From positions 1 to 64,000 of the forward strand of contig NZ_CP099402.1 of the NCBI RefSeq assembly GCF_024721175.1: a DNA stretch of 64,000 bases, in the 5' to 3' direction. Position numbers and translations under genes: made by a program. Below are positions 1 through 64,000 of the stretch, piece by piece (the stretch's first letter is position 1; each line of letters opens with the position of its first letter). The notes under the pieces are model-generated. The model saw only the letters and a list, made by a program, of their open reading frames with translations, had not been told where the DNA came from and did not search any database. This DNA comes from Rhizobium sp. Pop5 (GTDB taxonomy: Bacteria; Pseudomonadota; Alphaproteobacteria; Rhizobiales; Rhizobiaceae).

Positions 1-1209
1 ATGAACGCTAATTCGAACGCCTTGAAGGCCGCGCCGCTGCATTTCGAGGATCAGATTCTTGAGCAGGGCGATGTGATTTCGAAGAAGCTGCATCTCTTGA
101 GCGTGCAGCGCTTTCCACCGAACGCGAAGAAGACGCTGCGCAACTTTTCCCTCGCCGAGGTCGCCAATTATGTCGGGGCGTCGCAGAGCACGCTGAAGAA
201 GCTGCATCTCGAAGGCAAGGGCCCCTGCCCGCAGACTTCGCCTTCCGGCCGGCGTTCCTACAGCGCCGAGCAGATGCTGGAGCTGAGGCGCTATCTCGAT
301 GCGCATGGCCGCTCCGAGAGCCGCATGTATGTTCCCCACCGCCGCGGCCACGAAAAGCTGCAGGTGATCGCCGTCGTCAACTTCAAGGGCGGCTCGGGCA
401 AGACGACGACGGCAGCCCATCTTGCCCAGCACCTGGCGCTGACCGGCCACCGCGTGCTGGCCGTCGATCTCGATCCGCAGGCCTCGCTCTCCTCCCTGCA
501 CGGCTTCCAGCCGGAATTCGACCAGGCCTCGTCGCTCTATGAAGGGATCCGCTACGACGGCGAGAAGAAGCCGCTCTCTCAGATCATCCACAAGACCAAC
601 TTTCCCGGCCTCGATATCGTGCCGGCCAATCTCGACCTGCAGGAATACGAGTACGACACGCCGCTCGCCATGGCCGACAAATCGACCAATGACGGCAAGA
701 CCTTCTTCACCCGCATCTCGCGCGCGCTCGCCGAGGTCGACGCCCGCTACGACGTCGTCGTCATCGATTGCCCGCCGCAGCTTGGCTATCTCACGCTGAC
801 GGCGCTGACGGCGGCGACCAGCGTCTTGATCACCATTCATCCGCAGATGCTCGACGTCATGTCGATGGGCCAGTTCCTGCTGATGCTCGGCGGTATCCTG
901 AAGCCGATCCGCGCCGCCGGCGCAGAAGTGAACCTTTCATGGTACCGCTATCTCATCACCCGCTACGAACCAACAGACGTGCCGCAGGCCCAGATGGTCG
1001 GCTTCATGTCGACCATGTTCCATGAGTTCATGCTGAAGAACCAGATGGTCAAATCGACGGCGATCTCGGATGCCGGCATCACCAAGCAGACACTTTACGA
1101 GGTCGAGCGCGCTTCGCTGAACCGGGGAACCTATGATCGGGCGCTGGAGGCGATGGACGCTGTCAACGCGGAGATCGCCGGCCTTATTCACCAGGCATGG
1201 GGACGATGA
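1..1209 (+). CDS. repA: RepA, ParA-type partition ATPase of a repABC plasmid
   Basis: RepA acts with RepB to segregate the plasmid and, in this family, represses the repABC operon. The 402-residue product has an N-terminal helix-turn-helix region near residues 49-70, a deviant Walker A motif (KGGSGKTT, about 129-136), the second ParA motif with VDLDPQAS near 156, and a Walker B strand (VVVIDCPPQ) near 253. Its length is normal for RepA. repB follows 69 bp downstream on the same strand and then repC, the standard repABC order. The window begins exactly on the start codon, so the operon promoter and operator lie outside it and upstream starts cannot be judged. Confidence 0.97.
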   Translation: MNANSNALKAAPLHFEDQILEQGDVISKKLHLLSVQRFPPNAKKTLRNFSLAEVANYVGASQSTLKKLHLEGKGPCPQTSPSGRRSYSAEQMLELRRYLDAHGRSESRMYVPHRRGHEKLQVIAVVNFKGGSGKTTTAAHLAQHLALTGHRVLAVDLDPQASLSSLHGFQPEFDQASSLYEGIRYDGEKKPLSQIIHKTNFPGLDIVPANLDLQEYEYDTPLAMADKSTNDGKTFFTRISRALAEVDARYDVVVIDCPPQLGYLTLTALTAATSVLITIHPQMLDVMSMGQFLLMLGGILKPIRAAGAEVNLSWYRYLITRYEPTDVPQAQMVGFMSTMFHEFMLKNQMVKSTAISDAGITKQTLYEVERASLNRGTYDRALEAMDAVNAEIAGLIHQAWGR

Positions 1210-1228
1210 ATTTGTCGGCTGACAAATT
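1209..1228. promoter_or_regulatory. Palindrome in the repA-repB gap, possible RepB/parS-type site
   Basis: This 20-bp inverted repeat has 10-base half-sites with one mismatched pair and a central GC. Its core TTGTCnGCnGACAA is the same as that of the two perfect 16-bp palindromes at 33405 and 34121; only the outer bases and one inner pair differ. Some repABC plasmids carry RepB binding sites between repA and repB, so a centromere or autoregulatory role is plausible. It differs from the usual GTT-N4-GC-N4-AAC form at both ends. Confidence 0.5.
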
Positions 1229-1278
1229 TGCCGTTTCCTTGAACCGAATCAATGGACTGACTGCAATCGGAGGAAACG

Positions 1279-2253
1279 ATGGCACGAAAGAATCTGCTTG
1301 AAGGGCTGGCCGATATGCCTGATGAAAACGCAGGCACTGCGAATTATCCGATGCGCGGGGCAGGCCGCTCGCTCGTCCGCTCGCTGGATGAGCTCGCCAA
1401 ACAGGCCGAGAAATTCCTGGAGGGCGAGGCGGTCGTCGATCTCGACCCCGATCTCGTCGAAGCCTCCTTCGTCAAGGACCGCCTGTCGGAGGATGACGAG
1501 GATTTCCGGGCGCTGGTGGAAGCGATCCGCGCCCGCGGCCAGGACACGCCGATCCTGGTACGTCCCCACGGCAGAATCGACGGGCGCTATCAGGTCGTCT
1601 TCGGCCACCGGCGCCTGCGCGCCGCCCGCGAGCTCGGCCGCAATGTCAGGGCCGTCGTCAAGACGATGGATGATCGCACCCATGTCATCGCCCAGGGCCA
1701 GGAGAATTCGGCGCGCGCCGACCTCACCTTCATCGAGCGGGCGCTCTTCGCCCGGCGGCTGGAAGAGCTCGGCTACGACAGGGAGGTCATCTCGGTAGCG
1801 CTCGCCGCCAATGCGGCTTCTGTCTCGAAGATGATGTCGGTCATGGAGCGCATCTCGCAAGAGGTCGTCCAGGCGATCGGCGCGGCGCCCGGTGTCGGTC
1901 GCGAGCGCTGGGTGGAACTGTCGCTACTCGCCGGCAAATCGGCCAACGCGGCAAGCGTCGCCAAGGTCCTGCAAGACGACAACTTTCATCAGCTACCTTC
2001 CGACAAACGTTTCGAAGCGCTCTATGCGGCGCTCAACAAAAGCGCGCGGCCGGTCAAGAAAACGGTCGTGGCAAGGAAGGTCAAATGGCAACCGCTTGAT
2101 AAGGCGGTCCAGGCGGAAATGAAGAATGACGGCAAGGCGTTCTCGCTCTCGATGAAGGCGAGGAATGCCGGCCGCTTCGGAGAATTTCTCTCCAGCAGGC
2201 TGGATGCGCTCTATGAGCAATTCCTCGCCGAGGAGGGCAGACGAGGAGACTGA
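1279..2253 (+). CDS. repB: RepB, ParB-type centromere-binding protein
   Basis: RepB binds parS and works with RepA in partition. The 324-residue protein has a ParB nuclease-like domain at roughly residues 50-150, including the conserved GHRRLRAAREL patch near 112, followed by a helix-turn-helix region and a C-terminal dimerisation tail. The ATG at 1279 follows a GGAGG-like site. RepB is the predicted reader of the palindromes at 1209, 33405 and 34121. Length and position are normal for the family. Confidence 0.96.
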   Translation: MARKNLLEGLADMPDENAGTANYPMRGAGRSLVRSLDELAKQAEKFLEGEAVVDLDPDLVEASFVKDRLSEDDEDFRALVEAIRARGQDTPILVRPHGRIDGRYQVVFGHRRLRAARELGRNVRAVVKTMDDRTHVIAQGQENSARADLTFIERALFARRLEELGYDREVISVALAANAASVSKMMSVMERISQEVVQAIGAAPGVGRERWVELSLLAGKSANAASVAKVLQDDNFHQLPSDKRFEALYAALNKSARPVKKTVVARKVKWQPLDKAVQAEMKNDGKAFSLSMKARNAGRFGEFLSSRLDALYEQFLAEEGRRGD

Positions 2254-2264
2254 AACCGCAAAAG

Positions 2265-2317
2265 AAAAAGGCCCCCAAACGAACGAGTCGTGGAAGCCCT
2301 TCTCACATCCTTAAGCA
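2265..2317 (-). ncRNA. Candidate ctRNA (incompatibility antisense RNA) between repB and repC
   Basis: repABC plasmids encode a small antisense RNA in the repB-repC gap that limits repC expression and causes incompatibility. On the minus strand here there is a promoter (see 2324-2352), about 50 transcribed bases, and a terminator-like end: an imperfect stem whose 3' arm GGGGGCC runs into a T tract (the A run at 2265-2269 on the plus strand). The predicted length, about 53 nt, is close to that remembered for p42d. The 5' end is estimated from the -10 box and could shift a few bases. Confidence 0.65.
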
Positions 2318-2323
2318 AGACAG

Positions 2324-2352
2324 AGAATCGCATTTTCACGAATCCCAGTCAA
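2324..2352 (-). promoter_or_regulatory. Predicted ctRNA promoter
   Basis: Reading the minus strand, TTGACT (2352-2347) is followed after exactly 17 bases by GATTCT (2329-2324). This is a good housekeeping-sigma layout pointing into the repB-repC gap, antisense to the repC leader. Confidence 0.65.
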
Positions 2353-2370
2353 GAGTCCTGAAGCGCGCTG

Positions 2371-2386
2371 GCGTCTTCTCAGACGC
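2371..2386 (+). promoter_or_regulatory. Stem-loop in the repC leader
   Basis: A perfect 6-bp stem (GCGTCT / AGACGC) with a TCTC loop lies 80 bases before the repC start and upstream of the ctRNA promoter. In the family, leader structure couples ctRNA binding to repC translation or termination. This hairpin could be part of that switch, but the fold has not been calculated. Confidence 0.4.
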
Positions 2387-2465
2387 ATAAATGACGCTGC
2401 AGCACCCTCAACCCTCGCATCGTTTCGGTGAGCGGATTTCTTTTGCCTGAATAGAGGTGAAGGAA

Positions 2466-3815
2466 ATGGAGAGTGAATATGTGACGACGCCCTTCGGGCG
2501 GCGGCCGATGACGCTTGCCCTGCTGCTGAAACAGCGGCGTGGCGAAGCGATCGCGGCCGGGACGACGCGCAACAAATGGAAATTGTTCCGATCGGTCTGC
2601 GAGGCCCGGGCAGGGCTCGACGTCACCGACCGGGCGCTGACGGTGCTCGATGCGCTGCTGACATTTTATCCCGAGGACGAACTCTCAAGCGAAAAGCCGC
2701 TGGTCGTCTTTCCCTCGAACGCGCAGCTTTCGCTCAGAGCCCGCGGCATGGCGGCCGCGACGCTGCGCCGGCATCTCGCCGTGCTCGTCGAGGCCGGTCT
2801 CATCTCCCGCAAGGACAGCCCGAACGGCAAGCGTTATGCCCGCCGCGGCCGGGAAGGCGGCATCGACGAGGCCTATGGCTTCAGCCTCGCCCCGCTTCTC
2901 GCCCGCGCAGGCGAGATCGAGACGATGGCAGCGCGGATCACCGCCGACCGGCAGATGCTGCGCGCCATGAAGGAGCGACTGACCATCTGCCGGCGCGACA
3001 TCGCCAAGCTCCTTGCCGCCGCCGTCGAGGAAGGGATTCCCGGCGACTGGGAGCGCGTGTCCTCGATGTTCCAGACGATCCTGCAGCGCATTCCGAGAGC
3101 CGCGACGATCGAAAACCTCACGCCCATCCTCGAAGAGTTCGAGGCAATCCGCGGAGATATCGTCAACCTGTTGGAACTGCATGAGAAAATGCAGATGGCG
3201 AGCACCAGTGAATCCCAGATTGAGCGCCACATACAGAATTCTCACACCGAATCCGCATCTGAATCTGAACCGGGCTTGGAAACGGGGCAGGGGGCGAAGG
3301 CGGCAGGGCAGGCTGACCGGGATCAGCAACCGGGAACGAAGCCGCACAATGACCGGCTGAAAGCGCAAACAAAAGGCGGGGAAGGATCGCGCTTCGACGC
3401 CCGGCCGAGGGCAGGCGAATTGAAATCCCTCCCGCTCGCCACGGTTCTCCAGGCCTGCCCGGACATCGCCGACTACGGCCCGGCCGGCAGGATCGGCACC
3501 TGGCGGGACCTGATGACGGCGGCCATCGTCGTACGCTCGATGCTCGCCGTCAGCCCATCGGCCTATGAGGTGGCGGCAAACGTGATGGGGCCGGAAACCG
3601 CCGCCACCGTCATGGCCTGCATCCTGCAAAGGGGAGGGTGCATCAACTCGGCCGGCGGCTATCTCAGGGACCTGACGCGGCGCGCCGAACGGGGTGAATT
3701 TGCGCTCGGCCCGATGCTGATGGCGCTGTTGCGGGCGAACTCGCCGGGGAGCGTCGTTGCGAGCAGGTCAGCGTCGGGCAAGCGCCTGGAGGGCCTGCTC
3801 GGCGAACCGGGGTGA
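2466..3815 (+). CDS. repC: RepC, replication initiator
   Basis: RepC is the initiator of repABC plasmids; in studied members the origin lies inside its own gene. The 449-residue product opens with the family signature TTPFGRRPMTL and has the expected length. I chose the ATG at 2466 rather than the GTG at 2457, because the GTG falls inside the ribosome binding site GAGGTG, which then sits 6 bases before the ATG. The middle (around residues 240-330) is low-complexity and variable, as usual. The last 48 bases overlap, tail to tail, the end of the PIN toxin gene on the other strand. Confidence 0.95.
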   Translation: MESEYVTTPFGRRPMTLALLLKQRRGEAIAAGTTRNKWKLFRSVCEARAGLDVTDRALTVLDALLTFYPEDELSSEKPLVVFPSNAQLSLRARGMAAATLRRHLAVLVEAGLISRKDSPNGKRYARRGREGGIDEAYGFSLAPLLARAGEIETMAARITADRQMLRAMKERLTICRRDIAKLLAAAVEEGIPGDWERVSSMFQTILQRIPRAATIENLTPILEEFEAIRGDIVNLLELHEKMQMASTSESQIERHIQNSHTESASESEPGLETGQGAKAAGQADRDQQPGTKPHNDRLKAQTKGGEGSRFDARPRAGELKSLPLATVLQACPDIADYGPAGRIGTWRDLMTAAIVVRSMLAVSPSAYEVAANVMGPETAATVMACILQRGGCINSAGGYLRDLTRRAERGEFALGPMLMALLRANSPGSVVASRSASGKRLEGLLGEPG

Positions 3816-4313
3816 GGTGAGTGCAAGTCTTCCGATCAGTTCACTAGTGGTCAGTGTCGGTCGCCGATAGGCCGCTGCCTGCATGGTCAGCACCCTCAGT
3901 ACCTTCGCCGTATTTTTCGCGAGGATCTCGGTGAGAAATTCGTCAGGGGTCAAGGCGACGATACCGTCGGGAAGATTGCCGAAATCGCGGATATTTGACG
4001 TCACGATCACTGCAGCTTCAGCCGCGACCGCCGCCGCAACGACATGCCGATCCTTCGGATCATTTCGCATGGCAGGCTCGATCTCTTCCCAGCCTTCCGC
4101 GTTCGCTTCGGGAAATGCCTCATCCATGGCCATTCGCAGCGCCTCTGCCCTGGATGGTTCCATGCCGTAATCGCTGATCAGGTTGCGTGTCATTTCTTCG
4201 AGAATGCGAGGCGACCAGTGAGCCCGGAAACAACCTTCCGACGCAACGCGTAGCAGCGTGTCACGCAGCAGCATCGGAAACAGCACGTTGGCATCAAGTA
4301 CGGCGACCAGCAT
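3768..4313 (-). CDS. PIN-domain toxin (predicted ribonuclease)
   Basis: The 181-residue protein starts with the PIN strand AVLDANVLFP, in which the first catalytic Asp is visible, and has a later acidic cluster (NDPKDRHVVAAA) and the strand VIVTSNIRDF typical of VapC-like nucleases. I start it at 4313 because residues upstream of this ATG are not PIN-like. An HTH protein of the antitoxin type is read divergently 76 bp away, so the pair probably forms a toxin-antitoxin module stabilising the plasmid. The 3' end overlaps repC by 48 bp in the convergent direction, so read-through could create antisense RNA to repC. Target RNA unknown. Confidence 0.8.
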   Translation of the reverse strand: MLVAVLDANVLFPMLLRDTLLRVASEGCFRAHWSPRILEEMTRNLISDYGMEPSRAEALRMAMDEAFPEANAEGWEEIEPAMRNDPKDRHVVAAAVAAEAAVIVTSNIRDFGNLPDGIVALTPDEFLTEILAKNTAKVLRVLTMQAAAYRRPTLTTSELIGRLALTSPRFAEQALQALARR

Positions 4314-4389
4314 ATTCACCCATGCGAGCTTTCCAATTGCTCTGTATTGGTTGGTTGTGTTTATAGCGTTTGCGTGCCATATTGCCGGC

Positions 4390-4881
4390 ATGGCCACATC
4401 CCATCGCACATCGTCCGAAAATCCCGCCAAAAGCTTGAATGCCGTTCCGGCACCCGAAAGATCGGCCGCCGCGCGCATAGCATCGCTTCTGCGGGCGAGT
4501 TCGTACAAGCAGCAGGGGAGCGTCCAGGTCATCGACGCTGATGGGGAGCGTCTGGAAGTGCCGCATGTATTGGCCGAGATCATCTATCAGGCGGCCAAGC
4601 TTCTCGCGGAAGGGCGCCCGGTGACGGTGCTTCCCGACGAAGAGATGCTGTCGACCCAGGCTGCGGCGGATATCCTCAATGTTTCCCGGCAGTATCTGGT
4701 CCGATTGGTCGACGCGGGTGAGCTTCCGGCGGAAATGGTCGGCAGTCATCGCCGCCTGAGAGCAACGGATGTTGCGGCATTCAAGGCGGATCGAGACGCC
4801 AAACGCAACGCGGCGCTGGATCGGCTGACCTCGCTGAGCGAGGATGTCGACGGCTATGCGCTTGGAAACAAGCCTCGCTGA
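4390..4881 (+). CDS. Excisionase-type HTH protein, likely antitoxin of the PIN toxin
   Basis: The 163-residue protein has a MerR/excisionase-like DNA-binding domain at about residues 88-131 (STQAAADILNVSRQYLVRL, then a wing with HRRLRATD). Proteins of this type are commonly paired with PIN toxins as antitoxins. The usual layout, as I know it, is antitoxin then toxin in one operon; here the genes are divergent with a shared 76-bp promoter region. Start at 4390 was chosen because upstream in-frame residues look non-coding and overlap the toxin gene. Confidence 0.75.
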   Translation: MATSHRTSSENPAKSLNAVPAPERSAAARIASLLRASSYKQQGSVQVIDADGERLEVPHVLAEIIYQAAKLLAEGRPVTVLPDEEMLSTQAAADILNVSRQYLVRLVDAGELPAEMVGSHRRLRATDVAAFKADRDAKRNAALDRLTSLSEDVDGYALGNKPR

Positions 4882-4921
4882 CAGCTCCTGAACGTCACGT
4901 CTCTCTGCTACGCCGAGCCGC

Positions 4922-6727
4922 TCACGCGGCGTCGCGATAACCCCGCGCGACGGCCTCCGCCCCGCCCAGTTCGAACTGGGTGACCAGTTCGCGCAGCCGC
5001 TCGGCTTCGCTGGCGAGTGTCACGCTGGCGGCGGTGGTTTCCTCCACCATGGCGGCGTTCTGCTGGGTCACCTGGTCGAGCTGGCCCATGGCCGAATTGA
5101 CTTCCGAGAGGCTGGTCGCCTGGTCGCGCGCCGAGGCGGCGAGCGCTTCCATACGCTGGTTGATATCGACGATGAAACGGCCGATGTCGCTAAGCGCCGC
5201 GCCGGTGTGGTTGACCAGCTCGACGCCGCTCGCGACCTTGGCGGAGGCCCGCCCGATCAGCTCCTTGATCTCCCGGGCGGCCTGGGCCGAGCGCTGGGCA
5301 AGCTCGCGCACTTCCATGGCGACGACGGCAAAGCCCTTGCCGGCCTCGCCGGCGCGCGCGGCTTCGACGCCGGCGTTGAGCGCCAGCAGGTTGGTCTGGA
5401 AGGCGATCTGGTCGATGACGCCGATGATATTGTTGATCTGCTTCGAGGATTCTTCGATCTGGCTCATGGCGTCAACCGTCTGGGCCACCACTTTGCCCGA
5501 GGCCATGGCGCTGCGATTGGCGTTGTCGGCAACGTTGCGCGCCTCTTCGGCGATCTTGAAGGCTTCGGTCACCTTGGCGGTCACGGCGTCGAGCGCAGCG
5601 GCGGTCTCCTCAAGCGTCGCCGCCTGGCGTTCGGTCCGGCCGGACAGTTCGCTGGAGCCGTTGTTGATCTCGCGGGTGCCCGTGTTGATGATCGACACGC
5701 TCTGGGAAACCGAAAGCAGCGTGCCACCGAGCTGCTCTACCGACGCGTTGAAATCATGCCGCAGCGGCTCGAATTCCGGCGCGAAGCGATCCGAGAGCTT
5801 GAACGCGAGATCGCCCGCGGCAAGCCGTTTCAGGCCGGCGGCGAGGCCCGAGGTCGCGGTCTTCAACCGCGCTGCGGCGCTGCGTTCCGCCTGCTCCTGG
5901 TCGGCCAGCCGGTTTGCTTCGGCCCGACGCCGGTTTTCGTCGGCCTGGCTTTCCAGCCTGATCCGGGCGATGGCGTTCTGGCGGAAGACTTCTACGGAGC
6001 CCGCCATGAGGCCGATCTCGTCGCCGCGCCCGGCATAGGGGATCGCCTTGTCGGTCTCGCCGGCGGCCAGTTCCTGCATGGAGTGGGTGATGCGCTGGAT
6101 CGGACGCGACACGTGCCTCGCGATGGCAATGAGAATGCCGAAGCCGATGAGGGCGGCAAGGCCCGCCAGCGCCAGTTCGGTTTCGATCTTCGTTTCCAGC
6201 GCTTGGCCGGCCTCAGTGACGCTCTCGGTCGCGATCCTGTCGACGATGGCGTTAACTGAGGTGATGCCGGCCAGGATCGCCTGCTGCGAGCGCGCCAGCT
6301 TCTCGGCGGTCGGGACTTCGTCGGCCTGCTGCAGGCCGAGGCTGACCTTGACGTCCTTTTCCCAGGCGCCATGCGCCTCGCGCAGCGTACGCACACCCTC
6401 GGTCAGCGACGTTGCGAGATCGATACCGCCAAGCTCGTCGAGCGATTGCGAAAGCGCGCCGTCGCTCTTGTCGAATTCAGCCTTGACCTCGGCCGCCGGC
6501 ACGAAATTCGTCATCGACAGCACCCGGTCGACGACAGACGTCGCCTGCCGGAACTGTTGCTCGATATGGGCCGAGGCGAGCTTGGCGTTCACCGCCTCCT
6601 GCACCACGGCGGCCACCCGAGCCTGGCCGGTGACCGCCTGGTAGCCGATCAGGAAGGCGCTGCCGAAGCCGACGACGATCGTTGCCACCATGGGAACGAG
6701 GATCTGCATGCGGATGGAGAGTTTCAT
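4922..6727 (-). CDS. Methyl-accepting chemotaxis protein
   Basis: This chemoreceptor has 601 residues: a first membrane helix at about 10-30, a periplasmic sensing segment to about 185, a second membrane helix near 190-210, a HAMP domain, and a C-terminal signalling domain with the conserved hairpin tip ([19 protein letters not shown]). I start it at 6727: GAGG lies 8-9 bases upstream, whereas the alternative GTG at 6736 is only 2 bases from that site. It begins 10 bp after the stop of a di-haem peroxidase gene, so the two are probably co-transcribed. The ligand is unknown. Confidence 0.93.
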
Positions 6728-6737
6728 GGCATGCACC

Positions 6738-7724
6738 TCAGTTCGGCAGCGTCGGCAGGGGGATGTCCTGCTTTTCGGCGGTCAGGGTTCCAAGGAAAGC
6801 CATGAGATCGTTGCGCTCCTGGTCGGTCAGCAGGAAGGCCGTCATGGCGGGATCGAGCGATGGACGGCTGACGCCGCCGCTTTCGTAATGGGCGATCACC
6901 TCGTCCATGCTCTTCAGGCTGCCGTCATGCATATAGGGGCCGCGATAGAGCGTGTTGCGCAGGCCCGGCGTCTTGAAGGCGTGCTGGTTGTTCGGACTGC
7001 TCGGATCGATCTTGAAGCGGCCAATATCCTCGTCCGGCAGGCCGATATCGTGGAACTTGTTGTCGGTGAAGTTCCAGCCCGAATGGCAGGCGGAACAGCC
7101 GGCGCTGCCGGTGAAGAGATCGAAGCCGCGCTTGGCGCTGTCGGAGACCGCCTTTTCGTCGCCATCGACCCAGCGGTCGAAGGGCGACCAGTTGGAAACC
7201 ACCGTCCGCTCATAGGTGGCGATCGCCGTCAGGATCGTTTCCCTTGAAATGCCCTTGTCGGGGAAGACCTCGCCGAACCAGGCCTTGTAATCGGGAATAT
7301 TCTGCATTTCGGCGACGGCGGTTTCGAGCTTGCCGTTCATTTCGGCCGAAGCGGTGATCGGGCCTGCCGCCTGCTCCTCCAGGTTCGGCGCGCGGCCGTC
7401 CCAGAAGAAGGGCGAGACCCAGGCGACGTTGAGAACCGTCGGCGCCTGGCGGGCAAGCGCGGTATTGGCTGCGCCGATCGGCGTCGTCACTGGCGTCTCG
7501 AAGCCGAAGGACGGGTTGTGGCAGCTGGCGCAGGTCATGTTCTTGTTGCCGGAAAGCCGGGGATCGAAGAACAGCATCTTGCCGAGCGTCGCGAGCTGCG
7601 GCGAATAGGCCGTCACCTTCTCGAAAGGCACCGTCAGCGGCCGCTTGTAGGCTGAAAGATCGGCCGCCGCGCCGGACTGGGCTGCGGCCATTGCGAAGAG
7701 GGATGCTGCAACCAGAAAACGCAT
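6738..7724 (-). CDS. Di-haem cytochrome c peroxidase family protein
   Basis: The 328-residue protein has a signal peptide (cleavage near residues 19-21) and two haem c sites, CASCH at 65-69 and CSACH at 210-214, the layout of bacterial cytochrome c peroxidases and MauG-like proteins. It would act in the periplasm, reducing hydrogen peroxide with electrons from small c-type cytochromes. It is the first gene of a two-gene unit with the chemoreceptor at 4922. The region upstream (7725-7915) is AT-rich for this window and is the likely promoter. A MauG-like role cannot be excluded. Confidence 0.9.
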
Positions 7725-7915
7725 CGTTTTAGAACGTCCAGCGATATTTAATAGCTGACGCTTAAATTAGAGTAATTGCGTTAAATCTCGGTAAAGCATG
7801 GAATACATGAATATATCAAGCAAGTTTTAACTACCTGACGTTGCACGAGAAATAGTTTATCCCGAGGAATACACGAGCAGGTTATTCTTCCATTGCCTGC
7901 CCGGCGCAATATTCT

Positions 7916-9127
7916 TCAAGACTTCTGCGCCATGGGTGCTTTCACGACGAGGAGGGCAGCGCCCGCCAGCGCCGCGAAGGCCGCGCCGGCGGCGAAAGTG
8001 ACGGCCGGCCCCGCCGCTTCCCACAAGGCGCCGGCCACCACACTGGCGAGCAGCAGCGCAACCCCTGAGACGAGGTTGAAGGCGCCGAATGCCGTGCCGC
8101 GCAGATCGGCAGGTGCCGCGTCCGCGACGAGCGCCGCGAAGACGCCTTGCGTCGAGCCCATATGCAGACCCCATAACAGCACGCCGAGACCGAGGCCGAT
8201 AAAGCCCGGGACGAAGGCGAGAGCGAGATCGGCCGCGATCAGCAGGCAGATGCCGATCAGCAGCAGCGTCACCCGGTCGAACCGGTCCGCCAGGATGCCG
8301 ATCGGATAGGCCGACAGGGCATAGACGAGGTTCATGCCGATGAGGACGAGCGGCACCAGCATGACCGGCAGGCCGAGCCGCCCGGCATCGAGCAGCAGAA
8401 AGGCCTCGCTGAAGCGCGCCAGCGTGAAAATTGCCGCGACCATCGTGACCAGCCAATAGGCGGCGGGAAGGCGGAGCAGGTCCTGCCTGCGCAGCGGCAC
8501 GCGCACACTCCTGCTTGCCGCCACCTTGGGCGGCTCCTTGACAAGAAACAGGACGATGCCGACCGACACGAAGGCCGGGATGACCGCGATCCAGAAGACG
8601 GTGGCGAAGTGGTCGGCGGTCCACCACATCAGGACCAGGGCAAGAGCCGGCCCGAGAAAGGCGCCGACCGTATCGAGCGACTGGCGCAACCCGAAGCTTG
8701 CGCCGCGAATTTCGGGCGCGGTTATGTCGGCGATCAAAGCATCGCGCGGCGCACCCCTTATGCCTTTGCCCACGCGGTCGACGAAGCGCGCCGCCACCAG
8801 CCAGTCGATCGACGGCGCCAGCGGAAAGACCGGCTTGGTCAGCGCCGCCATGCCGTAGCCGGCGAGCACCAGCAGCTTGCGTCGGCCGAACCAGTCGCTG
8901 ATCGCGCCCGAGAAGACCTTGGTGATGGCGGCGGTCGCCTCCGCGATGCCCTCGATGATGCCGACCGAAAGGGCCGAGGCGCCGAGGACCGTGACCATGT
9001 AGACCGGCAGCAGGGCGTGGATCATCTCCGAGGAGACGTCCATGAACAGCGAGACGAAACCCAGCGCCCACACGCCGCCGGGAATGGCTTGCGACGGTTT
9101 GCGGCCCTTCACGGAAATATCAGCCAT
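7916..9127 (-). CDS. MFS transporter
   Basis: The 403-residue protein shows about 12 hydrophobic helices and the cytoplasmic loop signature between helices 2 and 3 (GAISDWFGRRKLL), with a related loop in the second half (YPIGILADRFDRV), as in the major facilitator superfamily. It is preceded by an AAGGA ribosome binding site and stands alone, between the peroxidase and ProQ-like genes. The substrate cannot be read from sequence; drug efflux or metabolite export are both possible. Confidence 0.88.
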   Translation of the reverse strand: MADISVKGRKPSQAIPGGVWALGFVSLFMDVSSEMIHALLPVYMVTVLGASALSVGIIEGIAEATAAITKVFSGAISDWFGRRKLLVLAGYGMAALTKPVFPLAPSIDWLVAARFVDRVGKGIRGAPRDALIADITAPEIRGASFGLRQSLDTVGAFLGPALALVLMWWTADHFATVFWIAVIPAFVSVGIVLFLVKEPPKVAASRSVRVPLRRQDLLRLPAAYWLVTMVAAIFTLARFSEAFLLLDAGRLGLPVMLVPLVLIGMNLVYALSAYPIGILADRFDRVTLLLIGICLLIAADLALAFVPGFIGLGLGVLLWGLHMGSTQGVFAALVADAAPADLRGTAFGAFNLVSGVALLLASVVAGALWEAAGPAVTFAAGAAFAALAGAALLVVKAPMAQKS

Positions 9128-9327
9128 CTTAGCATCCTTCCGGCGGGTCGAGCCGCCACGGTTAGCTTCACCGATCTCGAAAACCGCGCGTACGTCAAGA
9201 GGGATATCGCAGGCGCGCAGCCCGCGCGCTCCGGTGCTTAATGCGCGAAGGTTTTCACGCGCCTGAAGTCGCCGTGACCGCTACCTGAAATAGGGCATGA
9301 CCGCTGCACGCTTCCCGGCGGAATGCG

Positions 9328-9807
9328 TCAGGAAGCCGCGTTCCTTTTGCCGAGCAGGGCGGCGCGGATCAGCTCGCTCTTGCTCAGCGCGGGCGGGGGC
9401 ACCGGCACTGGTGCCGGCGGTTCGGGCGCTTCGGCCTTGGCCGCACTCTGCTTGAGGCTGAGGAACCGCTTCTGGGCGACCAGCCGGTCTTCCTCCGACA
9501 ACGGCTCGACCGGTTCGCCTTCCAGGCCGTGACGCATGGAGTCGGGCTGGGCGCTGGCGAAATAATAGCGACGGCAATGGACATAGGCGGCGGTGGCGCG
9601 CCGCAGCGTCGTCACGCCAGCCTCGGGCTTCAGCAGCGGGCGCAGCTCGTTGAACAGGCCGACGGCAAAGGGAAGGACCGGATCGCCTGGTTTGGCCGGA
9701 AGCACGCCGACCGGCCGGATCAACAGCGTGTTGATCGCGTTCGCCTTCTCCACGTCGAGCTCGGTCGCCGCAATCGGCCCGCGGCTGATTTTCCAGGGTT
9801 TGTCCAT
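9328..9807 (-). CDS. ProQ/FinO-family RNA chaperone
   Basis: Residues around 40-125 of this 159-residue protein resemble the ProQ/FinO fold: a region ending RRATAAYVHCRRYYFAS followed by DLDG-like MRHGLEGEPVEPLSEED. A proline-rich linker and a short C-terminal segment (SKSELIRAALLG) follow. The start at 9807 is fixed by GGAGG 5 bases upstream. Family members bind structured small RNAs and mRNA 3' ends, and FinO on F plasmids promotes antisense RNA action. On this replicon a natural candidate partner would be the ctRNA at 2265, but that is conjecture. Confidence 0.75.
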   Translation of the reverse strand: MDKPWKISRGPIAATELDVEKANAINTLLIRPVGVLPAKPGDPVLPFAVGLFNELRPLLKPEAGVTTLRRATAAYVHCRRYYFASAQPDSMRHGLEGEPVEPLSEEDRLVAQKRFLSLKQSAAKAEAPEPPAPVPVPPPALSKSELIRAALLGKRNAAS

Positions 9808-10066
9808 GCGTCCTCCATAGCGACCGAGTGTGATGGTATCTTGACGGAGAGGGTAGATAGAGGCGCAGGTCGCACATTGCACCCCCCCGCGCAAGCCCGG
9901 CGACGAAAAGCCGCTGCCGGCTGGCAGAGCCCGGCGTCAAAGCGTGGCGTCGCCGCGCTCCTGCTCCGTCTAATCGTTTTTATCGAGGAATATGCATTGA
10001 CCTCCCGCATGGATTACACTTCTTATCCGCGCCCAAGATGAGGTGACCGGCCGCAGGGGAGGATAC

Positions 10067-10978
10067 ATGCGGGTTTTCTCGAAAATTGAAGAGCTGCGCC
10101 ACACGCTCGATGCGCTGAAACGGCAGGGCCGCACCGTCGGCCTCGTTCCGACCATGGGTTATCTCCATGCCGGCCATATGCAACTCGTCGCGCGCGCCCG
10201 GGCGGAAAACGACATCGTCGTCGTCTCGATCTTCGTCAATCCGCTGCAATTCGGCCCGGCCGAAGACCTCAGCAAATATCCGCGCGATCTCGAACGCGAC
10301 TCGGCCATGCTGAGGCAGGCCGGGGTCAATTTCCTCTTCGCTCCCGGCGTCGAGGACATGTATCCGCGCCCGATGAAGACGGTGGTCGACGTTCCGGATC
10401 TCGGCCGCGAGCTCGAAGGCGAAGTGAGGCCCGGCCATTTCGCCGGTGTCGCCACCGTCGTCTCCAAGCTCTTCAACATCGTGCAGCCGCAGACGGCCTA
10501 TTTCGGCCAGAAGGACTACCAGCAGGTCGTCATCATCAAGCGCATGGTAGAGGATCTCGCCATGCCGGTGCAGGTGATCCCGGTACCGACAGTGCGCGAC
10601 AGCGACGGCCTCGCATTGTCCTCGCGCAATGTCTATCTCAGTGAAGAGGAGCGACGCGCCGCGGTGATCGTGCCCCAAACCCTCGACGAGGCCGAGCGCC
10701 TGGTCGGCGAAGGGCTGAGCGACGCACGGGAACTCGAGGCGAAGCTCACGGCGTTTCTGAACCGCGAGCCGCTCGCAAAGCCCGAGGTCGTCGCCGTCAG
10801 GGACGCCGAGACGCTTGCCACGGTCGCCTCGATCGAAGAGCCCGTCGTCGTGGCGCTCTTCGTGCGCATCGGCTCGACGCGGCTTCTCGATAACAGGGTG
10901 ATCCGGATTGCGGCAGACAATAAAATCGTCCGGGACAACAGAATGACCGGCCAGCCGGGAAAGGGAGTGAAGAAATGA
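10067..10978 (+). CDS. panC: Pantothenate synthetase (pantoate-beta-alanine ligase)
   Basis: PanC joins pantoate and beta-alanine with ATP, the last step to pantothenate (vitamin B5). The 303-residue protein has the nucleotidyl-transferase motif [10 protein letters not shown] near residues 28-37, the FGQKDYQQ segment and the SSRN motif near 185. GGGGAGG precedes the ATG at 10067. panB follows with a 4-bp ATGA overlap, so the two are translationally coupled. In R. etli the only panCB copy is plasmid-borne, making its replicon indispensable for prototrophy; whether that holds here needs the rest of the genome. Confidence 0.97.
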
Positions 10979-11796
10979 GCGCCACCGGATCCCAGAAGCG
11001 CCTGACGCCGACGCGCATCTCGGCCATGAAGGGCGGCCAGCCGATCGTCTGCCTCACCGCCTATACGACGCCGATGGCGCGGCTGCTCGATCAGCATTGC
11101 GACCTGCTTTTGGTCGGGGATTCACTCGGCATGGTGCTCTACGGCATGGAGACCACGATCGGCGTGACGCTCGACATGATGATCGCGCACGGCAAGGCGG
11201 TGATGCGCGGCGTCGCCAATGCCTGCGTCGTCGTCGACATGCCCTTCGGCAGCTATCAGGAATCGAAGGAAATCGCCTTCCGCAACGCCGTTCGCATCAT
11301 GCAGGAAACCGGCTGCGACGCCGTCAAGTTGGAAGGCGGCGAGGAGATGGCCGAAACCATCGCCTTCCTGACCAAGCGCGGTATTCCCGTGCTCGGTCAT
11401 ATCGGCCTGATGCCGCAGCTCGTCCACACCGCCGGCGGCTATCGCTCCGTCGGCCATTCCGAACACGAGACCTCGAAGATCCGGCGCGACGCGCATGCGA
11501 TCGGCGGCTCCTGCGCCTTCGCTGTCGTCGTCGAGGGCACGGTGGAACCGCTCGCCCGCGAGGTGACGGCATCCATCCACATACCGACCATCGGCATCGG
11601 CGCCTCTTCGGCCTGCGACGGCCAGATCCTGGTCACCGACGATATTCTCGGCCTCTTCAACGATTTCAGGCCGCGTTTCGTCAAGCGCTACGACGAGCTC
11701 GGCAAGCGCGTGGCGGACGCCGCCGCCGCCTATGCCGACGAGGTGCGCTCGCGAAAATTCCCGGCAGACGAGCATACATTCAAGCGGCGGCCGTAA
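10975..11796 (+). CDS. panB: 3-methyl-2-oxobutanoate hydroxymethyltransferase
   Basis: PanB makes ketopantoate from alpha-ketoisovalerate and methylene-tetrahydrofolate. The 273-residue protein has the conserved [11 protein letters not shown] segment near residue 43, the VKLEGG motif near 117 and the GHIGLMPQ loop near 137, as in this TIM-barrel family. It overlaps panC by 4 bp. No panE-like reductase is seen nearby. Full length and intact. Confidence 0.97.
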
Positions 11797-11840
11797 GGCG
11801 AGGCGCGGCCTCTTAACCGGCTAATAAGACGCCTCCCCAA

Positions 11841-11867
11841 CCCCTCCCCACAAGGGGGAGGGGCTAA
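11841..11867. repeat. GC-rich hairpin repeat, copy 1 (inverted relative to copy 2)
   Basis: CCCCTCCCC and GGGGAGGGG form a perfect 9-bp stem around ACAAG, 45 bases after panB. A near-identical copy in the opposite orientation lies at 11964. Elements of this kind are common in Rhizobium intergenic regions. Confidence 0.7.
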
Positions 11868-11963
11868 GGCGCCGCGCCGCCTCATGTAATCCTCCTTCGT
11901 AGCAATCGGCCGAACAGTAACAACTGGCAGGATCACTCTTTTGGTCGCAGCGGGAACCGGGGC

Positions 11964-11997
11964 CTAACCCCTCCCCCTTGTGGGGAGGGGTCTTTTT
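11964..11997 (+). terminator. GC-rich hairpin repeat, copy 2, with T tract
   Basis: The same 9-bp stem as copy 1 is followed by TCTTTTTT on the plus strand, giving a good intrinsic terminator for transcripts leaving panCB. It lies between the convergent panB and oxyR genes. Confidence 0.7.
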
Positions 11998-12026
11998 TGC
12001 AGTCCGAGGCAGTCAGCCGCGGTTCC

Positions 12027-12936
12027 TCAGCGGCCATATCGCTCCCGCATGGCGTCGGCCGAGCGCCGCACTGCCTCGGCGACCTCGCGCAGTTGCCTCG
12101 CCATCGGCGTCGAATTGCGCCAGACCATGCCGATCGTCCGCGATGGCTGCGGCGAAGGGAAGCGGGAGATCGAGACATGCGCCGAGCGCGTCTCGACGGG
12201 AACGGCCATTTCCGGGATCAGGGTGATGCCGATGCCGGCGCCGACCATCTGGACGAGGGTGGAGAGCGAGCTGCCTTCCATGATCTCCCGCGGGCGGGCC
12301 GGGCCGATCTTGCAGAAGGACAGCGCCTGATCGCGGAAGCAATGGCCCTCTTCGAGCAGCAGCAGCCGCATCTCGCGCAGCGCCTCGCGTTCGGGCACGG
12401 GCTTGCCCCCATCCTCCTGCCGCCTGACCAGCACGAATTCCTCCCTGAAAAGCTCGAGTTCGGTGAGTGAAGGCTCAGACACCGGCAGCGCGACGATCGC
12501 CATATCAAGCTGGCCCTGCGCCAGTTCCTGAACCAGCTTGCCCGTCTGCGTCTCGCGCACCTCGATCTGAATTCCGGCGAAGGTTTGGTTGAGATCGTTT
12601 ATAATGGCCGGCAGCAGATAGGGCGCGATCGTCGGGATGATGCCGATGCGCAGCCGCGTCAGGAAGGAATCGCGCGAGGCGCGGGCGAGTTCGCCCAGTT
12701 CGTCGACGGCTCGCAGGATGTCGCGGACCCTGAGCGCAAAGGTCCGGCCGAAAGGGGTGAGCTTTACCTCGCGCGCGCTCCTCTCGAAGAGCTCGCTGCC
12801 CAATTCCTGCTCAAGTTCTTTGATCTGCATGGAGAGCGCGGGCTGGGAGATGGCGCAGGCCTCGGCAGCGCGCCGGAAACGGCCATCCCTTGCCAGGGCT
12901 TCAAAATAGCGTAGCTGTTTCAGGGTAAGATTTTTC

Positions 12937-12938
<2 letters not shown>
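12027..12938 (-). CDS. oxyR: OxyR, peroxide-sensing LysR-type regulator
   Basis: This 303-residue LysR-type protein has an N-terminal winged helix-turn-helix (residues 1-60) and an effector domain with the redox pair Cys200 and Cys209 in GHCFRDQALSFC, matching the peroxide-sensing Cys199/Cys208 of E. coli OxyR. It is divergent from katG with a 142-bp shared control region. The expected role is to activate katG on oxidation and to repress itself. Confidence 0.93.
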
Positions 12939-15267
<2,329 letters not shown>

Positions 15268-15288
15268 TCGGCAGGCATTTCGCATCTC

Positions 15289-15324
15289 GCCCGGGCGCAG
15301 CTTCGGCTGCGCCCGGGCTTTTTT
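15289..15324 (+). terminator. Intrinsic terminator of katG
   Basis: A perfect 13-bp GC-rich stem (15289-15301 with 15306-15318) closes a TTCG tetraloop and is followed by six T. It starts 22 bases after the katG stop. Confidence 0.93.
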
Positions 15325-15447
15325 GTTTGAGTGCCTCCGAATGGGAAGATTGCCCAGAGCTTGGGCGGCATCATCCCGACGCCACGTTCCGCCTAGCCAC
15401 GATGGAGCTTGCATGCGATAGATGATCGACACACGGGAGGAGTTGAT

Positions 15448-16173
15448 ATGAACGGTTTGCAGGGTAAGGTTGCCGCTATCACCGGAGCTGCCTCGGGAAT
15501 TGGACTGGCGTCGACCGAAGCGATAATCGCGGCGGGCGGTTCGGTCGTGATGATCGATCGAGACGAAGCGGCGCTGAACGAGGCCTGCGGCAGGCTCGGA
15601 GAGAAGGCGATCGCGCTGCGGCTCGACCTTCTTGACCCTGAGGAGTGCGCTGGCCTGCTCGACCGCATTCTGTCGAAGGTCGACAAGCTGGACATCTTCC
15701 ATGCGAATGCGGGCACTTATATCGGCGGAGATCTGGCGGACGCAGACCTTGATGCGATCGACCGCATGCTCAATCTGAACGTAAACGTGGTCATAAAGAA
15801 CGTCCGGACTGTCATACCCCACATGATCGAGAGAGGGACGGGAGACATCATCGTGACCAGTTCGGTCGCAGGCCACGCCCCCGTCCCATGGGAGCCGGTC
15901 TACTCCCCTTCGAAGTGGGCGATGCACTGCTTCGTCCAGACCATGCGGCGGCAACTCTTCAAGAACGGCATCCGCGTTGGATCCGTCTCGCCGGGCCCGG
16001 TCATCAGCGCCTTGCTGAAGGACTGGCCGGAGGAGAACCTGCGCAAAGCGCGGGAGGCCGGCGCCTTGATCGAACCGCGAGACGTCGCCGAAGCCGTGGT
16101 CTTCATGCTGACCCGGCCCCGCAACGTGACAATCCGCGACATGGTCATCCTGCCGAGCTCCTTCGACATTTGA
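15448..16173 (+). CDS. Short-chain dehydrogenase, ribitol 2-dehydrogenase-like
   Basis: The 241-residue SDR has the cofactor motif TGAASGIG near residues 12-19, the NAG motif (HANAGTY), and the catalytic Ser...Tyr-x-x-x-Lys (TSSVAG then YSPSK). The opening MNGLQGKVAAITGAASGIG and the ending VTIRDMVILPSS resemble rhizobial proteins named ribitol 2-dehydrogenase, which is the basis of the name; the polyol substrate is not proven. GGGAGGAG precedes the ATG at 15448. No transport or kinase gene for a polyol is next to it. Confidence 0.82.
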   Translation: MNGLQGKVAAITGAASGIGLASTEAIIAAGGSVVMIDRDEAALNEACGRLGEKAIALRLDLLDPEECAGLLDRILSKVDKLDIFHANAGTYIGGDLADADLDAIDRMLNLNVNVVIKNVRTVIPHMIERGTGDIIVTSSVAGHAPVPWEPVYSPSKWAMHCFVQTMRRQLFKNGIRVGSVSPGPVISALLKDWPEENLRKAREAGALIEPRDVAEAVVFMLTRPRNVTIRDMVILPSSFDI

Positions 16174-16575
16174 CTTGAGCGGAGGGTGCCATCTTCGCCT
16201 TTCCGCATAAGCTGCTGGACAGGGGGTGCCGCACGGCATACCGGTAGCGGAGCAAAGAAGCACTCGCGCCAAGAGAAGGTGTCGGCAAGAAGCCTCGAAG
16301 GACATGTCGGCAACGCCGTTGCTTGCTTAGCCGCTGACGCACTAGCCTCGCCCTTGCGACGCACCCACGCAATAAAGTGTATTTTACAAGACCTCCGCGT
16401 TACCGCCGGCGACGAACGTCGGCTTTCGGCGAATGCTGGCCGAGCAGTTCGGCGGCGATCGGGAGTAGCGAGGCAGCCTCCGCAAGGCCTGCGGCGATCT
16501 CCGTCCGGCTTTTGCCGGGATGGAGGCGGATATGGCGCCTATGCATCTAACGTGGATTCGCACCGGGATTTCAGG
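16174..16575. other. Intergenic stretch of 402 bp, nothing recognised
   Basis: The gap between convergent SDR and PNPOx-type genes carries no convincing gene, repeat or terminator. Open frames exist on both strands but lack ribosome binding sites and family resemblance. Confidence 0.6.
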
Positions 16576-17148
16576 TTACGGATTGACCCATCGACAAGAG
16601 GAGAGGGCGCCGGTCTCGTCGTAGGCAAACAACGCTCTTCGATTGTCCTGCTGCCGCAATTGGAACCAGTCCAGCGTCCGCGCCCGGAAGCTGAGGACGC
16701 CGAAGCGTGCCTTTCCCGCTTCGTCGACAGGTGCCGCCAACTCGCCGATGGCCTCCAGGGCGCGCTCGTCCCCCGGCGGGCCGCCCGCATAGGTCAACCG
16801 CGTACGGTCGGGCATCCTCTCCCACGCGGCGTCGGCGACTTCGCTTCCCGGGCCATGGCGTTCGGCCCTTCCCTGAAGCCGCAACTGCAGCCGGGCCTGC
16901 GGGCAGAAGCCGAGCACCGTGACTTCGGGATTTACCGAGAGCTCCAGCCATTTCTGGCTCCGCGTATCGGTGTGGAATTCGAGGCTGCGCGCCGATCCAT
17001 CGGCCGCCCGCAACACCACCATGCGCGCCTGCGGTCTCGCCTCGGCGTCGACCGAGCAGAGGTTCACATAGCGGAAACCCGACTGCGGGTTTCCCGCAGC
17101 CGTTTCGAGTTCCGCCCATGCCGAAGCATCGATGTCGCTCAGATCCAC
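16576..17148 (-). CDS. Pyridoxamine 5'-phosphate oxidase-like FMN-binding split-barrel protein
   Basis: The 190-residue product resembles the PNPOx-like split barrel: an N-terminal strand set with RPQARMVVLRA, a central FHTDTRSQKW segment (FMN phosphate contact region) and a C-terminal WFQLRQQDNRRALF. It probably binds FMN or F420-like flavins; true PdxH activity is doubtful because the C-terminal substrate residues are not obvious. It lies 13 bp after the stop of the upstream SDR gene on the same strand, so the two are likely one transcript. Confidence 0.72.
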   Translation of the reverse strand: MDLSDIDASAWAELETAAGNPQSGFRYVNLCSVDAEARPQARMVVLRAADGSARSLEFHTDTRSQKWLELSVNPEVTVLGFCPQARLQLRLQGRAERHGPGSEVADAAWERMPDRTRLTYAGGPPGDERALEAIGELAAPVDEAGKARFGVLSFRARTLDWFQLRQQDNRRALFAYDETGALSSCRWVNP

Positions 17149-17161
17149 CGGCGCGCCTCGC

Positions 17162-17866
17162 TTAGACGGAACGGGTGATGCCGCCGTCGACGCGGATGTT
17201 CTGGCCGGTGATATAACCCGCAGCCTCCGACAGGAGGAAGGCGATGGTGGCGGCGATTTCCTCGCTCGTGCCGTAGCGGCGCATCGGCACGTTGTCCCGT
17301 CGCTCGTCGGTGGCCGGCAGGCTGTCGATCCAGCCGGGCAGGACGTTGTTCATGCGGATGTTCTTGGCCGCATAGGTGTCCGCGAAGATCTTGGTGAAGC
17401 TCGCCAGGCCCGCCCGCGCGACCGCGGAGGTCGGGAACATCGGCGACGGCTCGAAGGCCCATGCCGTCGAGATATTGACGATGGCGCCGCCGCCCTGCGC
17501 TTCCATGATCGGCGTCACCAGCCGGATCGGCCGCACCGCGCTGAGGAAATAGACCTCCATGCCCTTGTGCCAGTCCTCGTCGGTAATTTCGAGGATCGGC
17601 GCGCGCGGGCCGTGGCCGGCGGAATTGACCAGCGCGTCGATGCGCCCCCATGTCTCCATCGCCAGATCCACGAGCCGCTTCACGTCGTCGTTCGACTGGT
17701 TCGATCCCGTGACGCCGACGCCGCCGAGCTCCCGTGCCAGCGCCTCTCCCTTGCCTGATGAGGAGAGAATGGCGACGCGATAGCCGTCCGCGGCGAGTTT
17801 GCGGGCCGCTGCCGCCCCCATGCCGGACCCGCCAGCGGTGATGAGAGCGACTTTTCCTTCAGACAT
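17162..17866 (-). CDS. Short-chain dehydrogenase/reductase
   Basis: The 234-residue SDR has an N-terminal Rossmann motif (TAGGSGMG, near 8-15), the NSAG motif and the C-terminal GQNIRVDGG common to classical SDRs. At the catalytic position the sequence reads TSAVARA where YxxxK is expected, so the usual catalytic Tyr appears replaced by Ser; activity is uncertain. Start at 17866 follows GGAGG. A LysR gene is divergent 106 bp away and is the likely regulator. Confidence 0.8.
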   Translation of the reverse strand: MSEGKVALITAGGSGMGAAAARKLAADGYRVAILSSSGKGEALARELGGVGVTGSNQSNDDVKRLVDLAMETWGRIDALVNSAGHGPRAPILEITDEDWHKGMEVYFLSAVRPIRLVTPIMEAQGGGAIVNISTAWAFEPSPMFPTSAVARAGLASFTKIFADTYAAKNIRMNNVLPGWIDSLPATDERRDNVPMRRYGTSEEIAATIAFLLSEAAGYITGQNIRVDGGITRSV

Positions 17867-17972
17867 TTGAGGCCTCCGATAGCTGATTTTCAAAAGTATT
17901 ATGGCAGATGCCTTCGGGACTTTCGCGCGAGAAAGAAAGCTGCGAGACTGTAGAAAATCTACTGGAAGACCG

Positions 17973-18848
17973 ATGACCCAATCCCGCCGCACGCTGCCGC
18001 CGCTGAACGCCCTGCGCGCCTTCGAGGCCGCGGGCCGCAGGCTGAATTTCCGCGCCGCCGCCGAGGAACTGGGCGTCACGCAAGGGGCGGTCGCGCAGCA
18101 GGTTCGCGCGCTGGAAGACCTGTTCGGCCTCAGACTGTTTCAACGCCTTGCCCGCGGCCTCGCGCTCACCGACTATGGCACGGCCTATCTGGCGGATGTG
18201 ACCCACGCCTTCGATACGCTTGCCGAAGCGACCTGGCGGCTTCTCGACCGGCCGGAAATAGTGACGATCAGCGCCACCCCCACAGTCGCCACCAGGCTGT
18301 TGATCCCGCGGCTCGCCGAGCTCTACGCCGCCCTTCCCGATATCGATCTGAGGACGATGGCCACCGAGGTGCTGTCGGATTTCGACCGCGACCAGGTCGA
18401 TATCGCGGTGCGCCTCACCCGCCCGCCTTTTCCGGCGAATCTGGAGGCGCAGCTGCTGTTCCGCCAGGAACTGGTGGCGGTTGCAAGCCCGCATCTGGTC
18501 AGCGGCCTCGCCCTGCCTTTGACCGGCGAGGAGCTTCGCAAACTGCCGCTTCTGCATGACTCGCATGATCACTGGCGGGTGCTTCTGCAATCCCGCGAGA
18601 AGCTGCCGGGCGCCGCCTTCAACCATACGACGCTGGCGCTCGACGCCGCACACGCCGGCCGGGGCGTCGTGCTCGCCTGCCGCGCTTTCGTCATGGCCGA
18701 TCTCGAAGCCGGCCGGCTGGTGCGGGTGAGCGACGAAACGGCGACCATCGGACCCGACTACTACCTCGTCCGCAAACGCTCATCATCGCCGCGAAAGGCC
18801 GTCGACGCGGTGTGGGACTGGTGCGCGACGCAGCTGGCACTCGCCTGA
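17973..18848 (+). CDS. LysR-type regulator, GcvA-like
   Basis: The 291-residue protein opens with PPLNALRAFEAAGR, typical of the GcvA/AmpR branch, has the LysR helix-turn-helix at about residues 20-65 and a full effector-binding domain. I start it at 17973 because upstream in-frame residues are not LysR-like. It faces the SDR/PNPOx unit at 17866 and would be expected to control it. Ligand unknown. Confidence 0.87.
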   Translation: MTQSRRTLPPLNALRAFEAAGRRLNFRAAAEELGVTQGAVAQQVRALEDLFGLRLFQRLARGLALTDYGTAYLADVTHAFDTLAEATWRLLDRPEIVTISATPTVATRLLIPRLAELYAALPDIDLRTMATEVLSDFDRDQVDIAVRLTRPPFPANLEAQLLFRQELVAVASPHLVSGLALPLTGEELRKLPLLHDSHDHWRVLLQSREKLPGAAFNHTTLALDAAHAGRGVVLACRAFVMADLEAGRLVRVSDETATIGPDYYLVRKRSSSPRKAVDAVWDWCATQLALA

Positions 18849-18946
18849 TCCCGGCAAAAGGACGGCGCTAACCCTCCAGCGCCTCAATCATTTCCACCAG
18901 CGTTGCGTGGCGGCCGCCGACGGAAAATGACTGCGGTCGGGTCAAG

Positions 18947-19708
18947 TTAGAGTCGAACGCCACCTATCGTGAAGCCGCCGTCGACAGTGATTTCTTGTCC
19001 GGTGACGAAATCGGCGTCGCCCGACAGCAGCCAGGCGACCGTGCCTGCAACATCTTCCGGTCTGCCGTTGCGGCGAAGAGGCGTGTGGCTGGCCAGGCGG
19101 GCGGCGAAGGCCGGATCGATGACGTCGTCTGCCATCGGCGTCAGGATGATCCCCGGATTGATCGCGTTTACCCGGATGTTCCGGGGACCTTGTTCCACAG
19201 CCAACGTACGCATCATGGCGAGCAGGGCGCCCTTTGTGCCGGCGTAGGCTCCCGCGCCCGGCATCACTCCGCCCGCCGTCCAGGACGCATTGATGAGTAT
19301 GCTGCCATCGGCAAGGAAGGGCAGGCATTGTTGCAGCGTGAAGAAAGTGCCGCGAAGGTTGGTTGCGATCAGCGTGTCCAGTTCATCAGCCGTGGTCTTG
19401 GCCAAAGGCTTGAATTCGCCCAACACGCCGGCATTGGCGAAGACGGCGTCTAGTGTCCCGAAGCGCGCTACCGTGGCCTGAACAGCGGCCGCGACCGCAT
19501 CTTCATCCGCGATGTCGCAAGCGATTGCGATCGCGGTGCCTCCGGCAGCTTCGATCTCGGACTGCAGTTCGTTGATCGGCTCGGGACGGCGTCCGATGAG
19601 AGCAACCTGGCCGCCTTCCCTCACCAGCCGAAGGGCGGCTGCCCGCCCCATGCCGGTTCCCGCTCCGGTGATGAAGACAGTTTTGCCCGTAAATCTGTTT
19701 TGCGTCAT
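18947..19708 (-). CDS. Short-chain dehydrogenase/reductase
   Basis: A complete classical SDR of 253 residues: TGAGTGMG cofactor motif near 12-19, NAG motif (FANAGVLG), catalytic NASWT...YAGTK, and the C-terminal GQEITVDGG. An AAGGAGG site lies 5 bases before the ATG at 19708. It is divergent from the LysR gene at 19808, the probable regulator. Substrate unknown. Confidence 0.87.
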   Translation of the reverse strand: MTQNRFTGKTVFITGAGTGMGRAAALRLVREGGQVALIGRRPEPINELQSEIEAAGGTAIAIACDIADEDAVAAAVQATVARFGTLDAVFANAGVLGEFKPLAKTTADELDTLIATNLRGTFFTLQQCLPFLADGSILINASWTAGGVMPGAGAYAGTKGALLAMMRTLAVEQGPRNIRVNAINPGIILTPMADDVIDPAFAARLASHTPLRRNGRPEDVAGTVAWLLSGDADFVTGQEITVDGGFTIGGVRL

Positions 19709-19749
19709 TTGCGCCTCCTTGATTGCATCAGCGAGGCTGTTGTAATTCC

Positions 19750-19765
19750 ATCGCGCCATAGCGAT
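19750..19765. promoter_or_regulatory. Inverted repeat between divergent SDR and LysR genes
   Basis: ATCGC and GCGAT are perfect 5-bp arms 6 bases apart, in the 99-bp gap between the two genes. The size fits a LysR-type operator core, but short repeats like this also occur by chance. Confidence 0.3.
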
Positions 19766-19807
19766 AATTGCCGGAAAATTTTATTCATTTGAAAGCAAAA
19801 GCATCGA

Positions 19808-20722
19808 ATGGACCTCTTTCGCTCCATGCAAGTCTTTGTCAGCGTCGTTCAAGAAGGCTCGATGAGCGCGGCGTCCAGCAAGCTCGGCATGTCGCCGGCC
19901 ATGGTCGGGCAGCATGTGGCAGCGCTGGAAGAGAGGCTCGGGACGCGGCTTTTGAACAGGACGACGCGCCGCCAGAGCATGACGGATTTCGGCAGGAGCT
20001 ATGTGGAGCAGTGTCGGGACATTCTCGAGCGGGTTGCCGTTGCCGAGACGGATGCCGAGGCATCGCAAGTCAAGCCTCGGGGCCGGCTGAAGATGACGGC
20101 GCCGTCAACCTTCGGCGCGGAAATCCTGATGCCCGCCCTGAAGCGCTATCGCGAAATCGCGCCTGAAGTGACCATCGACATCACCCTGACGGATCGCAAC
20201 GTCGATGTCGTCGAGGAGGGTTTCGATATCGCCTTCCGCATCGGCGATCTGCCGGACAGCCGCCTGGTCGCGCGCCAGCTCTCGCCTTACAGGATGGTCG
20301 TCTGCGCATCCCCGGACTATATCGCCCGCCATGGAAGTCCCGAACATCCCAGCGAGCTTTCGCATCATGACGCGGTCGGGTTTACCCCTGCCATGCGGTC
20401 GCCGTGGCGATTATCGAAAGGCGACGAGGCGGTAGAGGTCACCCCGCGGATCTCGATCAGCGTCGACAGCGGTCAGGCTGTTCGCGTGGCGGCGCGCGCC
20501 GGCCTGGGTGTGATCATGCAGCCGGCCATGCTGGTCAATGGCGACATTGCCTCCGGCATGCTCGTCCGGCTTTTTCCCGACTGGCATCTGCGCGAACGGC
20601 CGATGTCGCTCATATACCAGCGCGACCGGCGAATGACGCCGCGACTACGCAGCGTCATCTCCTTTGCGATCGCAGAATTCGGCGTGCACCCCGAGGATCG
20701 GATCGACCGAACGGGCGAATGA
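19808..20722 (+). CDS. LysR-type transcriptional regulator
   Basis: A full-length LysR protein of 304 residues, opening MDLFRSMQVFVSVVQ, with the helix-turn-helix at about residues 15-60 and an effector domain from about 90. The shape (FxxVVQEGSxSAAA, LxMSPxxVxxHVxxLE) is that of the large DsdC/AaeR-like group acting on neighbouring oxidoreductases. It is divergent from the SDR gene at 19708 and convergent with a SnoaL-like gene. Confidence 0.87.
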   Translation: MDLFRSMQVFVSVVQEGSMSAASSKLGMSPAMVGQHVAALEERLGTRLLNRTTRRQSMTDFGRSYVEQCRDILERVAVAETDAEASQVKPRGRLKMTAPSTFGAEILMPALKRYREIAPEVTIDITLTDRNVDVVEEGFDIAFRIGDLPDSRLVARQLSPYRMVVCASPDYIARHGSPEHPSELSHHDAVGFTPAMRSPWRLSKGDEAVEVTPRISISVDSGQAVRVAARAGLGVIMQPAMLVNGDIASGMLVRLFPDWHLRERPMSLIYQRDRRMTPRLRSVISFAIAEFGVHPEDRIDRTGE

Positions 20723-20733
20723 CCTGCACGAAT

Positions 20734-21201
20734 TCAGAACATCGTGTTCTTGTTGGCCGCCTCTTTCGGAACGGCCTGGGTCACGTCCCAATGCTCGACG
20801 ATCTTGCCGTCCTTAACGCGGAAAATATCGACGATGGCCTCGCCGCGATCGGCCGCGCCGTTCGTCGCATGCACATGCAGCCAGACGAGATCGCCATCGG
20901 CAGCACTGCGGACGATCTCCGCCTTCGATTGGGCATTGTCCTTGAAGAAGCCGGTGAAGAAGGAAATGAGCGGCTTCTTGCCGTCGGGAACCTGAGGATT
21001 GTGCTGCCGGTAATCGTCCGCGATGACCGAGGCGGCAGATACGTCGTGCTTGTTGAAAAACTTGTCGTAGAATTCCACCACCAGCTTGCGGTTGGCTTCC
21101 TCGACCTTCAGATCCCGAGCAGCCGACTCGGCAAAAGCGCCTGACGGTGCGGCAATGCCTGCCACGATGGCGAGTGCGAAAAGCGATTTCCCAAAAGTCA
21201 T
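20734..21201 (-). CDS. Secreted SnoaL/NTF2-like protein
   Basis: The 155-residue protein has a clear signal peptide (cleavage after GAFA, near residue 24) and then a SnoaL-type NTF2 fold: VVEFYDKFFNKHD, YRQHNPQVPDG and a C-terminal KIVEHWDVTQ strand. Such proteins may be ester cyclase-like enzymes or binding proteins; the catalytic role is unclear. It is divergent from an HxlR regulator, with an inverted repeat in the gap, so HxlR-type repression is likely. Confidence 0.8.
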   Translation of the reverse strand: MTFGKSLFALAIVAGIAAPSGAFAESAARDLKVEEANRKLVVEFYDKFFNKHDVSAASVIADDYRQHNPQVPDGKKPLISFFTGFFKDNAQSKAEIVRSAADGDLVWLHVHATNGAADRGEAIVDIFRVKDGKIVEHWDVTQAVPKEAANKNTMF

Positions 21202-21232
21202 GCGTTAAACTCCTTGGTATGGATCTGGGATC

Positions 21233-21251
21233 TAGTCTAGAAAACAGACTA
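21233..21251. promoter_or_regulatory. Candidate HxlR operator
   Basis: TAGTCT and AGACTA form perfect 6-bp arms 7 bases apart in the 137-bp gap between the divergent SnoaL-like and HxlR genes, nearer the former. Confidence 0.45.
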
Positions 21252-21338
21252 TGAGAACTGGTCTACGCAAGCCTGACACGGCGGGCAAGAAGGCAGGTTT
21301 TGGTGGCAAGGTCAGCCTGCGATGACCGAGGAGAGGGC

Positions 21339-21710
21339 ATGTCTGGGGAAAAGAACGAGCCGAAACCAGCGCCCGGGACGGGGTGCCCGGTCAGAGGCGT
21401 GCTCGACCGCATCGGCGATCAATGGAGCCTGCTCACGCTGGAGGCGCTGGAAGATGGCAAGAAGCGCTTCAACGAACTGCTGCGCGAGATCGGCGATATT
21501 TCGAAACAGATGCTCTCCAAGACATTGCGGCATCTGGAACAGGACGGCTTCGTGACCCGCACCGTCTATCCCGAGGTTCCGCCCCGTGTGGAATATGAAC
21601 TGACGGAGATGGGGCGTTCCTTTCTGATCCCGATGAAAGCGCTGATCGGCTGGGCTGAGCGGAATCATCCGCAAATCATGAGTGCGCGGCAGCGGAATGA
21701 GACGGGTTAA
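21339..21710 (+). CDS. HxlR-family transcriptional regulator
   Basis: The 123-residue protein has the HxlR signature: a conserved cysteine near the N-terminus ([20 protein letters not shown]), then a winged helix ([25 protein letters not shown]) and [11 protein letters not shown]. Cys in this position can sense quinones or electrophiles in related proteins. Start at 21339 is supported by GAGAGGG. It probably controls the divergent SnoaL-like gene and itself. Confidence 0.9.
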
Positions 21711-22040
21711 GAGAGCCTCATCCTTGCTGAGGTGCCTCGCAGGGGCCCGCGCACCTCGGGGTGAGGGTGGATAGGGCGTGCCGTGTGGCACCCCCCTCTG
21801 GCCTGCCGGCCATCTCCCCCACAAGGAGGGAGATCGGCTGGGCGCGATGGCTTCCCCAAACAACTGAGCATTGTGATTGTCGCTGCCGTTTGAAAGGGAG
21901 CGATGGTCCAACCTCCTGCCAATCTCCACCCTTGTGGGGGAGATGGCCGGCAGGCCAGAGGGGGGTTGCCATGCGGCACGCCTGTGAAGGAAGAAGTAAA
22001 GTATCTCGCGCTCAAGAGAGCCTCATCCCAAGGCGGCCCA
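21711..22040. repeat. Mosaic of inverted repeats (RIME-like intergenic element)
   Basis: The gap is made of repeats. Arms at about 21778-21834 and 21922-21980 are inverted copies of each other (only a handful of differences over 55-59 bases), each containing a TCTCCC...GGGAGA hairpin, separated by about 87 bp. A further GAGGTGC...GCACCTC hairpin lies at 21729-21757. The build resembles the Rhizobium-specific intergenic mosaic elements. No gene is present. Confidence 0.75.
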
Positions 22041-23009
22041 TCACGCCAGCAGCACCTTCCCCCCCGATCGGAACGGCAGGGCGCAGCGCAGCGCATCGCC
22101 GACCTTTTCCAGCGGAAACACCTCCCGTACCTCGGTGGCGATGACTTTGGCTGCGATCTGCGCGGCGACCTCGGAATAGGCGCGCTGAACGCCATCCATC
22201 GCTTCGGAATGGACCCATTCCCTGAGGTGACAATAGGAAAAGGAGATATCGGGATGGGAGGCCCAGAAGGAGGGTGGGATACTCTCTCCCGACAGCAGGC
22301 CGTAATGCACGAAATGTCCGCCGGGTTTGAGCGCATCGGCAAGCACCGAAGCGCGCGCGCCGCCGACGCAGTCGAGCACGGCGTCGAGCCCATGCCGGCC
22401 GGCGAGGCCGGCGGCGAGATCGTTCTCCGCCTTGTCGACGATGACGGCCTCGAGCCGGCCGCCGAGGCGCGCGAGGGATTCTTCGCTGCGGACGATGGCG
22501 ATCGGCTCCACGCCAACAGCATTCGCCATACCGATCAGGATCGAGCCGATCGAGGCGGCGGCGGCATTGATGGCGATGCGCATGCCCGGCCTCAAGCCGA
22601 TCTTCTTGTGCAGCATCAGCCAGGCGGTCATCGGGTTGACGTAGCTGGTCGCCGCTTCGAAATCGGAAAGCGCGTCGGGCACGCGGAGGCACCAGCTCGG
22701 ATCGGTATCCTTGAACTCCTGCCACCCGCCGGCGCTGCGCACCGGCAGCACGCGCGTTCCGGGCGAAAGGCCATGAGCCTCTTGACCGCACTCTTCGACC
22801 ACGCCGAAGGCTTCGAAGCCGGGAATGAAGGGCAGGGTCGTGCGGCCCGCATAGGCGCCTGAAATGGTGATGATATCGGAGGGATTGATCGAGCGCGCGA
22901 GCAGCCGCACCCGCACCTTGTCGCGCGAAAGCGGCGCCAGTTCGGCCCGTTCGATGCCGACGACCTCCTCGGCCGGGCCGAATTTTCGCACGACCGCCTG
23001 ATATTGCAT
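22041..23009 (-). CDS. Quinone oxidoreductase / enoyl reductase-like MDR protein
   Basis: A 322-residue medium-chain dehydrogenase/reductase without the zinc ligands of alcohol dehydrogenases. The N-terminal catalytic domain has SINPSDIITISG and PGFEAFGVV; the NADPH-binding domain has the AAAASIGSILI loop. It resembles quinone reductases and 2-enoyl thioester reductases. I start it at the ATG at 23009, 5 bases after GGGGGA; the ATG at 23015 is too close to that site. It is divergent from the thioesterase-ligase-thiolase operon, which supports a thioester substrate. Confidence 0.8.
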   Translation of the reverse strand: MQYQAVVRKFGPAEEVVGIERAELAPLSRDKVRVRLLARSINPSDIITISGAYAGRTTLPFIPGFEAFGVVEECGQEAHGLSPGTRVLPVRSAGGWQEFKDTDPSWCLRVPDALSDFEAATSYVNPMTAWLMLHKKIGLRPGMRIAINAAAASIGSILIGMANAVGVEPIAIVRSEESLARLGGRLEAVIVDKAENDLAAGLAGRHGLDAVLDCVGGARASVLADALKPGGHFVHYGLLSGESIPPSFWASHPDISFSYCHLREWVHSEAMDGVQRAYSEVAAQIAAKVIATEVREVFPLEKVGDALRCALPFRSGGKVLLA

Positions 23010-23062
23010 TTGCATCCCCCACACATCAGGTTAGAACACGCCTTCGAAATTTCGGTGATCGA

Positions 23063-23479
23063 ATGAGCGTTGACGACAGGCCTTTAGCATCGTTCCGGGT
23101 CTCGATGCGAGACATCGACATCTATGGCCATGTCCACAATTCGGTCTATCTCGACTATTGCGAGGATGCGGTCGTCGAGTTCCTGCGCCACCGCGACATT
23201 CTCAGCCACTTCCGTCACACCACGTCCGGCGTTGCCTATCACGTCAAGAAGGCGGAGATCACCTTTCACAGCCCGATCGATGTCGACGATATCGTCGAGG
23301 CGAAGGTCAAGGTCGAGAAGATCGGACGTTCGAGCCTCTCCTTTACGATCGAGCTCTATCGCCAGCGCGATGGCGCCCACTGCGCATCGGGCGGCCTCGT
23401 CTGGGTCTGCGTCGGCCTCTCCGACAGCCGCCCGACGCCGATCCCCGAGGCGACGAGAGCCGCCTTGTCGCAGGACTGA
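23063..23479 (+). CDS. Acyl-CoA thioesterase, 4HBT/YbgC-like hot-dog fold
   Basis: The 138-residue protein has the 4HBT active-site pattern RDIDIYGHVHNSVYLDYCEDA at residues 16-36, with the catalytic Asp in DIYGHVHN. It would hydrolyse acyl-CoA esters. It is the first gene of an operon with an AMP-dependent ligase (start 4 bases after its stop) and a thiolase, and is divergent from the MDR reductase. Confidence 0.87.
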   Translation: MSVDDRPLASFRVSMRDIDIYGHVHNSVYLDYCEDAVVEFLRHRDILSHFRHTTSGVAYHVKKAEITFHSPIDVDDIVEAKVKVEKIGRSSLSFTIELYRQRDGAHCASGGLVWVCVGLSDSRPTPIPEATRAALSQD

Positions 23480-23482
23480 GCC

Positions 23483-25006
23483 ATGCCGATCCATAACGAG
23501 CTTCTTCGACACGCCACCGAGAGACCGGAAAAGCCGGCGGTCGTGATCGACGGCCGGTCGCTCAGCTATGGCGAACTTTACGCCCGCTCAAGCGCGATCT
23601 GTCGCTTTCTCCAAGCGCTTCCGCGCTCGAACCGGCGCTCACTCGATTTGCCCGGCGTCGAAAAACTTGTGGGCCTCAGCCTCGGCAATCACATCGGCTT
23701 TGCCGAATATTTCATCGCCGCCACCGCCTCGCCGCATGCCGCGGCAGTCATCGATCCGATGATGCCGGCCGAAAGGATCGAGCGCATCGTCGAGCGCCTG
23801 GCACCCGACGTGCTTGTCGTCGACGACGGTGCGAGCCCGAGCGGCGAAATCGGCCGCAGGCTCGGCATCCCTGTCATCGTCGCCGGAGCCGAGCCCTTCG
23901 ACCTTCCTTCGCCGGAAGCCAGCTTGCCTGCCGATGCCGAGGGGATCTTCCTGATCGGCTTCACCTCGGGCACAACAGCCGAGCCGAAGGCCTATTATCG
24001 TTCCCGCGAGCAGTGGCGCAGGAGCCTCGACCGGGGGCGTCTTGTCTTCGAACTCCAGGACGCGCCGTCAACCCTGTGCCCGGGAGCGCTCGCGCATGGG
24101 TTGGCGCTTTACGCACTGGTCGAAGCACTCGATACCGGGGCGACTTTCCATTCTGTGGGGAAATGGGAGCCCGGCGCGGTCGCCCGCATTCTCTCCTCCA
24201 TGCAGATCGAACGGCTGGTCGCCGTGCCCACCCATATAGCGGGCATTGCTCGAGCATCGACGGGCGAACCCGCGCTGACTTCGCTGCGCGACGTGCTGAC
24301 GGCAGGCGCGAAACTGAACCTCAATGAGGTCGAATCCATGCGCCGCCTTTTCCCGAAGGCGCGCATCCGGGAATATTACGGCGCATCCGAAATCGGCTTC
24401 ATGACGGTCTCGACACTTGTCGGCGGCGAGACCGATTTTCCGATCGACCGGGTCGGACAAGCCTATCCCGGCGTCGAAATCTCCATCCGCGACCCCGAGC
24501 AAAACGACGTCGGCACCGATGTGCCGGGCACCATTTTCGTCAACAGCGACCTGATTGCCGACGGCTATCTCTGGGGCGACGACGGCCAGGCGTTCCGGGT
24601 CACCCCGGCGGGGGCGACGGTCGGCGATCTCGGCGAGATCGATGCGAACGGCATGCTGCGGGTCATCGGCCGGTCGGGCGGCATGATGATCACGGGCGGC
24701 AACAACGTCTATCCCGCCGAGGTCGAGAGCGCGCTGAAAACCTGCCCCGGCGTTGAGGATGCCGTCGTCTTCGGGTTGCCGGATGCCTATTACGGCCAGC
24801 GGATCGTCGCCGTCGTCTCCGGCGAGGCGACGGATGCGAAAAATCTCGCCGACCATTGCGCCGGCAAGCTTGCAAGGTTCAAGATCCCCAGGGAATTCCA
24901 CCATATCGGCGCCTGGCCGATGACGAGCAGCGGCAAGATCGCGCGCGGACAGGTGGAAGCATCGGTCAATTCGGGAGACGGTCTTGTCCTACGCCTATCA
25001 GCCTGA
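23483..25006 (+). CDS. AMP-dependent acyl-CoA ligase
   Basis: The 507-residue adenylate-forming enzyme has the P-loop TSGTTAEPK near 160, the YGASEIGF motif near 300, the GGNNVYPAEVE hinge region near 410 and the C-terminal SSGKIARG with the catalytic Lys near 485. It activates a carboxylic acid to its CoA ester; the chain specificity cannot be told. It follows the thioesterase gene closely and overlaps the thiolase gene by 23 bp. Confidence 0.88.
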   Translation: MPIHNELLRHATERPEKPAVVIDGRSLSYGELYARSSAICRFLQALPRSNRRSLDLPGVEKLVGLSLGNHIGFAEYFIAATASPHAAAVIDPMMPAERIERIVERLAPDVLVVDDGASPSGEIGRRLGIPVIVAGAEPFDLPSPEASLPADAEGIFLIGFTSGTTAEPKAYYRSREQWRRSLDRGRLVFELQDAPSTLCPGALAHGLALYALVEALDTGATFHSVGKWEPGAVARILSSMQIERLVAVPTHIAGIARASTGEPALTSLRDVLTAGAKLNLNEVESMRRLFPKARIREYYGASEIGFMTVSTLVGGETDFPIDRVGQAYPGVEISIRDPEQNDVGTDVPGTIFVNSDLIADGYLWGDDGQAFRVTPAGATVGDLGEIDANGMLRVIGRSGGMMITGGNNVYPAEVESALKTCPGVEDAVVFGLPDAYYGQRIVAVVSGEATDAKNLADHCAGKLARFKIPREFHHIGAWPMTSSGKIARGQVEASVNSGDGLVLRLSA

Positions 25007-26183
25007 CGAGGATTGGCAACCGGTGGTGGTCGCCGCTTACCGCACGCCGATCGGCCGAGCCTTCGGCTCGTTTGCGACCATTACGGCCGAAGATCTGCTT
25101 GCCCCGATCATCCGCCGGATCGTCGTCGAAACGGGAATTGCGCCCGACGCCATCGACGATGTCCTTGTCGGCAATGCCGCGGGAGGCGGCGGCAATATCG
25201 GCCGGCTGGCCGCCCTCAACGCGGGGCTGCCCATGGCCGTTCCCGGCGTTGCGATCGACCGGCAATGCGGCTCCGGGCTGGAAGCGATCATCCTGGCCGC
25301 CCGGCTGATCCAGGCGAAAGCCGGCTCGTGTTTTCTCGCCGGCGGCGTCGAGAGCGTCAGCACCGCGCCATGGCGTGTCGAAAAACCGAAAGCCAATGGC
25401 GCCGTGCCACGCTTTTACGGTCGGGCGCGCTTTTCGCCCGAGGCGATCGGCGATCCCGAGATGGGCGTCGCCGCCGAAAACGTCGCGCGGGAGTTCGGCA
25501 TCTCGCGCCAAAGGCAGGATGAATTCGCCCTGCGCAGCCACGGGCTCGCTGTCAAGGCGGCTGAAGCCGGCCTGCTCCGGCCGGAGATCGTCGAGATCTC
25601 CACGGCTCACGGACTGGTGGAACGGGACGAATGCCCACGCCAGACGACCTCGATCGAGGCGCTGGCAAACCTGAAGCCCGTCTTCCAGGCAGACGGTTCG
25701 GTGACGGCGGGCAATGCCTGCCCTCTGAATGACGGCGCCTGCCTGGTGCTCGTCATGAGCCGCGGCATGGCGAAAGGCCTCGGCATCGAGAAAGGCCTCG
25801 CCTTCATCGACAGCGCCGCCGCCGGCGTCGACCCCAACCTGCTCGGCATCGGCCCGGTCGCCTCGACCAGAAAGCTCCTGCAGCGCCAGCCCGGCCTCTC
25901 ACTTTCCGGCGTTGACGCCATCGAATTCAACGAGGCTTTCGCGTCCCAGGTTCTGGCATCGCTGGATCAACTCGGCATCGCCGCCGACGCGGTCAACAAG
26001 GAGGGCGGCGCCATTGCGCTCGGCCACCCCTTCGGCGCCTCCGGCGCAATTCTCGTTAGCCGGCTATATAGCCAGCTGGTTCGCGGAGACCGCTGGTCGC
26101 CTGCCGCAACCGGCCTCGCCACGATCGGCATCGGCGGCGGCATCGGGCTGACCGCACTGTTCGAGGCTGTCGGGCTTTCGTGA
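24984..26183 (+). CDS. Thiolase-family protein lacking the second catalytic cysteine
   Basis: The 399-residue protein has the thiolase nucleophile Cys95 in DRQCGSGLE, the EFNEAFA motif and the GHPFGASGA histidine motif. Where thiolases normally read CxGGG, this one reads GIGGG, so Gly382 replaces the proton-shuttling cysteine. It may therefore be a weak or altered thiolase, or a condensing enzyme. The start is a TTG at 24984 after GGGAGA, inside the ligase gene. Last gene of the operon. Confidence 0.85.
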   Translation: MSYAYQPDEDWQPVVVAAYRTPIGRAFGSFATITAEDLLAPIIRRIVVETGIAPDAIDDVLVGNAAGGGGNIGRLAALNAGLPMAVPGVAIDRQCGSGLEAIILAARLIQAKAGSCFLAGGVESVSTAPWRVEKPKANGAVPRFYGRARFSPEAIGDPEMGVAAENVAREFGISRQRQDEFALRSHGLAVKAAEAGLLRPEIVEISTAHGLVERDECPRQTTSIEALANLKPVFQADGSVTAGNACPLNDGACLVLVMSRGMAKGLGIEKGLAFIDSAAAGVDPNLLGIGPVASTRKLLQRQPGLSLSGVDAIEFNEAFASQVLASLDQLGIAADAVNKEGGAIALGHPFGASGAILVSRLYSQLVRGDRWSPAATGLATIGIGGGIGLTALFEAVGLS

Positions 26184-26213
26184 AGAGACGTTCTTCATGC
26201 TTGCGCCAGGGGA

Positions 26214-27182
26214 TCAATTCTCGGATCGATCGACCGATGACTGGAATGAAGGCGTCTCGGGCGCGGAAAGCGCGTGCGCGATTTCACTTCGCAGCCATGC
26301 ACTTCCCGGATCGCTGTCGAAACGGCGAAGCCAGTACATGGTCACATCCATTTTCGGCGATTCCATCGGCGGCATGAACACGTCGAGCTTTAGCCGGCCG
26401 ATCAGGGTGCGAGCAAAATGAACCGGAATGCTTCCCAGCATTTCGCTCGATTCAACGGCGAGAGCAACTGCCTGGAAATGGGGTACCGTGACCATGACGC
26501 GCCGCGCAAGGCCAAGGCGGGCGAGGGCGGGATCGATCGTTCCGGTCCGGCTCCCATCGGCGGAGCGCAGGACGTGAGGGACGGCGCAGAACAGATCTGC
26601 CGGTATGGCGTCTCCCGGACGAAGTCCGCGGCTGGCAAAAAGAGGATGCCCCTGCTTTGCGATGCAGACCAACCATGATTGGAGCACCTTGCGGCTCGCA
26701 ACCCATTCCGGCGCTTCGAGCGATCGGTCGACGACGATATCCGCTCGGCCGTCGCGCAGCATCTCGAAGACTTCCGACGAGGCATGATCGATCATCTGCA
26801 AGGTGACGGAAGGCGCAGCTTCGGCCACACGCGCAGCCAGCGGCGGCATCAGCAATGTCGAGAAGTAATCCGATCCGATCAGCATGAAGGAACGGGTCGA
26901 GGTGGCGGGATCGAAAACAGCGGTCGCCGCCAATGCCTCTTCCATGCCGGCCAGCGCCTGCCTGATCGGATGGCGCAATTCGAGGGCGCGCGCCGTCGGC
27001 ATCATCTGGTTGCCTTCTCTCACGAACAATTCGTCATCAAGCAAGGCGCGCAATCTGCCGAGCGCCGAACTCACGGCCGGCTGGGACAAGCCGACCCGCT
27101 CGCCTGCCCGCACCGTCGAAAGCTCTGCCATCATGGCGTCGAAGACGCGCAACAGGTTCAGGTCGAGGGCGGAGAAATTCAC
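26214..27182 (-). CDS. LysR-type regulator, NodD/NahR-like branch
   Basis: A 322-residue LysR protein opening with LDLNLLRVFDAMMAE, the pattern of the NodD/NahR/LinR branch, with helix-turn-helix at about residues 22-65 (AGERVGLSQPAVSSALGRLR) and a long effector domain containing VPHFQAVALAVESSEML. It is convergent with the thiolase gene (31 bp apart) and divergent from the broken cupin gene at 27293. Its target is not obvious. Confidence 0.87.
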   Translation of the reverse strand: MNFSALDLNLLRVFDAMMAELSTVRAGERVGLSQPAVSSALGRLRALLDDELFVREGNQMMPTARALELRHPIRQALAGMEEALAATAVFDPATSTRSFMLIGSDYFSTLLMPPLAARVAEAAPSVTLQMIDHASSEVFEMLRDGRADIVVDRSLEAPEWVASRKVLQSWLVCIAKQGHPLFASRGLRPGDAIPADLFCAVPHVLRSADGSRTGTIDPALARLGLARRVMVTVPHFQAVALAVESSEMLGSIPVHFARTLIGRLKLDVFMPPMESPKMDVTMYWLRRFDSDPGSAWLRSEIAHALSAPETPSFQSSVDRSEN

Positions 27183-27292
27183 GCGGTCAATATCCCCTAT
27201 ACGATCATTCGATTTCCGTGCGGCCGCGGTCGGCGATAGTGATGGAGAGCAGGCTGGAACTCTATTCCAAATGACCCCGGAAGGAAATCGGC

Positions 27293-27753
27293 ATGAGCGT
27301 TGCGGCGAGAACCGTGCGGACAGTAACCTGGATGCAAACGACCTACTCCATCAATATCGGCAGGTTTGAAAGCGGGGGCATCCTCGGCGTTTTCGAAAGC
27401 AAGGTGCCCGCAGGTGGCGGGCCACCGATCCACATTCATCACAACGAGGACGAAGTGATCCATGTGATCGAAGGCGCCTACGAGTTCTGGTGCGATGGCA
27501 AGCTTGTCCCGGTCGGTCCGGGCAGCTCGATCTTCCTGCCGCGCGGCGTGCCGCACACTTTTCGTGTAATCGGCACGTCTCCCGGACGCAACCTTACCGT
27601 CCTGACGCCGGGCGGCATGGAGGAATTCTTCATCGAGGCGGCCGCGCAGGCGCGCGGCTGCCGGAAGACATGGATCGGCTCCTGCAACTGGCGGAACGCT
27701 ACGGCATCGAATTTCGGGGGCCGGCGAACTGGGAAACAGACCGGACGCACTGA
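27293..27753 (+). pseudogene. Frameshifted cupin-domain protein
   Basis: Residues 1-120 form a good cupin ([18 protein letters not shown] with metal-binding His and Glu, then [14 protein letters not shown]). Near 27650 the natural frame is lost; the expected C-terminus ([19 protein letters not shown] and on to WETDRTH) continues in another frame and ends at 27753. A one-base loss, or a base-calling error, explains this. In the unshifted frame the reading runs on into a thiolase relic and stops at 27964. RBS GGAAAT-like and ATG at 27293. Confidence 0.7.
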
Positions 27754-27781
27754 CGCCGGCGGCGTGCGACCGCGCCCTGCC

Positions 27782-27962
27782 ACGTCGATCGAGGCGCTGG
27801 CAAAGCTCCGGCCCGTCTTCCTGGCCGACGGCTCGGTGACGGCAGGCAATGCCTGCCCGCTGAATGACGGCGCCTGCCTGGTGCTGGTCATGAGCCGCGG
27901 CATGGCAAAAGGCTCTCTCTTTCATCGACAGCACCGCCGCCGGCGGCGTAGCCGTGTAGCTT
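27782..27962 (+). pseudogene. Thiolase gene relic
   Basis: About 132 bases match the thiolase gene at 25647 onward with roughly 13 differences (TSIEALA...[22 protein letters not shown]), followed by a deletion of about 18 bases between repeated AAAGGC and a further match (TTCATCGACAGC). Start and end of the gene are missing. The divergence suggests it derives from another thiolase copy and not a recent duplication. Confidence 0.75.
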
Positions 27963-28357
27963 AAGCGGAAGGGATGGTCGTGCCGCCCCTCATCCGCCTG
28001 CCGGCACCTTTGCCTGGGTTGAGCCACTGGTCTCAGCCCGTCCTTCGAACCCCCGCTGGGGAGAAGAGGATATGCCGCACCGCCTCCGTCCCTCGCGACG
28101 CTTTGACGACGCAGATCCTCCTCCGTTTCCGCAAGACGTTTCGACCGCAGGGCGAGCCCTCCTACACCTTGGCATAGGGCGACAGCGACTGAGGGAGAAT
28201 GGTTCAGAGCCGCGATCGGGCGCATTCTCTTGGCGATCGGTTCCGGCCGATGGAACCGCTTCACGCGGTTTCGGCACTTCGAGCAGGTCCTGCTCGCCTT
28301 CGTTCAGCAAAGGCAAGTCAACAGAGGATATTCCTCGCAAGGAGAAGGAGACTACCC
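27963..28357. other. Intergenic stretch of about 395 bp
   Basis: No convincing gene. It holds a short CCCC-GCT-GGGG hairpin near 28055 that shares its core with the repeat at 41593, and the leader of the NmrA-like gene with a strong AAGGAGAAGGAG site at the end. Confidence 0.5.
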
Positions 28358-29122
28358 ATGAAGATCGTCGTTATCGGCGGCACCGGGCTCATCGGCTCGA
28401 AGACCGTGGAAAGATTGCGCAGCAAGGGGCACGACGTCCTGCCGGCCTCGCCGAATTCGGGCGTCGACACCATCACCGGCAAGGGGCTCCCCGAAGCGCT
28501 CGCCGGCGCGCAGGTGGTGATCGACCTCGCCAACTCGCCTTCCTTCGAGGACAAGGCGGTTCTCGAATTCTTCCAGACCTCGGGGCGCAACCTTCTCGCC
28601 GCCGAGAAAGCCGCCGGCGTGAAGCATCACATCGCGCTCTCGATCGTCGGCATGGAGCGGCTGCAGGACAGCGGCTACATGCGCGCCAAGAAGGCCCAGG
28701 AGGACCTGATCAAGGGTTCCGGCATTCCCTACACCATCGTGCATTCCACGCAGTTTCATGAGTTCATGGCGGGCATCGCCCAGGCGGGCGCGGTCGGCCA
28801 GATGGTGCATCTGTCGCCGGCTTACGTGCAGCCGATCGCCTCGGACGACGTCGCCGATGTCATGGCCGAGGTGGCGCTGGCCGCACCCGTCAACGGCACG
28901 ATCGAAATCGGCGGACCGGAGAAAGTCCGCCTCACCGACATCGTGACGCGCCTCTTCAAGGCGACGAACGATCCGCGTCAGATCATGGCCGATCCGCATG
29001 CCCGCTATTTCGGCGTCGAGCTCGAGGACAATTCACTCGTGGCAGGGCCGAAGGCCCGGCTCGGCCGCATCCGCTTCGATGACTGGCTGCGCCAGCATCC
29101 GCCCCAGAAGATGAGCGCCTGA
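28358..29122 (+). CDS. NmrA-like NAD(P)-binding protein
   Basis: A 254-residue atypical SDR with an N-terminal dinucleotide motif VIGGTGLIGSKT at residues 4-15, a VVIDLANSPSF segment and YMRAKKAQEDLIKGSGIPYTIV, where Tyr and Lys occupy the position of the SDR active site. Such proteins are redox-cofactor sensors or reductases. AAGGAGAAGGAG precedes the ATG at 28358. It is followed 62 bp later by a secreted cupin gene, likely in the same transcript. Confidence 0.85.
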   Translation: MKIVVIGGTGLIGSKTVERLRSKGHDVLPASPNSGVDTITGKGLPEALAGAQVVIDLANSPSFEDKAVLEFFQTSGRNLLAAEKAAGVKHHIALSIVGMERLQDSGYMRAKKAQEDLIKGSGIPYTIVHSTQFHEFMAGIAQAGAVGQMVHLSPAYVQPIASDDVADVMAEVALAAPVNGTIEIGGPEKVRLTDIVTRLFKATNDPRQIMADPHARYFGVELEDNSLVAGPKARLGRIRFDDWLRQHPPQKMSA

Positions 29123-29184
29123 TCGCCGGGGCCGCTTTCGCGGCCCTCGCTGCAACCGTTCCCATCAATCCAAGGAGACCAGAC

Positions 29185-29601
29185 ATGTTAGGAAAAATGA
29201 TCTCGGCAGCGGCATTCGCCGTTGCCCTTGTTGCCGGCACCGCCGCCGCGCATGCCGCGGGCGACAAGGCGAAGGTAACCCTCGTCTACGATCACGAGCT
29301 TCCCAACGTTCCCGGCAAGAGCATCAAGGCCGTGCTCGTCGAATATAAGCCCGGCGGCACATCGCCAGGCCACACCCACCCGAAATCGGCCTTCATCTAT
29401 GCCACCGTTCTGGAGGGCTCGATCAAAAGCCAGGTGAACGACGGCCCGGTGAAGATTTACAAGGCCGGTGAAAGCTTTCCCGAATTCCCCGGCGATCACC
29501 ACAGCGTCAGCGCCAACGGCAGCAAGACCAAGCCGGCGAAACTGCTCGCGGTCTTCGTGGTGAACACGGGCGAGACGGAACTGACGACCGACGACAAGTA
29601 A
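29185..29601 (+). CDS. Secreted cupin-domain protein
   Basis: The 138-residue protein has a signal peptide (cleavage after AHA, near residue 24) and one cupin domain: PGHTHPKSAFIYATVLEGS holds the first metal-binding set, and FPGDHHSVSAN the second. It would sit in the periplasm. AAGGAG is placed well before the ATG. A terminator follows. Function unknown; proteins of this shape are often next to NmrA-like genes in rhizobia. Confidence 0.82.
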   Translation: MLGKMISAAAFAVALVAGTAAAHAAGDKAKVTLVYDHELPNVPGKSIKAVLVEYKPGGTSPGHTHPKSAFIYATVLEGSIKSQVNDGPVKIYKAGESFPEFPGDHHSVSANGSKTKPAKLLAVFVVNTGETELTTDDK

Positions 29602-29610
29602 GCTGCCCCC

Positions 29611-29638
29611 GATGCCCGGCACCGCCGGGCATCGTTTT
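29611..29638 (+). terminator. Intrinsic terminator after the secreted cupin gene
   Basis: A perfect 10-bp stem (GATGCCCGGC / GCCGGGCATC) with an ACC loop is followed by GTTTTCC. It lies between convergent genes. Confidence 0.8.
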
Positions 29639-29649
29639 CCCCCGCCTTG

Positions 29650-30933
29650 TCACGCGGCCTGCAGCGCCAGTTCCAGATCCGCCACCAGATCATCCGGATG
29701 CTCGATGCCGATCGACAGCCGGATCGTCGATTCCAGAACGCCAATACGCTCACGCACATCGGCGGGCACGCCGGAATGGGTCATCGTGGCCGGATGGCTT
29801 GCCAGCGACTCCGTGCCGCCGAGGCTGACGGCAAGCTTGAAGACCTGCAGCGCATTCAGGAATTTGAAGGAGGCCGGCTGGCCACCGCGGATATCGAAGG
29901 AGAAGGTCGAACCGGCGCCGGTGCATTGCGCGGTGAAGGTGCGCCCCAGCGGCGAATCCGGATCGTGGTACGGGAGATAGTGAACCTTCTCGACCTTCGG
30001 GTGCTCGCGCAGGAAATCGGCCACCGCCCGCGCATTGCTGTTGGCCCGCTCCATGCGCAACTGCAGCGTTTCGAGTGACCGGCCGAGCATCCAGCAGGAA
30101 TGCGGATCGAGCTGCGTGCCGATCGCGCCGCGCAGCGCCTTGACCTGCTTGACGACGGCCTTGCGGCCGAGAACCGCGCCGGCGATGAGATCGGAATGGC
30201 CGCCGACATATTTGGTCAGCGAATAGAGCGAGATATCGGCGCCGTGCTCGATCGGCCGCTGGAAGACCGGCCCGAGCAACGTGTTGTCGCAGACGACGAT
30301 CGGCGTATGCCCCTGCCGTGCGCCGATCGCATCGGCGACACGCCGGATCATCGCGACGTCGACGAGACTGTTGGTCGGGTTGGCTGGTGTTTCGATCAGG
30401 ATGACGGAGACGCGGCCCTTGCCCATCGCCTCATCGGCCGCCTTCTGCACCGATGCTTCGCTGACGCCATCGGCAAAGCCGACGGCCGCGACGCCGAGAT
30501 TGAGGAAGGTCTTTGCCAGCAGGGTTTCGGTGCCGCCGTAAAGCGGCTGCGAATGCAGGACCGCATCGCCGGGACGGACGAAGGCAAGCAGCGTGGTGGC
30601 AATCGCCGCCATGCCGGATGAAAACAGCGCGCCGCTTTCCGTCCGCTCATAGACGGCGAGCCTGTCCTCGACGATCTCGCTATTCGGATGATTGAAGCGC
30701 GAATAGACGAGGCCGGCACCCTTGCCCGCCGGCGGCTCACGCCGGCCCGAGACGTAATCGAAGAAATCGCGGCCATCCTCGGCGGAGTTGAAGACGAAGG
30801 TGGAGGTGAGGAACACCGGCGGCTTGACCGCGCCCTCCGAGAGCTCGGGATCGTAGCCGTAGTTCAGCATCTGCGTTTCGGGATGCAGTGCATGATTGCC
30901 GATATGGGTTTTGGAAGGATGCGGGGCGGTCAT
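29650..30933 (-). CDS. Cystathionine gamma-synthase / methionine gamma-lyase family PLP enzyme
   Basis: The 427-residue protein has the Cys/Met-metabolism PLP fold: substrate loop YSRFNHPN near 90, [11 protein letters not shown], the cofactor Asp region ([12 protein letters not shown]) and the PLP-binding Lys in [11 protein letters not shown] near 240; [17 protein letters not shown] near the C-terminus is diagnostic. It makes or cleaves sulphur amino acid side chains; synthase and lyase roles cannot be told apart by reading. GAGGAGA precedes the ATG at 30933. Confidence 0.88.
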
Positions 30934-31030
30934 GATCGTCTCCTCTGTCGACGTGCCGAAGCACAAACTACATCAAAACCGCATCGGGCGAGCGGCCATC
31001 GATAAGGCTCCTTAACGATCAGCTTAATTA

Positions 31031-32107
31031 TCAGCTCACCGTCTCGCCCAATGTGTCGGCGACATAGGCGCCGCGCGCGCCCATCGGCAGCGGAGGCCCG
31101 GTCGTCGTGTCCTTCGCCGTCTGATGCTCCAGCTCGGCATTGAGTTCGGCGCCGACGATGAGAATGACGACGGAGAGCCAGATCCAGACGAGGAAGCCGA
31201 TCAGCGCGCCGAGCGTGCCGTAGGTCGCGTTGTAATTGGCGAAATGATCGAGGTAGAAGGAGAAGCCGACCGACATGACGGCCCAGGCGAATGTGGTCAG
31301 CCCCGCGCCCCACGTCATCCAGCGGACCCTTGCAGGCGCGCGGCTCGGCCCGAAACGATAGACCAGGGTCACAGCCACCGCGACGACGAAGAGAAGCAGC
31401 GGCCACCGCAGGAAAAGCGCCATGTTCTCCTTGAACTGGTCGAGCCAGAGATAGGAGAGCATGACGGGCAGCACGCCGACGAGCGCCACCATGACGACGG
31501 CGAAAACCATCGCGCACAGGGTAAAGCAGAGGCCGATCAGGTTCAGCCTGACGAGGCTGCGCTTCTCCCTCTCCTCATAGGCGACGTTCATCGCGTCGAA
31601 GATCGCCAGCGTGCCGCTATGGGTGCTCCAGAGCGCGATCGCGAGACCGACGAAGAAGGTGATGCCGAGGGTGCTTTCGCGCTTTTCGACGAGCGCCTTG
31701 ATCTGATCGGCAAGAAGATCAAAGGCCCCGGGCGGCAGAAGGATGGCAAGCTCGCGCAGATGTTCTGATATCGTCACCGGATCAGCCACCAGCCCGTAAA
31801 GCGAAACCAAGGCCGCGAGTGCGGGAAACAGCGCCAGCAGCAGATAAAAGGTCACGCCCGCCGCAATCAGCGTCACCCGGTCGTCGAGGATTTCATGGAA
31901 GGCGCGCCAGAACACGTCGCGCAGGCCGGCGAGCGGAATGGCCTCGGGCGTGGCCGCGCTGCGCCCATGTTCGTCGCCCGCCTTGCCGGCAACGACGGTG
32001 GCGAAGGAACCCCGCTGCCTTGCCTGCACCAGGACAAACGCACCGATCGCCGCGGCCACAATTCCAACCGCGACGGAGAACCTCTTGAGGCGGAGCACCT
32101 CTGCCAT
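31031..32107 (-). CDS. YihY/BrkB-family inner membrane protein
   Basis: The 358-residue protein has an N-terminal helix, then the YihY core of about six membrane helices with DRVTLIAAGVTFYLLLALFP, ALWSTHSGTLAIFDAMNVAY and NYNATYGTLGALIGFLVWIWLS, all typical. GGAGG precedes the ATG at 32107; the upstream in-frame extension is rejected. Family members are membrane proteins of unsettled role, once misnamed RNase BN. It stands alone. Confidence 0.87.
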   Translation of the reverse strand: MAEVLRLKRFSVAVGIVAAAIGAFVLVQARQRGSFATVVAGKAGDEHGRSAATPEAIPLAGLRDVFWRAFHEILDDRVTLIAAGVTFYLLLALFPALAALVSLYGLVADPVTISEHLRELAILLPPGAFDLLADQIKALVEKRESTLGITFFVGLAIALWSTHSGTLAIFDAMNVAYEEREKRSLVRLNLIGLCFTLCAMVFAVVMVALVGVLPVMLSYLWLDQFKENMALFLRWPLLLFVVAVAVTLVYRFGPSRAPARVRWMTWGAGLTTFAWAVMSVGFSFYLDHFANYNATYGTLGALIGFLVWIWLSVVILIVGAELNAELEHQTAKDTTTGPPLPMGARGAYVADTLGETVS

Positions 32108-32823
32108 TACCCTATCCTCCGATTTGCTTCGGGGATAACGCTGCGCGCCGCTAAAGGATGCAAGCCGTTGCTTTCCCGCAGAGAATCCCGGCGGGGGAGG
32201 GGACTTCGCTGCCGCCATCAGCGTCGCAGATGAGAATCCCGCGCAATTTTGAAGATTATAAACATCTGATTTTGTTAGATTAGTTTCAGGCTACGGAAGC
32301 GAAACCGGGGTTTGGTTTCGTTACTCCGGCGTGAGGGTCATTCTGGTGCTGTGGCCGATGCGGCGATTTTGTGGGAGCCAAGGCCGAAAATCGGAGCATT
32401 TCGCCGCTTGGAAAGCACGATTTGGCCTGAATTCCGTCCGCCATTCCTAGCCTAATACCTACAAAATACAGCCCGACGAAGTGACACCCGGCCTCATCAA
32501 TAACGCCGGCACCCGAGGCCCGCAATAACCGCGCTCGTTATCCACGGCAAAGATTGATACCGGCCGGACGCACACGATCGCATCCCCATGCACTCGGATC
32601 ACGACGAGTTCGTTGCGGACGACGCGAGCGGGGGCCATAGCGCACCGATCACGGCCCGACAGTCGATGCCATCGGTCGCAGCGATAATTTCTCCGCAAGT
32701 TTGGCAGCTCGCGCGTGGGCTATTCCGTATTAGCGGCCGTCGGCCTTCTGCGCGCCTGAACAATCTGCTCGACATCATTGGCATACTGATCATCAGGAAA
32801 TTTGACGTTCCAGACGAGGCGGT
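32108..32823. other. Gene-poor stretch of about 715 bp
   Basis: No open frame here resembles a known family or has a ribosome binding site. Base composition looks less GC-rich at the start (32225-32290). It marks the beginning of a decayed 4-kb region. Confidence 0.5.
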
Positions 32824-33066
32824 TCAATCGCTCTCGGGCAATGCCGCGATAGGCAGCAGCAACATATGATCGGCAACAACCACCAATCGGGCATGGGCGC
32901 CGAGCTGATGCAGCGTAGGACGCATGGCCGCATAGGAGTTGAAACCGAATGACGCGGCGATCGCCTCATCCAGATGCGATGACTTGATGTGAGGATACTG
33001 GCTGCGCAGAGCTTTTTTCAGCGTGGCGATATTCGAAGGCGAGAACCTGAAGGATGGGTTCAGCAT
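32824..33066 (-). pseudogene. Short fragment of a rhizobial plasmid protein
   Basis: The 80-residue reading LKKALRSQYPHIKSSHLDEA and AASFGFNSYAAMRPTL resembles the N-terminal segment seen in several rhizobial plasmid proteins of unknown function, from memory longer than this. The rest appears lost, so I read it as a remnant. A short intact gene is the alternative. Confidence 0.4.
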
Positions 33067-33539
33067 ATGACGATCCGATGTTCTGGCCGAAGTCTGCCGA
33101 TTACACTTCGACCTTGGTGAACATGGCCGTCGAAAAGACCCTACGTACCCTTCAACCCGGCAGCAGGTTTGGATAGGTTCCCGAGTCAGACATTAACCTG
33201 CAGACGCTTCTTCCTCAAGGTATGCCTCCCCTCCAGCGCCGGTGGCAGCGACCATGGCCAGCAATGGCCAAACCAAAACGTGGGTAGATCGCTGGTCGCA
33301 CACTTGCTTCCCCTTCTCCCGCTGGAGCGAAGGGGTCCGCGGAAACGTCGGCGCCCCTTCACGGAACATCATCGTCGGACCATCAAGGGGCCGCCAAATC
33401 ATTCGTTGTCCGCGGACAACAGCTTGGCCGAGCGACCTTTGCCGGAGTCTGCAGGATCATACTGGCGCATGCCAATACCGAACCCTCGCCTCAGGAGAAC
33501 CCCCTTGCCAAGAACCCGCCATCCCGGCAATTTCACGAC
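33067..33539. other. Non-coding stretch of about 470 bp holding a parS-like palindrome
   Basis: Nothing gene-like was recognised. Its one clear feature is the perfect 16-bp palindrome at 33405. Confidence 0.5.
33405..33420. promoter_or_regulatory. parS-like 16-bp palindrome, copy 1
   Basis: GTTGTCCGCGGACAAC is a perfect 16-bp palindrome fitting GTT-N4-GC-N4-AAC, which I recall as the consensus for RepB binding (parS) on repABC plasmids. An identical copy lies at 34121. The core also matches the palindrome in the repA-repB gap. Confidence 0.65.
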
Positions 33540-34103
33540 ATGGACCCGGCCGCTCTCGCCTCTCGCATGCGTGATCACTACGTCGCAGAATTTCGCTGTT
33601 TCGTCCAAACACAGGTGGCGATCTGTCCCCAAGGGGTGCCCGAGCTAAAGCTACGCCTCAGTGAAAAGTGCGCGTTGTTCGATCGGCTTTATTGCGTGGA
33701 TTTCATCAGGGGCGGCAGCCCATCGCCGATCGTGGAATTCGCCCCCAAGTACATCTTAATTTTCGATGCCCTCAGGGCCACATTTGGCAACTCACTTCTC
33801 CTCATGAAGCACCTGCGGTGGGACGACGTATTGATCCGGCATGACGTCGATCAGCCGCCTTATGATGATCTCGCCAAATGGTTTCGATCCTGGTTCGATC
33901 CGGAGGATGAACGGCATGATCCCAACGGGGACGTGTCCAAAATGATCCACTCGATGCTGCTTCAGCTAGGCCTCCTCAGTATCGACTTCGGCACGGCCCC
34001 GCCCGATGCTTTTTGGGAAATTCTACAGGTGCTCGAAAACGCGGGAGCGGCGCGGATTGAAATCGGCAGTTCGGAGGCCGAACCAAATCACCTCGTTCAA
34101 TAG
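33540..34103 (+). CDS. Hypothetical protein between two parS-like sites
   Basis: A 187-residue soluble protein that I do not recognise. It is acidic in the middle, with PPYDDLAKWFRSWFDPEDE, and has no signal peptide or membrane helix. Codon pattern and amino-acid mix look natural. No ribosome binding site is evident at 33540; an ATG at 33567 (MRDHYVAEF) is an alternative. The gene is bracketed by two identical palindromes, 119 bp before its start and 17 bp after its stop. Confidence 0.55.
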   Translation: MDPAALASRMRDHYVAEFRCFVQTQVAICPQGVPELKLRLSEKCALFDRLYCVDFIRGGSPSPIVEFAPKYILIFDALRATFGNSLLLMKHLRWDDVLIRHDVDQPPYDDLAKWFRSWFDPEDERHDPNGDVSKMIHSMLLQLGLLSIDFGTAPPDAFWEILQVLENAGAARIEIGSSEAEPNHLVQ

Positions 34104-34120
34104 GCGTCCAATATTCCCCC

Positions 34121-34136
34121 GTTGTCCGCGGACAAC
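34121..34136. promoter_or_regulatory. parS-like 16-bp palindrome, copy 2
   Basis: Identical to the palindrome at 33405 and 716 bp from it. It lies 17 bp after the stop of the hypothetical gene. Two identical perfect 16-mers are very unlikely by chance. Confidence 0.65.
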
Positions 34137-34612
34137 GCTGTCTTCAAGCCAGGACGAAGCGATCGCAAGCCGCGCCGCACTTGTTCGCAACTGTACGAAA
34201 TCGACGCAACCACCCGGCTTGAATTTGCCGCATTGCGGCACTACCTCGTGATGAGCCGAAGCGCTGCACCCCTCTTTAGCTGCTTCGGCCCGATGGACAG
34301 CTTTCCTCCTCCCATGCTGTCGGTCACTATCGAAGCCCGGCGCCTCTCTCTCCCGCGCCGGGCTTCTGCCCCTCCCATGCCGCGGCGCGGATGGCAGCTC
34401 TCCCGTCGAATCCTCCTCATCCCTTGGACGCGGCATTTCCCTCACTCATCCCGAGCAGGCTCAAGGCCGCAGCCTCGAAGATCGAACCGAGGTGCCCGCC
34501 TCGCCCTTCGAGGCCCCTGCGGGGTGCCTCAGAGCAAGCCCCATTGGGGACCTTGCGCGAATCCCCAGCATTTCTCATTGATCGATCAGCAGCGAAAGAA
34601 CCGAGGTGACAG
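34137..34612. other. Non-coding stretch of about 475 bp
   Basis: Open frames here show no family resemblance. A GAGGTGACAG site at the end serves the GFA gene. Confidence 0.5.
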
Positions 34613-35059
34613 ATGGACAGGTTAGCGCAATGCCATTGCGGATCACTCCGCGCGAAGACCTCAGGCGATCCGCTTACGGTGAGCCTGTGCCATTGCCGGG
34701 ACTGCCAGCGCCGAACCGGCGCCGTGGCGAGCAGCGGCGCGATCTTCGCGAAATCCGAGGTGACGCTCGAGGGAGACTGGAAGGTCTTCGAGCGCGACGC
34801 CGCCGAAGGGCGCAAGGTCCGGTTCCGCTTCTGCCCGAATTGCGGGACGTCGCTGTATTGGGAAGGTGATTTCAGCGCGGAGCTCTGCGGCATCGCGGTC
34901 GGCGCCTTCGCGGACCCGACCTTTCCGCCGCCCCTGCTTTCCGTCTACGAACAATCCAGGCATGAGTGGGTGGAGCCGCCCGACGGCGTGGTGCGTGCCC
35001 GGCGCGGATTGGTTTCGTCAGCGGCGGCCGCGGATGATGACAAGCCGAGCGAAACTTGA
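34613..35059 (+). CDS. GFA/CENP-V-family zinc protein
   Basis: The 148-residue protein has the GFA zinc-binding layout: CHCGSL at about 8-13, CHCRDCQRRTGA at about 26-37, and CPNCGTSLYW near 75, seven cysteines in the usual places. Family members include S-(hydroxymethyl)glutathione synthase-like proteins, but most have no proven activity. GAGGTG lies before the ATG. It is convergent with the RES gene. Confidence 0.87.
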   Translation: MDRLAQCHCGSLRAKTSGDPLTVSLCHCRDCQRRTGAVASSGAIFAKSEVTLEGDWKVFERDAAEGRKVRFRFCPNCGTSLYWEGDFSAELCGIAVGAFADPTFPPPLLSVYEQSRHEWVEPPDGVVRARRGLVSSAAAADDDKPSET

Positions 35060-35085
35060 ACGCGCCGGCCCCGAGAGCGCTTTGG

Positions 35086-35652
35086 TTACAGACCCCACTT
35101 CGGGCCGCCCTGCGACAAGGTAATCTCGACCGGATCGCCGTTCACCTCGACGGACGGACCGCCGAGCGCATTCCAGCGAAACAGATTGAGATGCCGGCCG
35201 CCGGGGATCAGTCTCGATCGGTCGATGATGCCATCGGCGCCCGCCGCCCTGGCGAGATCGGCCGTGCGCCATGACGGCGGCTCCTTGCCGACAGCCAGTG
35301 CCGAGCGCCAGGAGAGATTGGAGGCCTCCCGGTCGATACCGAGCTGTTCACACGCCTGCTCATCATGCTGATCGAGCACGAAGGCGTTGTTGACCGCGAG
35401 CGGCACCACCACACGCCGCCGCCCGTCTTCGCGCATATAACCCGAAATCGCCATGATCGCCCATTCGGCCGAAGCACTCATATAGAGGGCAGGCTGACCG
35501 AGCCGGTGATAACGGCCCGCGCTCGTCTCATCCGGAAGATCGAGCACGCGATCGAGGCGCTCGATAGGAACGGACCGAAAGAAGCGCCCGCTCACCTTGC
35601 GGAAGATACTTGATGCTTCGTTTGCTGGCGGTTGTTTTTCCATAGGGGTCAT
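35086..35652 (-). CDS. RES-domain protein (putative NAD-degrading toxin), no partner
   Basis: The 188-residue protein shows the RES pattern: Arg in AGRYHRLGQPALYMSASAEW, then a Glu-bearing PPSWRTADLARAAGADGIID and PGGRHLNLF near the C-terminus. RES toxins of RES-Xre modules degrade NAD. No Xre-type antitoxin gene is next to it on either side, so it is either orphan, silenced or not toxic. Start could be 35652 or 35643; no good ribosome binding site is seen. Confidence 0.7.
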   Translation of the reverse strand: MTPMEKQPPANEASSIFRKVSGRFFRSVPIERLDRVLDLPDETSAGRYHRLGQPALYMSASAEWAIMAISGYMREDGRRRVVVPLAVNNAFVLDQHDEQACEQLGIDREASNLSWRSALAVGKEPPSWRTADLARAAGADGIIDRSRLIPGGRHLNLFRWNALGGPSVEVNGDPVEITLSQGGPKWGL

Positions 35653-36068
35653 GAGTATCGATGTGAGAGAATGCAGCTTGTCTTAGCGTTCGATGACAGA
35701 GCTGCGTTGCCGATGGTTGCCATGCCGAGCGAAATTATACCAGCGGGGAGATAGCTGGTAATGGCCTCTGAACAACGCGCGCGGAGGTAACGGAAGTGAT
35801 GCCCAATATCGCTTCCGCAAAGAACACCGATCAAACGAAATCAATAGGTTATTCTTTTGGCGCTGCGCTCAAGACGAGAGGTCCAGCAAAGGTGTCTGAA
35901 CAGCGCTGATGCAACTTTTGAAACAATCACCGAAAGGGGAGGGCTTTTCGAAACCGCGTGCCTGGATATTACTTGGCAGCGCCGATCCAGGGATGAGGCC
36001 AGACACCACCTTGAATCGCCGACTGCAATGATTGCGAGGTTTGAGAGGTTAGCGGAGGTTAAACTGCG
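35653..36068. other. Intergenic stretch of about 415 bp
   Basis: A 71-codon frame (35857-36072, TTG start) overlaps the next gene by ATGA, but it resembles nothing known. GGAGG just before 36069 serves the kinase-like gene. The stretch is less GC-rich than its neighbours around 35655-35860. Confidence 0.4.
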
Positions 36069-36680
36069 ATGAAATTATTCGTCCTGCTCATGGGCTTTCC
36101 TGGTGTCGGTAAGCTGACGATTGCGAGAGAATTGAGTCCGCATTTCGCTGCGAAGATTATCGACAATCATTGGTTCAACAATCCGATACTGCGCCTGATC
36201 GATGACGATGGGACGGCACCCCTTCCGAGCGGCATATGGGAATATACTGGCAGAGTTCGGCAGGCCGTCCTCGATGCCATCGTCGCCTATGGCCCGCCCT
36301 CGGTGAATTTCATCTTCACGCACGCCGGAATAGAGGGCGACGAGCGCAGTATCCGCACATTTCAGCAGATTGCTGACGCTGCCAGGCAATGCGAGGCGCT
36401 GCTGGTGCCGGTGCGATTGCTTTGCGATGAGGAGGAACTGGCGCGCCGCATTACCACGCCAGCGCGTCGCGAGCGGTTGAAGTCGATTGACGCACAAGCC
36501 TCCAGGGAAAGGAGCAGGCGAGCCCAGGTCTTCGATCCCCAACATCGATTCACCCTGAATTTGGATGTGACCTCAAAGACGGCCGAAGCGAGCGCAGCAG
36601 CCATTCGCGATCATGTGCTGAGCGTAGCAGCCGACGATTTCGCTTCACTCTTGGGGAACAACGTCGCGATCCCGCTATAA
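36069..36680 (+). CDS. P-loop kinase-like ATPase
   Basis: The 203-residue protein opens with a Walker A variant GFPGVGKLT at residues 9-17, in which Leu replaces the Ser/Thr directly after Lys; this variant is common in a family of small nucleotide-binding proteins. VNFIFTHAG near 80 could be the Walker B strand, and RRITTPARRERLKSID resembles a lid region. It may phosphorylate a small metabolite; the substrate is unknown. GGAGG lies 8 bases upstream of the ATG. Confidence 0.75.
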   Translation: MKLFVLLMGFPGVGKLTIARELSPHFAAKIIDNHWFNNPILRLIDDDGTAPLPSGIWEYTGRVRQAVLDAIVAYGPPSVNFIFTHAGIEGDERSIRTFQQIADAARQCEALLVPVRLLCDEEELARRITTPARRERLKSIDAQASRERSRRAQVFDPQHRFTLNLDVTSKTAEASAAAIRDHVLSVAADDFASLLGNNVAIPL

Positions 36681-36831
36681 CAGCTACGCATTGACCGCCG
36701 TCCCGGTCGGCGCGTAGCGCAAGACGCGACCAGAACAGGATTTTTCCCCAAGTGCTGAATATGGTCCAACCAAACCTTGCATCCCGTCCTGGTGAAGCCG
36801 ATAAACGCGCAGTCTCAAATCGGCGGCCGAT

Positions 36832-38193
36832 ATGCAGAAGTTTTATCGTAAGTCCAAACTCATGCGCCGTTCCCGCGTGGTCTGGGGATCATTCAATCTG
36901 TGGAAGCCACGGCTGGTGTTCTGGATCGGAGCGCTGGCGATCGGCGTGACCAGCGTCGGTTTTGCGAGGCTCGCCGACATGGCGCAGGCGCTGTTCGCAA
37001 GCTTGACGACGTCCACCGGCTGGAGCTTTCTTTTGCCGCTCCTCGTCACTCCCATCGGGTTCGTTTTATCCGCCTGGCTGGCAATCACCCTTTTCCCGAA
37101 CTCGCAGGGAAGCGGGATCCCGCAGGCGATCGCGGCCCGCCACTTACACGATGATGCCGACCGCACGCGGCTCCTCTCGCTACGCCTTGCCTTTGGCAAG
37201 ATTACCTTGACCATCCTCGGTCTTTTCTGCGGCGCCTCGATTGGACGCGAGGGCCCGACGGTCCAGGTCGGTGCTTCGTTCATGCTGGCAGCGGCGCGCT
37301 TCGGAGGCATGGCGCAGGCACGCGGGCTGATCCTGGCTGGCTCTGCCGCCGGCATCGCGGCAGCCTTCAACACTCCGCTCGCGGGTATCGTCTTCGCGAT
37401 CGAGGAGATGGGCCGGGCATACGAGGCGCGCACCAACGGCATCGTGCTGACGGCGGTGATCATTTCGGGCCTTGCGGCACTGGCGCTTTCCGGCAGCTAT
37501 AATTATTTCGGGACGACATCCGTCGCGCCAGCCGGCATCCATGACTGGCTTCTGGTGCCGGTATGCGGGATCGGTGGCGGCGCGCTTGGAGCAACCTTTA
37601 GCGGACTGGCGCTGCATTTCGGCATTCGGATCCGCCGCTGGGCGCAGTCCGCCCCGCTGAAGCGCATGCTCATTCTTGCCGGCCTCTGCGGTCTCGCCGT
37701 GGCGGTGATCGGCATCGTCTCGCAAGGCAACACGTTCGGAACGAGCTACGAACTGGCGCGCGCAGCCGTAGAAGGCCATGCGACGCCGCCGCTGTTCTTC
37801 ATCGAAAAGCTGCTCGCCAGCTTTCTGTCGATGATCTCCGGCATCCCCGGTGGGATCTTCGCCCCGTCGCTCGCCGTCGGCGCCGGCTTCGGCAGCACGA
37901 TCGGATCGCTGTTCGGCACGAGCATCGCTCTTGCGGCGATCCTCGGCATGGCGGGTTACTTCGCAGGCGTCGTTCAGGCGCCAATGACCGCCTTCGTCAT
38001 CATCCTTGAAATGACCGGCGACCATGAGGCCGTGATCCCTGTTATGGCCGTATCGATGATCGGCTATGTAACGTCGCGCTTGCTGTCGCGCGAGCCGCTT
38101 TACCACGGCCTGTCGCGCAATTTTATCGCAGCGGCGCTACGGGCGAGAAGGACGACGGAAAAGACCACGACGGACGGCATTTCAGCGAGTTGA
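36832..38193 (+). CDS. ClC-family chloride channel / transporter
   Basis: The 453-residue membrane protein has the three ClC selectivity motifs: GSGIPQ near 103, GREGPT near 140 and GIPGGIFAPSLAVGAG near 340, with many hydrophobic helices. The second motif, GREGP, carries the gating Glu, so the external gate is present. No CBS domains follow. It likely exchanges chloride for protons or acts as a channel in the inner membrane. The start could be the ATG at 36832 or at 36862. Confidence 0.92.
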   Translation: MQKFYRKSKLMRRSRVVWGSFNLWKPRLVFWIGALAIGVTSVGFARLADMAQALFASLTTSTGWSFLLPLLVTPIGFVLSAWLAITLFPNSQGSGIPQAIAARHLHDDADRTRLLSLRLAFGKITLTILGLFCGASIGREGPTVQVGASFMLAAARFGGMAQARGLILAGSAAGIAAAFNTPLAGIVFAIEEMGRAYEARTNGIVLTAVIISGLAALALSGSYNYFGTTSVAPAGIHDWLLVPVCGIGGGALGATFSGLALHFGIRIRRWAQSAPLKRMLILAGLCGLAVAVIGIVSQGNTFGTSYELARAAVEGHATPPLFFIEKLLASFLSMISGIPGGIFAPSLAVGAGFGSTIGSLFGTSIALAAILGMAGYFAGVVQAPMTAFVIILEMTGDHEAVIPVMAVSMIGYVTSRLLSREPLYHGLSRNFIAAALRARRTTEKTTTDGISAS

Positions 38194-38241
38194 CCGGTCT
38201 GAGCCCATCGCAGCCAATAAATTCTCGCCACGCTCCGTCCT

Positions 38242-39180
38242 TCATACCACCAGCATCCCCTGCCGCTCGGCGATCGTCACCACTGCGCGGGTTCCGGCGT
38301 TGAACTCCAGAAAATCCGCCTCGATCCCATCGCTGAAGATCACGCCGTGTTCTGGCATTTCGGAGACGATGGTGAGCGGCTGGGTCCCGGAGACGAGGCC
38401 GGCGACGATGCTGGTGCCGGTCGTGCGGCTCGGAAAGGGTTCGCGCACGAAATAGCGCAGGAAATCCGCGTCCCAGGCGAAGGACATGTCGATCTTCCGG
38501 TCGGCGGGTTCGAGGCCGAGCGCGCTCGCGGCGCCGAGCCAGCCGGAATAGAGGCTCTTCAGCCAGCCGGTCGAGCCCATGCCTGTCGAGACGATGATGC
38601 CGCTCGAGGACTGCCGTTCCTCACGTTCCTCGGCGTGGAGGATGTAACGGGCCGAGACGTGGCTTTGCGGGCCGATGAAGAGATCGTTGACCGCGTGGAT
38701 GACGGCGCCGGTGTTCAGCGTCGCCTTGGCCATGCTGACGCGCTTGATCGGCCGCTTGTTTTTCAGCGCCTCGCCGATCACCCGGGGAAGGCTCTTCGGG
38801 TTGAAGGGTAGCAGCAGGCCGTCCCAGCGCTGGGGATCGGGGTTGACGCCGAGGACCGGCTGTCCGTCGAGGTATTTGAGCGTGTTGGCGACGAGGCCGT
38901 CCTGGCCGAGCACGACCACGACATCGTCGGGGCCGAAGACGAAGCTTGCGAGGTAGCGACGCTCCAGTCGCTGCACGCGGGCGACCGCGCGCAGGCTCGC
39001 TTCCACCTCTGAGATAGCCGCTTCGTATCGCTTCTTCTCGGCGAGATAATCGCTGAAATCGGCGCCGAGATGTTCGACGTAAAACTGCGCCTGCTGCACC
39101 GTGTTGAACCGGGCGATGAGTTCGTCGAGCCGGGTCGGCCTGACGACCAGGATGATCTTGCGTTCGTCAGAGGCCGGCAC
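38242..39180 (-). CDS. NAD kinase-like protein
   Basis: The 312-residue protein has the NAD kinase fold pattern, with VLGQDGLVANTLKYL in place of the usual GGDG motif, VNDLFIGP in place of the NE motif and STGMGSTGW in place of the TPTGSTAY loop. The substituted motifs mean that NADP-forming activity is not assured. It is downstream of an SPFH gene with a 14-bp overlap, thus co-transcribed, and near a divergent NrtR-like regulator. That setting supports a role linked to NAD metabolism. Confidence 0.8.
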   Translation of the reverse strand: MPASDERKIILVVRPTRLDELIARFNTVQQAQFYVEHLGADFSDYLAEKKRYEAAISEVEASLRAVARVQRLERRYLASFVFGPDDVVVVLGQDGLVANTLKYLDGQPVLGVNPDPQRWDGLLLPFNPKSLPRVIGEALKNKRPIKRVSMAKATLNTGAVIHAVNDLFIGPQSHVSARYILHAEEREERQSSSGIIVSTGMGSTGWLKSLYSGWLGAASALGLEPADRKIDMSFAWDADFLRYFVREPFPSRTTGTSIVAGLVSGTQPLTIVSEMPEHGVIFSDGIEADFLEFNAGTRAVVTIAERQGMLVV

Positions 39181-40201
39181 GGTCCTTGCCCTCCTGCGGC
39201 TGCAATATCTCCCTGAGAAGATCGGGCGAGACGTTCAGCTGGCCGATCTTCGTCGCATTGTCGGCAAGGTCGCGGAAGGCGAGCGCCATCAGCTGGCCCG
39301 GCTGCATGCCGACCGAGGCGAGCGCCTGCAGCACTTTCGGATCGGCCTCCTCGAAGGATTTCATCATCGCCGTCATCGCATAGGCCTGGGCGTCGGCCTC
39401 GGCCCGGGCGTTGGTCGCAGCCAGCGTCACCAGTTCGCGGTTCTGCTCCTCGAGCGCGATCTTGCCGGCCATTTCTTCGCGGCGGATCTGCAGCTGCCGT
39501 TCCTGCACGGCGCGTTCGGCCTCCATCTGGGCTTCGCGCACCTGCCGCCTCTTGTTCTCCAGCGTGATCTCGGTGGCGATCTCGTTTTCCTTGATCGTCC
39601 GCTCCTGCTCGATCGCGGCGTTGCGCCTGCTATAGATGGCCTCGTCGGCCTGGCGGAGCAGGGCTTCGCGTGCGTGGGCTTCGAGAGCCTTTGATGTCTC
39701 GACCTTCGGCGTGACGGCGAGCAGCGACAGGCCGAGGATCTCGAGGCCGAGCGCTTCGATCGTCGGGTGTTTCTTCAGCGCTTCGGCGACGCCCGCGACA
39801 AGCGCCTCGCCCGAGGCAAGAACCTCCTTCAGCGACAGCGTCTGCACCTCGGCCCGCATCGCCACCTGGACGCGGTCGATCACCCGGGTCGAAAGCTTCT
39901 GCGGATCTTCCGAGACGTAAGCACCCCTACGGTCGAGCGTGAAGTTCAAGAGGGCGGCCGTCCGCCGCGGCTCGGCAATGCGGTAGGTGATCTGTCCCTG
40001 CACCGTCACTTCCTGGAAGTCCGATGTCACCAGGGGAAAGATGAAAGGATCGTTGACGCTCGCCGTCGGCACCAGCACGAGCGAGCTCGAAGGCGAAAAA
40101 TGCCAGAAGGCCAGGCCGGCACCCTCGCGGACGGCGTTGCCGTTTTGGTATTGGATGACGTATTGCGTGGGTTCCGTCTTGATGAAGCGCAGTCCGAACA
40201 T
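39167..40201 (-). CDS. SPFH/band 7-domain protein
   Basis: The 344-residue protein has a stomatin/prohibitin-like domain at about 20-200, followed by a long charged coiled coil (ERTIKENEIATEITLENKR and on) and a C-terminal region. No classical N-terminal membrane anchor is evident. Start 40201 is used because the upstream extension is not SPFH-like. It shares a promoter region with the divergent NrtR-like gene and overlaps the NAD kinase-like gene. SPFH proteins scaffold membrane complexes. Confidence 0.85.
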   Translation of the reverse strand: MFGLRFIKTEPTQYVIQYQNGNAVREGAGLAFWHFSPSSSLVLVPTASVNDPFIFPLVTSDFQEVTVQGQITYRIAEPRRTAALLNFTLDRRGAYVSEDPQKLSTRVIDRVQVAMRAEVQTLSLKEVLASGEALVAGVAEALKKHPTIEALGLEILGLSLLAVTPKVETSKALEAHAREALLRQADEAIYSRRNAAIEQERTIKENEIATEITLENKRRQVREAQMEAERAVQERQLQIRREEMAGKIALEEQNRELVTLAATNARAEADAQAYAMTAMMKSFEEADPKVLQALASVGMQPGQLMALAFRDLADNATKIGQLNVSPDLLREILQPQEGKDRAGL

Positions 40202-40257
40202 ATCCGTTTCCTTGTTTGCGCGGGCGCCTCGCCCGTGTCGAAAAGAAGAAAACATGA

Positions 40258-40302
40258 CTTAGTGACAAATGTCAACTAACTTAGTTGAATATTTACACTA
40301 AG
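40258..40302. promoter_or_regulatory. Nested palindromic operator between SPFH and NrtR-like genes
   Basis: A perfect 17-bp palindrome (TCAACTAA-C-TTAGTTGA, 40272-40288) is framed by a second pair of arms, CTTAGTG at 40258-40264 and CACTAAG at 40296-40302, that share exactly the same centre (40280). It lies in the 125-bp divergent gap, which is AT-rich. The likely ligand-dependent binder is the NrtR-like protein. Confidence 0.65.
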
Positions 40303-40326
40303 GCCGCTCCGTGCTATGTTCCCATC

Positions 40327-41022
40327 ATGACGACACATGACAATGACGCCTTCAAACCGATCGCCACCGTCGATCTCGCGATCTTCTCGCTGTCGCCGGC
40401 GGGCCTCTCCGTGCTGCTCATGCGGCGGGCGAACGCACCCTTTGCCGGCGAGTGGGCCTTGCCCGGCGGCTGGATTCATATCGACAAGGATGCCGATCTG
40501 GAGGCTGCGGCGCGGCGCGTGCTGAAGGAAAAGACCGGCGTGGAAACGCCCTATCTCGAACAGCTGCAGACCACGGGAAGCGCCGGCCGGGATCCAAGGG
40601 GCTGGAGCATCAGCATCGTTTATATCGCGCTGCTCTCGGCCGACGATGTCGCGCAGCGGCAGGATGCAATGGCCGGCGACGCCGAGTGGCGGCCGGTCGA
40701 AGGCGAGGGCGTCGGCTTGTCCCTTGCCTTCGACCATGCGGCCCTCCTCAAGGAGGCGCTCGGCCGCATCCGCAGCAAGGTCGAATATTCGAGCCTGCCC
40801 GGTCATCTGCTGCCTGTCCGTTTCACATTGAGCGAGCTGCAATCGGTCTATGAGAACCTTCTCGGCCGCAAGCTCGACAAATCGGCTTTTAGAAAGCGCA
40901 TGGCGGAAGCCGATTTCCTGGAGCCGGTCGAGGGCGAAATGCGCCGGGCGAGCAACCGGCCCGCCCAGGTGTTTCGCCTGAAGGACGCCCATTCGCTGGC
41001 GCTCTTCGACCGAAGGATCTGA
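40327..41022 (+). CDS. NrtR-like Nudix-domain transcriptional regulator
   Basis: The 231-residue protein has an N-terminal Nudix domain (about 10-150) and a C-terminal winged-helix region (FTLSELQSVYENLLGRKLD and RPAQVFRLKD), the architecture of NrtR, which senses ADP-ribose and controls NAD genes. Within the Nudix box (Gly48-Gly71), two catalytic Glu positions read Val65 and Lys69, so hydrolase activity is probably lost, consistent with a sensor role. Start 40327 lies after the promoter palindrome; an upstream TTG at 40285 falls inside the palindrome and is rejected. Confidence 0.85.
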   Translation: MTTHDNDAFKPIATVDLAIFSLSPAGLSVLLMRRANAPFAGEWALPGGWIHIDKDADLEAAARRVLKEKTGVETPYLEQLQTTGSAGRDPRGWSISIVYIALLSADDVAQRQDAMAGDAEWRPVEGEGVGLSLAFDHAALLKEALGRIRSKVEYSSLPGHLLPVRFTLSELQSVYENLLGRKLDKSAFRKRMAEADFLEPVEGEMRRASNRPAQVFRLKDAHSLALFDRRI

Positions 41023-41139
41023 GCCGCTCCGACGCCAGATGTCAGCATCAGGTATTGAACGAATGTTGCATTCAAAGCTCGCCATTCATACGAGCATCCG
41101 CGATCCGGACGGTTTAAGCGCTTTGTCGGCTGCATCACC

Positions 41140-41164
41140 GGAACAATGACCGGCCGGCGAGGTT
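41140..41164 (+). promoter_or_regulatory. Possible general-stress (EcfG-type) promoter
   Basis: GGAAC, then 16 bases, then GGTT, 45 bases before the start of the secreted protein at 41209. The pattern is close to the alphaproteobacterial EcfG form (GGAAC-N16/17-CGTT) with one -10 mismatch. It is weak evidence. Confidence 0.3.
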
Positions 41165-41208
41165 TTGATGGCGCGAATCACGCAAAGATCCCCAAGGAGG
41201 ACACCCGC

Positions 41209-41526
41209 ATGCGTATGAAACTCATAGCAGCTTCGCTCCTCGCGCTCGGCATGGCCACTTCAGCCTTCGCCCAGTCCAATCCGGCTCCAACAGGCGCCAC
41301 GATGGACAAGAACCAGGCCGATCAGGGCGGTGGCGCCACCAGCAAGATGAAGACCAAGAAGCCGATGGCAACGGATTCGACCAAGACGAGCTCCACCAAA
41401 AGCACGATGAAGATGCACAAGACCAAGTGCCCGAACCCGGTCAACAACTCCGCCAAACTCCAGACGCAGGGCGGCACGAGCAACGCCACGCCGATGGATG
41501 AAGCCTGCGCGGCGCACAACAACTGA
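41209..41526 (+). CDS. Small secreted Lys/Met/Thr-rich protein
   Basis: The 105-residue product has a signal peptide (cleavage after AFA, near residue 20-22), then a low-complexity, basic region rich in Lys, Met, Ser and Thr (KMKTKKPMATDSTKTSSTK) and two late cysteines (KCPNPV and DEACAAH). AAGGAGG lies 8 bases before the ATG at 41209. I do not recognise the family. It shares its Lys/Met-rich style with the secreted protein at 51701. A terminator follows. Confidence 0.75.
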   Translation: MRMKLIAASLLALGMATSAFAQSNPAPTGATMDKNQADQGGGATSKMKTKKPMATDSTKTSSTKSTMKMHKTKCPNPVNNSAKLQTQGGTSNATPMDEACAAHNN

Positions 41527-41545
41527 CTGGTTTGAGTGCCTAAAG

Positions 41546-41569
41546 AACCCCGCTTCGGCGGGGTTTTTT
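41546..41569 (+). terminator. Intrinsic terminator
   Basis: AACCCCGC-TTCG-GCGGGGTT followed by further T residues, 19 bases after the stop at 41526. Confidence 0.9.
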
Positions 41570-41592
41570 ATGACCACGCGGCGGCCTGCTCG

Positions 41593-41615
41593 CCTTCTCC
41601 CCAGCGGGGAGAAGG
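41593..41615. repeat. Perfect hairpin repeat CCTTCTCCCC-AGC-GGGGAGAAGG
   Basis: A 10-bp perfect stem with a 3-base loop in the gap before the ABC exporter. A partial copy of its core occurs near 28055. It resembles widespread Rhizobium intergenic palindromes. Confidence 0.6.
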
Positions 41616-41747
41616 GAACCTTCCACGACCTCCACTCTCAGACATTCACAAAAATTCTAGTTGAGATTGCACCGGCGAGGTGGTCCTATCCCTGCCTGCA
41701 TAGCCCTGAGTCCTTCGCCCTCTCCAATATTTAAACCCGAGCGGCCC

Positions 41748-43601
41748 ATGTCGATTTCAGATGCGATCTACCGTCCTTTCGAAACCCTGATCCGGCCGCT
41801 CGATATTCCCTATCGGCCGCTGCCGTCGAAGGGGCCGGTGGCGGTGCTGCTGCACTTCATTTCGATGTTTCGCGGCGTGCTGATTGCGCTTGCGCTTTGC
41901 TCCATGCTGTTCGAGGTGATCAACCTGACGATCGTCTGGGGGCTTTCGGTCATCGTCGATGGCGTGACGCAGCAGGGTGCGTCCGCCTTCCTGCGCAATG
42001 ACTGGCGGCTGCTGACCGTTCTCGGGCTGCTGATCTTTCCTGTCATGCCGATCGTGTCCTTCATGCTCAACACGCTGAACTCGCACACATTGGGCATCGC
42101 CATGCCGGCGGCCATCCAGTGGCAGGGCCATAAGGCCGTCGAGCGGCAGGATCTCGCCTTCTTCCATGATCTCTATGCCGGCCAGGTTTCCTCGCGGCTG
42201 CAGCAGGTCTCCTCCGCCGTCCAGCAGCAGATCCTCGCCGCTTTCCAGTCCATCCCTCGCTTCCTGATGCAGCTGGTGGGCTCGGTGATCCTGCTGAGCG
42301 CGCTTGCCTGGCAGCTTGCTCTGCCTGTTGTCGTCTGGATCGTGCTCAACATCGCCTTCACCGCCCGGATCGTGCCGATCTTCGTCGAGCGGTCGCGCCG
42401 CACCGCCAAGCAGCGCAGCCTGGTCGCCGGCGCCATCACCGATCTGTACACCAACATGCAGATGATCAAGCAGTTTGCCGCCGAAGACAGTGAGGCGGGC
42501 GCCATCCGCCGCATCATCGGCAAGGCCGTGCAGACGCAACACAGCGAACAGCGCATCTACCGCTCGTCGGAAGTGACCGTCGTCATTTTCAACACGCTTC
42601 TATGGCTAAGCATGCTGGCGATCGGATTTTCCGGCCTCGTCAAGGGTTTCCTGACGGTCGGCGAGTTCGTCGGCGCGGTCTATATCCTCCACCGGCTGTC
42701 CTCGCAGATCTTCGTCTTCCTGCAGATGGGCCAGCAGATCTTCCAGGCGATCGGCACGATCAAGGATGCCATGCCGGTCATGACGACGCCGCCGACCATC
42801 ACCGACCGGCCGGATGCCGGGGATATCAAGGTCAGCCAAGGTGAAATCCGTTTCGAAAATGTCCGCTTCGCCTACAAATCCGGCAAACCCGTCATCTCAG
42901 ACCTTTCGCTGACGGTCCGGCCCGGCGAGAAGGTCGGCCTGGTCGGCCTCTCCGGCGCCGGCAAGACGACGCTCGCAAACCTGCTGCTGCGCTTCTACGA
43001 CATCAAGGACGGCGCGATCCTGATCGACGGGCAGAATATAAGCGCGGTCACCCAGGCAAGCCTCCGCCGTGCCATCGGCGTCATCGCCCAGGATGTCGCG
43101 CTGCTGCACCGTTCGGTCGGCGACAATATCCGTTACGGCCGGCCGGAGGCGACGCGGCAAGAGATCGAGCGGGTGACGAGGATGGCAAGCGCCGATGCCT
43201 TCATCGCCGATCTTACCGACAGCGAAGGCCGCAAGGGTTATGACGCCTTCGTCGGCGATCGCGGCATCAAGCTGTCGGGCGGCCAGCGCCAGCGCGTCGC
43301 GATCGCCCGCGTGCTCCTGAAGAATGCGCCGATCCTGGTGCTCGACGAGGCGACCTCGGCCCTCGACAGCGAATCCGAAGCGGCCATCCAGGAAAGGCTG
43401 AACCTCGTCATGGAGGGAAAGACGGTGATCGCCATCGCCCATCGCCTCTCGACGATCGCCAGGATGGATCGGATCGTCGTGCTCGATCACGGCCGCATCG
43501 TCGAAGAGGGCCGGCCGGAGGAACTGGTCGAGCAGGACGGCCTGTTCGCCCGCCTGTGGAAACGCCAGACCGGCGGTTTCATCCCCGAGGAGATCGATTG
43601 A
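41748..43601 (+). CDS. ABC exporter, fused membrane and ATPase domains
   Basis: A 617-residue half-transporter with an N-terminal membrane domain of about six helices (to about residue 360) and a C-terminal ATPase with Walker A GLSGAGKTT near 405, signature LSGGQRQR near 510 and Walker B ILVLDEATSALD near 530, then the H-loop AIAHRLS. It probably works as a homodimer exporting a lipid, drug or peptide. Start 41748 is chosen because the upstream frame crosses a repeat region. Confidence 0.9.
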   Translation: MSISDAIYRPFETLIRPLDIPYRPLPSKGPVAVLLHFISMFRGVLIALALCSMLFEVINLTIVWGLSVIVDGVTQQGASAFLRNDWRLLTVLGLLIFPVMPIVSFMLNTLNSHTLGIAMPAAIQWQGHKAVERQDLAFFHDLYAGQVSSRLQQVSSAVQQQILAAFQSIPRFLMQLVGSVILLSALAWQLALPVVVWIVLNIAFTARIVPIFVERSRRTAKQRSLVAGAITDLYTNMQMIKQFAAEDSEAGAIRRIIGKAVQTQHSEQRIYRSSEVTVVIFNTLLWLSMLAIGFSGLVKGFLTVGEFVGAVYILHRLSSQIFVFLQMGQQIFQAIGTIKDAMPVMTTPPTITDRPDAGDIKVSQGEIRFENVRFAYKSGKPVISDLSLTVRPGEKVGLVGLSGAGKTTLANLLLRFYDIKDGAILIDGQNISAVTQASLRRAIGVIAQDVALLHRSVGDNIRYGRPEATRQEIERVTRMASADAFIADLTDSEGRKGYDAFVGDRGIKLSGGQRQRVAIARVLLKNAPILVLDEATSALDSESEAAIQERLNLVMEGKTVIAIAHRLSTIARMDRIVVLDHGRIVEEGRPEELVEQDGLFARLWKRQTGGFIPEEID

Positions 43602-43646
43602 GCGGAAAAGCCCGGCTTGACTCATTCAAGCACCGTCGGTATTGAT

Positions 43647-43664
43647 TGGGTAATCGATAACCCA
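43647..43664. promoter_or_regulatory. LacI-type operator next to its own gene
   Basis: TGGGTAATCGATAACCCA is an 18-bp palindrome with a single mismatched pair and a central CG, 10 bp before the lacI-family start. Position and central CG fit autoregulation by a LacI protein. Confidence 0.6.
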
Positions 43665-43674
43665 TGGCGAACCC

Positions 43675-44679
43675 ATGACCGCTTCACTCAACGACATAGC
43701 CTCCCGCGCAGGCGTTTCGGTCAAGACCGTGTCAGGCGCCCTGCACGGCGGCTCGGCGCGCATGTCGGAGGAAACGCGCCAGCGGATCAAGGAGATCGCC
43801 GAGGAGCTCGGTTACGTCACCAACTTCGCCGCGCGCAGCATGCGGCAGGGCTGGATGCCGCTTGTCGGTCTCGTTGCCGATGATCTTATCACGTCGCCTT
43901 TCGCGACGGAGATCATCAGGGGCCTCGACGGCGCCGTGCGCGCGTCCGACATGGCCGTCTTCGCCATGACGCTTAGCGGCCATCGCAGCGTCGGATCGAT
44001 CCTCGACGAGATGCGGCGCTTTCGACCGCGCGCGATTGCCTATGCCGCTATGTATCACAAGAGCGTCGACCTGCCGGCCGAGTTTGCCGATACGGTCGGC
44101 GTCATGATCAACTGCCGGGATGCCAACGATCGGGTGACGTCCCTGGTGCCGGATGAAACGGGAGCGGCGATCGAGATCACGCAGTATCTGATCGAGGCCG
44201 GCCGTCGCAATATCGCCTTCATCAACCTCCCGGGCATTCTCGCCGGCGAACTGCGCGAACTCGGGTTCCGCCAGGCGCTCGATCATGCCGGCATCGACGG
44301 AGCCGGCGCCGTGGTCTTGCCGGCCGTCGGCAAGGCGGTCTACAGCGACCGGGCACCCAGCCTCGTGCCTGCCCATGTGCATGATCTGATGAAAGGTCCC
44401 CGGCCTCCCGATGCCATCCTGTGCGGCAATGACCGCGTGGCGATGGAGGTCTATGCCGCGTTGCGCCGCTCGGGCGCGACCATTCCCGATGACGTCGCCG
44501 TCGCGAGCTTCGACAACCAGGTCGAGATCGCCTCGCGTCTCGATCCGCCGCTCACCACCATGGCGCTCCCCCATCGCGCCATGGGGCGCCAGGCCGCGCA
44601 AATCCTGCTTGCCGAAGACCGGGCTCCGGTCGGAGTGCAGAAACTGCCGTTCCAACTGGTGGAGCGGGCATCCGTATAA
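43675..44679 (+). CDS. LacI-family regulator of the fructoside locus
   Basis: The 334-residue protein starts with a LacI helix-turn-helix (SLNDIASRAGVSVKTVSGAL) and hinge helix, followed by a periplasmic-binding-protein-like sugar domain (LCGNDRVAMEVYAAL, VASFDNQVEIA). It is 36 bp upstream of an ABC sugar uptake operon with a GH32 hydrolase, so fructose, sucrose or a fructo-oligosaccharide is the expected inducer. Confidence 0.92.
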   Translation: MTASLNDIASRAGVSVKTVSGALHGGSARMSEETRQRIKEIAEELGYVTNFAARSMRQGWMPLVGLVADDLITSPFATEIIRGLDGAVRASDMAVFAMTLSGHRSVGSILDEMRRFRPRAIAYAAMYHKSVDLPAEFADTVGVMINCRDANDRVTSLVPDETGAAIEITQYLIEAGRRNIAFINLPGILAGELRELGFRQALDHAGIDGAGAVVLPAVGKAVYSDRAPSLVPAHVHDLMKGPRPPDAILCGNDRVAMEVYAALRRSGATIPDDVAVASFDNQVEIASRLDPPLTTMALPHRAMGRQAAQILLAEDRAPVGVQKLPFQLVERASV

Positions 44680-44715
44680 TTTGAATCAGGCCCATTCAAT
44701 TGAGGAGGAATTCTA

Positions 44716-46008
44716 ATGGGTAAACGTTTACTTCTGTCTCTGGTCCTGTCCTCGGCGCTCGCCGCCACATGGGCGCATGCTGCGGATAAGGCCGTCATCC
44801 AGGTCATGCATCAGGGTGATCCCGGCTTTGTCGCCGCCTATGGCAAGGTGGCCGAACGGTTCGAGGCCGCCAATCCCGACGTTGACATCCAGTTCATCTA
44901 TGCGCCGCACGATGCCTATAACGAGAAGTTCAGCGCAGCTGTCGTCGCCAAGCAATTGCCCGACGTCATGGAGCTCGATGCGCCCTTCCTCGCCAATTAC
45001 GTCTGGTCGGGCTACCTGCAGCCGATCAAGCCGCTGATCGACAAGGACCTCCTCGACGACATGACGGCGTCCAACATCGCCCAGGGCACATATCCGATCG
45101 ACAAGGATCTCTATGCGATCGGACTGACCGACTCATCAGTCGTTCTTTACGGCAACAAGAAATACCTCGAAGCGATCGGCGCCCGCATCCCGAAATCCGT
45201 CGACGATGTCTGGACTCGCGAGGAGTTCGAAACCTATCTCGAAAAGCTTTCCAAGCTCGACGGGGTGAAGTGGCCGATCGACACCTTCCGCGGCTACGGC
45301 ATCAAGACCGAATGGATCACCTATGCCTATGGTCCCATCCTGCAGTCGGCCGGCTGCGATCTGATCGACCGAAAGGCCTGGAAATCCGAGAGCACGCTCG
45401 ATAGCGACGCCTGCGTCGATGCGCTGGCCATGATGCAGAAATGGGTCAAGAACGGCTGGGTCGTGCCGCAGTCGGCGGGAACCAACCAGTTCTTCGCCGA
45501 GGGCAATCCGGCCGCACTGGCGCTTGGCGGACACTGGGTCTATGCCGAGGCTGTCGCGGCCATGAAAGACAATATCGTCGTGCTGCCGCTGCCCAAATTC
45601 GGCGCGAAGGGGGCGAGCCCCGATGGCACCTGGATCTGGGCGATTACCAAGACGTCGAAACATCCCGATATCGCCGCCAAGTTCATCAGCTTCCTGCTGA
45701 AGGACAAGGAGTATCGGGCCTATGTCGCCAGCCAGTCCGGCTATCCCGGATTGAAGAGCTTCGCCGCCGAATCTCCGCTCTATGCCAATGGCGGCCCGAT
45801 GGCCATCGCCTTCGAACAGGCGTCGAAGACGGCTGTCGCGCGCCCGCCGCATCCGGCCTATCCCACGATCACCTCGGCCTTCATGCAAGCGGTCGACGAG
45901 GTGTTCAATGGCGGCGATCCCAAGGAGGCGCTCACATCAGCCGCCAAGAAGATCGACGAGGACATCGCTGATAACGACGGATATCCGCCGTTCGGTGATC
46001 AGCAGTAA
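44716..46008 (+). CDS. ABC transporter sugar-binding protein
   Basis: The 430-residue protein has a signal peptide (cleavage after AHA, near residues 20-22) and the family-1 extracellular solute-binding fold (VIQVMHQGDPGF, then PDVMELDAPFLANYVWSG, LALGGHWVYAE). GGAGGA precedes the ATG. It captures a sugar in the periplasm for the two permeases downstream. A strong hairpin follows the gene, which may keep this mRNA part in excess. Confidence 0.92.
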   Translation: MGKRLLLSLVLSSALAATWAHAADKAVIQVMHQGDPGFVAAYGKVAERFEAANPDVDIQFIYAPHDAYNEKFSAAVVAKQLPDVMELDAPFLANYVWSGYLQPIKPLIDKDLLDDMTASNIAQGTYPIDKDLYAIGLTDSSVVLYGNKKYLEAIGARIPKSVDDVWTREEFETYLEKLSKLDGVKWPIDTFRGYGIKTEWITYAYGPILQSAGCDLIDRKAWKSESTLDSDACVDALAMMQKWVKNGWVVPQSAGTNQFFAEGNPAALALGGHWVYAEAVAAMKDNIVVLPLPKFGAKGASPDGTWIWAITKTSKHPDIAAKFISFLLKDKEYRAYVASQSGYPGLKSFAAESPLYANGGPMAIAFEQASKTAVARPPHPAYPTITSAFMQAVDEVFNGGDPKEALTSAAKKIDEDIADNDGYPPFGDQQ

Positions 46009-46014
46009 CGAGGA

Positions 46015-46059
46015 CCGGTCCCGCCTTGCAAGTGTCCGCCAATCGCAAGGCGGGACCGG
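46015..46059 (+). promoter_or_regulatory. 15-bp perfect hairpin between binding-protein and permease genes
   Basis: CCGGTCCCGCCTTGC and its exact complement are separated by a 15-base loop, just after the stop at 46008. No T tract follows, so it is more likely an RNA 3'-end stabiliser or processing site than a terminator. Confidence 0.75.
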
Positions 46060-46087
46060 CACTTGAAGTCTGGAGAGGAGGAGCGAC

Positions 46088-47029
46088 ATGGTCATGCAAC
46101 AATCGACGTCGCCGTCGACAACAGTGCGAAAGGCTGCGGCGCGCCGGCATGACACGGGACGCCTGATGCAGGAGGCGGCGATGCTCGCGCCGGCCGTCAT
46201 CCTGTTGACCGTCTTTCTGATCCTGCCGTTCCTCCTGTCCTTCTGGACGGCGATGACCAACCAGCCGCTGGTGCCACGGCCGACGCCCGTCCGCTTCGTC
46301 TGGTTCAACAATTTCATCCGCATCTTCCAGGACGATCTCTTCTGGACCGCCCTTTGGAACGTCTCGCGTTTCACCTTCTGGATCATTCCGGCGCAATGCG
46401 GCCTCGCTTTCGCGACGGCGCTGCTGCTGCATCAGAAGCTGCCCTTCCGCAATCTGCTGCGCGGCATGTTCTTCCTGCCGGCGATCACCTCGATGGTCGT
46501 GGTTTGCGTCATCTGGGGCACCCTGTTCCAATATCCGACGGGACCGTTCAACCAGATTCTCGGCTTCATTTCCGGCGGCGCGATCCAGCCGATCGATTGG
46601 CTCGGCGATCCCAAATGGGCGATGTTCTCGCTCGTCCTGTTGTCGGCCTGGCAGGCCTATGGCTTCCAGATGATCGTCTACCTCGCAGGCCTTCAGGGCA
46701 TTCCCGACGAACTCTACGATGCCGCCAAGATCGACGGTGCGAACGCCTTCCGGCGTTTCTGGCATGTCACGATGCCGGGCCTGCGGCCGACTCATGTCTT
46801 CGTCCTCGTGATCACGACCATCCAGGCATTCAAGCTCTATACCCAGGTCGCGATCCTCACGCAGGGCGGGCCGAAAAGCAGCACCGAGACGGTGGTGCAT
46901 TACATGGTGCGCGCCGGCTTCGAAGAGCAGAAGATGGGCTATGCCTCGGCCGTTTCGGTCATCCTGTTCGTCATCGTTCTCATCATCGCGCTGATCCAGC
47001 GCCAGCTCCTGAGGCGCTTCGATGTCTGA
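46088..47029 (+). CDS. Sugar ABC transporter permease 1
   Basis: The 313-residue MalF/UgpA-type permease has six helices and the cytoplasmic EAA loop DELYDAAKIDGANAFRRFWH near residue 220, which docks the ATPase. GGAGAGGAGG precedes the ATG. It overlaps the second permease gene by 8 bp. Confidence 0.92.
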   Translation: MVMQQSTSPSTTVRKAAARRHDTGRLMQEAAMLAPAVILLTVFLILPFLLSFWTAMTNQPLVPRPTPVRFVWFNNFIRIFQDDLFWTALWNVSRFTFWIIPAQCGLAFATALLLHQKLPFRNLLRGMFFLPAITSMVVVCVIWGTLFQYPTGPFNQILGFISGGAIQPIDWLGDPKWAMFSLVLLSAWQAYGFQMIVYLAGLQGIPDELYDAAKIDGANAFRRFWHVTMPGLRPTHVFVLVITTIQAFKLYTQVAILTQGGPKSSTETVVHYMVRAGFEEQKMGYASAVSVILFVIVLIIALIQRQLLRRFDV

Positions 47030-47915
47030 TATCGCTCTCTCGATCCCGCGCGCCCGTGCGGCGCAGTCTTTCTCGGCCACACGGGTGCTACGCCTCATCC
47101 AGGTGACTTGCATCTTCATCATCGCCTTGGTGATCGTCTCTCCATTGCTGCTCCTGGTCGTGGCGAGCCTCAAGGATGACCGGTTCCAGATCCTGGCCGA
47201 TATGGGCAGCTTCCGCGCCTTCTGGGTTTCGATCCCTACGCTCTCCAACTATGCGGAGGTCGGCCATCTCTCGGGCGAACTCGCCTTCGGGCGCTATCTC
47301 ATCAACTCGCTGATCATCCTGATCACGACGGTCTGTTCCGGCCTGATCGTCAATTCGATGGCCGGCTTCGTTCTCGCCTGGGGATCGCTCAGGGGCCGCG
47401 CCGTGATCCTGTCGATCGTGATTGCGCTCTATGTGATCCCGCAGGAAAGCATCATCATGCCCCTCGTGATCATGGTTTCGCGCGCTGGCATGGCCGATAC
47501 CTTCGCGGTGCAGATCGTGCCCTGGGTCGCGAGCCCTCTCTATATCTTCCTGTTCTACCAGTTCTTCTCGCAACTGCCGAAGGAGCTGCTGGAAGCCGCC
47601 GAAATCGACGGCGCATCCTTCTTCCGGGCCTATCGCTCGATTTTCCTGCCGCTCAGCCTGCCCGCACTGGCGACTGTCTCGATCCTCATGGGTATCGAAA
47701 CCTGGAACCAGTATCTCTGGCCGATCCTCGTCACCCAGACCGACTATGCCCGCCCGATCGCGGTCGCCATCGCGACCTTCTTCGGACAGGACAGCATCTA
47801 CTGGGATCGCGCGATGGCCGCCTCCGTTCTGATGATGATCCCGATCCTGGGGCTCTACCTCGCATTTCAGCGCTGGTTCGTGAGCTCCTTTATCGGCTCC
47901 GCCGTGAAAGGTTGA
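47022..47915 (+). CDS. Sugar ABC transporter permease 2
   Basis: The 297-residue MalG/UgpE-type permease has the EAA loop PKELLEAAEIDGASFFRAY near residue 190 and six helices. With permease 1 it forms the translocation channel. No ATPase gene accompanies them; in this class a shared MsmK/UgpC-type ATPase from elsewhere could serve. The GH32 gene follows at once. Confidence 0.92.
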   Translation: MSDIALSIPRARAAQSFSATRVLRLIQVTCIFIIALVIVSPLLLLVVASLKDDRFQILADMGSFRAFWVSIPTLSNYAEVGHLSGELAFGRYLINSLIILITTVCSGLIVNSMAGFVLAWGSLRGRAVILSIVIALYVIPQESIIMPLVIMVSRAGMADTFAVQIVPWVASPLYIFLFYQFFSQLPKELLEAAEIDGASFFRAYRSIFLPLSLPALATVSILMGIETWNQYLWPILVTQTDYARPIAVAIATFFGQDSIYWDRAMAASVLMMIPILGLYLAFQRWFVSSFIGSAVKG

Positions 47916-47919
47916 AGTG

Positions 47920-49629
47920 ATGACAAGCCAAGCGATGACTCCGTCCGACGAAGCCGGGCCGGAGACGATCAGCGCCGTCCTGCCCGCAGGAGCGACGATC
48001 CACGCCTGGATCAAGGCCCGGCATGGCAGCGCCTTGGGAAGGCTGACCGCACATGTCGATGGTGATCCGGCCGTTACAGTGGAAACGTCAAATCCCCATG
48101 AATTCGAATTTCGGCTGCTGACGCTGGAAAGCGGCGGAGAAATCGCTTTTTCCTACGATCCCGTGACCACAGAGGTCTCGGTTCTCTATGCCTTCCTTCA
48201 GTCTGGCGTTCGCGAAGAAGGCATCCGGCTGCTGCATGTCGGGCCCTCCAACGCCGCGCCCGAAATCTCCGGCGGCTATCACTTCCGCCCGCCTTTCGGC
48301 TGGATGAACGATCCCAACGGCTTTGGACGGTTCGGCGGCAGGCTGCATCTCTTCTATCAGCACTATCCCCATAGCCTTCGATGGAACAACATGCATTGGG
48401 GTCATGCGGTCTCGGACGATTTTCTTCACTGGACGCATCTTCCGGTCTTTCTTCCCCCTTCGGACGAATTCTCCACGCGGGCTGATGGACGCGGCGGCGC
48501 ATTTTCCGGCTCCGCAATCGCGCTCGATGGCTCGGGAATCCGCATCTTTTTCACCGAGCAAATGAAGGGCCGGGAGCCGGAGGAGCAGGTTCAGTTCACC
48601 GCCACCAGCCGCGATCTCGTCAACGTCGAGCCGGCAAGCCTGATCCTGCCCGCCCGTCCCGCCGGGCTCGGTCTGACGACTGACTTCCGCGATCCCTATG
48701 TCTTCCTGGGTCCGGACGATAAATGGAAGATGCTGCTCGGCACGCGGGACCGCGAGGGCGGCGTCATCCTGCTCTATGAAACGGATGATCCGACCGCGGC
48801 GACGGGATGGACCTTCCTCGGCATGCTTCACCGCGAGAACCGCTTCGGGATGACGGCGGCGGAGTGCCCCTGCATGATCCCTCTTGATGGTCCCGCGAGC
48901 GACCCGTCGACCCGCTGGGCGTTGATCTTCGGCCTTCTCACAAGCCGCGATCCGGCAACGGGCCGGCGCAACATGACCCTTGCGAGTGTCGGCCGTTTCG
49001 ATGGCCGCAAATTCTCAGTTGAGTTCGAGCAGGAGCTGGATTTCGGCACCGACGCCTACGCATTTCAAGCCTTTGTCGACGGCAGCGGCCCTGTCGGCAT
49101 CGCATGGCTCGCGAACTGGACTGACATATCGAAGGACGTCGACATGCCGACGGCGATGACCCTGCCGCGCCGGCTGGCGCTGCAGGGCGGGGCGCTGATC
49201 ACGCCACCGATCGCCGCGACAGAAAGCCTGCGGCAACGCCGGCTGGATGCCGGAGGACTTCTCGATGGACGAACCGTCGATCTCGCCAACGGCTCGGTCG
49301 AAATCATGCTTGGCCTCAAGGAGGCGGGCAGCGGGTTCCGCCTCGTCTTCGACCATCCCGAGGCGACCCTCGAGGTTGAGTTGAACGAGCACGGGCTGAG
49401 CATCCCCTTTTCCGCGAGCGCCAAGCCATCGCCCCGCTACATCGCGGCCGGCGCACGCCCATCCGCCATCCGGATATTCCTCGATGCAGGCTCGATCGAA
49501 GTCTTCGCCGATGATGGCCGATGGACGGGGACCAAGCGGCTGCCCGGCTTCAAGGGGGTAAGTGCCGCGCGTCTCGTCGCGCCCGCCGGCAATGTGCTTT
49601 CTGCGGACATCTGGCAGCTCGGTCTTTGA
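47920..49629 (+). CDS. GH32 beta-fructosidase, cytoplasmic
   Basis: The 569-residue protein has the GH32 catalytic set: nucleophile Asp131 in WMNDPNG (128-134), the transition-state motif FRDPYVF near 262 and the acid/base Glu in AAECPCM near 322, with a C-terminal beta-sandwich. No signal peptide is present, so it cleaves imported fructosides inside the cell. About 110 residues precede the catalytic domain, more than usual, and look like a beta-rich extra domain. ATG at 47920 is used; a GTG at 47917 precedes it. Confidence 0.92.
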   Translation: MTSQAMTPSDEAGPETISAVLPAGATIHAWIKARHGSALGRLTAHVDGDPAVTVETSNPHEFEFRLLTLESGGEIAFSYDPVTTEVSVLYAFLQSGVREEGIRLLHVGPSNAAPEISGGYHFRPPFGWMNDPNGFGRFGGRLHLFYQHYPHSLRWNNMHWGHAVSDDFLHWTHLPVFLPPSDEFSTRADGRGGAFSGSAIALDGSGIRIFFTEQMKGREPEEQVQFTATSRDLVNVEPASLILPARPAGLGLTTDFRDPYVFLGPDDKWKMLLGTRDREGGVILLYETDDPTAATGWTFLGMLHRENRFGMTAAECPCMIPLDGPASDPSTRWALIFGLLTSRDPATGRRNMTLASVGRFDGRKFSVEFEQELDFGTDAYAFQAFVDGSGPVGIAWLANWTDISKDVDMPTAMTLPRRLALQGGALITPPIAATESLRQRRLDAGGLLDGRTVDLANGSVEIMLGLKEAGSGFRLVFDHPEATLEVELNEHGLSIPFSASAKPSPRYIAAGARPSAIRIFLDAGSIEVFADDGRWTGTKRLPGFKGVSAARLVAPAGNVLSADIWQLGL

Positions 49630-49725
49630 TCTCAGGAGGAGAGGGCATCGCATCGGTATTTGTCCGATATCGTACGGCAACGAATAGGGGGGTCGCGACT
49701 TTTCTTCTCATCCAAGGAGAAAAAC

Positions 49726-50253
49726 ATGCCGTCCTTGTCTTCCGTACGCCCTGCGTCGCACAGCAAAGAAGCTTCCGCAATCGAATCCGAGATCGTCGCT
49801 CTGACGCCGGCTCTGCGCGCCTTTGCCCGACGGTTCGTGCGCAGTGACGACGACGTCGATGACCTCGTGCAGGAGACCTTGCTGAAAGCGTTGAACTCGC
49901 TTCATCTCTATCATCCCGGCACCTCCCTCAAATCCTGGCTTTTCACGATCCTCCGAAACACCTTCTGCACCAATTATCGCCGCAGGAAGCGCGAACCCAC
50001 AGGCGTCGATGCGGGGCTGGAGCAGATCGCGATCGCGCCGACGCAGGAATGGGTGCTGAAAGAGCGCGAGTTGCAGCAGGCAATGGCGCTGCTTTCCGAG
50101 GACAGGCGCCGGGCGCTCACGCTGGTCGCCGCCGGAACAAGTTACGAGGATGCCGCCAGGATGTGCGGATGCCGCGTCGGCACCCTGAAGAGCCGCGTCA
50201 GCCGCGCCCGCGAGTGCCTGCTCTCCCTGCTCGGAAATCATCTGAGCGATTGA
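49726..50253 (+). CDS. ECF sigma factor, EcfG/ECF15-like
   Basis: The 175-residue protein has sigma region 2 (ALRAFARRFVRSDDDVDDLVQ with the DLVQETLLKA motif, about 30-60) and region 4 (about 115-165, YEDAARMCGCRVGTLKSRVSRA). The PGTSLKSWLFTILRN segment resembles EcfG-type general stress sigma factors. No NepR or PhyR gene lies beside it, so it would be a paralogue separated from its control genes. AAGGAGA precedes the ATG at 49726. Confidence 0.85.
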   Translation: MPSLSSVRPASHSKEASAIESEIVALTPALRAFARRFVRSDDDVDDLVQETLLKALNSLHLYHPGTSLKSWLFTILRNTFCTNYRRRKREPTGVDAGLEQIAIAPTQEWVLKERELQQAMALLSEDRRRALTLVAAGTSYEDAARMCGCRVGTLKSRVSRARECLLSLLGNHLSD

Positions 50254-50260
50254 TCCCAGA

Positions 50261-50304
50261 GCAATTCCAGCAAAAGTGTGTAGCGGTTTTGCGTCCGGAA
50301 TTGC
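50261..50304. repeat. Rhizobium intergenic palindrome, GCAATTCC family
   Basis: GCAATTCC and GGAATTGC enclose GCAAAA and TTTTGC, making a nested stem-loop of 44 bases between convergent genes. I recognise this as a common Rhizobiales repeat. It may act as a bidirectional terminator here. Confidence 0.65.
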
Positions 50305-50326
50305 GTGAAATCAAAGATGCGAGCGT

Positions 50327-50971
50327 CTACCAGCGCAGCAGGCGAGGGCCGGTGAGGGCGCCGAACGCGCCGGTCAGCAGGATGCCGATCGAATACCAGA
50401 TCAGCACGAAGGGCATGCCGTTTTCCGTACAGAACCAGGAATAGACCCAGGCGCCGGCCGCTCCCGCGGCAATACCGGCGACGAACCCCGTCAGGTTGAG
50501 ATCCACCGGTGCCGCGCGGCGCAGCGCCCAGACCGCGCCCGCATAGACGGGCAAGGCGAAGGCGAAGATGAGCAGCGGGCAATGGAGCGCGGAGGAGCCG
50601 AGGATCAGGACCCGGTAATCTGCTGCCGGCGCCATCGTCAGCTGGATGGCTGCGACCGCGGCCATGGCCGCGAAGATTATGGCGAGCAGGCCGAAGAAGC
50701 GTCCCTTGGAACCATCCGGGCGGGAAAGCCGATGGGCGGCGAGAAGGGCCGCCGCGGCGATCAGCGCGTTATAGGCCGATTTGATCCAGAACACCGGCAG
50801 CACCAGTGCCTCGTGCATATCGACCCTGAGGCCTAAAATGACCAGCATCAGCAGCAGCGAGAGGCCGAGGGCCGGCGCTATGCCGAGCGCCAGGCGGCGG
50901 CGCAGCGCGTGGCGCGGCACCGGCTTCAGGTCGCCGACCAGGCTTTCGATGATATCGTCCGTCTTTGTCAC
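50327..50971 (-). CDS. NrsF-like membrane anti-sigma factor
   Basis: The 214-residue protein has a short cytoplasmic N-terminus (about 40 residues) and six hydrophobic helices, as in the NrsF/DUF1109 family that holds an ECF sigma factor at the membrane. Its GTG start overlaps the stop of the sigma gene upstream (GTGA). In Caulobacter the homologue restrains SigF and responds to oxidative or metal stress; that response is inferred here. Confidence 0.85.
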   Translation of the reverse strand: MTKTDDIIESLVGDLKPVPRHALRRRLALGIAPALGLSLLLMLVILGLRVDMHEALVLPVFWIKSAYNALIAAAALLAAHRLSRPDGSKGRFFGLLAIIFAAMAAVAAIQLTMAPAADYRVLILGSSALHCPLLIFAFALPVYAGAVWALRRAAPVDLNLTGFVAGIAAGAAGAWVYSWFCTENGMPFVLIWYSIGILLTGAFGALTGPRLLRW

Positions 50972-51516
50972 GATGCGCCTCGCAATCTCTCGCCGAGCGC
51001 CTTGAGCGCCCGGTGGATGCCGACTTTTACCGCCGATTCGGACTGGCCGGTGCGGCTTGCGGCGTCGGCGACCGACTGTCCCTCCAGTCTCACCTGCCGG
51101 ATCAGCTCCCGCTGTCTCAGTGGCAAGCCGTCGAGCAAACGCTCGACATCCATGCGGGCCGTCAGCGCCTCCTCGCTGAAGTCGCTTTCGATCTCATCGC
51201 CAAGCTCGGTTTCGCTGAGCCTGCGCCCGCCGCGGCCGCGATGATGGTCGATCAGCTTGTAGCGGGCGATCGAGAAGAACCAGGCCGTGAAAGGCCTTTC
51301 CCTGTCATAGGTGGACCGGCGGGAATGCAGTGCCAGCAATGTCTCCTGGACCAGGTCTTCCATATCCGCCTTCGCCGCCGCAGCCATCCTGCGGCTGTAA
51401 TAACCGACAAGCAGCGCGCGCGAAGCCGTCAGCAAACGCCGATAGGCCGCCTCGTCTCCGTCAAGGGAAAGAAGCATCAAGGCTTTCAGGGCTTCTTCCG
51501 AATGGGCTGATGTCAT
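50968..51516 (-). CDS. ECF sigma factor, SigF-like
   Basis: The 182-residue protein has region 2 with DMEDLVQETLLALHSRRSTYD near 50-70 and region 4 (SVADAASRTGQSESAVKVGIHRALKAL) near 150-175. It is directly followed by its NrsF-like anti-sigma. The promoter elements found 15 bases upstream of the start leave almost no leader, and no ribosome binding site is visible. It likely activates itself and the divergent operon at 51701. Confidence 0.9.
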   Translation of the reverse strand: MTSAHSEEALKALMLLSLDGDEAAYRRLLTASRALLVGYYSRRMAAAAKADMEDLVQETLLALHSRRSTYDRERPFTAWFFSIARYKLIDHHRGRGGRRLSETELGDEIESDFSEEALTARMDVERLLDGLPLRQRELIRQVRLEGQSVADAASRTGQSESAVKVGIHRALKALGERLRGAS

Positions 51517-51530
51517 GTTGTCTGAGAGTT

Positions 51531-51558
51531 CATTCGAAAAAACAGCCGGTCGGTTACA
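51531..51558 (-). promoter_or_regulatory. Predicted SigF-type promoter of the sigma/anti-sigma operon
   Basis: On the minus strand, TGTAAC (51558-51553) and CGAATG (51536-51531) are 16 bases apart. Caulobacter SigF promoters, from memory, read GTAACC-N16-CGAA. The same two elements occur in the divergent promoter at 51611. Confidence 0.65.
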
Positions 51559-51610
51559 GGCAGTGCGAAAACAATTCTGGCATCACAGCTCTATCACATA
51601 GATGTGAGGC

Positions 51611-51639
51611 TGTAACGCACCTCGACGCCGCCTCGAATG
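51611..51639 (+). promoter_or_regulatory. Predicted SigF-type promoter of the MXKDX-cytochrome b-molybdoenzyme operon
   Basis: TGTAAC (51611-51616) and CGAATG (51634-51639) are 17 bases apart, about 60 bases before the start at 51701. The elements are identical to those facing the sigma factor gene. Confidence 0.65.
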
Positions 51640-51700
51640 GGTGGATGTGAGCCATCGGCAGGCAGCCGGCGGACACGGCAATTTATCCGAGGAGAATTCC

Positions 51701-51949
51701 ATGACCAAGCTTCTTTCCAGCCTTGCAGCCTGCACCTTCATCGTCGGTCTTTCGCTCGCCGGCGTCGCCTCGGCCGAGGACGCCATGAAGACCGATGCGA
51801 TGAAGAAGGACAGCATGCAGAAAAGCGCGATGTCGAAAGACGCCATGAAGATGTCCGGCACCAAGAAGGACTGCATGCACAAGGCCGGCATGGAAAAGGA
51901 CGCGATGAAGAAGACCGATATGATGAAGACCTGCGACGCGATGAAATAA
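51701..51949 (+). CDS. Secreted pentapeptide MXKDX-repeat protein
   Basis: The 82-residue protein has a signal peptide (cleavage after ASA, near residue 25) and then about ten short repeats of the MxKDx kind (DAMKKDSMQKSAMSKDAMKM), with two cysteines late on. GAGGAG precedes the ATG. The many Met residues could bind metal or act as an oxidant sink; the neighbouring molybdoenzyme pair, which resembles MsrPQ repair of oxidised methionine, suggests a functional link. Confidence 0.82.
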   Translation: MTKLLSSLAACTFIVGLSLAGVASAEDAMKTDAMKKDSMQKSAMSKDAMKMSGTKKDCMHKAGMEKDAMKKTDMMKTCDAMK

Positions 51950-51962
51950 GCGCCCGCATCCG

Positions 51963-52001
51963 CGCGGCCGCTGAAACTTTTCCGCAGCGGCCGCGTCTTT
52001 T
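51963..52001 (+). terminator. Hairpin with T tract after the MXKDX gene
   Basis: CGCGGCCGCTG and CAGCGGCCGCG form an 11-bp stem followed by TCTTTTG. It lies between the first and second genes of the operon, so it probably gives partial termination and higher expression of the first gene. Confidence 0.7.
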
Positions 52002-52034
52002 GTTCCTGAAACTGCATCGATCCGGAGAACGATC

Positions 52035-52874
52035 ATGGCGACGACCGAGGCCGGCAAAGAGACCGCCCGCACGCTCATTTACCGCCACAGCCTCGCCGTG
52101 CGCCTGCCGCATTGGGTGAACGTGCTTTGCCTGACCGTGCTGCTCATGAGCGGCCTGCAGATATTCAACGCCCATCCGGCGCTCTATTGGGGCCAATACG
52201 GCACCGATAACGATCCGTCCTTCATCTCGATGGATGCCGTTGACGACGGCGGCGAGGCAAAGGGGCGCACGCATATCGGTTCGCTCGCCTTCGATACGAC
52301 GGGTGTTCTCGGTCTCTCCAACGTCGACGGGGAGGCGACGGCGAGGGGTTTTCCAAGCTGGCTCACCCTTCCAAGCTATCAGGACCTGTCGACCGGCCGG
52401 CGCTGGCATTTCTTCTTTGCCTGGCTCTTCGTCCTCAACGGCTTCGTCTATCTCGTCTGCGGACTGGTCAGCCGGCATTTTCGCCGTGATCTCGCGCCTG
52501 GTGTCGATGAACTGACGCCCGCCCATCTTGCGCACGAAGTCGTCAACCACGCCAGGCTCCGGTTTCCCAAGGGCGCCGAGGCACGGCACTACAACACGCT
52601 GCAGAAGCTGACCTATCTCGTGGTGATCTTCCTGCTGCTGCCGCTGATGGTGGCAACGGGATTGACCATGTCGCCGGGCTTTGATGCCGTGGCGCCCTGG
52701 CTGCTCGATGTCTTCGGCGGCCGGCAATCGGCCCGCACGATTCATTTCCTCACCGCCTTCTCACTCGTCGCCTTCGTCGTGGTGCATGTCGCCATGGTCA
52801 TCCTGTCGGGTGTCTTCAACAATCTGCGTTCGATGATCACCGGCTACTACGCCATCGAACAGGGAGACGAATGA
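52035..52874 (+). CDS. Cytochrome b561-like membrane subunit
   Basis: The 279-residue protein has about four membrane helices with paired His (VRLPHWVNVLCL, WHFFFAWLFVLNG, RTIHFLTAFSLVAFVVVH), as in dihaem cytochrome b subunits that pass quinol electrons to a periplasmic partner. Its stop overlaps the start of the molybdoenzyme gene (ATGA). A loop of about 70 residues after the first helix is periplasmic. Confidence 0.88.
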   Translation: MATTEAGKETARTLIYRHSLAVRLPHWVNVLCLTVLLMSGLQIFNAHPALYWGQYGTDNDPSFISMDAVDDGGEAKGRTHIGSLAFDTTGVLGLSNVDGEATARGFPSWLTLPSYQDLSTGRRWHFFFAWLFVLNGFVYLVCGLVSRHFRRDLAPGVDELTPAHLAHEVVNHARLRFPKGAEARHYNTLQKLTYLVVIFLLLPLMVATGLTMSPGFDAVAPWLLDVFGGRQSARTIHFLTAFSLVAFVVVHVAMVILSGVFNNLRSMITGYYAIEQGDE

Positions 52875-53650
52875 TGAGCCGCCTGATCACCCGCCGCCGC
52901 TTCCTGATCGGCTCGACGCTCACCGCCTCGGCACTGGGGCTTTCCGGCTGCGACGCGCTTGTCGAAAGCGACCGGACGAAATCCGTCCTGAAGATCGCCG
53001 AGGGCTTCAGCATGAAGACGCAGCGCCTGCTGCTCGGCGACAATGCGCTCGCCCGCGAATTCGGCGAAGCGGATCTCTCGCCGGTCTTTCGCTCGAACGG
53101 CACCAGCATGCCCGACAACCCGCAATATCTCGACTGGATGAGCCGGCAGTTCTCGACCTGGAAGCTTGAGGTCGGCGGGCTTGTGGAAAAGCCGGCGCAA
53201 TTCTCGCTCGCGGAGTTGAAGGCGATGCCGTCGCGCACGCAGATTACCCGACACGACTGCGTCGAAGGCTGGAGCGCGATCGGCAAATGGACGGGCCTGC
53301 CGCTCGGCGCGCTCTTGCAATCGGTGGGGCTGAAACCCCAGGCGCGCTATATCGTGTTCCACTGCGCCGACGAATACGAAAAGACGCTCGACAACAGCGG
53401 CTGGTATTATGAGAGCGTCGATCTCGTCGATGCCTTCCATCCACAGACGATCCTTGCCTATGCGATGAACGGCCGCGACCTGGAAGTGGCCCACGGAGCG
53501 CCGCTGAGGCTCAGGGTCGAACGCCAGCTCGGTTACAAGCAGGCGAAATATCTCACCCGCATCGAGGCGGTCGCCGATCTCGGCCAGCTTTATGGTGGCA
53601 ATGGCGGCTTCTGGGAAGATCGCGGCTATGAATGGTATGCCGGGATATAA
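52871..53650 (+). CDS. Tat-exported molybdopterin oxidoreductase, sulfite oxidase fold
   Basis: The 259-residue protein carries a twin-arginine signal (ITRRRFLIG) and a possible lipobox (LSGC, Cys27), then a sulfite-oxidase-type domain with the molybdenum-binding Cys130 in RHDCVEGWS. With the cytochrome b it forms an oxidoreductase like MsrPQ or related SorT-type enzymes; methionine sulfoxide reductase is one candidate activity. The start could be 52871 or 52874. Confidence 0.87.
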   Translation: MMSRLITRRRFLIGSTLTASALGLSGCDALVESDRTKSVLKIAEGFSMKTQRLLLGDNALAREFGEADLSPVFRSNGTSMPDNPQYLDWMSRQFSTWKLEVGGLVEKPAQFSLAELKAMPSRTQITRHDCVEGWSAIGKWTGLPLGALLQSVGLKPQARYIVFHCADEYEKTLDNSGWYYESVDLVDAFHPQTILAYAMNGRDLEVAHGAPLRLRVERQLGYKQAKYLTRIEAVADLGQLYGGNGGFWEDRGYEWYAGI

Positions 53651-53665
53651 CAGGCAGGCGGACGC

Positions 53666-54421
53666 TCAACCGGTTTTGCTGACGTGGGGCTGGGGTGTGA
53701 GGGATGGCCGCTTGGATCTGCGCAAAGGTCCGATCAACCGCTCATACTCCGCCTCGGCCTTGCCGTAGGCGTCGGAGGCGAATTCCTCCAGGCCGGCGCG
53801 GTCGCGCACGATCACCAGGCCGCGGACGGAGCGGATGAAATGATTGCCCTCGAGTATGTGCAGCGCCGTCGTGACACTCGGACGCCTGACCGCCAGCATC
53901 AGGGCGATGAACTCGTGCGTCAGCGCAAGCTTGTCGCCGTCGATCCTGTCGTGACACATCAGGATCCAGCGCGCCAGCCGCTCGTTGATCTCGTGAACCG
54001 CATTGGAGAGCGCGGTGAAACCGGCCTGGGTTGCAAGGACATGGACGGTCTTGTGCAGCAGGCCTGCGAAAACCGGCTGCGTCTTCATCAGATCCGCGAG
54101 CGTGCGCTGCGGCAGCCGATAGGCGAAGCCGGGCACCTGCACGGTAACTTCCGATACGCTGATACCGGCATCGATCGCCGCGGCGACCGGCGCAAATCCA
54201 TCGCGGCCGAACAAGCCCGCTTCGACGCGGTTGCCCTCGGGCGAGATGTTGATGACCGAGCCTACTCCCGAGCACGGGAAATAGACCTGCTCGATCGGCG
54301 CATTCGCATGGACGATGATGAAACCGCTCGGTATGGCGCAGGGTTCGAGGTGAGGGGCAACGGCCGCGTATTCCTCCTCCGGCAAGAGGGCCAGCAGACG
54401 ATTCTCCTTGGGGTGCATCAT
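53666..54421 (-). CDS. Crp/Fnr-family regulator 1
   Basis: The 251-residue protein has a cyclic-nucleotide-binding-like beta-roll (about 20-130, with FFPCSGVGSVIN-type turns) and a C-terminal winged helix (LTHEFIALMLAVRRPSVTTALHILEG). No FNR-type N-terminal cysteine cluster is seen, so oxygen sensing by an iron-sulphur cluster is unlikely. I start it at 54421; a longer reading to 55087 is rejected. First of four paralogues in 6.5 kb. Confidence 0.88.
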   Translation of the reverse strand: MMHPKENRLLALLPEEEYAAVAPHLEPCAIPSGFIIVHANAPIEQVYFPCSGVGSVINISPEGNRVEAGLFGRDGFAPVAAAIDAGISVSEVTVQVPGFAYRLPQRTLADLMKTQPVFAGLLHKTVHVLATQAGFTALSNAVHEINERLARWILMCHDRIDGDKLALTHEFIALMLAVRRPSVTTALHILEGNHFIRSVRGLVIVRDRAGLEEFASDAYGKAEAEYERLIGPLRRSKRPSLTPQPHVSKTG

Positions 54422-54748
54422 TTCCGCCAATGTTCGCCCTCCGGTAAGTGCGGGGCGGCCGCAGGCAGTATCATCGATTCCAGGTCGCGATCGCCGGATC
54501 GCCAATCGGGCTCGCCATTCTAACCCGCAGAGCCGCCATTGGTTCCCGCATCGCGCGGCCGCCGACCCATCCTTTCCCAAGCGCAAAACCGGCCGCGCGG
54601 CCGCATTTGCGGCATTGCGGGCGGGTTGCCTTCGCTGGTCGCCGCCGCCGGCGGTCTGTACGTTATTGCACAATGTATTGCTCAACGATTCTATATGGTT
54701 AGGTTCGCCCGCAACGGGGGTCGCATTCTCATTGATGCGCGGACTGAT
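54422..54748. other. Divergent promoter region between two Crp/Fnr genes
   Basis: The 327-bp gap has no gene. An AT-rich segment at 54660-54700 includes an imperfect inverted repeat (TTGCACA and TGCTCAA, 6 bases apart at 54666-54685) that might bind a Crp/Fnr protein. Confidence 0.45.
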
Positions 54749-55468
54749 ATGGATGACCGAGAATTGATTTTCCGAAATGAACTTTTGCGTGCCATGGGAC
54801 CGCAGGAGCTTGAACTCCTGCGACCGCATCTGGAGCCTGTCGACCTGGAGGTTCCCTTGATCCTTGAAACGGAGAACAGCCCGGTCGGCGACGTCTACAT
54901 GCTGGAGTCCGGGCTTGCCTCGATCGTGGCGAGATTTCCGGGCGGTCGCGATCTCGAGGTGGGCATCGTCGGGCGCGAAGGCATGACGGGCGCGGCCGTC
55001 ATCCTCGGCGGCGACCAATCCGCCAACCGGACGTTCATGCAGATTACCGGCCATGGCTTCAAACTGCCGGCAGCTGTCCTTTCCCAAGCGATGGAAGAAA
55101 GCCGCGCCTTACGCAGCCTGCTTCTCGCCTATGTCCAGGCCCTGCTTGCGCAGACGACGTCGACCGTGCTCGCCAACGGCCGTTCCAAGCTCGAGGAGCG
55201 GCTTGCGCGATGGCTGCTGATGGTCCACGACCGCACCGACGGCGCCACCATCTGGCTGACCCACGAGTTTCTGGCCGTGATGCTCGGTGTGCGCCGCGCC
55301 GGGGTTACCGTCGCTCTGCACCTGCTCGAAGGCAAGGGCCTGATCCGCTCGACAAGGCGGCAGATCGTCATCCTCAACCGGCGGGGATTGATCGAAGAGG
55401 CCCATGGCGCCTATGGGGCGGCCGAGGAGGAGTATCGGCGGCTGATCGGCACGCATCTTGCGCGCTGA
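54749..55468 (+). CDS. Crp/Fnr-family regulator 2
   Basis: A 240-residue paralogue of regulator 1: beta-roll at about 20-130 (LETENSPVGDVYMLESGLAS, GREGMTGAAVILG) and helix-turn-helix (LTHEFLAVMLGVRRAGVTVALHLLEG). No conserved cysteines for a cluster. The start at 54749 follows only a weak ribosome binding site. It is divergent from regulator 1. Confidence 0.87.
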   Translation: MDDRELIFRNELLRAMGPQELELLRPHLEPVDLEVPLILETENSPVGDVYMLESGLASIVARFPGGRDLEVGIVGREGMTGAAVILGGDQSANRTFMQITGHGFKLPAAVLSQAMEESRALRSLLLAYVQALLAQTTSTVLANGRSKLEERLARWLLMVHDRTDGATIWLTHEFLAVMLGVRRAGVTVALHLLEGKGLIRSTRRQIVILNRRGLIEEAHGAYGAAEEEYRRLIGTHLAR

Positions 55469-55508
55469 CGCGGGCGGCGCATCCCCGTCTCGGAGCGTCC
55501 CGCCGCCC

Positions 55509-55880
55509 TTAATGATAATAGGAGGGATCCGGCCCGAACAGGGCTGAGATCATCGCCTCGATATCGGAAGGACGGCCGCTGACGACGAAGCCGCCGCGAG
55601 GCGTTTTCATCCGCTCGCCACGGGCGAAGATGAAGGGAATCCGGCGCGTCTCCAGCCATTCGTTCATCCAGAGCATGGCCTCGTCGGAAATCGTCACGTC
55701 GATGATCACGGCATCGAAGATGAGGCCCTCGCTTAGACATTCCATTGCGCTGGAGACGACCACAGGACCTGCGAGCAGCGCCTGGCGCGCGATCAATGCG
55801 TCTCTGGCACCGCCCGAAAGGAAGCCGGCCTCGCCGATGATAAGGATCGTCTTGCCGGCGACCGGGCTGAGCGATTTCAT
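55509..55880 (-). CDS. Degenerate receiver-domain protein
   Basis: The 123-residue protein has the shape of a single-domain response regulator: strand TILIIGEAGF in place of the usual acidic ILVVEDE, a retained phosphoacceptor-like Asp in FDAVIIDVTIS, and FVVSGRP where the conserved Lys-Pro is expected, so the Lys is lost. Phosphorylation is doubtful. It could be a partner for the nearby sensor kinases, or a binding module. Confidence 0.75.
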   Translation of the reverse strand: MKSLSPVAGKTILIIGEAGFLSGGARDALIARQALLAGPVVVSSAMECLSEGLIFDAVIIDVTISDEAMLWMNEWLETRRIPFIFARGERMKTPRGGFVVSGRPSDIEAMISALFGPDPSYYH

Positions 55881-56213
55881 GAGCGGACGCCTACGGTAAT
55901 CCTGGGGTTGAGGGCAATCATGCTGTTCAATGGCGGTTCAAACAGCGGGCGGTCCGCGCCTGCACCTGCCTACCATATTCAAGCTTATGACGCGACGTTC
56001 ATTTTGTCGTGAATGCCGAACCTCACCCGGCCGCGCTGGTTCCCCTAAAACGTGTTGCGATCCCTCAGATTCGCTTGATCCGCGCTTTGCTCCCTGGTCT
56101 TCACATGCCGACATCGCAGGGCGCGGCAGCCTGATCCGTACGCTTCCGCACCAGCTGTTGAAATCGACGATCCTAAGTTTAGGATCAGCTCATATAAAAA
56201 AGGGAGGAAGCAG
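55881..56213. other. Intergenic stretch of about 330 bp with an 18-bp palindrome
   Basis: No gene is seen. Near its end GATCCTAA-GT-TTAGGATC (56169-56186) is a perfect palindrome just upstream of an AT-rich CATATAAAAAA and the ribosome binding site GGGAGG for the gene at 56214. Confidence 0.6.
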
Positions 56214-56486
56214 ATGATCCAGCACTCGGGAATCACCAAGCCGGCGCTGCAGCCCGATGATCTCAAGATGTTGACCGCTGTCCTTCACGAATGGTGCCGG
56301 GAGAAATCCTGCGGGATCGCGAGCCCGCAGGCCCAGCATGTGGCAAGAGAGCTCGTCTCCTGGTTCGAATGCGGCATTCGCGACAGGCACAGGCTAGCGG
56401 GTCTGATGCGGCACATGCATCTGGATTTGCAGAACCTGCCGATCACGAGGAATGCGCAGCCCGTGCGGCATGAAGCTGCGGCATGA
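56214..56486 (+). CDS. Small hypothetical protein
   Basis: The 90-residue protein has a C-C-rich middle (LHEWCREKSCGI, WFECGIRDRHRL) and no signal peptide. GGGAGGAAG lies before the ATG. I have no family name. It lies downstream of a perfect palindrome and among stress-signalling genes. Confidence 0.65.
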   Translation: MIQHSGITKPALQPDDLKMLTAVLHEWCREKSCGIASPQAQHVARELVSWFECGIRDRHRLAGLMRHMHLDLQNLPITRNAQPVRHEAAA

Positions 56487-56631
56487 AACGGCGAAACCCC
56501 ATAGTCGTCCATTAGTTCGGTATCCCTCTCGATGAAGGTGGGCCGAACGACGAAATTGGTGCCACCTTGGCAGCCTATTGCGGGAACCAACCGTGAACTA
56601 TGGCATTGTTTCTGCAACGATGAGGCAGCCA

Positions 56632-56871
56632 ATGCCGAGATTTTATTTCAACGTCGTTTCAGGCGCCGATACCGTCGTCGATCCCGAAGGCTCGGAACTG
56701 GCGACCCTCGAGGACGCGAGGCGGGAAGCGGTGCAGGATGCGCGAGCCCTGATGAGCCAGGCCATACTTGCCGGACGGGACATCTCGGGAAGAGAAATGC
56801 ACATCTGTGACGAGGATGGAAACGTCCTTCTGACCCTGCCCTTCAGCGAGACCTTCGAAAGCGTCGATTAG
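56632..56871 (+). CDS. DUF6894-like small protein
   Basis: The 79-residue protein opens MPRFYFNVVSG and has DPEGSELATLEDARREA and MHICDEDG, the pattern of a small rhizobial family (DUF6894) of unknown function that is often stress-induced. GAGG lies 8 bases before the ATG at 56632; an ATG at 56620 is an alternative. Confidence 0.75.
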   Translation: MPRFYFNVVSGADTVVDPEGSELATLEDARREAVQDARALMSQAILAGRDISGREMHICDEDGNVLLTLPFSETFESVD

Positions 56872-56885
56872 AGCGCGGCGGCGGG

Positions 56886-57653
56886 CTAAGGTACGACGGG
56901 CGAAACCGAAACATCGCGCCGGCTCTTCTCGGGGCGACGGATCGGCAGGCCGATCAGACGTTCGTATTCCCGCTCCGGGACGCCGTAGCTTCCGGCGGCG
57001 ATCTCTTCCAGCCGGTCCCTGTCGAGGATCCTGACATTGGCACGGCTCGATCTGATCGCTCTCAGCCCTTCGATGACATGCAGTTCGTTGGTGACGCCGG
57101 CGCGGCGCACGCCGAGCATGAGCGCCAGAAATTCATGCGTCAGCGGCAGGTCGCTGCCGTTCAGCCGGTCATGGCACATCAGCAGCCAGCGGGCGAGCCT
57201 CTCATGCATGTTGTAGCGCCCGTTGGCGAGCGCGGACTGGGCGAGCTGTATGTCGCAGCAATGCATGTATCTGAGGAACAGATCGTTGGCAGCCGGAAAG
57301 CTTGCCAAAGTTCGCGTGAAGCTTTCCACCGGGACCTGCAGGCCGAAGCCCGCGACCTGGAGGAAGGTCCGGTTGGGCGTCGTGTCCGTCCTCAGGATGA
57401 CATGCAGTCCCGCCATGCCCTCATGTCCGATATGGCCGACCTCGACGGCTTCGCCGTCGCCGTTGGCCGCCACCATCGAGGCAAGACCGTCCTCGATGAA
57501 GCAGACATGCCGGTTCGGCCGATCGGCCTCGACCAGAACATGCCTCAACGGGAGTTCGATTGCCCTGATATCGGCGGCCAGCATCTCGAAGGCATCGCGC
57601 GGCAGGGCTCTCAACAGCAAATTACGCGTATTGCGCTGATCCGGTGCATGCAT
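56886..57653 (-). CDS. Crp/Fnr-family regulator 3
   Basis: The 255-residue protein has the beta-roll (about 20-135, HVCFIEDGLASMVAANGDG, GHEGMAGLHVIL) and helix-turn-helix (LTHEFLALMLGVRRAGVTNELHVIEG). Cysteines in SYMHCCDIQ-like and LMCHDR segments are not in FNR-type positions. It is convergent with the DUF6894 gene and lies next to the sensor kinase at 57787. Confidence 0.88.
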   Translation of the reverse strand: MHAPDQRNTRNLLLRALPRDAFEMLAADIRAIELPLRHVLVEADRPNRHVCFIEDGLASMVAANGDGEAVEVGHIGHEGMAGLHVILRTDTTPNRTFLQVAGFGLQVPVESFTRTLASFPAANDLFLRYMHCCDIQLAQSALANGRYNMHERLARWLLMCHDRLNGSDLPLTHEFLALMLGVRRAGVTNELHVIEGLRAIRSSRANVRILDRDRLEEIAAGSYGVPEREYERLIGLPIRRPEKSRRDVSVSPVVP

Positions 57654-57786
57654 GGTCTTCTCCTTGCGGGAGACAGCCCGTGCTCATACCGGCGCCTTTT
57701 GGCGGTAATGGATTGGGATATAGGTCAGGCGGCGCGTATTTCGCATGCCTGTCGGAGTTTTGTACGGTTTTGACTACAGGAAGCTC

Positions 57787-59157
57787 TCAGCCCTCCCTTG
57801 GCAAGCGGATCACAAAACCCGTGCCAGGCCGCCGATCCTCGATATGAAGTTCGGCCTTCAATTGCTGCACAAGCGCGCGGACGATCTTCATTCCGAGGCT
57901 TTTGCCGTCGTTCTCGGCGGACGACATCTCCGGCGGCAGGCCTTTGCCGCCGTCGGCGACCTCGAGACGGATCTCGTCGCCGATGCTGTGTGCGCTGACG
58001 GTGACGGCGCCTGCGGCATCGGCATAGGCGTGCTTGAAAGCGTTCGTCACCAGCTCGTTGACGAGGAGGGCGATCTGGATGGCGCGGTCGGCATCGACAG
58101 GGCAGGGATCGGCGTCGACCGAGAGGACGTGGCTGGACGTCGTCTGCTGCAGGCGTTGGCAGAGGCTCGACAGGAAATCCGCCAGATCCACCGTCTCGGT
58201 GTGCGGCTGACGCCACAACTGGTCGTGCACCTCCGCAATGGTTCCGACGCGCGCCTCGGCATCGCGAAGCGCCTGTCCGACCTCCTCCTGTTTGGCGGAG
58301 CGGGCCTGCATGGCGAGCATGGCCGCGACCAGCGCCAGGCTGTTCTTGACCCTGTGGCTCATCTCGCGAAGCATGATCTGCTGGTGTTCGTCGGCGAAAT
58401 GACGCGCGGTATCGTCCCGCAGCACCTTGAGATAGCCGGCGCGCTGGGCGCGCAGCGGCATGGTCAATCCGCTGCCCCAGAATGTCGAGCCGTCCTTACG
58501 CAAGTGAAACCGCTCGTTCTCCGCGCGGCCGCGCTCGGCGGCCGCCTTCATCTCATCCTCCAGCGCGCCGTCGCGATCATCGGGAGGCAGGAGAATGCGG
58601 GCATCGCGACCGATGATTTCGTCTTCCTCATAGCCGAAGATGCGGCAGGCGCCGGTGTTCCAGCTGATGATCCGCCCGTCCCGGTCGAAGGCGAAGATCG
58701 CATAGTCGATCGCGCTTTTGAGAATGAGCTGAAGGCGCTCCTGGCTGGCGCGCAGCGCCTCCTCCTCATGCAGCATCCGCGTCCGGTCGCGGACGACCTT
58801 CATCAGGCCGTAGATCTCGCCGGCATTGTTGCGCAGCGGCATCGTCAGCCCAGAGGCCCAGAACGAACCGCCGTCCTTCCTGGCATGCCAGCGATCGTGT
58901 TCGGCGCGCCCGGTCGTGAGCGCAAGCCTGATCTCCTTCAGCGGCGCAGCCGCCAGTTGATCCTCGAACGAAAAGAGGATGGCGCTGTTCTGCCCGATCA
59001 TTTCGAACGCCGAATAGCCGAAGAGCTCTTCCGCGCCGGCGCTCCAGGTTACAATCGTGCCATCGCGATCCATCGCGAAAATGGCATAGTCCCGCGCGCT
59101 CTCGACCATGTGCCGATAGATTTCAGTCTCATCGCCCGGAAGGGGATATTGATCCAT
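57787..59157 (-). CDS. PAS-PAS HisKA_2-type sensor histidine kinase
   Basis: The 456-residue cytoplasmic kinase has two PAS domains (about 10-125 and 135-250; DYAIFAMDRDGTI and DYAIFAFDRDGRI) and a HisKA_2/HATPase region with the phospho-His in MSHRVKNSLALVAA near 263 and the N-box ELVTNAFKHAY near 360. Neither membrane helix nor receiver is attached. Such kinases often feed stress or light signalling through single-domain regulators. It is divergent from the broken Crp gene. Confidence 0.88.
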   Translation of the reverse strand: MDQYPLPGDETEIYRHMVESARDYAIFAMDRDGTIVTWSAGAEELFGYSAFEMIGQNSAILFSFEDQLAAAPLKEIRLALTTGRAEHDRWHARKDGGSFWASGLTMPLRNNAGEIYGLMKVVRDRTRMLHEEEALRASQERLQLILKSAIDYAIFAFDRDGRIISWNTGACRIFGYEEDEIIGRDARILLPPDDRDGALEDEMKAAAERGRAENERFHLRKDGSTFWGSGLTMPLRAQRAGYLKVLRDDTARHFADEHQQIMLREMSHRVKNSLALVAAMLAMQARSAKQEEVGQALRDAEARVGTIAEVHDQLWRQPHTETVDLADFLSSLCQRLQQTTSSHVLSVDADPCPVDADRAIQIALLVNELVTNAFKHAYADAAGAVTVSAHSIGDEIRLEVADGGKGLPPEMSSAENDGKSLGMKIVRALVQQLKAELHIEDRRPGTGFVIRLPREG

Positions 59158-59391
59158 GCCGCCGCGCTCCCGCAGTTGCCGCCGGACAACATTATCACTT
59201 GCTAAAATAATTACATCACCCGTGCGTTTGCGTACAAAACCCGGCCACGGAACCTTCTGCCGAGGATGCGAGTTTAGGTTCCAGCGCCTTGCAATCGGCC
59301 ATCCCGGAGTTCACAATTCACATCCGGCCGGGCGGACTTGTGGCGTTGGCGGCCGGGAGACGTTGTCCTCTTGCCGATAAAGGGCAGAGCG

Positions 59392-60140
59392 ATGCGAGCC
59401 TTTGAAAGCGAAAATCTCATCCTGTCGCAGCTGACGGATCCGGAGCTTCTGGCGCTGGATCGCATACTGGAGCCGCTTCTACTCCCGCGTGATTTCTCGC
59501 TCGTCCACGTGGGCATGCCGGTCAGCCACTATTACTTCCTGGAGAACGGTATCGCCTCCATGATGGCGACGAGCCCCGAGGGAAGAAAGGCCGAAATCGG
59601 CGTGCTCGGCAGGGACGGAATGTCGCCGCCGGCCTTTACCGGGGGGTGGAGCGGCTTTCCTTCGACGTGACGATGCAGATCGGTGGCCATGGACGGCGCG
59701 TGGAAGCCGGAGCCTTGGCCGGTTTTCTGATCGAGCGACCGAGCATACGCCGGGCGCTTTCGCGTTTTCTTCTCACCTTCTTCACGCAGGTCGCCAACAC
59801 GGCGCTTTCCAACGCCGTTCACAAGATCGACGTCCGATTGGCGAAATGGATCCTGATGTGCCACGATCGCCTGGAAGGCGAAGAGATCGAAATCACCCAC
59901 GAGTACATGGCGACCATGCTCGGCGTCCGGCGCTCCAGCGTCACCGATGCCCTGCATGTCCTCGAAGGCGAGCATCTGATCTATTCCACCCGCGGCCTGG
60001 TGATCATCCGCAACCGCACCTCCCTCGAAGCCTTCGCGGCCGATGCCTATAACGTTCCCGGCGTAACCGGCCGCAATTGGCCGCAGACCAGCCGCCACCC
60101 TCTCGCCTCGGCCTATCGCGAAGTTTCTCCTGTTCAATAA
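59392..60140 (+). pseudogene. Crp/Fnr-family regulator 4, frameshifted
   Basis: The N-terminal half (beta-roll with HYYFLENGIASMMATSPEG and GRDGMSPPA) and the C-terminal half (LTFFTQVANTALSNAV, ITHEYMATMLGVRRSSVTDALHVLEG) are in different frames. The break is at a run of six G at 59641-59646. One missing base would restore the gene, so this is either a true inactivation, phase variation by slippage or a sequencing error. Confidence 0.8.
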
Positions 60141-60331
60141 GATCGTCATGATCCGATCTCGCCGATGCGACGCAGGACGCCTGCACGGCGCCGATGCGAA
60201 CGGGCCACTCCAAGCGAAGACGCCGCCAGCGCGTCTCGCCGCTCCTCGCCAAGGCAACTACCTCAGATGCGCGAAGCGGGCCGGGCGCGACAGGGTCGAG
60301 ATATACGCTGCCGCAGAAGGCGTCGCTGCCC

Positions 60332-60769
60332 TCAGCTGAGTTCCTGGGCTAACCCGATGAGCAGCCCTTCAGGCCCACGAATGTAGCAGAGAAGATATGC
60401 GTCCTTATACCGGACGACCTCGCCCACCAGCTCGGCGCCGCGCGGACGGAGCCTTTCAAGCGTCTCGTCGATGTCATCGACAGTGAACATGGCGCGGAGG
60501 TAGCCGAGCGCATTGACCGGCGCGTTCCGGTGATCTGCGACGACCTCAGGCTTGACGAAGCGGGAGAGCTCAAGCCGGCTGTGCCCATCAGGCGTGCGCA
60601 TCATGGCGATCTCCACCTGCTGATCGCCCAGTCCGGTGACACGTCCGGCCCATTCTCCTTCGATCGTGGCCCGCCCTTCGAACTCGAGGCCGAGCTCGCG
60701 AAAGAAATCGACCGCCTCTGCGAGGTCTTCGACGACGATTCCTATGTTGTCCATCCGCTTGAGCGCCAT
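60332..60769 (-). CDS. VOC-superfamily (glyoxalase-like) protein
   Basis: The 145-residue protein has two babbab units with the metal positions partly visible (NIGIVVEDLAEAVDFF and a C-terminal YLLCYIRGPEGLLIGLAQ with Glu). It may be a dioxygenase or glyoxalase-like enzyme or a binding protein; the substrate is unknown. Stands alone. Confidence 0.82.
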   Translation of the reverse strand: MALKRMDNIGIVVEDLAEAVDFFRELGLEFEGRATIEGEWAGRVTGLGDQQVEIAMMRTPDGHSRLELSRFVKPEVVADHRNAPVNALGYLRAMFTVDDIDETLERLRPRGAELVGEVVRYKDAYLLCYIRGPEGLLIGLAQELS

Positions 60770-60819
60770 GTTTCACATCTCCAGGCTGTCGTTCACCTCC
60801 GTGAACAGTTGAACCGCAC

Positions 60820-62115
60820 TTAGCGCCGTGCGGCGGTCTGCTCGGCGGCCTGCCGCGGACGGCGGAAGATGGAGACCTGGTTGCGGCCCGCCTGCTTGGC
60901 GCGATAGAGGGCCATGTCGGCCTGGTGCTGGAGATTATCCAGCGAAATCTCGGGATCGAGAGCCGATTTCACCGCCACGCCCACGCTCAGCGTCACCGAA
61001 GGCCCCACAGCGGAAGAGGGGTTGGGAAGGGCGGCGGCTTCCACGCTCTCGCGGATGCGCTTGGCGATCGAGACAGCCTCTTCCTCATCGACGCCCGGAA
61101 GCACGATCAGGAATTCCTCGCCGCCATGGCGCGAGACAAGGTCGCGATCGGCGCGCACGCTGCTCTGGATGATGCCGGCCACCTTGACGAGGCAGCGGTC
61201 GCCCTCACTGTGGCCGAGACTGTCGTTCAGCGCCTTGAAGTGATCGATGTCGCACATCAGCATGGCGGCGACGACGCCGGCATCGCTTCTGCTGCGCCAG
61301 AGCTCCTCCAGCGTCTCCATCATCCAGCGGCGGTTGGCAATGCCCGTCAGCGGATCGGTTCTCGCCAGCCGCTCCAGGCGGGCATTGGCATCGGCAAGTT
61401 CCGCCACGCGGCGCTGGTCCCGGCAGTCGAGGAGAAATGTCTTCTGCGCCAGGATGTTCATCGTGCGCCGGGCAACCACGGTCGCGATGATCCCGCAGGA
61501 AAAGAACAGGGTTCCGGCAATGACGCTGCCCGTTTCCACGAGCGGGTTGAACCACTGAAGGATAAAATAGAGGCAGAGGGCATAACAGGCGATCGCGATC
61601 GTCCACGCCAGCGGCACACTGAAGATGGTGATCGCGCTCGTTGCGACGAAGAGCATGATGGTCAGATGCCGCTCGTAGAATTCGCCGCCGGCAAAGACGC
61701 CGACAAGCGCCACCGACAAAAGGATGAGGCACATCCCCCCGAGCAGCGATGCGCCCTGAAACACCGCCGGACGCGGCCTGCGCCAGGCGAGCGCCGTTGC
61801 AATGGCCGCCGGCGGCAAAAGGTAGGCAGGGGCGACCATCGCCAGGGCGATCGGATGGGGAAGCAGGATAGCGTTCAGCGCCAACGTCAGAATGTCGACA
61901 AACGCCACCCATATCATCCAGGAGCGGATAATTTTCGCGGTCTGCCGCCATGCCCTTTCGTCGAAGCGGCGACGCAGCTCGGCAGTCAGGCTTATATCGC
62001 GGGTCCTGCCCGAGAGAAGACGCTCGACCTCGGCCGCCATCGCACTCGTCAGCGGCCGCGGCGAAGCCGGCCCGGCAGCGGAATTCTGAGAAGAAGCGCT
62101 TCTGGCATCGTTCAT
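60820..62115 (-). CDS. Membrane-bound diguanylate cyclase
   Basis: The 431-residue protein has about six membrane helices at roughly 65-235, then a GGDEF domain with the active-site loop RHGGEEF near 345 and DPLTGIANRR near 265. It makes cyclic di-GMP. An RxxD inhibitory site is not clearly present. The start was placed at 62115 although the AAGG site is very close; a GTG at 62151 is possible. Confidence 0.85.
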   Translation of the reverse strand: MNDARSASSQNSAAGPASPRPLTSAMAAEVERLLSGRTRDISLTAELRRRFDERAWRQTAKIIRSWMIWVAFVDILTLALNAILLPHPIALAMVAPAYLLPPAAIATALAWRRPRPAVFQGASLLGGMCLILLSVALVGVFAGGEFYERHLTIMLFVATSAITIFSVPLAWTIAIACYALCLYFILQWFNPLVETGSVIAGTLFFSCGIIATVVARRTMNILAQKTFLLDCRDQRRVAELADANARLERLARTDPLTGIANRRWMMETLEELWRSRSDAGVVAAMLMCDIDHFKALNDSLGHSEGDRCLVKVAGIIQSSVRADRDLVSRHGGEEFLIVLPGVDEEEAVSIAKRIRESVEAAALPNPSSAVGPSVTLSVGVAVKSALDPEISLDNLQHQADMALYRAKQAGRNQVSIFRRPRQAAEQTAARR

Positions 62116-62314
62116 CCTTGCAATATCTAGCGATAATCCGGAGGTCGGCAAGGCTCGGGCATAAACGCACTGCCGGAGTGGTTAGCTTCCCGTTCCCGCC
62201 CGCCAAGCGCATGTCCGAATTCGCACATTTGGAATTTTGCGGGCAAGATTGCAGGCCTGGTCTGGGCGAGGTCGTCTCGATCGTGCTAACAACCCTCTGG
62301 CGAGGGGGTATGGG

Positions 62315-64000
62315 ATGAGACTCAAACTGGTTGCAGTTGCGGTCGCGGCGCTGGCGCCTGTGGTGGCGATGCTCGCCTATAACGAGGTGGCCCTGCGCCA
62401 CCAGCGCAATGAAGAAGTGCGCGCATCGGCAGCGCAGGCGGCGAGGCAAGCATCGTCGGAAGTCGAAAGAATCGTGGAGGGCCTGCATGGCCTTCTCATT
62501 TCGGTCTCCGCCATGCCCTCCGTCCGGCACCTCGACGTCGGCACCTGCAACGAGGCGCTCACATCGGTTGCCGAAAACATTCCGAACGTCAGCACCATCT
62601 TCGTCGTCGGGCTCGACGGGCGGCCGGTCTGCGGCAGCACGGCGTTTCCCGAGGGGGTGACGTTCTCCGACCGCGATTATTTCCAGCAGATCCTGAAGAC
62701 CAAGGATTTTACCGTCGGCACCTACACGCAAAGCCGTCTTTCCGACAAGCACGTGCTGCCGCTCGCAATGCCCTTGATGGAAGGCGGCATGCTCAAGGCC
62801 GTCATCGTCAGCGGCATCCGGATGGACTGGCTGCAGAACCGCATCACCGAACGCGGCGTCGCGCCCGGCAATGCGGTGACGATCGCCGACGGCAAGGGAA
62901 CCATCGTCGCGCGCGTTCCCCTGCCGGAGCAGTTCGTCGGCACGGCGATCCCGGACCAATACCAGCGGCTGGTTCACGCCGAACAGCCCGACGTGATCGA
63001 GGTCACGAGCCGGGATGGAATGGTGCGCATCGTCGGCTATCGCCCGATCGCGCTGCCATCAAGCCCTCTTTATGTCAGCGCCAGCTTCTCCAAGCCGGAG
63101 GCCTTCGCGCCGATCGAGCGGGCGACGCTGATGAACACGCTCGCCATCATCGGCGGCGCGCTGTTTTCGCTCACTGCTGCGATCGTCATCGGCAACCGAT
63201 TCATCCTCGTGCCGATCTGGCGGATCGCCGATGTGATGGAGAAGTGGCGCGGCGGCCAGACCTCGGCCAGAACCGGCATGACGGGATCGGACGATCTGGC
63301 AGTCGTTGGCGCGACCTTCGACCGGCTGCTCGACGAACTCGACGAGCGCCGGCGCTGCAACGAAGCGGCGGAAGAAGAGCGGATCCTCCTCGTCCGCGAA
63401 CTGGCGCACCGGGTCAAGAACGGCTTCACCCTCGTCCAGGCGATCGCGCGGCAGACTTTCTCGCGCTCCGATCCGGAACGGTACAATTCCTTCGCCGAAA
63501 GGCTCGCGGCGCTGGCCGGCACATATGATGTCATTCTTTCCAGGGAAGGATCGGCCTCATCGCTGAGGGACATCGTCTCGGCCGCCTTGCGGGCGCATGT
63601 CGCCTCGGAGGCCGAGCATATTCGTCTCGCCGGACCGGACGTGGTTCTCCCCGCCGAAACCGCGCTGCCGCTCTCGCTGGTGATCCATGAACTCGCGACC
63701 AACGCGACGAAATACGGAAGCCTCGGCAGCGAGGACGGAACCGTTGCGATCGAGTGGAGGCGCGATGAAAAGCGCCTCCTTCTCCTGTGGACCGAATCCG
63801 GCGGACCGCCGGTGTCGAAACCGGTGAAGAGGGGCTTCGGCTCGGTCCTCATAGAGCGCGCTTTCCCGGCAAAGGCGCAGGCGCGGTCCCACTCTGACTA
63901 CCGGCCCGAAGGTCTCGTCTTCGAACTCGTCTTTTCGATCGAAGAGCCCGCCGCGAAGAGCAAGGCCGTCAGCCCCAGCCGGGAAACCGCGCCTGCGGAC
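62315..64000 (+). CDS. Cache-domain HWE sensor histidine kinase (cut by window end)
   Basis: The frame is open for 562 codons to the last base. It has an N-terminal membrane helix (about 3-25), an extracytoplasmic Cache-like sensor (about 30-270, with DRDYFQQILKTKDF), a second helix near 275-295, a HAMP-like linker and an HWE kinase core: His in ELAHRVKNGFTLVQAIARQTF-type motif near 365 and the WTE motif (LLLWTESGGPPV) near 490. The gene may continue or stop just beyond the window. GAGGGGG precedes the ATG. Confidence 0.85.
   Translation, partial: MRLKLVAVAVAALAPVVAMLAYNEVALRHQRNEEVRASAAQAARQASSEVERIVEGLHGLLISVSAMPSVRHLDVGTCNEALTSVAENIPNVSTIFVVGLDGRPVCGSTAFPEGVTFSDRDYFQQILKTKDFTVGTYTQSRLSDKHVLPLAMPLMEGGMLKAVIVSGIRMDWLQNRITERGVAPGNAVTIADGKGTIVARVPLPEQFVGTAIPDQYQRLVHAEQPDVIEVTSRDGMVRIVGYRPIALPSSPLYVSASFSKPEAFAPIERATLMNTLAIIGGALFSLTAAIVIGNRFILVPIWRIADVMEKWRGGQTSARTGMTGSDDLAVVGATFDRLLDELDERRRCNEAAEEERILLVRELAHRVKNGFTLVQAIARQTFSRSDPERYNSFAERLAALAGTYDVILSREGSASSLRDIVSAALRAHVASEAEHIRLAGPDVVLPAETALPLSLVIHELATNATKYGSLGSEDGTVAIEWRRDEKRLLLLWTESGGPPVSKPVKRGFGSVLIERAFPAKAQARSHSDYRPEGLVFELVFSIEEPAAKSKAVSPSRETAPAD

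Follow-up and report, generated by a model that had tools for sequence, protein, structure and literature searches.

Identical parS-like palindromes on a Rhizobium plasmid: a probable remote centromere of its second repABC operon

An exact 16-bp palindrome, GTTGTCCGCGGACAAC, occurs at 33405..33420 and again, in the same sequence, at 34121..34136 of the DNA analysed here (neither site has a strand). This stretch, the window, comprises the initial 64 kb of contig C5 (951,562 bp), in a genome of five contigs and 6.74 Mb, and it opens with a repABC operon. Among plasmid records with DNA similar to the window, 124 of 148 are from Rhizobium. The initial annotation proposed that the two palindromes are RepB sites serving the window's operon. 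The exact sequence match confirms the repeated palindrome, and the question is then which RepB such a distant pair would serve. Judged from their sequence and distribution, the palindromes are very probably parS sites. We give a probability of about 0.83 to the reading that they form the main centromere (parS) of the second repABC operon of C5, roughly 117 kb away.

The palindrome pair and the two repABC operons

The palindrome has the form given in the initial annotation for RepB sites, fitting both the loose pattern GTTNNNNGCNNNNAAC and the tighter GTTNNCNGCNGNNAAC, which the available text of PMC9040568 quotes as the repABC parS consensus. By form alone, the pair is a weak signal: the loose pattern has two matches in the window against 0.52 expected, and two or more matches arise in 6 of 100 shuffles. 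Its significance lies in identity and conservation, because a search of the replicon and its relatives found the copies at 33405 and 34121 to be the sole exact ones in the 6.74-Mb genome, and the exact 16-mer to be present in 80 of 148 Rhizobium genomes (own included). Positive genomes hold one to three copies, except for G122 with six, on a single contig in each genome, and a reversed-pattern control gave 0 matches in every genome listed.

The window's own operon, which is not the likely partner, comprises repA1 (1..1209, plus strand; Pfam AAA_31 and CbiA), repB1 (1279..2253, plus strand; Pfam RepB and ParB_N) and repC1 (2457..3815, plus strand; Pfam RP-C). Between repA and repB lies the palindrome TTTGTCGGCTGACAAA (1211..1226, no strand), the probable parS of RepB1; TTGTCNGCNGACAA occurs no more than 80 bp upstream of repB1 in all 30 loci read, which are the best 30 of 58 matches. 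The core of the distant pair had been likened to this palindrome. The two do have TTGTC-N4-GACAA in common, but they differ at 4 of 16 positions. The common core makes cross-binding between RepB1 and RepB2 possible.

Contig C5 carries a second repABC operon at about 150 kb, outside the window, with repB2 at C5:150743-151741 and a repC2 domain (PF03428) at C5:150028-150549, both on the minus strand. Its RepB was first noticed in a looser RepB search of 14 genomes. RepB2 shares 40% identity with RepB1, and 89-90% with the RepB proteins of G001:C7, G011:C2 and G038:C2.

Other contigs of the same genome have palindromes of their own. GTTGGCCGCGGCCAAC, at C3:1214 and C3:401908, is the likely parS of another plasmid and lies mostly at that contig's repABC. 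On C4, TTGTCAGCTGACAA-core palindromes at 2218, 12058 and 503361 are likewise likely parS sites, with the 12-kb copy outside repABC and the others mostly at it.

Operon sites and remote sites among RepB2 relatives

RepB2 has matches in 82 of the 148 genomes at E ≤ 1e-110, which fall into three ARRANGEMENTS by RepB2 identity: clade B at 87-100% (50 genomes), clade C at 72-77% (24) and clade D at 61-68% (8). For clades C and D, with 32 genomes together, 28 operon loci were read, and the exact 16-mer stands inside repB in 24 of them. Two more, G060 and G125, have a copy with one mismatch at that place, and G113 and G128 have two exact copies upstream of repA; in G042, G062, G142 and G143, whose loci are not among the 28 read, the 16-mer falls inside repB by its coordinates. 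Many clade-C loci also carry symmetric variants upstream of repA, for example GTAGTCCGCGGACTAC, which would fit a dyad-binding site.

Clade B keeps a one-mismatch copy, GTTGTCCGCGGACGAC, inside repB2 in all 39 genomes read. None of its 14 operon loci read, which cover 6.3-8.0 kb upstream of repB2, has a further site within two mismatches. Synonymous-codon use shows that the copy inside repB2 is under constraint as DNA. Across 75 repB2 genes (67 genomes), six of the 226 conserved degenerate codon columns have one codon throughout, and the site itself, codons 248-252, accounts for five of them. A maximum-likelihood tree was built from 42 RepB2 sequences and 4 outgroup proteins; in it, the 14 clade-B members lie on one side of a branch supported at 100/99 and the relatives beyond it are of the operon type; the outgroup branches are very long. 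The simplest reading of this distribution would be one shift of the site, from the operon to a remote position.

The exact copies of clade B cluster beside an ar14 gene, away from the operon, in 50 of 50 genomes. In the window, the ar14 small RNA (RF02344; 34251..34370, plus strand; Rfam score 69.8 bits against a gathering score of 58.8), which we take to be an NfeR1-type sRNA, starts 130 bp after the start of site 2, the site being upstream. It is the constant neighbour of the cluster: blastn finds an ar14-matching block in all 50 remote loci, and an Rfam scan found ar14 in each of the four other remote loci scanned. A site with at most two mismatches lies 110-170 bp upstream of ar14 in 47 of the 50 loci, and this near-constant spacing may reflect a regulatory role. 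Additional sites lie up to 3.2 kb away at variable spacing, and 49 of the 50 loci hold 2-4 sites within two mismatches. In these loci, 114 sites have at most one mismatch, and outside the 16 bp they hold almost no information in common. The usual neighbour on the other side is a BrkB/YihY family gene (31031..32218, minus strand; PF03631), with DNA matches in 46 of 50 remote loci, one of them merely partial. The ar14 of the window has CCTCCTCCC loops.

The segment 33405-34136 has a GC content of 57.0%, against 62.8% for the window, and contains an ORF of 187 amino acids with no Pfam match (33540..34103, plus strand). This ORF belongs to a real family, with 105 proteins at E ≤ 0.001 that include sequences from Neorhizobium and Novosphingobium, the first match probably being the plasmid's own record. 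By tblastn, it is present in 7 of the 50 equivalent loci, own included, and the bracketing is therefore accidental; we judge the ORF incidental and rule it out as part of the system. The surrounding 4-kb stretch, earlier called otherwise gene-poor, is not empty: it holds this ORF, the ar14 sRNA, and GFA and RES-domain genes recognised by Pfam (34613-35652). The RES-domain protein is encoded at 35086-35652 (PF08808); RES domains occur in toxins of RES-Xre pairs.

Distances were measured in the 21 near-complete clade-B genomes (at most nine contigs), with contigs taken as circles. The cluster lies 112-428 kb from repB2 in these genomes, with a median of 283 kb, and our own plasmid has both its parS-like copies more than 10 kb from the operon, at 117 kb from repB2. 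In 27 of the 50 clade-B genomes, among them all 21 near-complete ones, the cluster is on the same contig as repB2; in 30 of 30 clade-C/D genomes with an exact site, that site is on the contig of repB2 too. Cluster and repB2 lie on different contigs in the other 23 clade-B genomes, all drafts of at least 30 contigs, so that linkage on one plasmid is seen in the remaining 27 of 50. Seven contigs, from G001, G011, G028, G033, G034, G037 and G038, carry the RepC of repABC2 as their sole PF03428 RepC, with the cluster 175-404 kb from repB2; the scope of this count of initiators is the PF03428 RepC type only.

Partner and role of the remote palindromes

The exact 16-mer is present in 80 of the 82 genomes with RepB2 and in none of the 66 without it; these genomes are related, and a Fisher test of the co-occurrence, which ignores kinship, overstates the evidence. 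The two RepB2 genomes that lack an exact copy are G060 and G125, with their one-mismatch site in repB2. We also considered whether the 16-mer always stays on the contig of RepB2 where the contigs of RepB1 and RepB2 differ. It does so in clade C (5 of 5, where the site is inside repB2 anyway), and the rule fails in clade B: among 16 drafts with split RepB contigs, the 16-mer is on the contig of RepB1 in 8 and on a third contig in the other 8, which is what a single plasmid broken into contigs would give.

If the palindromes were instead parS of the window's RepB1, they would form an additional centromere, some 31 kb from its operon, and the 16-mer should be present with RepB1 and absent without it. 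RepB1 has matches in 58 of the 148 genomes at E ≤ 1e-90. The 16-mer does occur in all 35 genomes whose RepB1 is at least 86% identical, and the core common with the palindrome upstream of repB1 is also in favour of this pairing, as is the position of the cluster in the 14 near-complete genomes with RepB1 on the same contig, where it lies 21-38 kb from repB1 and thus nearer to it than to repB2. All 35 genomes also have RepB2, however, so co-occurrence cannot separate the two proteins there. Outside this set, the 16-mer is absent from all 16 genomes that have a RepB1 relative and no RepB2 (in these, RepB1 is merely 49-76% identical), it is present in 38 genomes without RepB1, and seven near-complete clade-B plasmids keep the pair with no RepB1 on the contig. 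On this co-occurrence across 148 genomes we reject RepB1, which is almost certainly not the partner, and with it the earlier assignment of the palindromes to the window's operon; only a slim chance is left for that pairing.

Two further explanations change the role of the sites. They could be mainly operators of ar14 expression, bound by RepB2 or another regulator, and not a centromere. The presence of ar14 beside the cluster in every clade-B locus, with a site at near-constant distance upstream, speaks for this. The more distant sites of variable spacing do not fit it, and around the operon 16-mers of clades C and D, in all 8 loci scanned, nothing nearby reaches the ar14 gathering score. We regard an exclusive operator role as improbable, slightly more so than the RepB1 pairing; an operator role would in any case be compatible with that of a centromere. 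The least probable of the alternatives is that the sites are fossils, a former parS whose work is now done by the operon copy or by the other repABC. The plasmid does have two repABC operons, and the repB2 copy is conserved one base off in every clade-B genome read. In all 50 clade-B genomes one or more exact copies persist despite diverging flanks, and almost every locus has several near-exact sites, as would hardly be expected of a relic; the 15 of 50 clade-B genomes without RepB1 (E ≤ 1e-90) keep an exact copy too.

The reading that we prefer, a centromere of the second repABC, agrees with three of the traits of a repABC parS: the palindromes have the GTTNNCNGCNGNNAAC form, go with a particular RepB type and lie on the same replicon as repABC2 (here C5). 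The idea of a remote centromere cluster is thereby kept, as parS-like sites remote from the operon that they serve, with the correction that this operon is not the window's. By analogy with the Paracoccus plasmid pAMI4, described below, RepB2 dimers would load on the two exact sites and spread onto flanking DNA, and RepA2 would then move the RepB2-loaded sites so that plasmid copies separate. The one-mismatch copy inside repB2 would probably be a weaker site, kept for regulation or autoregulation of the operon. Ancestrally, exact sites may have lain at the operon, inside repB and upstream of repA; the p42f lineage would have lost the exact operon copies, with the cluster forming beside the ar14 gene, and centromere and origin would thus have come apart.

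Named plasmids and what the arrangement would mean

Replicons of the repABC type are the usual model of an operon that unites replication and partition genes and has its parS close by. Here a whole lineage, with p42f and pRltTA1D among its plasmids, seems to have its exact parS sites more than 100 kb from the operon. We consider it an even call whether a working centromere has here been lastingly uncoupled from repABC, over 112-428 kb, and fixed beside the ar14 promoter, in seven genomes with no second PF03428 RepC on the contig. If this is true, segregation would wait for the replication fork to reach the centromere, or replication would start near the remote locus and not at repC; RepB2 loading could also tune the ar14 sRNA. 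The arrangement offers a way to test if a bacterial centromere has to be close to the origin. For plasmids of the RepB2 (p42f) type, the palindrome cluster is the likely centromere, and on a plasmid with two repABC operons a parS need not belong to the operon closest to it.

In R. etli CFN42, p42f has the pair at 21,978 and 22,690 and the one-mismatch copy at 225,068. Within the available text of the sources, p42f is reported to have two repABC operons (PMC2783167), and its replication genes are described as closely related to those of pRL12, with incompatibility cited as in preparation (PMC2434198). Plasmid pRltTA1D of R. leguminosarum TA1, also of the RepB2 type, carries the pair at 174,807 and 175,887; its one-mismatch copy, at 1,941, lies inside the annotated repB. 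On another plasmid of TA1, pRleTA1b, a parS within the repB coding sequence is reported to cause incompatibility, according to the accessible part of PMC4492784; the likeness is a centromere site inside repB.

The S. meliloti 2011 replicon pSymB has the same 16-mer and the same RepB type (55% identical to RepB2), but its single exact copy, at 58,913, is at the operon, 1.37 kb upstream of repB, and not hundreds of kilobases off. If repA has its usual length, the site is just upstream of repA (the record is unannotated there). Clades C and D likewise combine the same 16-mer and RepB type (61-77%) with a position at the operon. Two copies of GTTGACAGCTGTCAAC, which is the parS sequence of pAMI4, lie downstream of repB of pSymB (L243:8900 and 9945), probably beyond repC.

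The closest likeness in print is the 3parS locus of Paracoccus aminophilus pAMI4, which is bound by RepB, causes incompatibility and on deletion gives a stability defect (PMC9040568). As described in the portion of that paper available, it is a non-coding 2-kb locus 11.5 kb downstream of repC, with three copies identical to the operon copy, GTTGACAGCTGTCAAC, and with no close relatives that have it. Both systems thus combine several parS copies clustered away from repABC with a further copy inside the operon. They differ in that the predicted sites described here lie 112-428 kb from repB2, with an operon copy one base off, in 50 genomes and next to ar14.

On chromosome 2 of Allorhizobium vitis, the same source describes two parS repeats in an AT-richer region 30-90 kb downstream of repC, judged to have been translocated from upstream of repA (PMC9040568). 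A remote parS pair and a one-mismatch copy elsewhere are common to both cases. Compared by description, A. vitis has no parS in the operon and its degenerate copy is 15-20 kb off, whereas here that copy is inside repB2. In Agrobacterium tumefaciens chromosome 2, RepB ChIP-seq maps to a parS cluster near the origin, as summarised in the text available of PMC9239152.

With the clusters of pAMI4 (11.5 kb) and A. vitis (30-90 kb) in print, the present one is a more distant case of a known arrangement; on the sequence comparisons, it would go beyond them in its greater distance, its 50 genomes and its adjacent sRNA gene. The open-access literature searched contained no earlier report of a remote cluster in the p42f lineage, and the names etli, leguminosarum, pRL12 and p42 do not occur in the main text of PMC9040568; Koper et al. 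2016, whose subject is RepB-parS specificity in TA1, may be relevant.

Relevant to a possible start of replication near the cluster, the minimum of cumulative GC skew in sampled pieces falls about 0-70 kb from the cluster in three of three plasmids (G001:C7, G038:C2 and G000:C5) and far from repABC in G001 and G038; none is strongly significant, the skew range being reached in 162, 914 and 974 of 5000 shuffles for the three plasmids. A search for rearrangement scars compared the ORFs of the 28 clade-C/D operon loci with the 50 remote loci. Near repABC2 of G078 there are GNAT and RtcB genes similar to ones at some remote loci, with RtcB in 1 of 25 genomes. A brkB gene was found in 6 of 17 genomes searched, among them none of 10 in clade C and 4 of 5 in clade D, and in three of the clade-D genomes it is on the contig of repB2, about 31, 46 and 234 kb away. 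As a scar linking the remote locus to the old upstream region of repA, the brkB, GNAT and RtcB genes are suggestive only.

The 790,983-bp contig G122:C3 carries repB2 and three parS sites twice, at equal spacing and near both ends (6854 and 775270), perhaps as the untrimmed overlap of a circular assembly.
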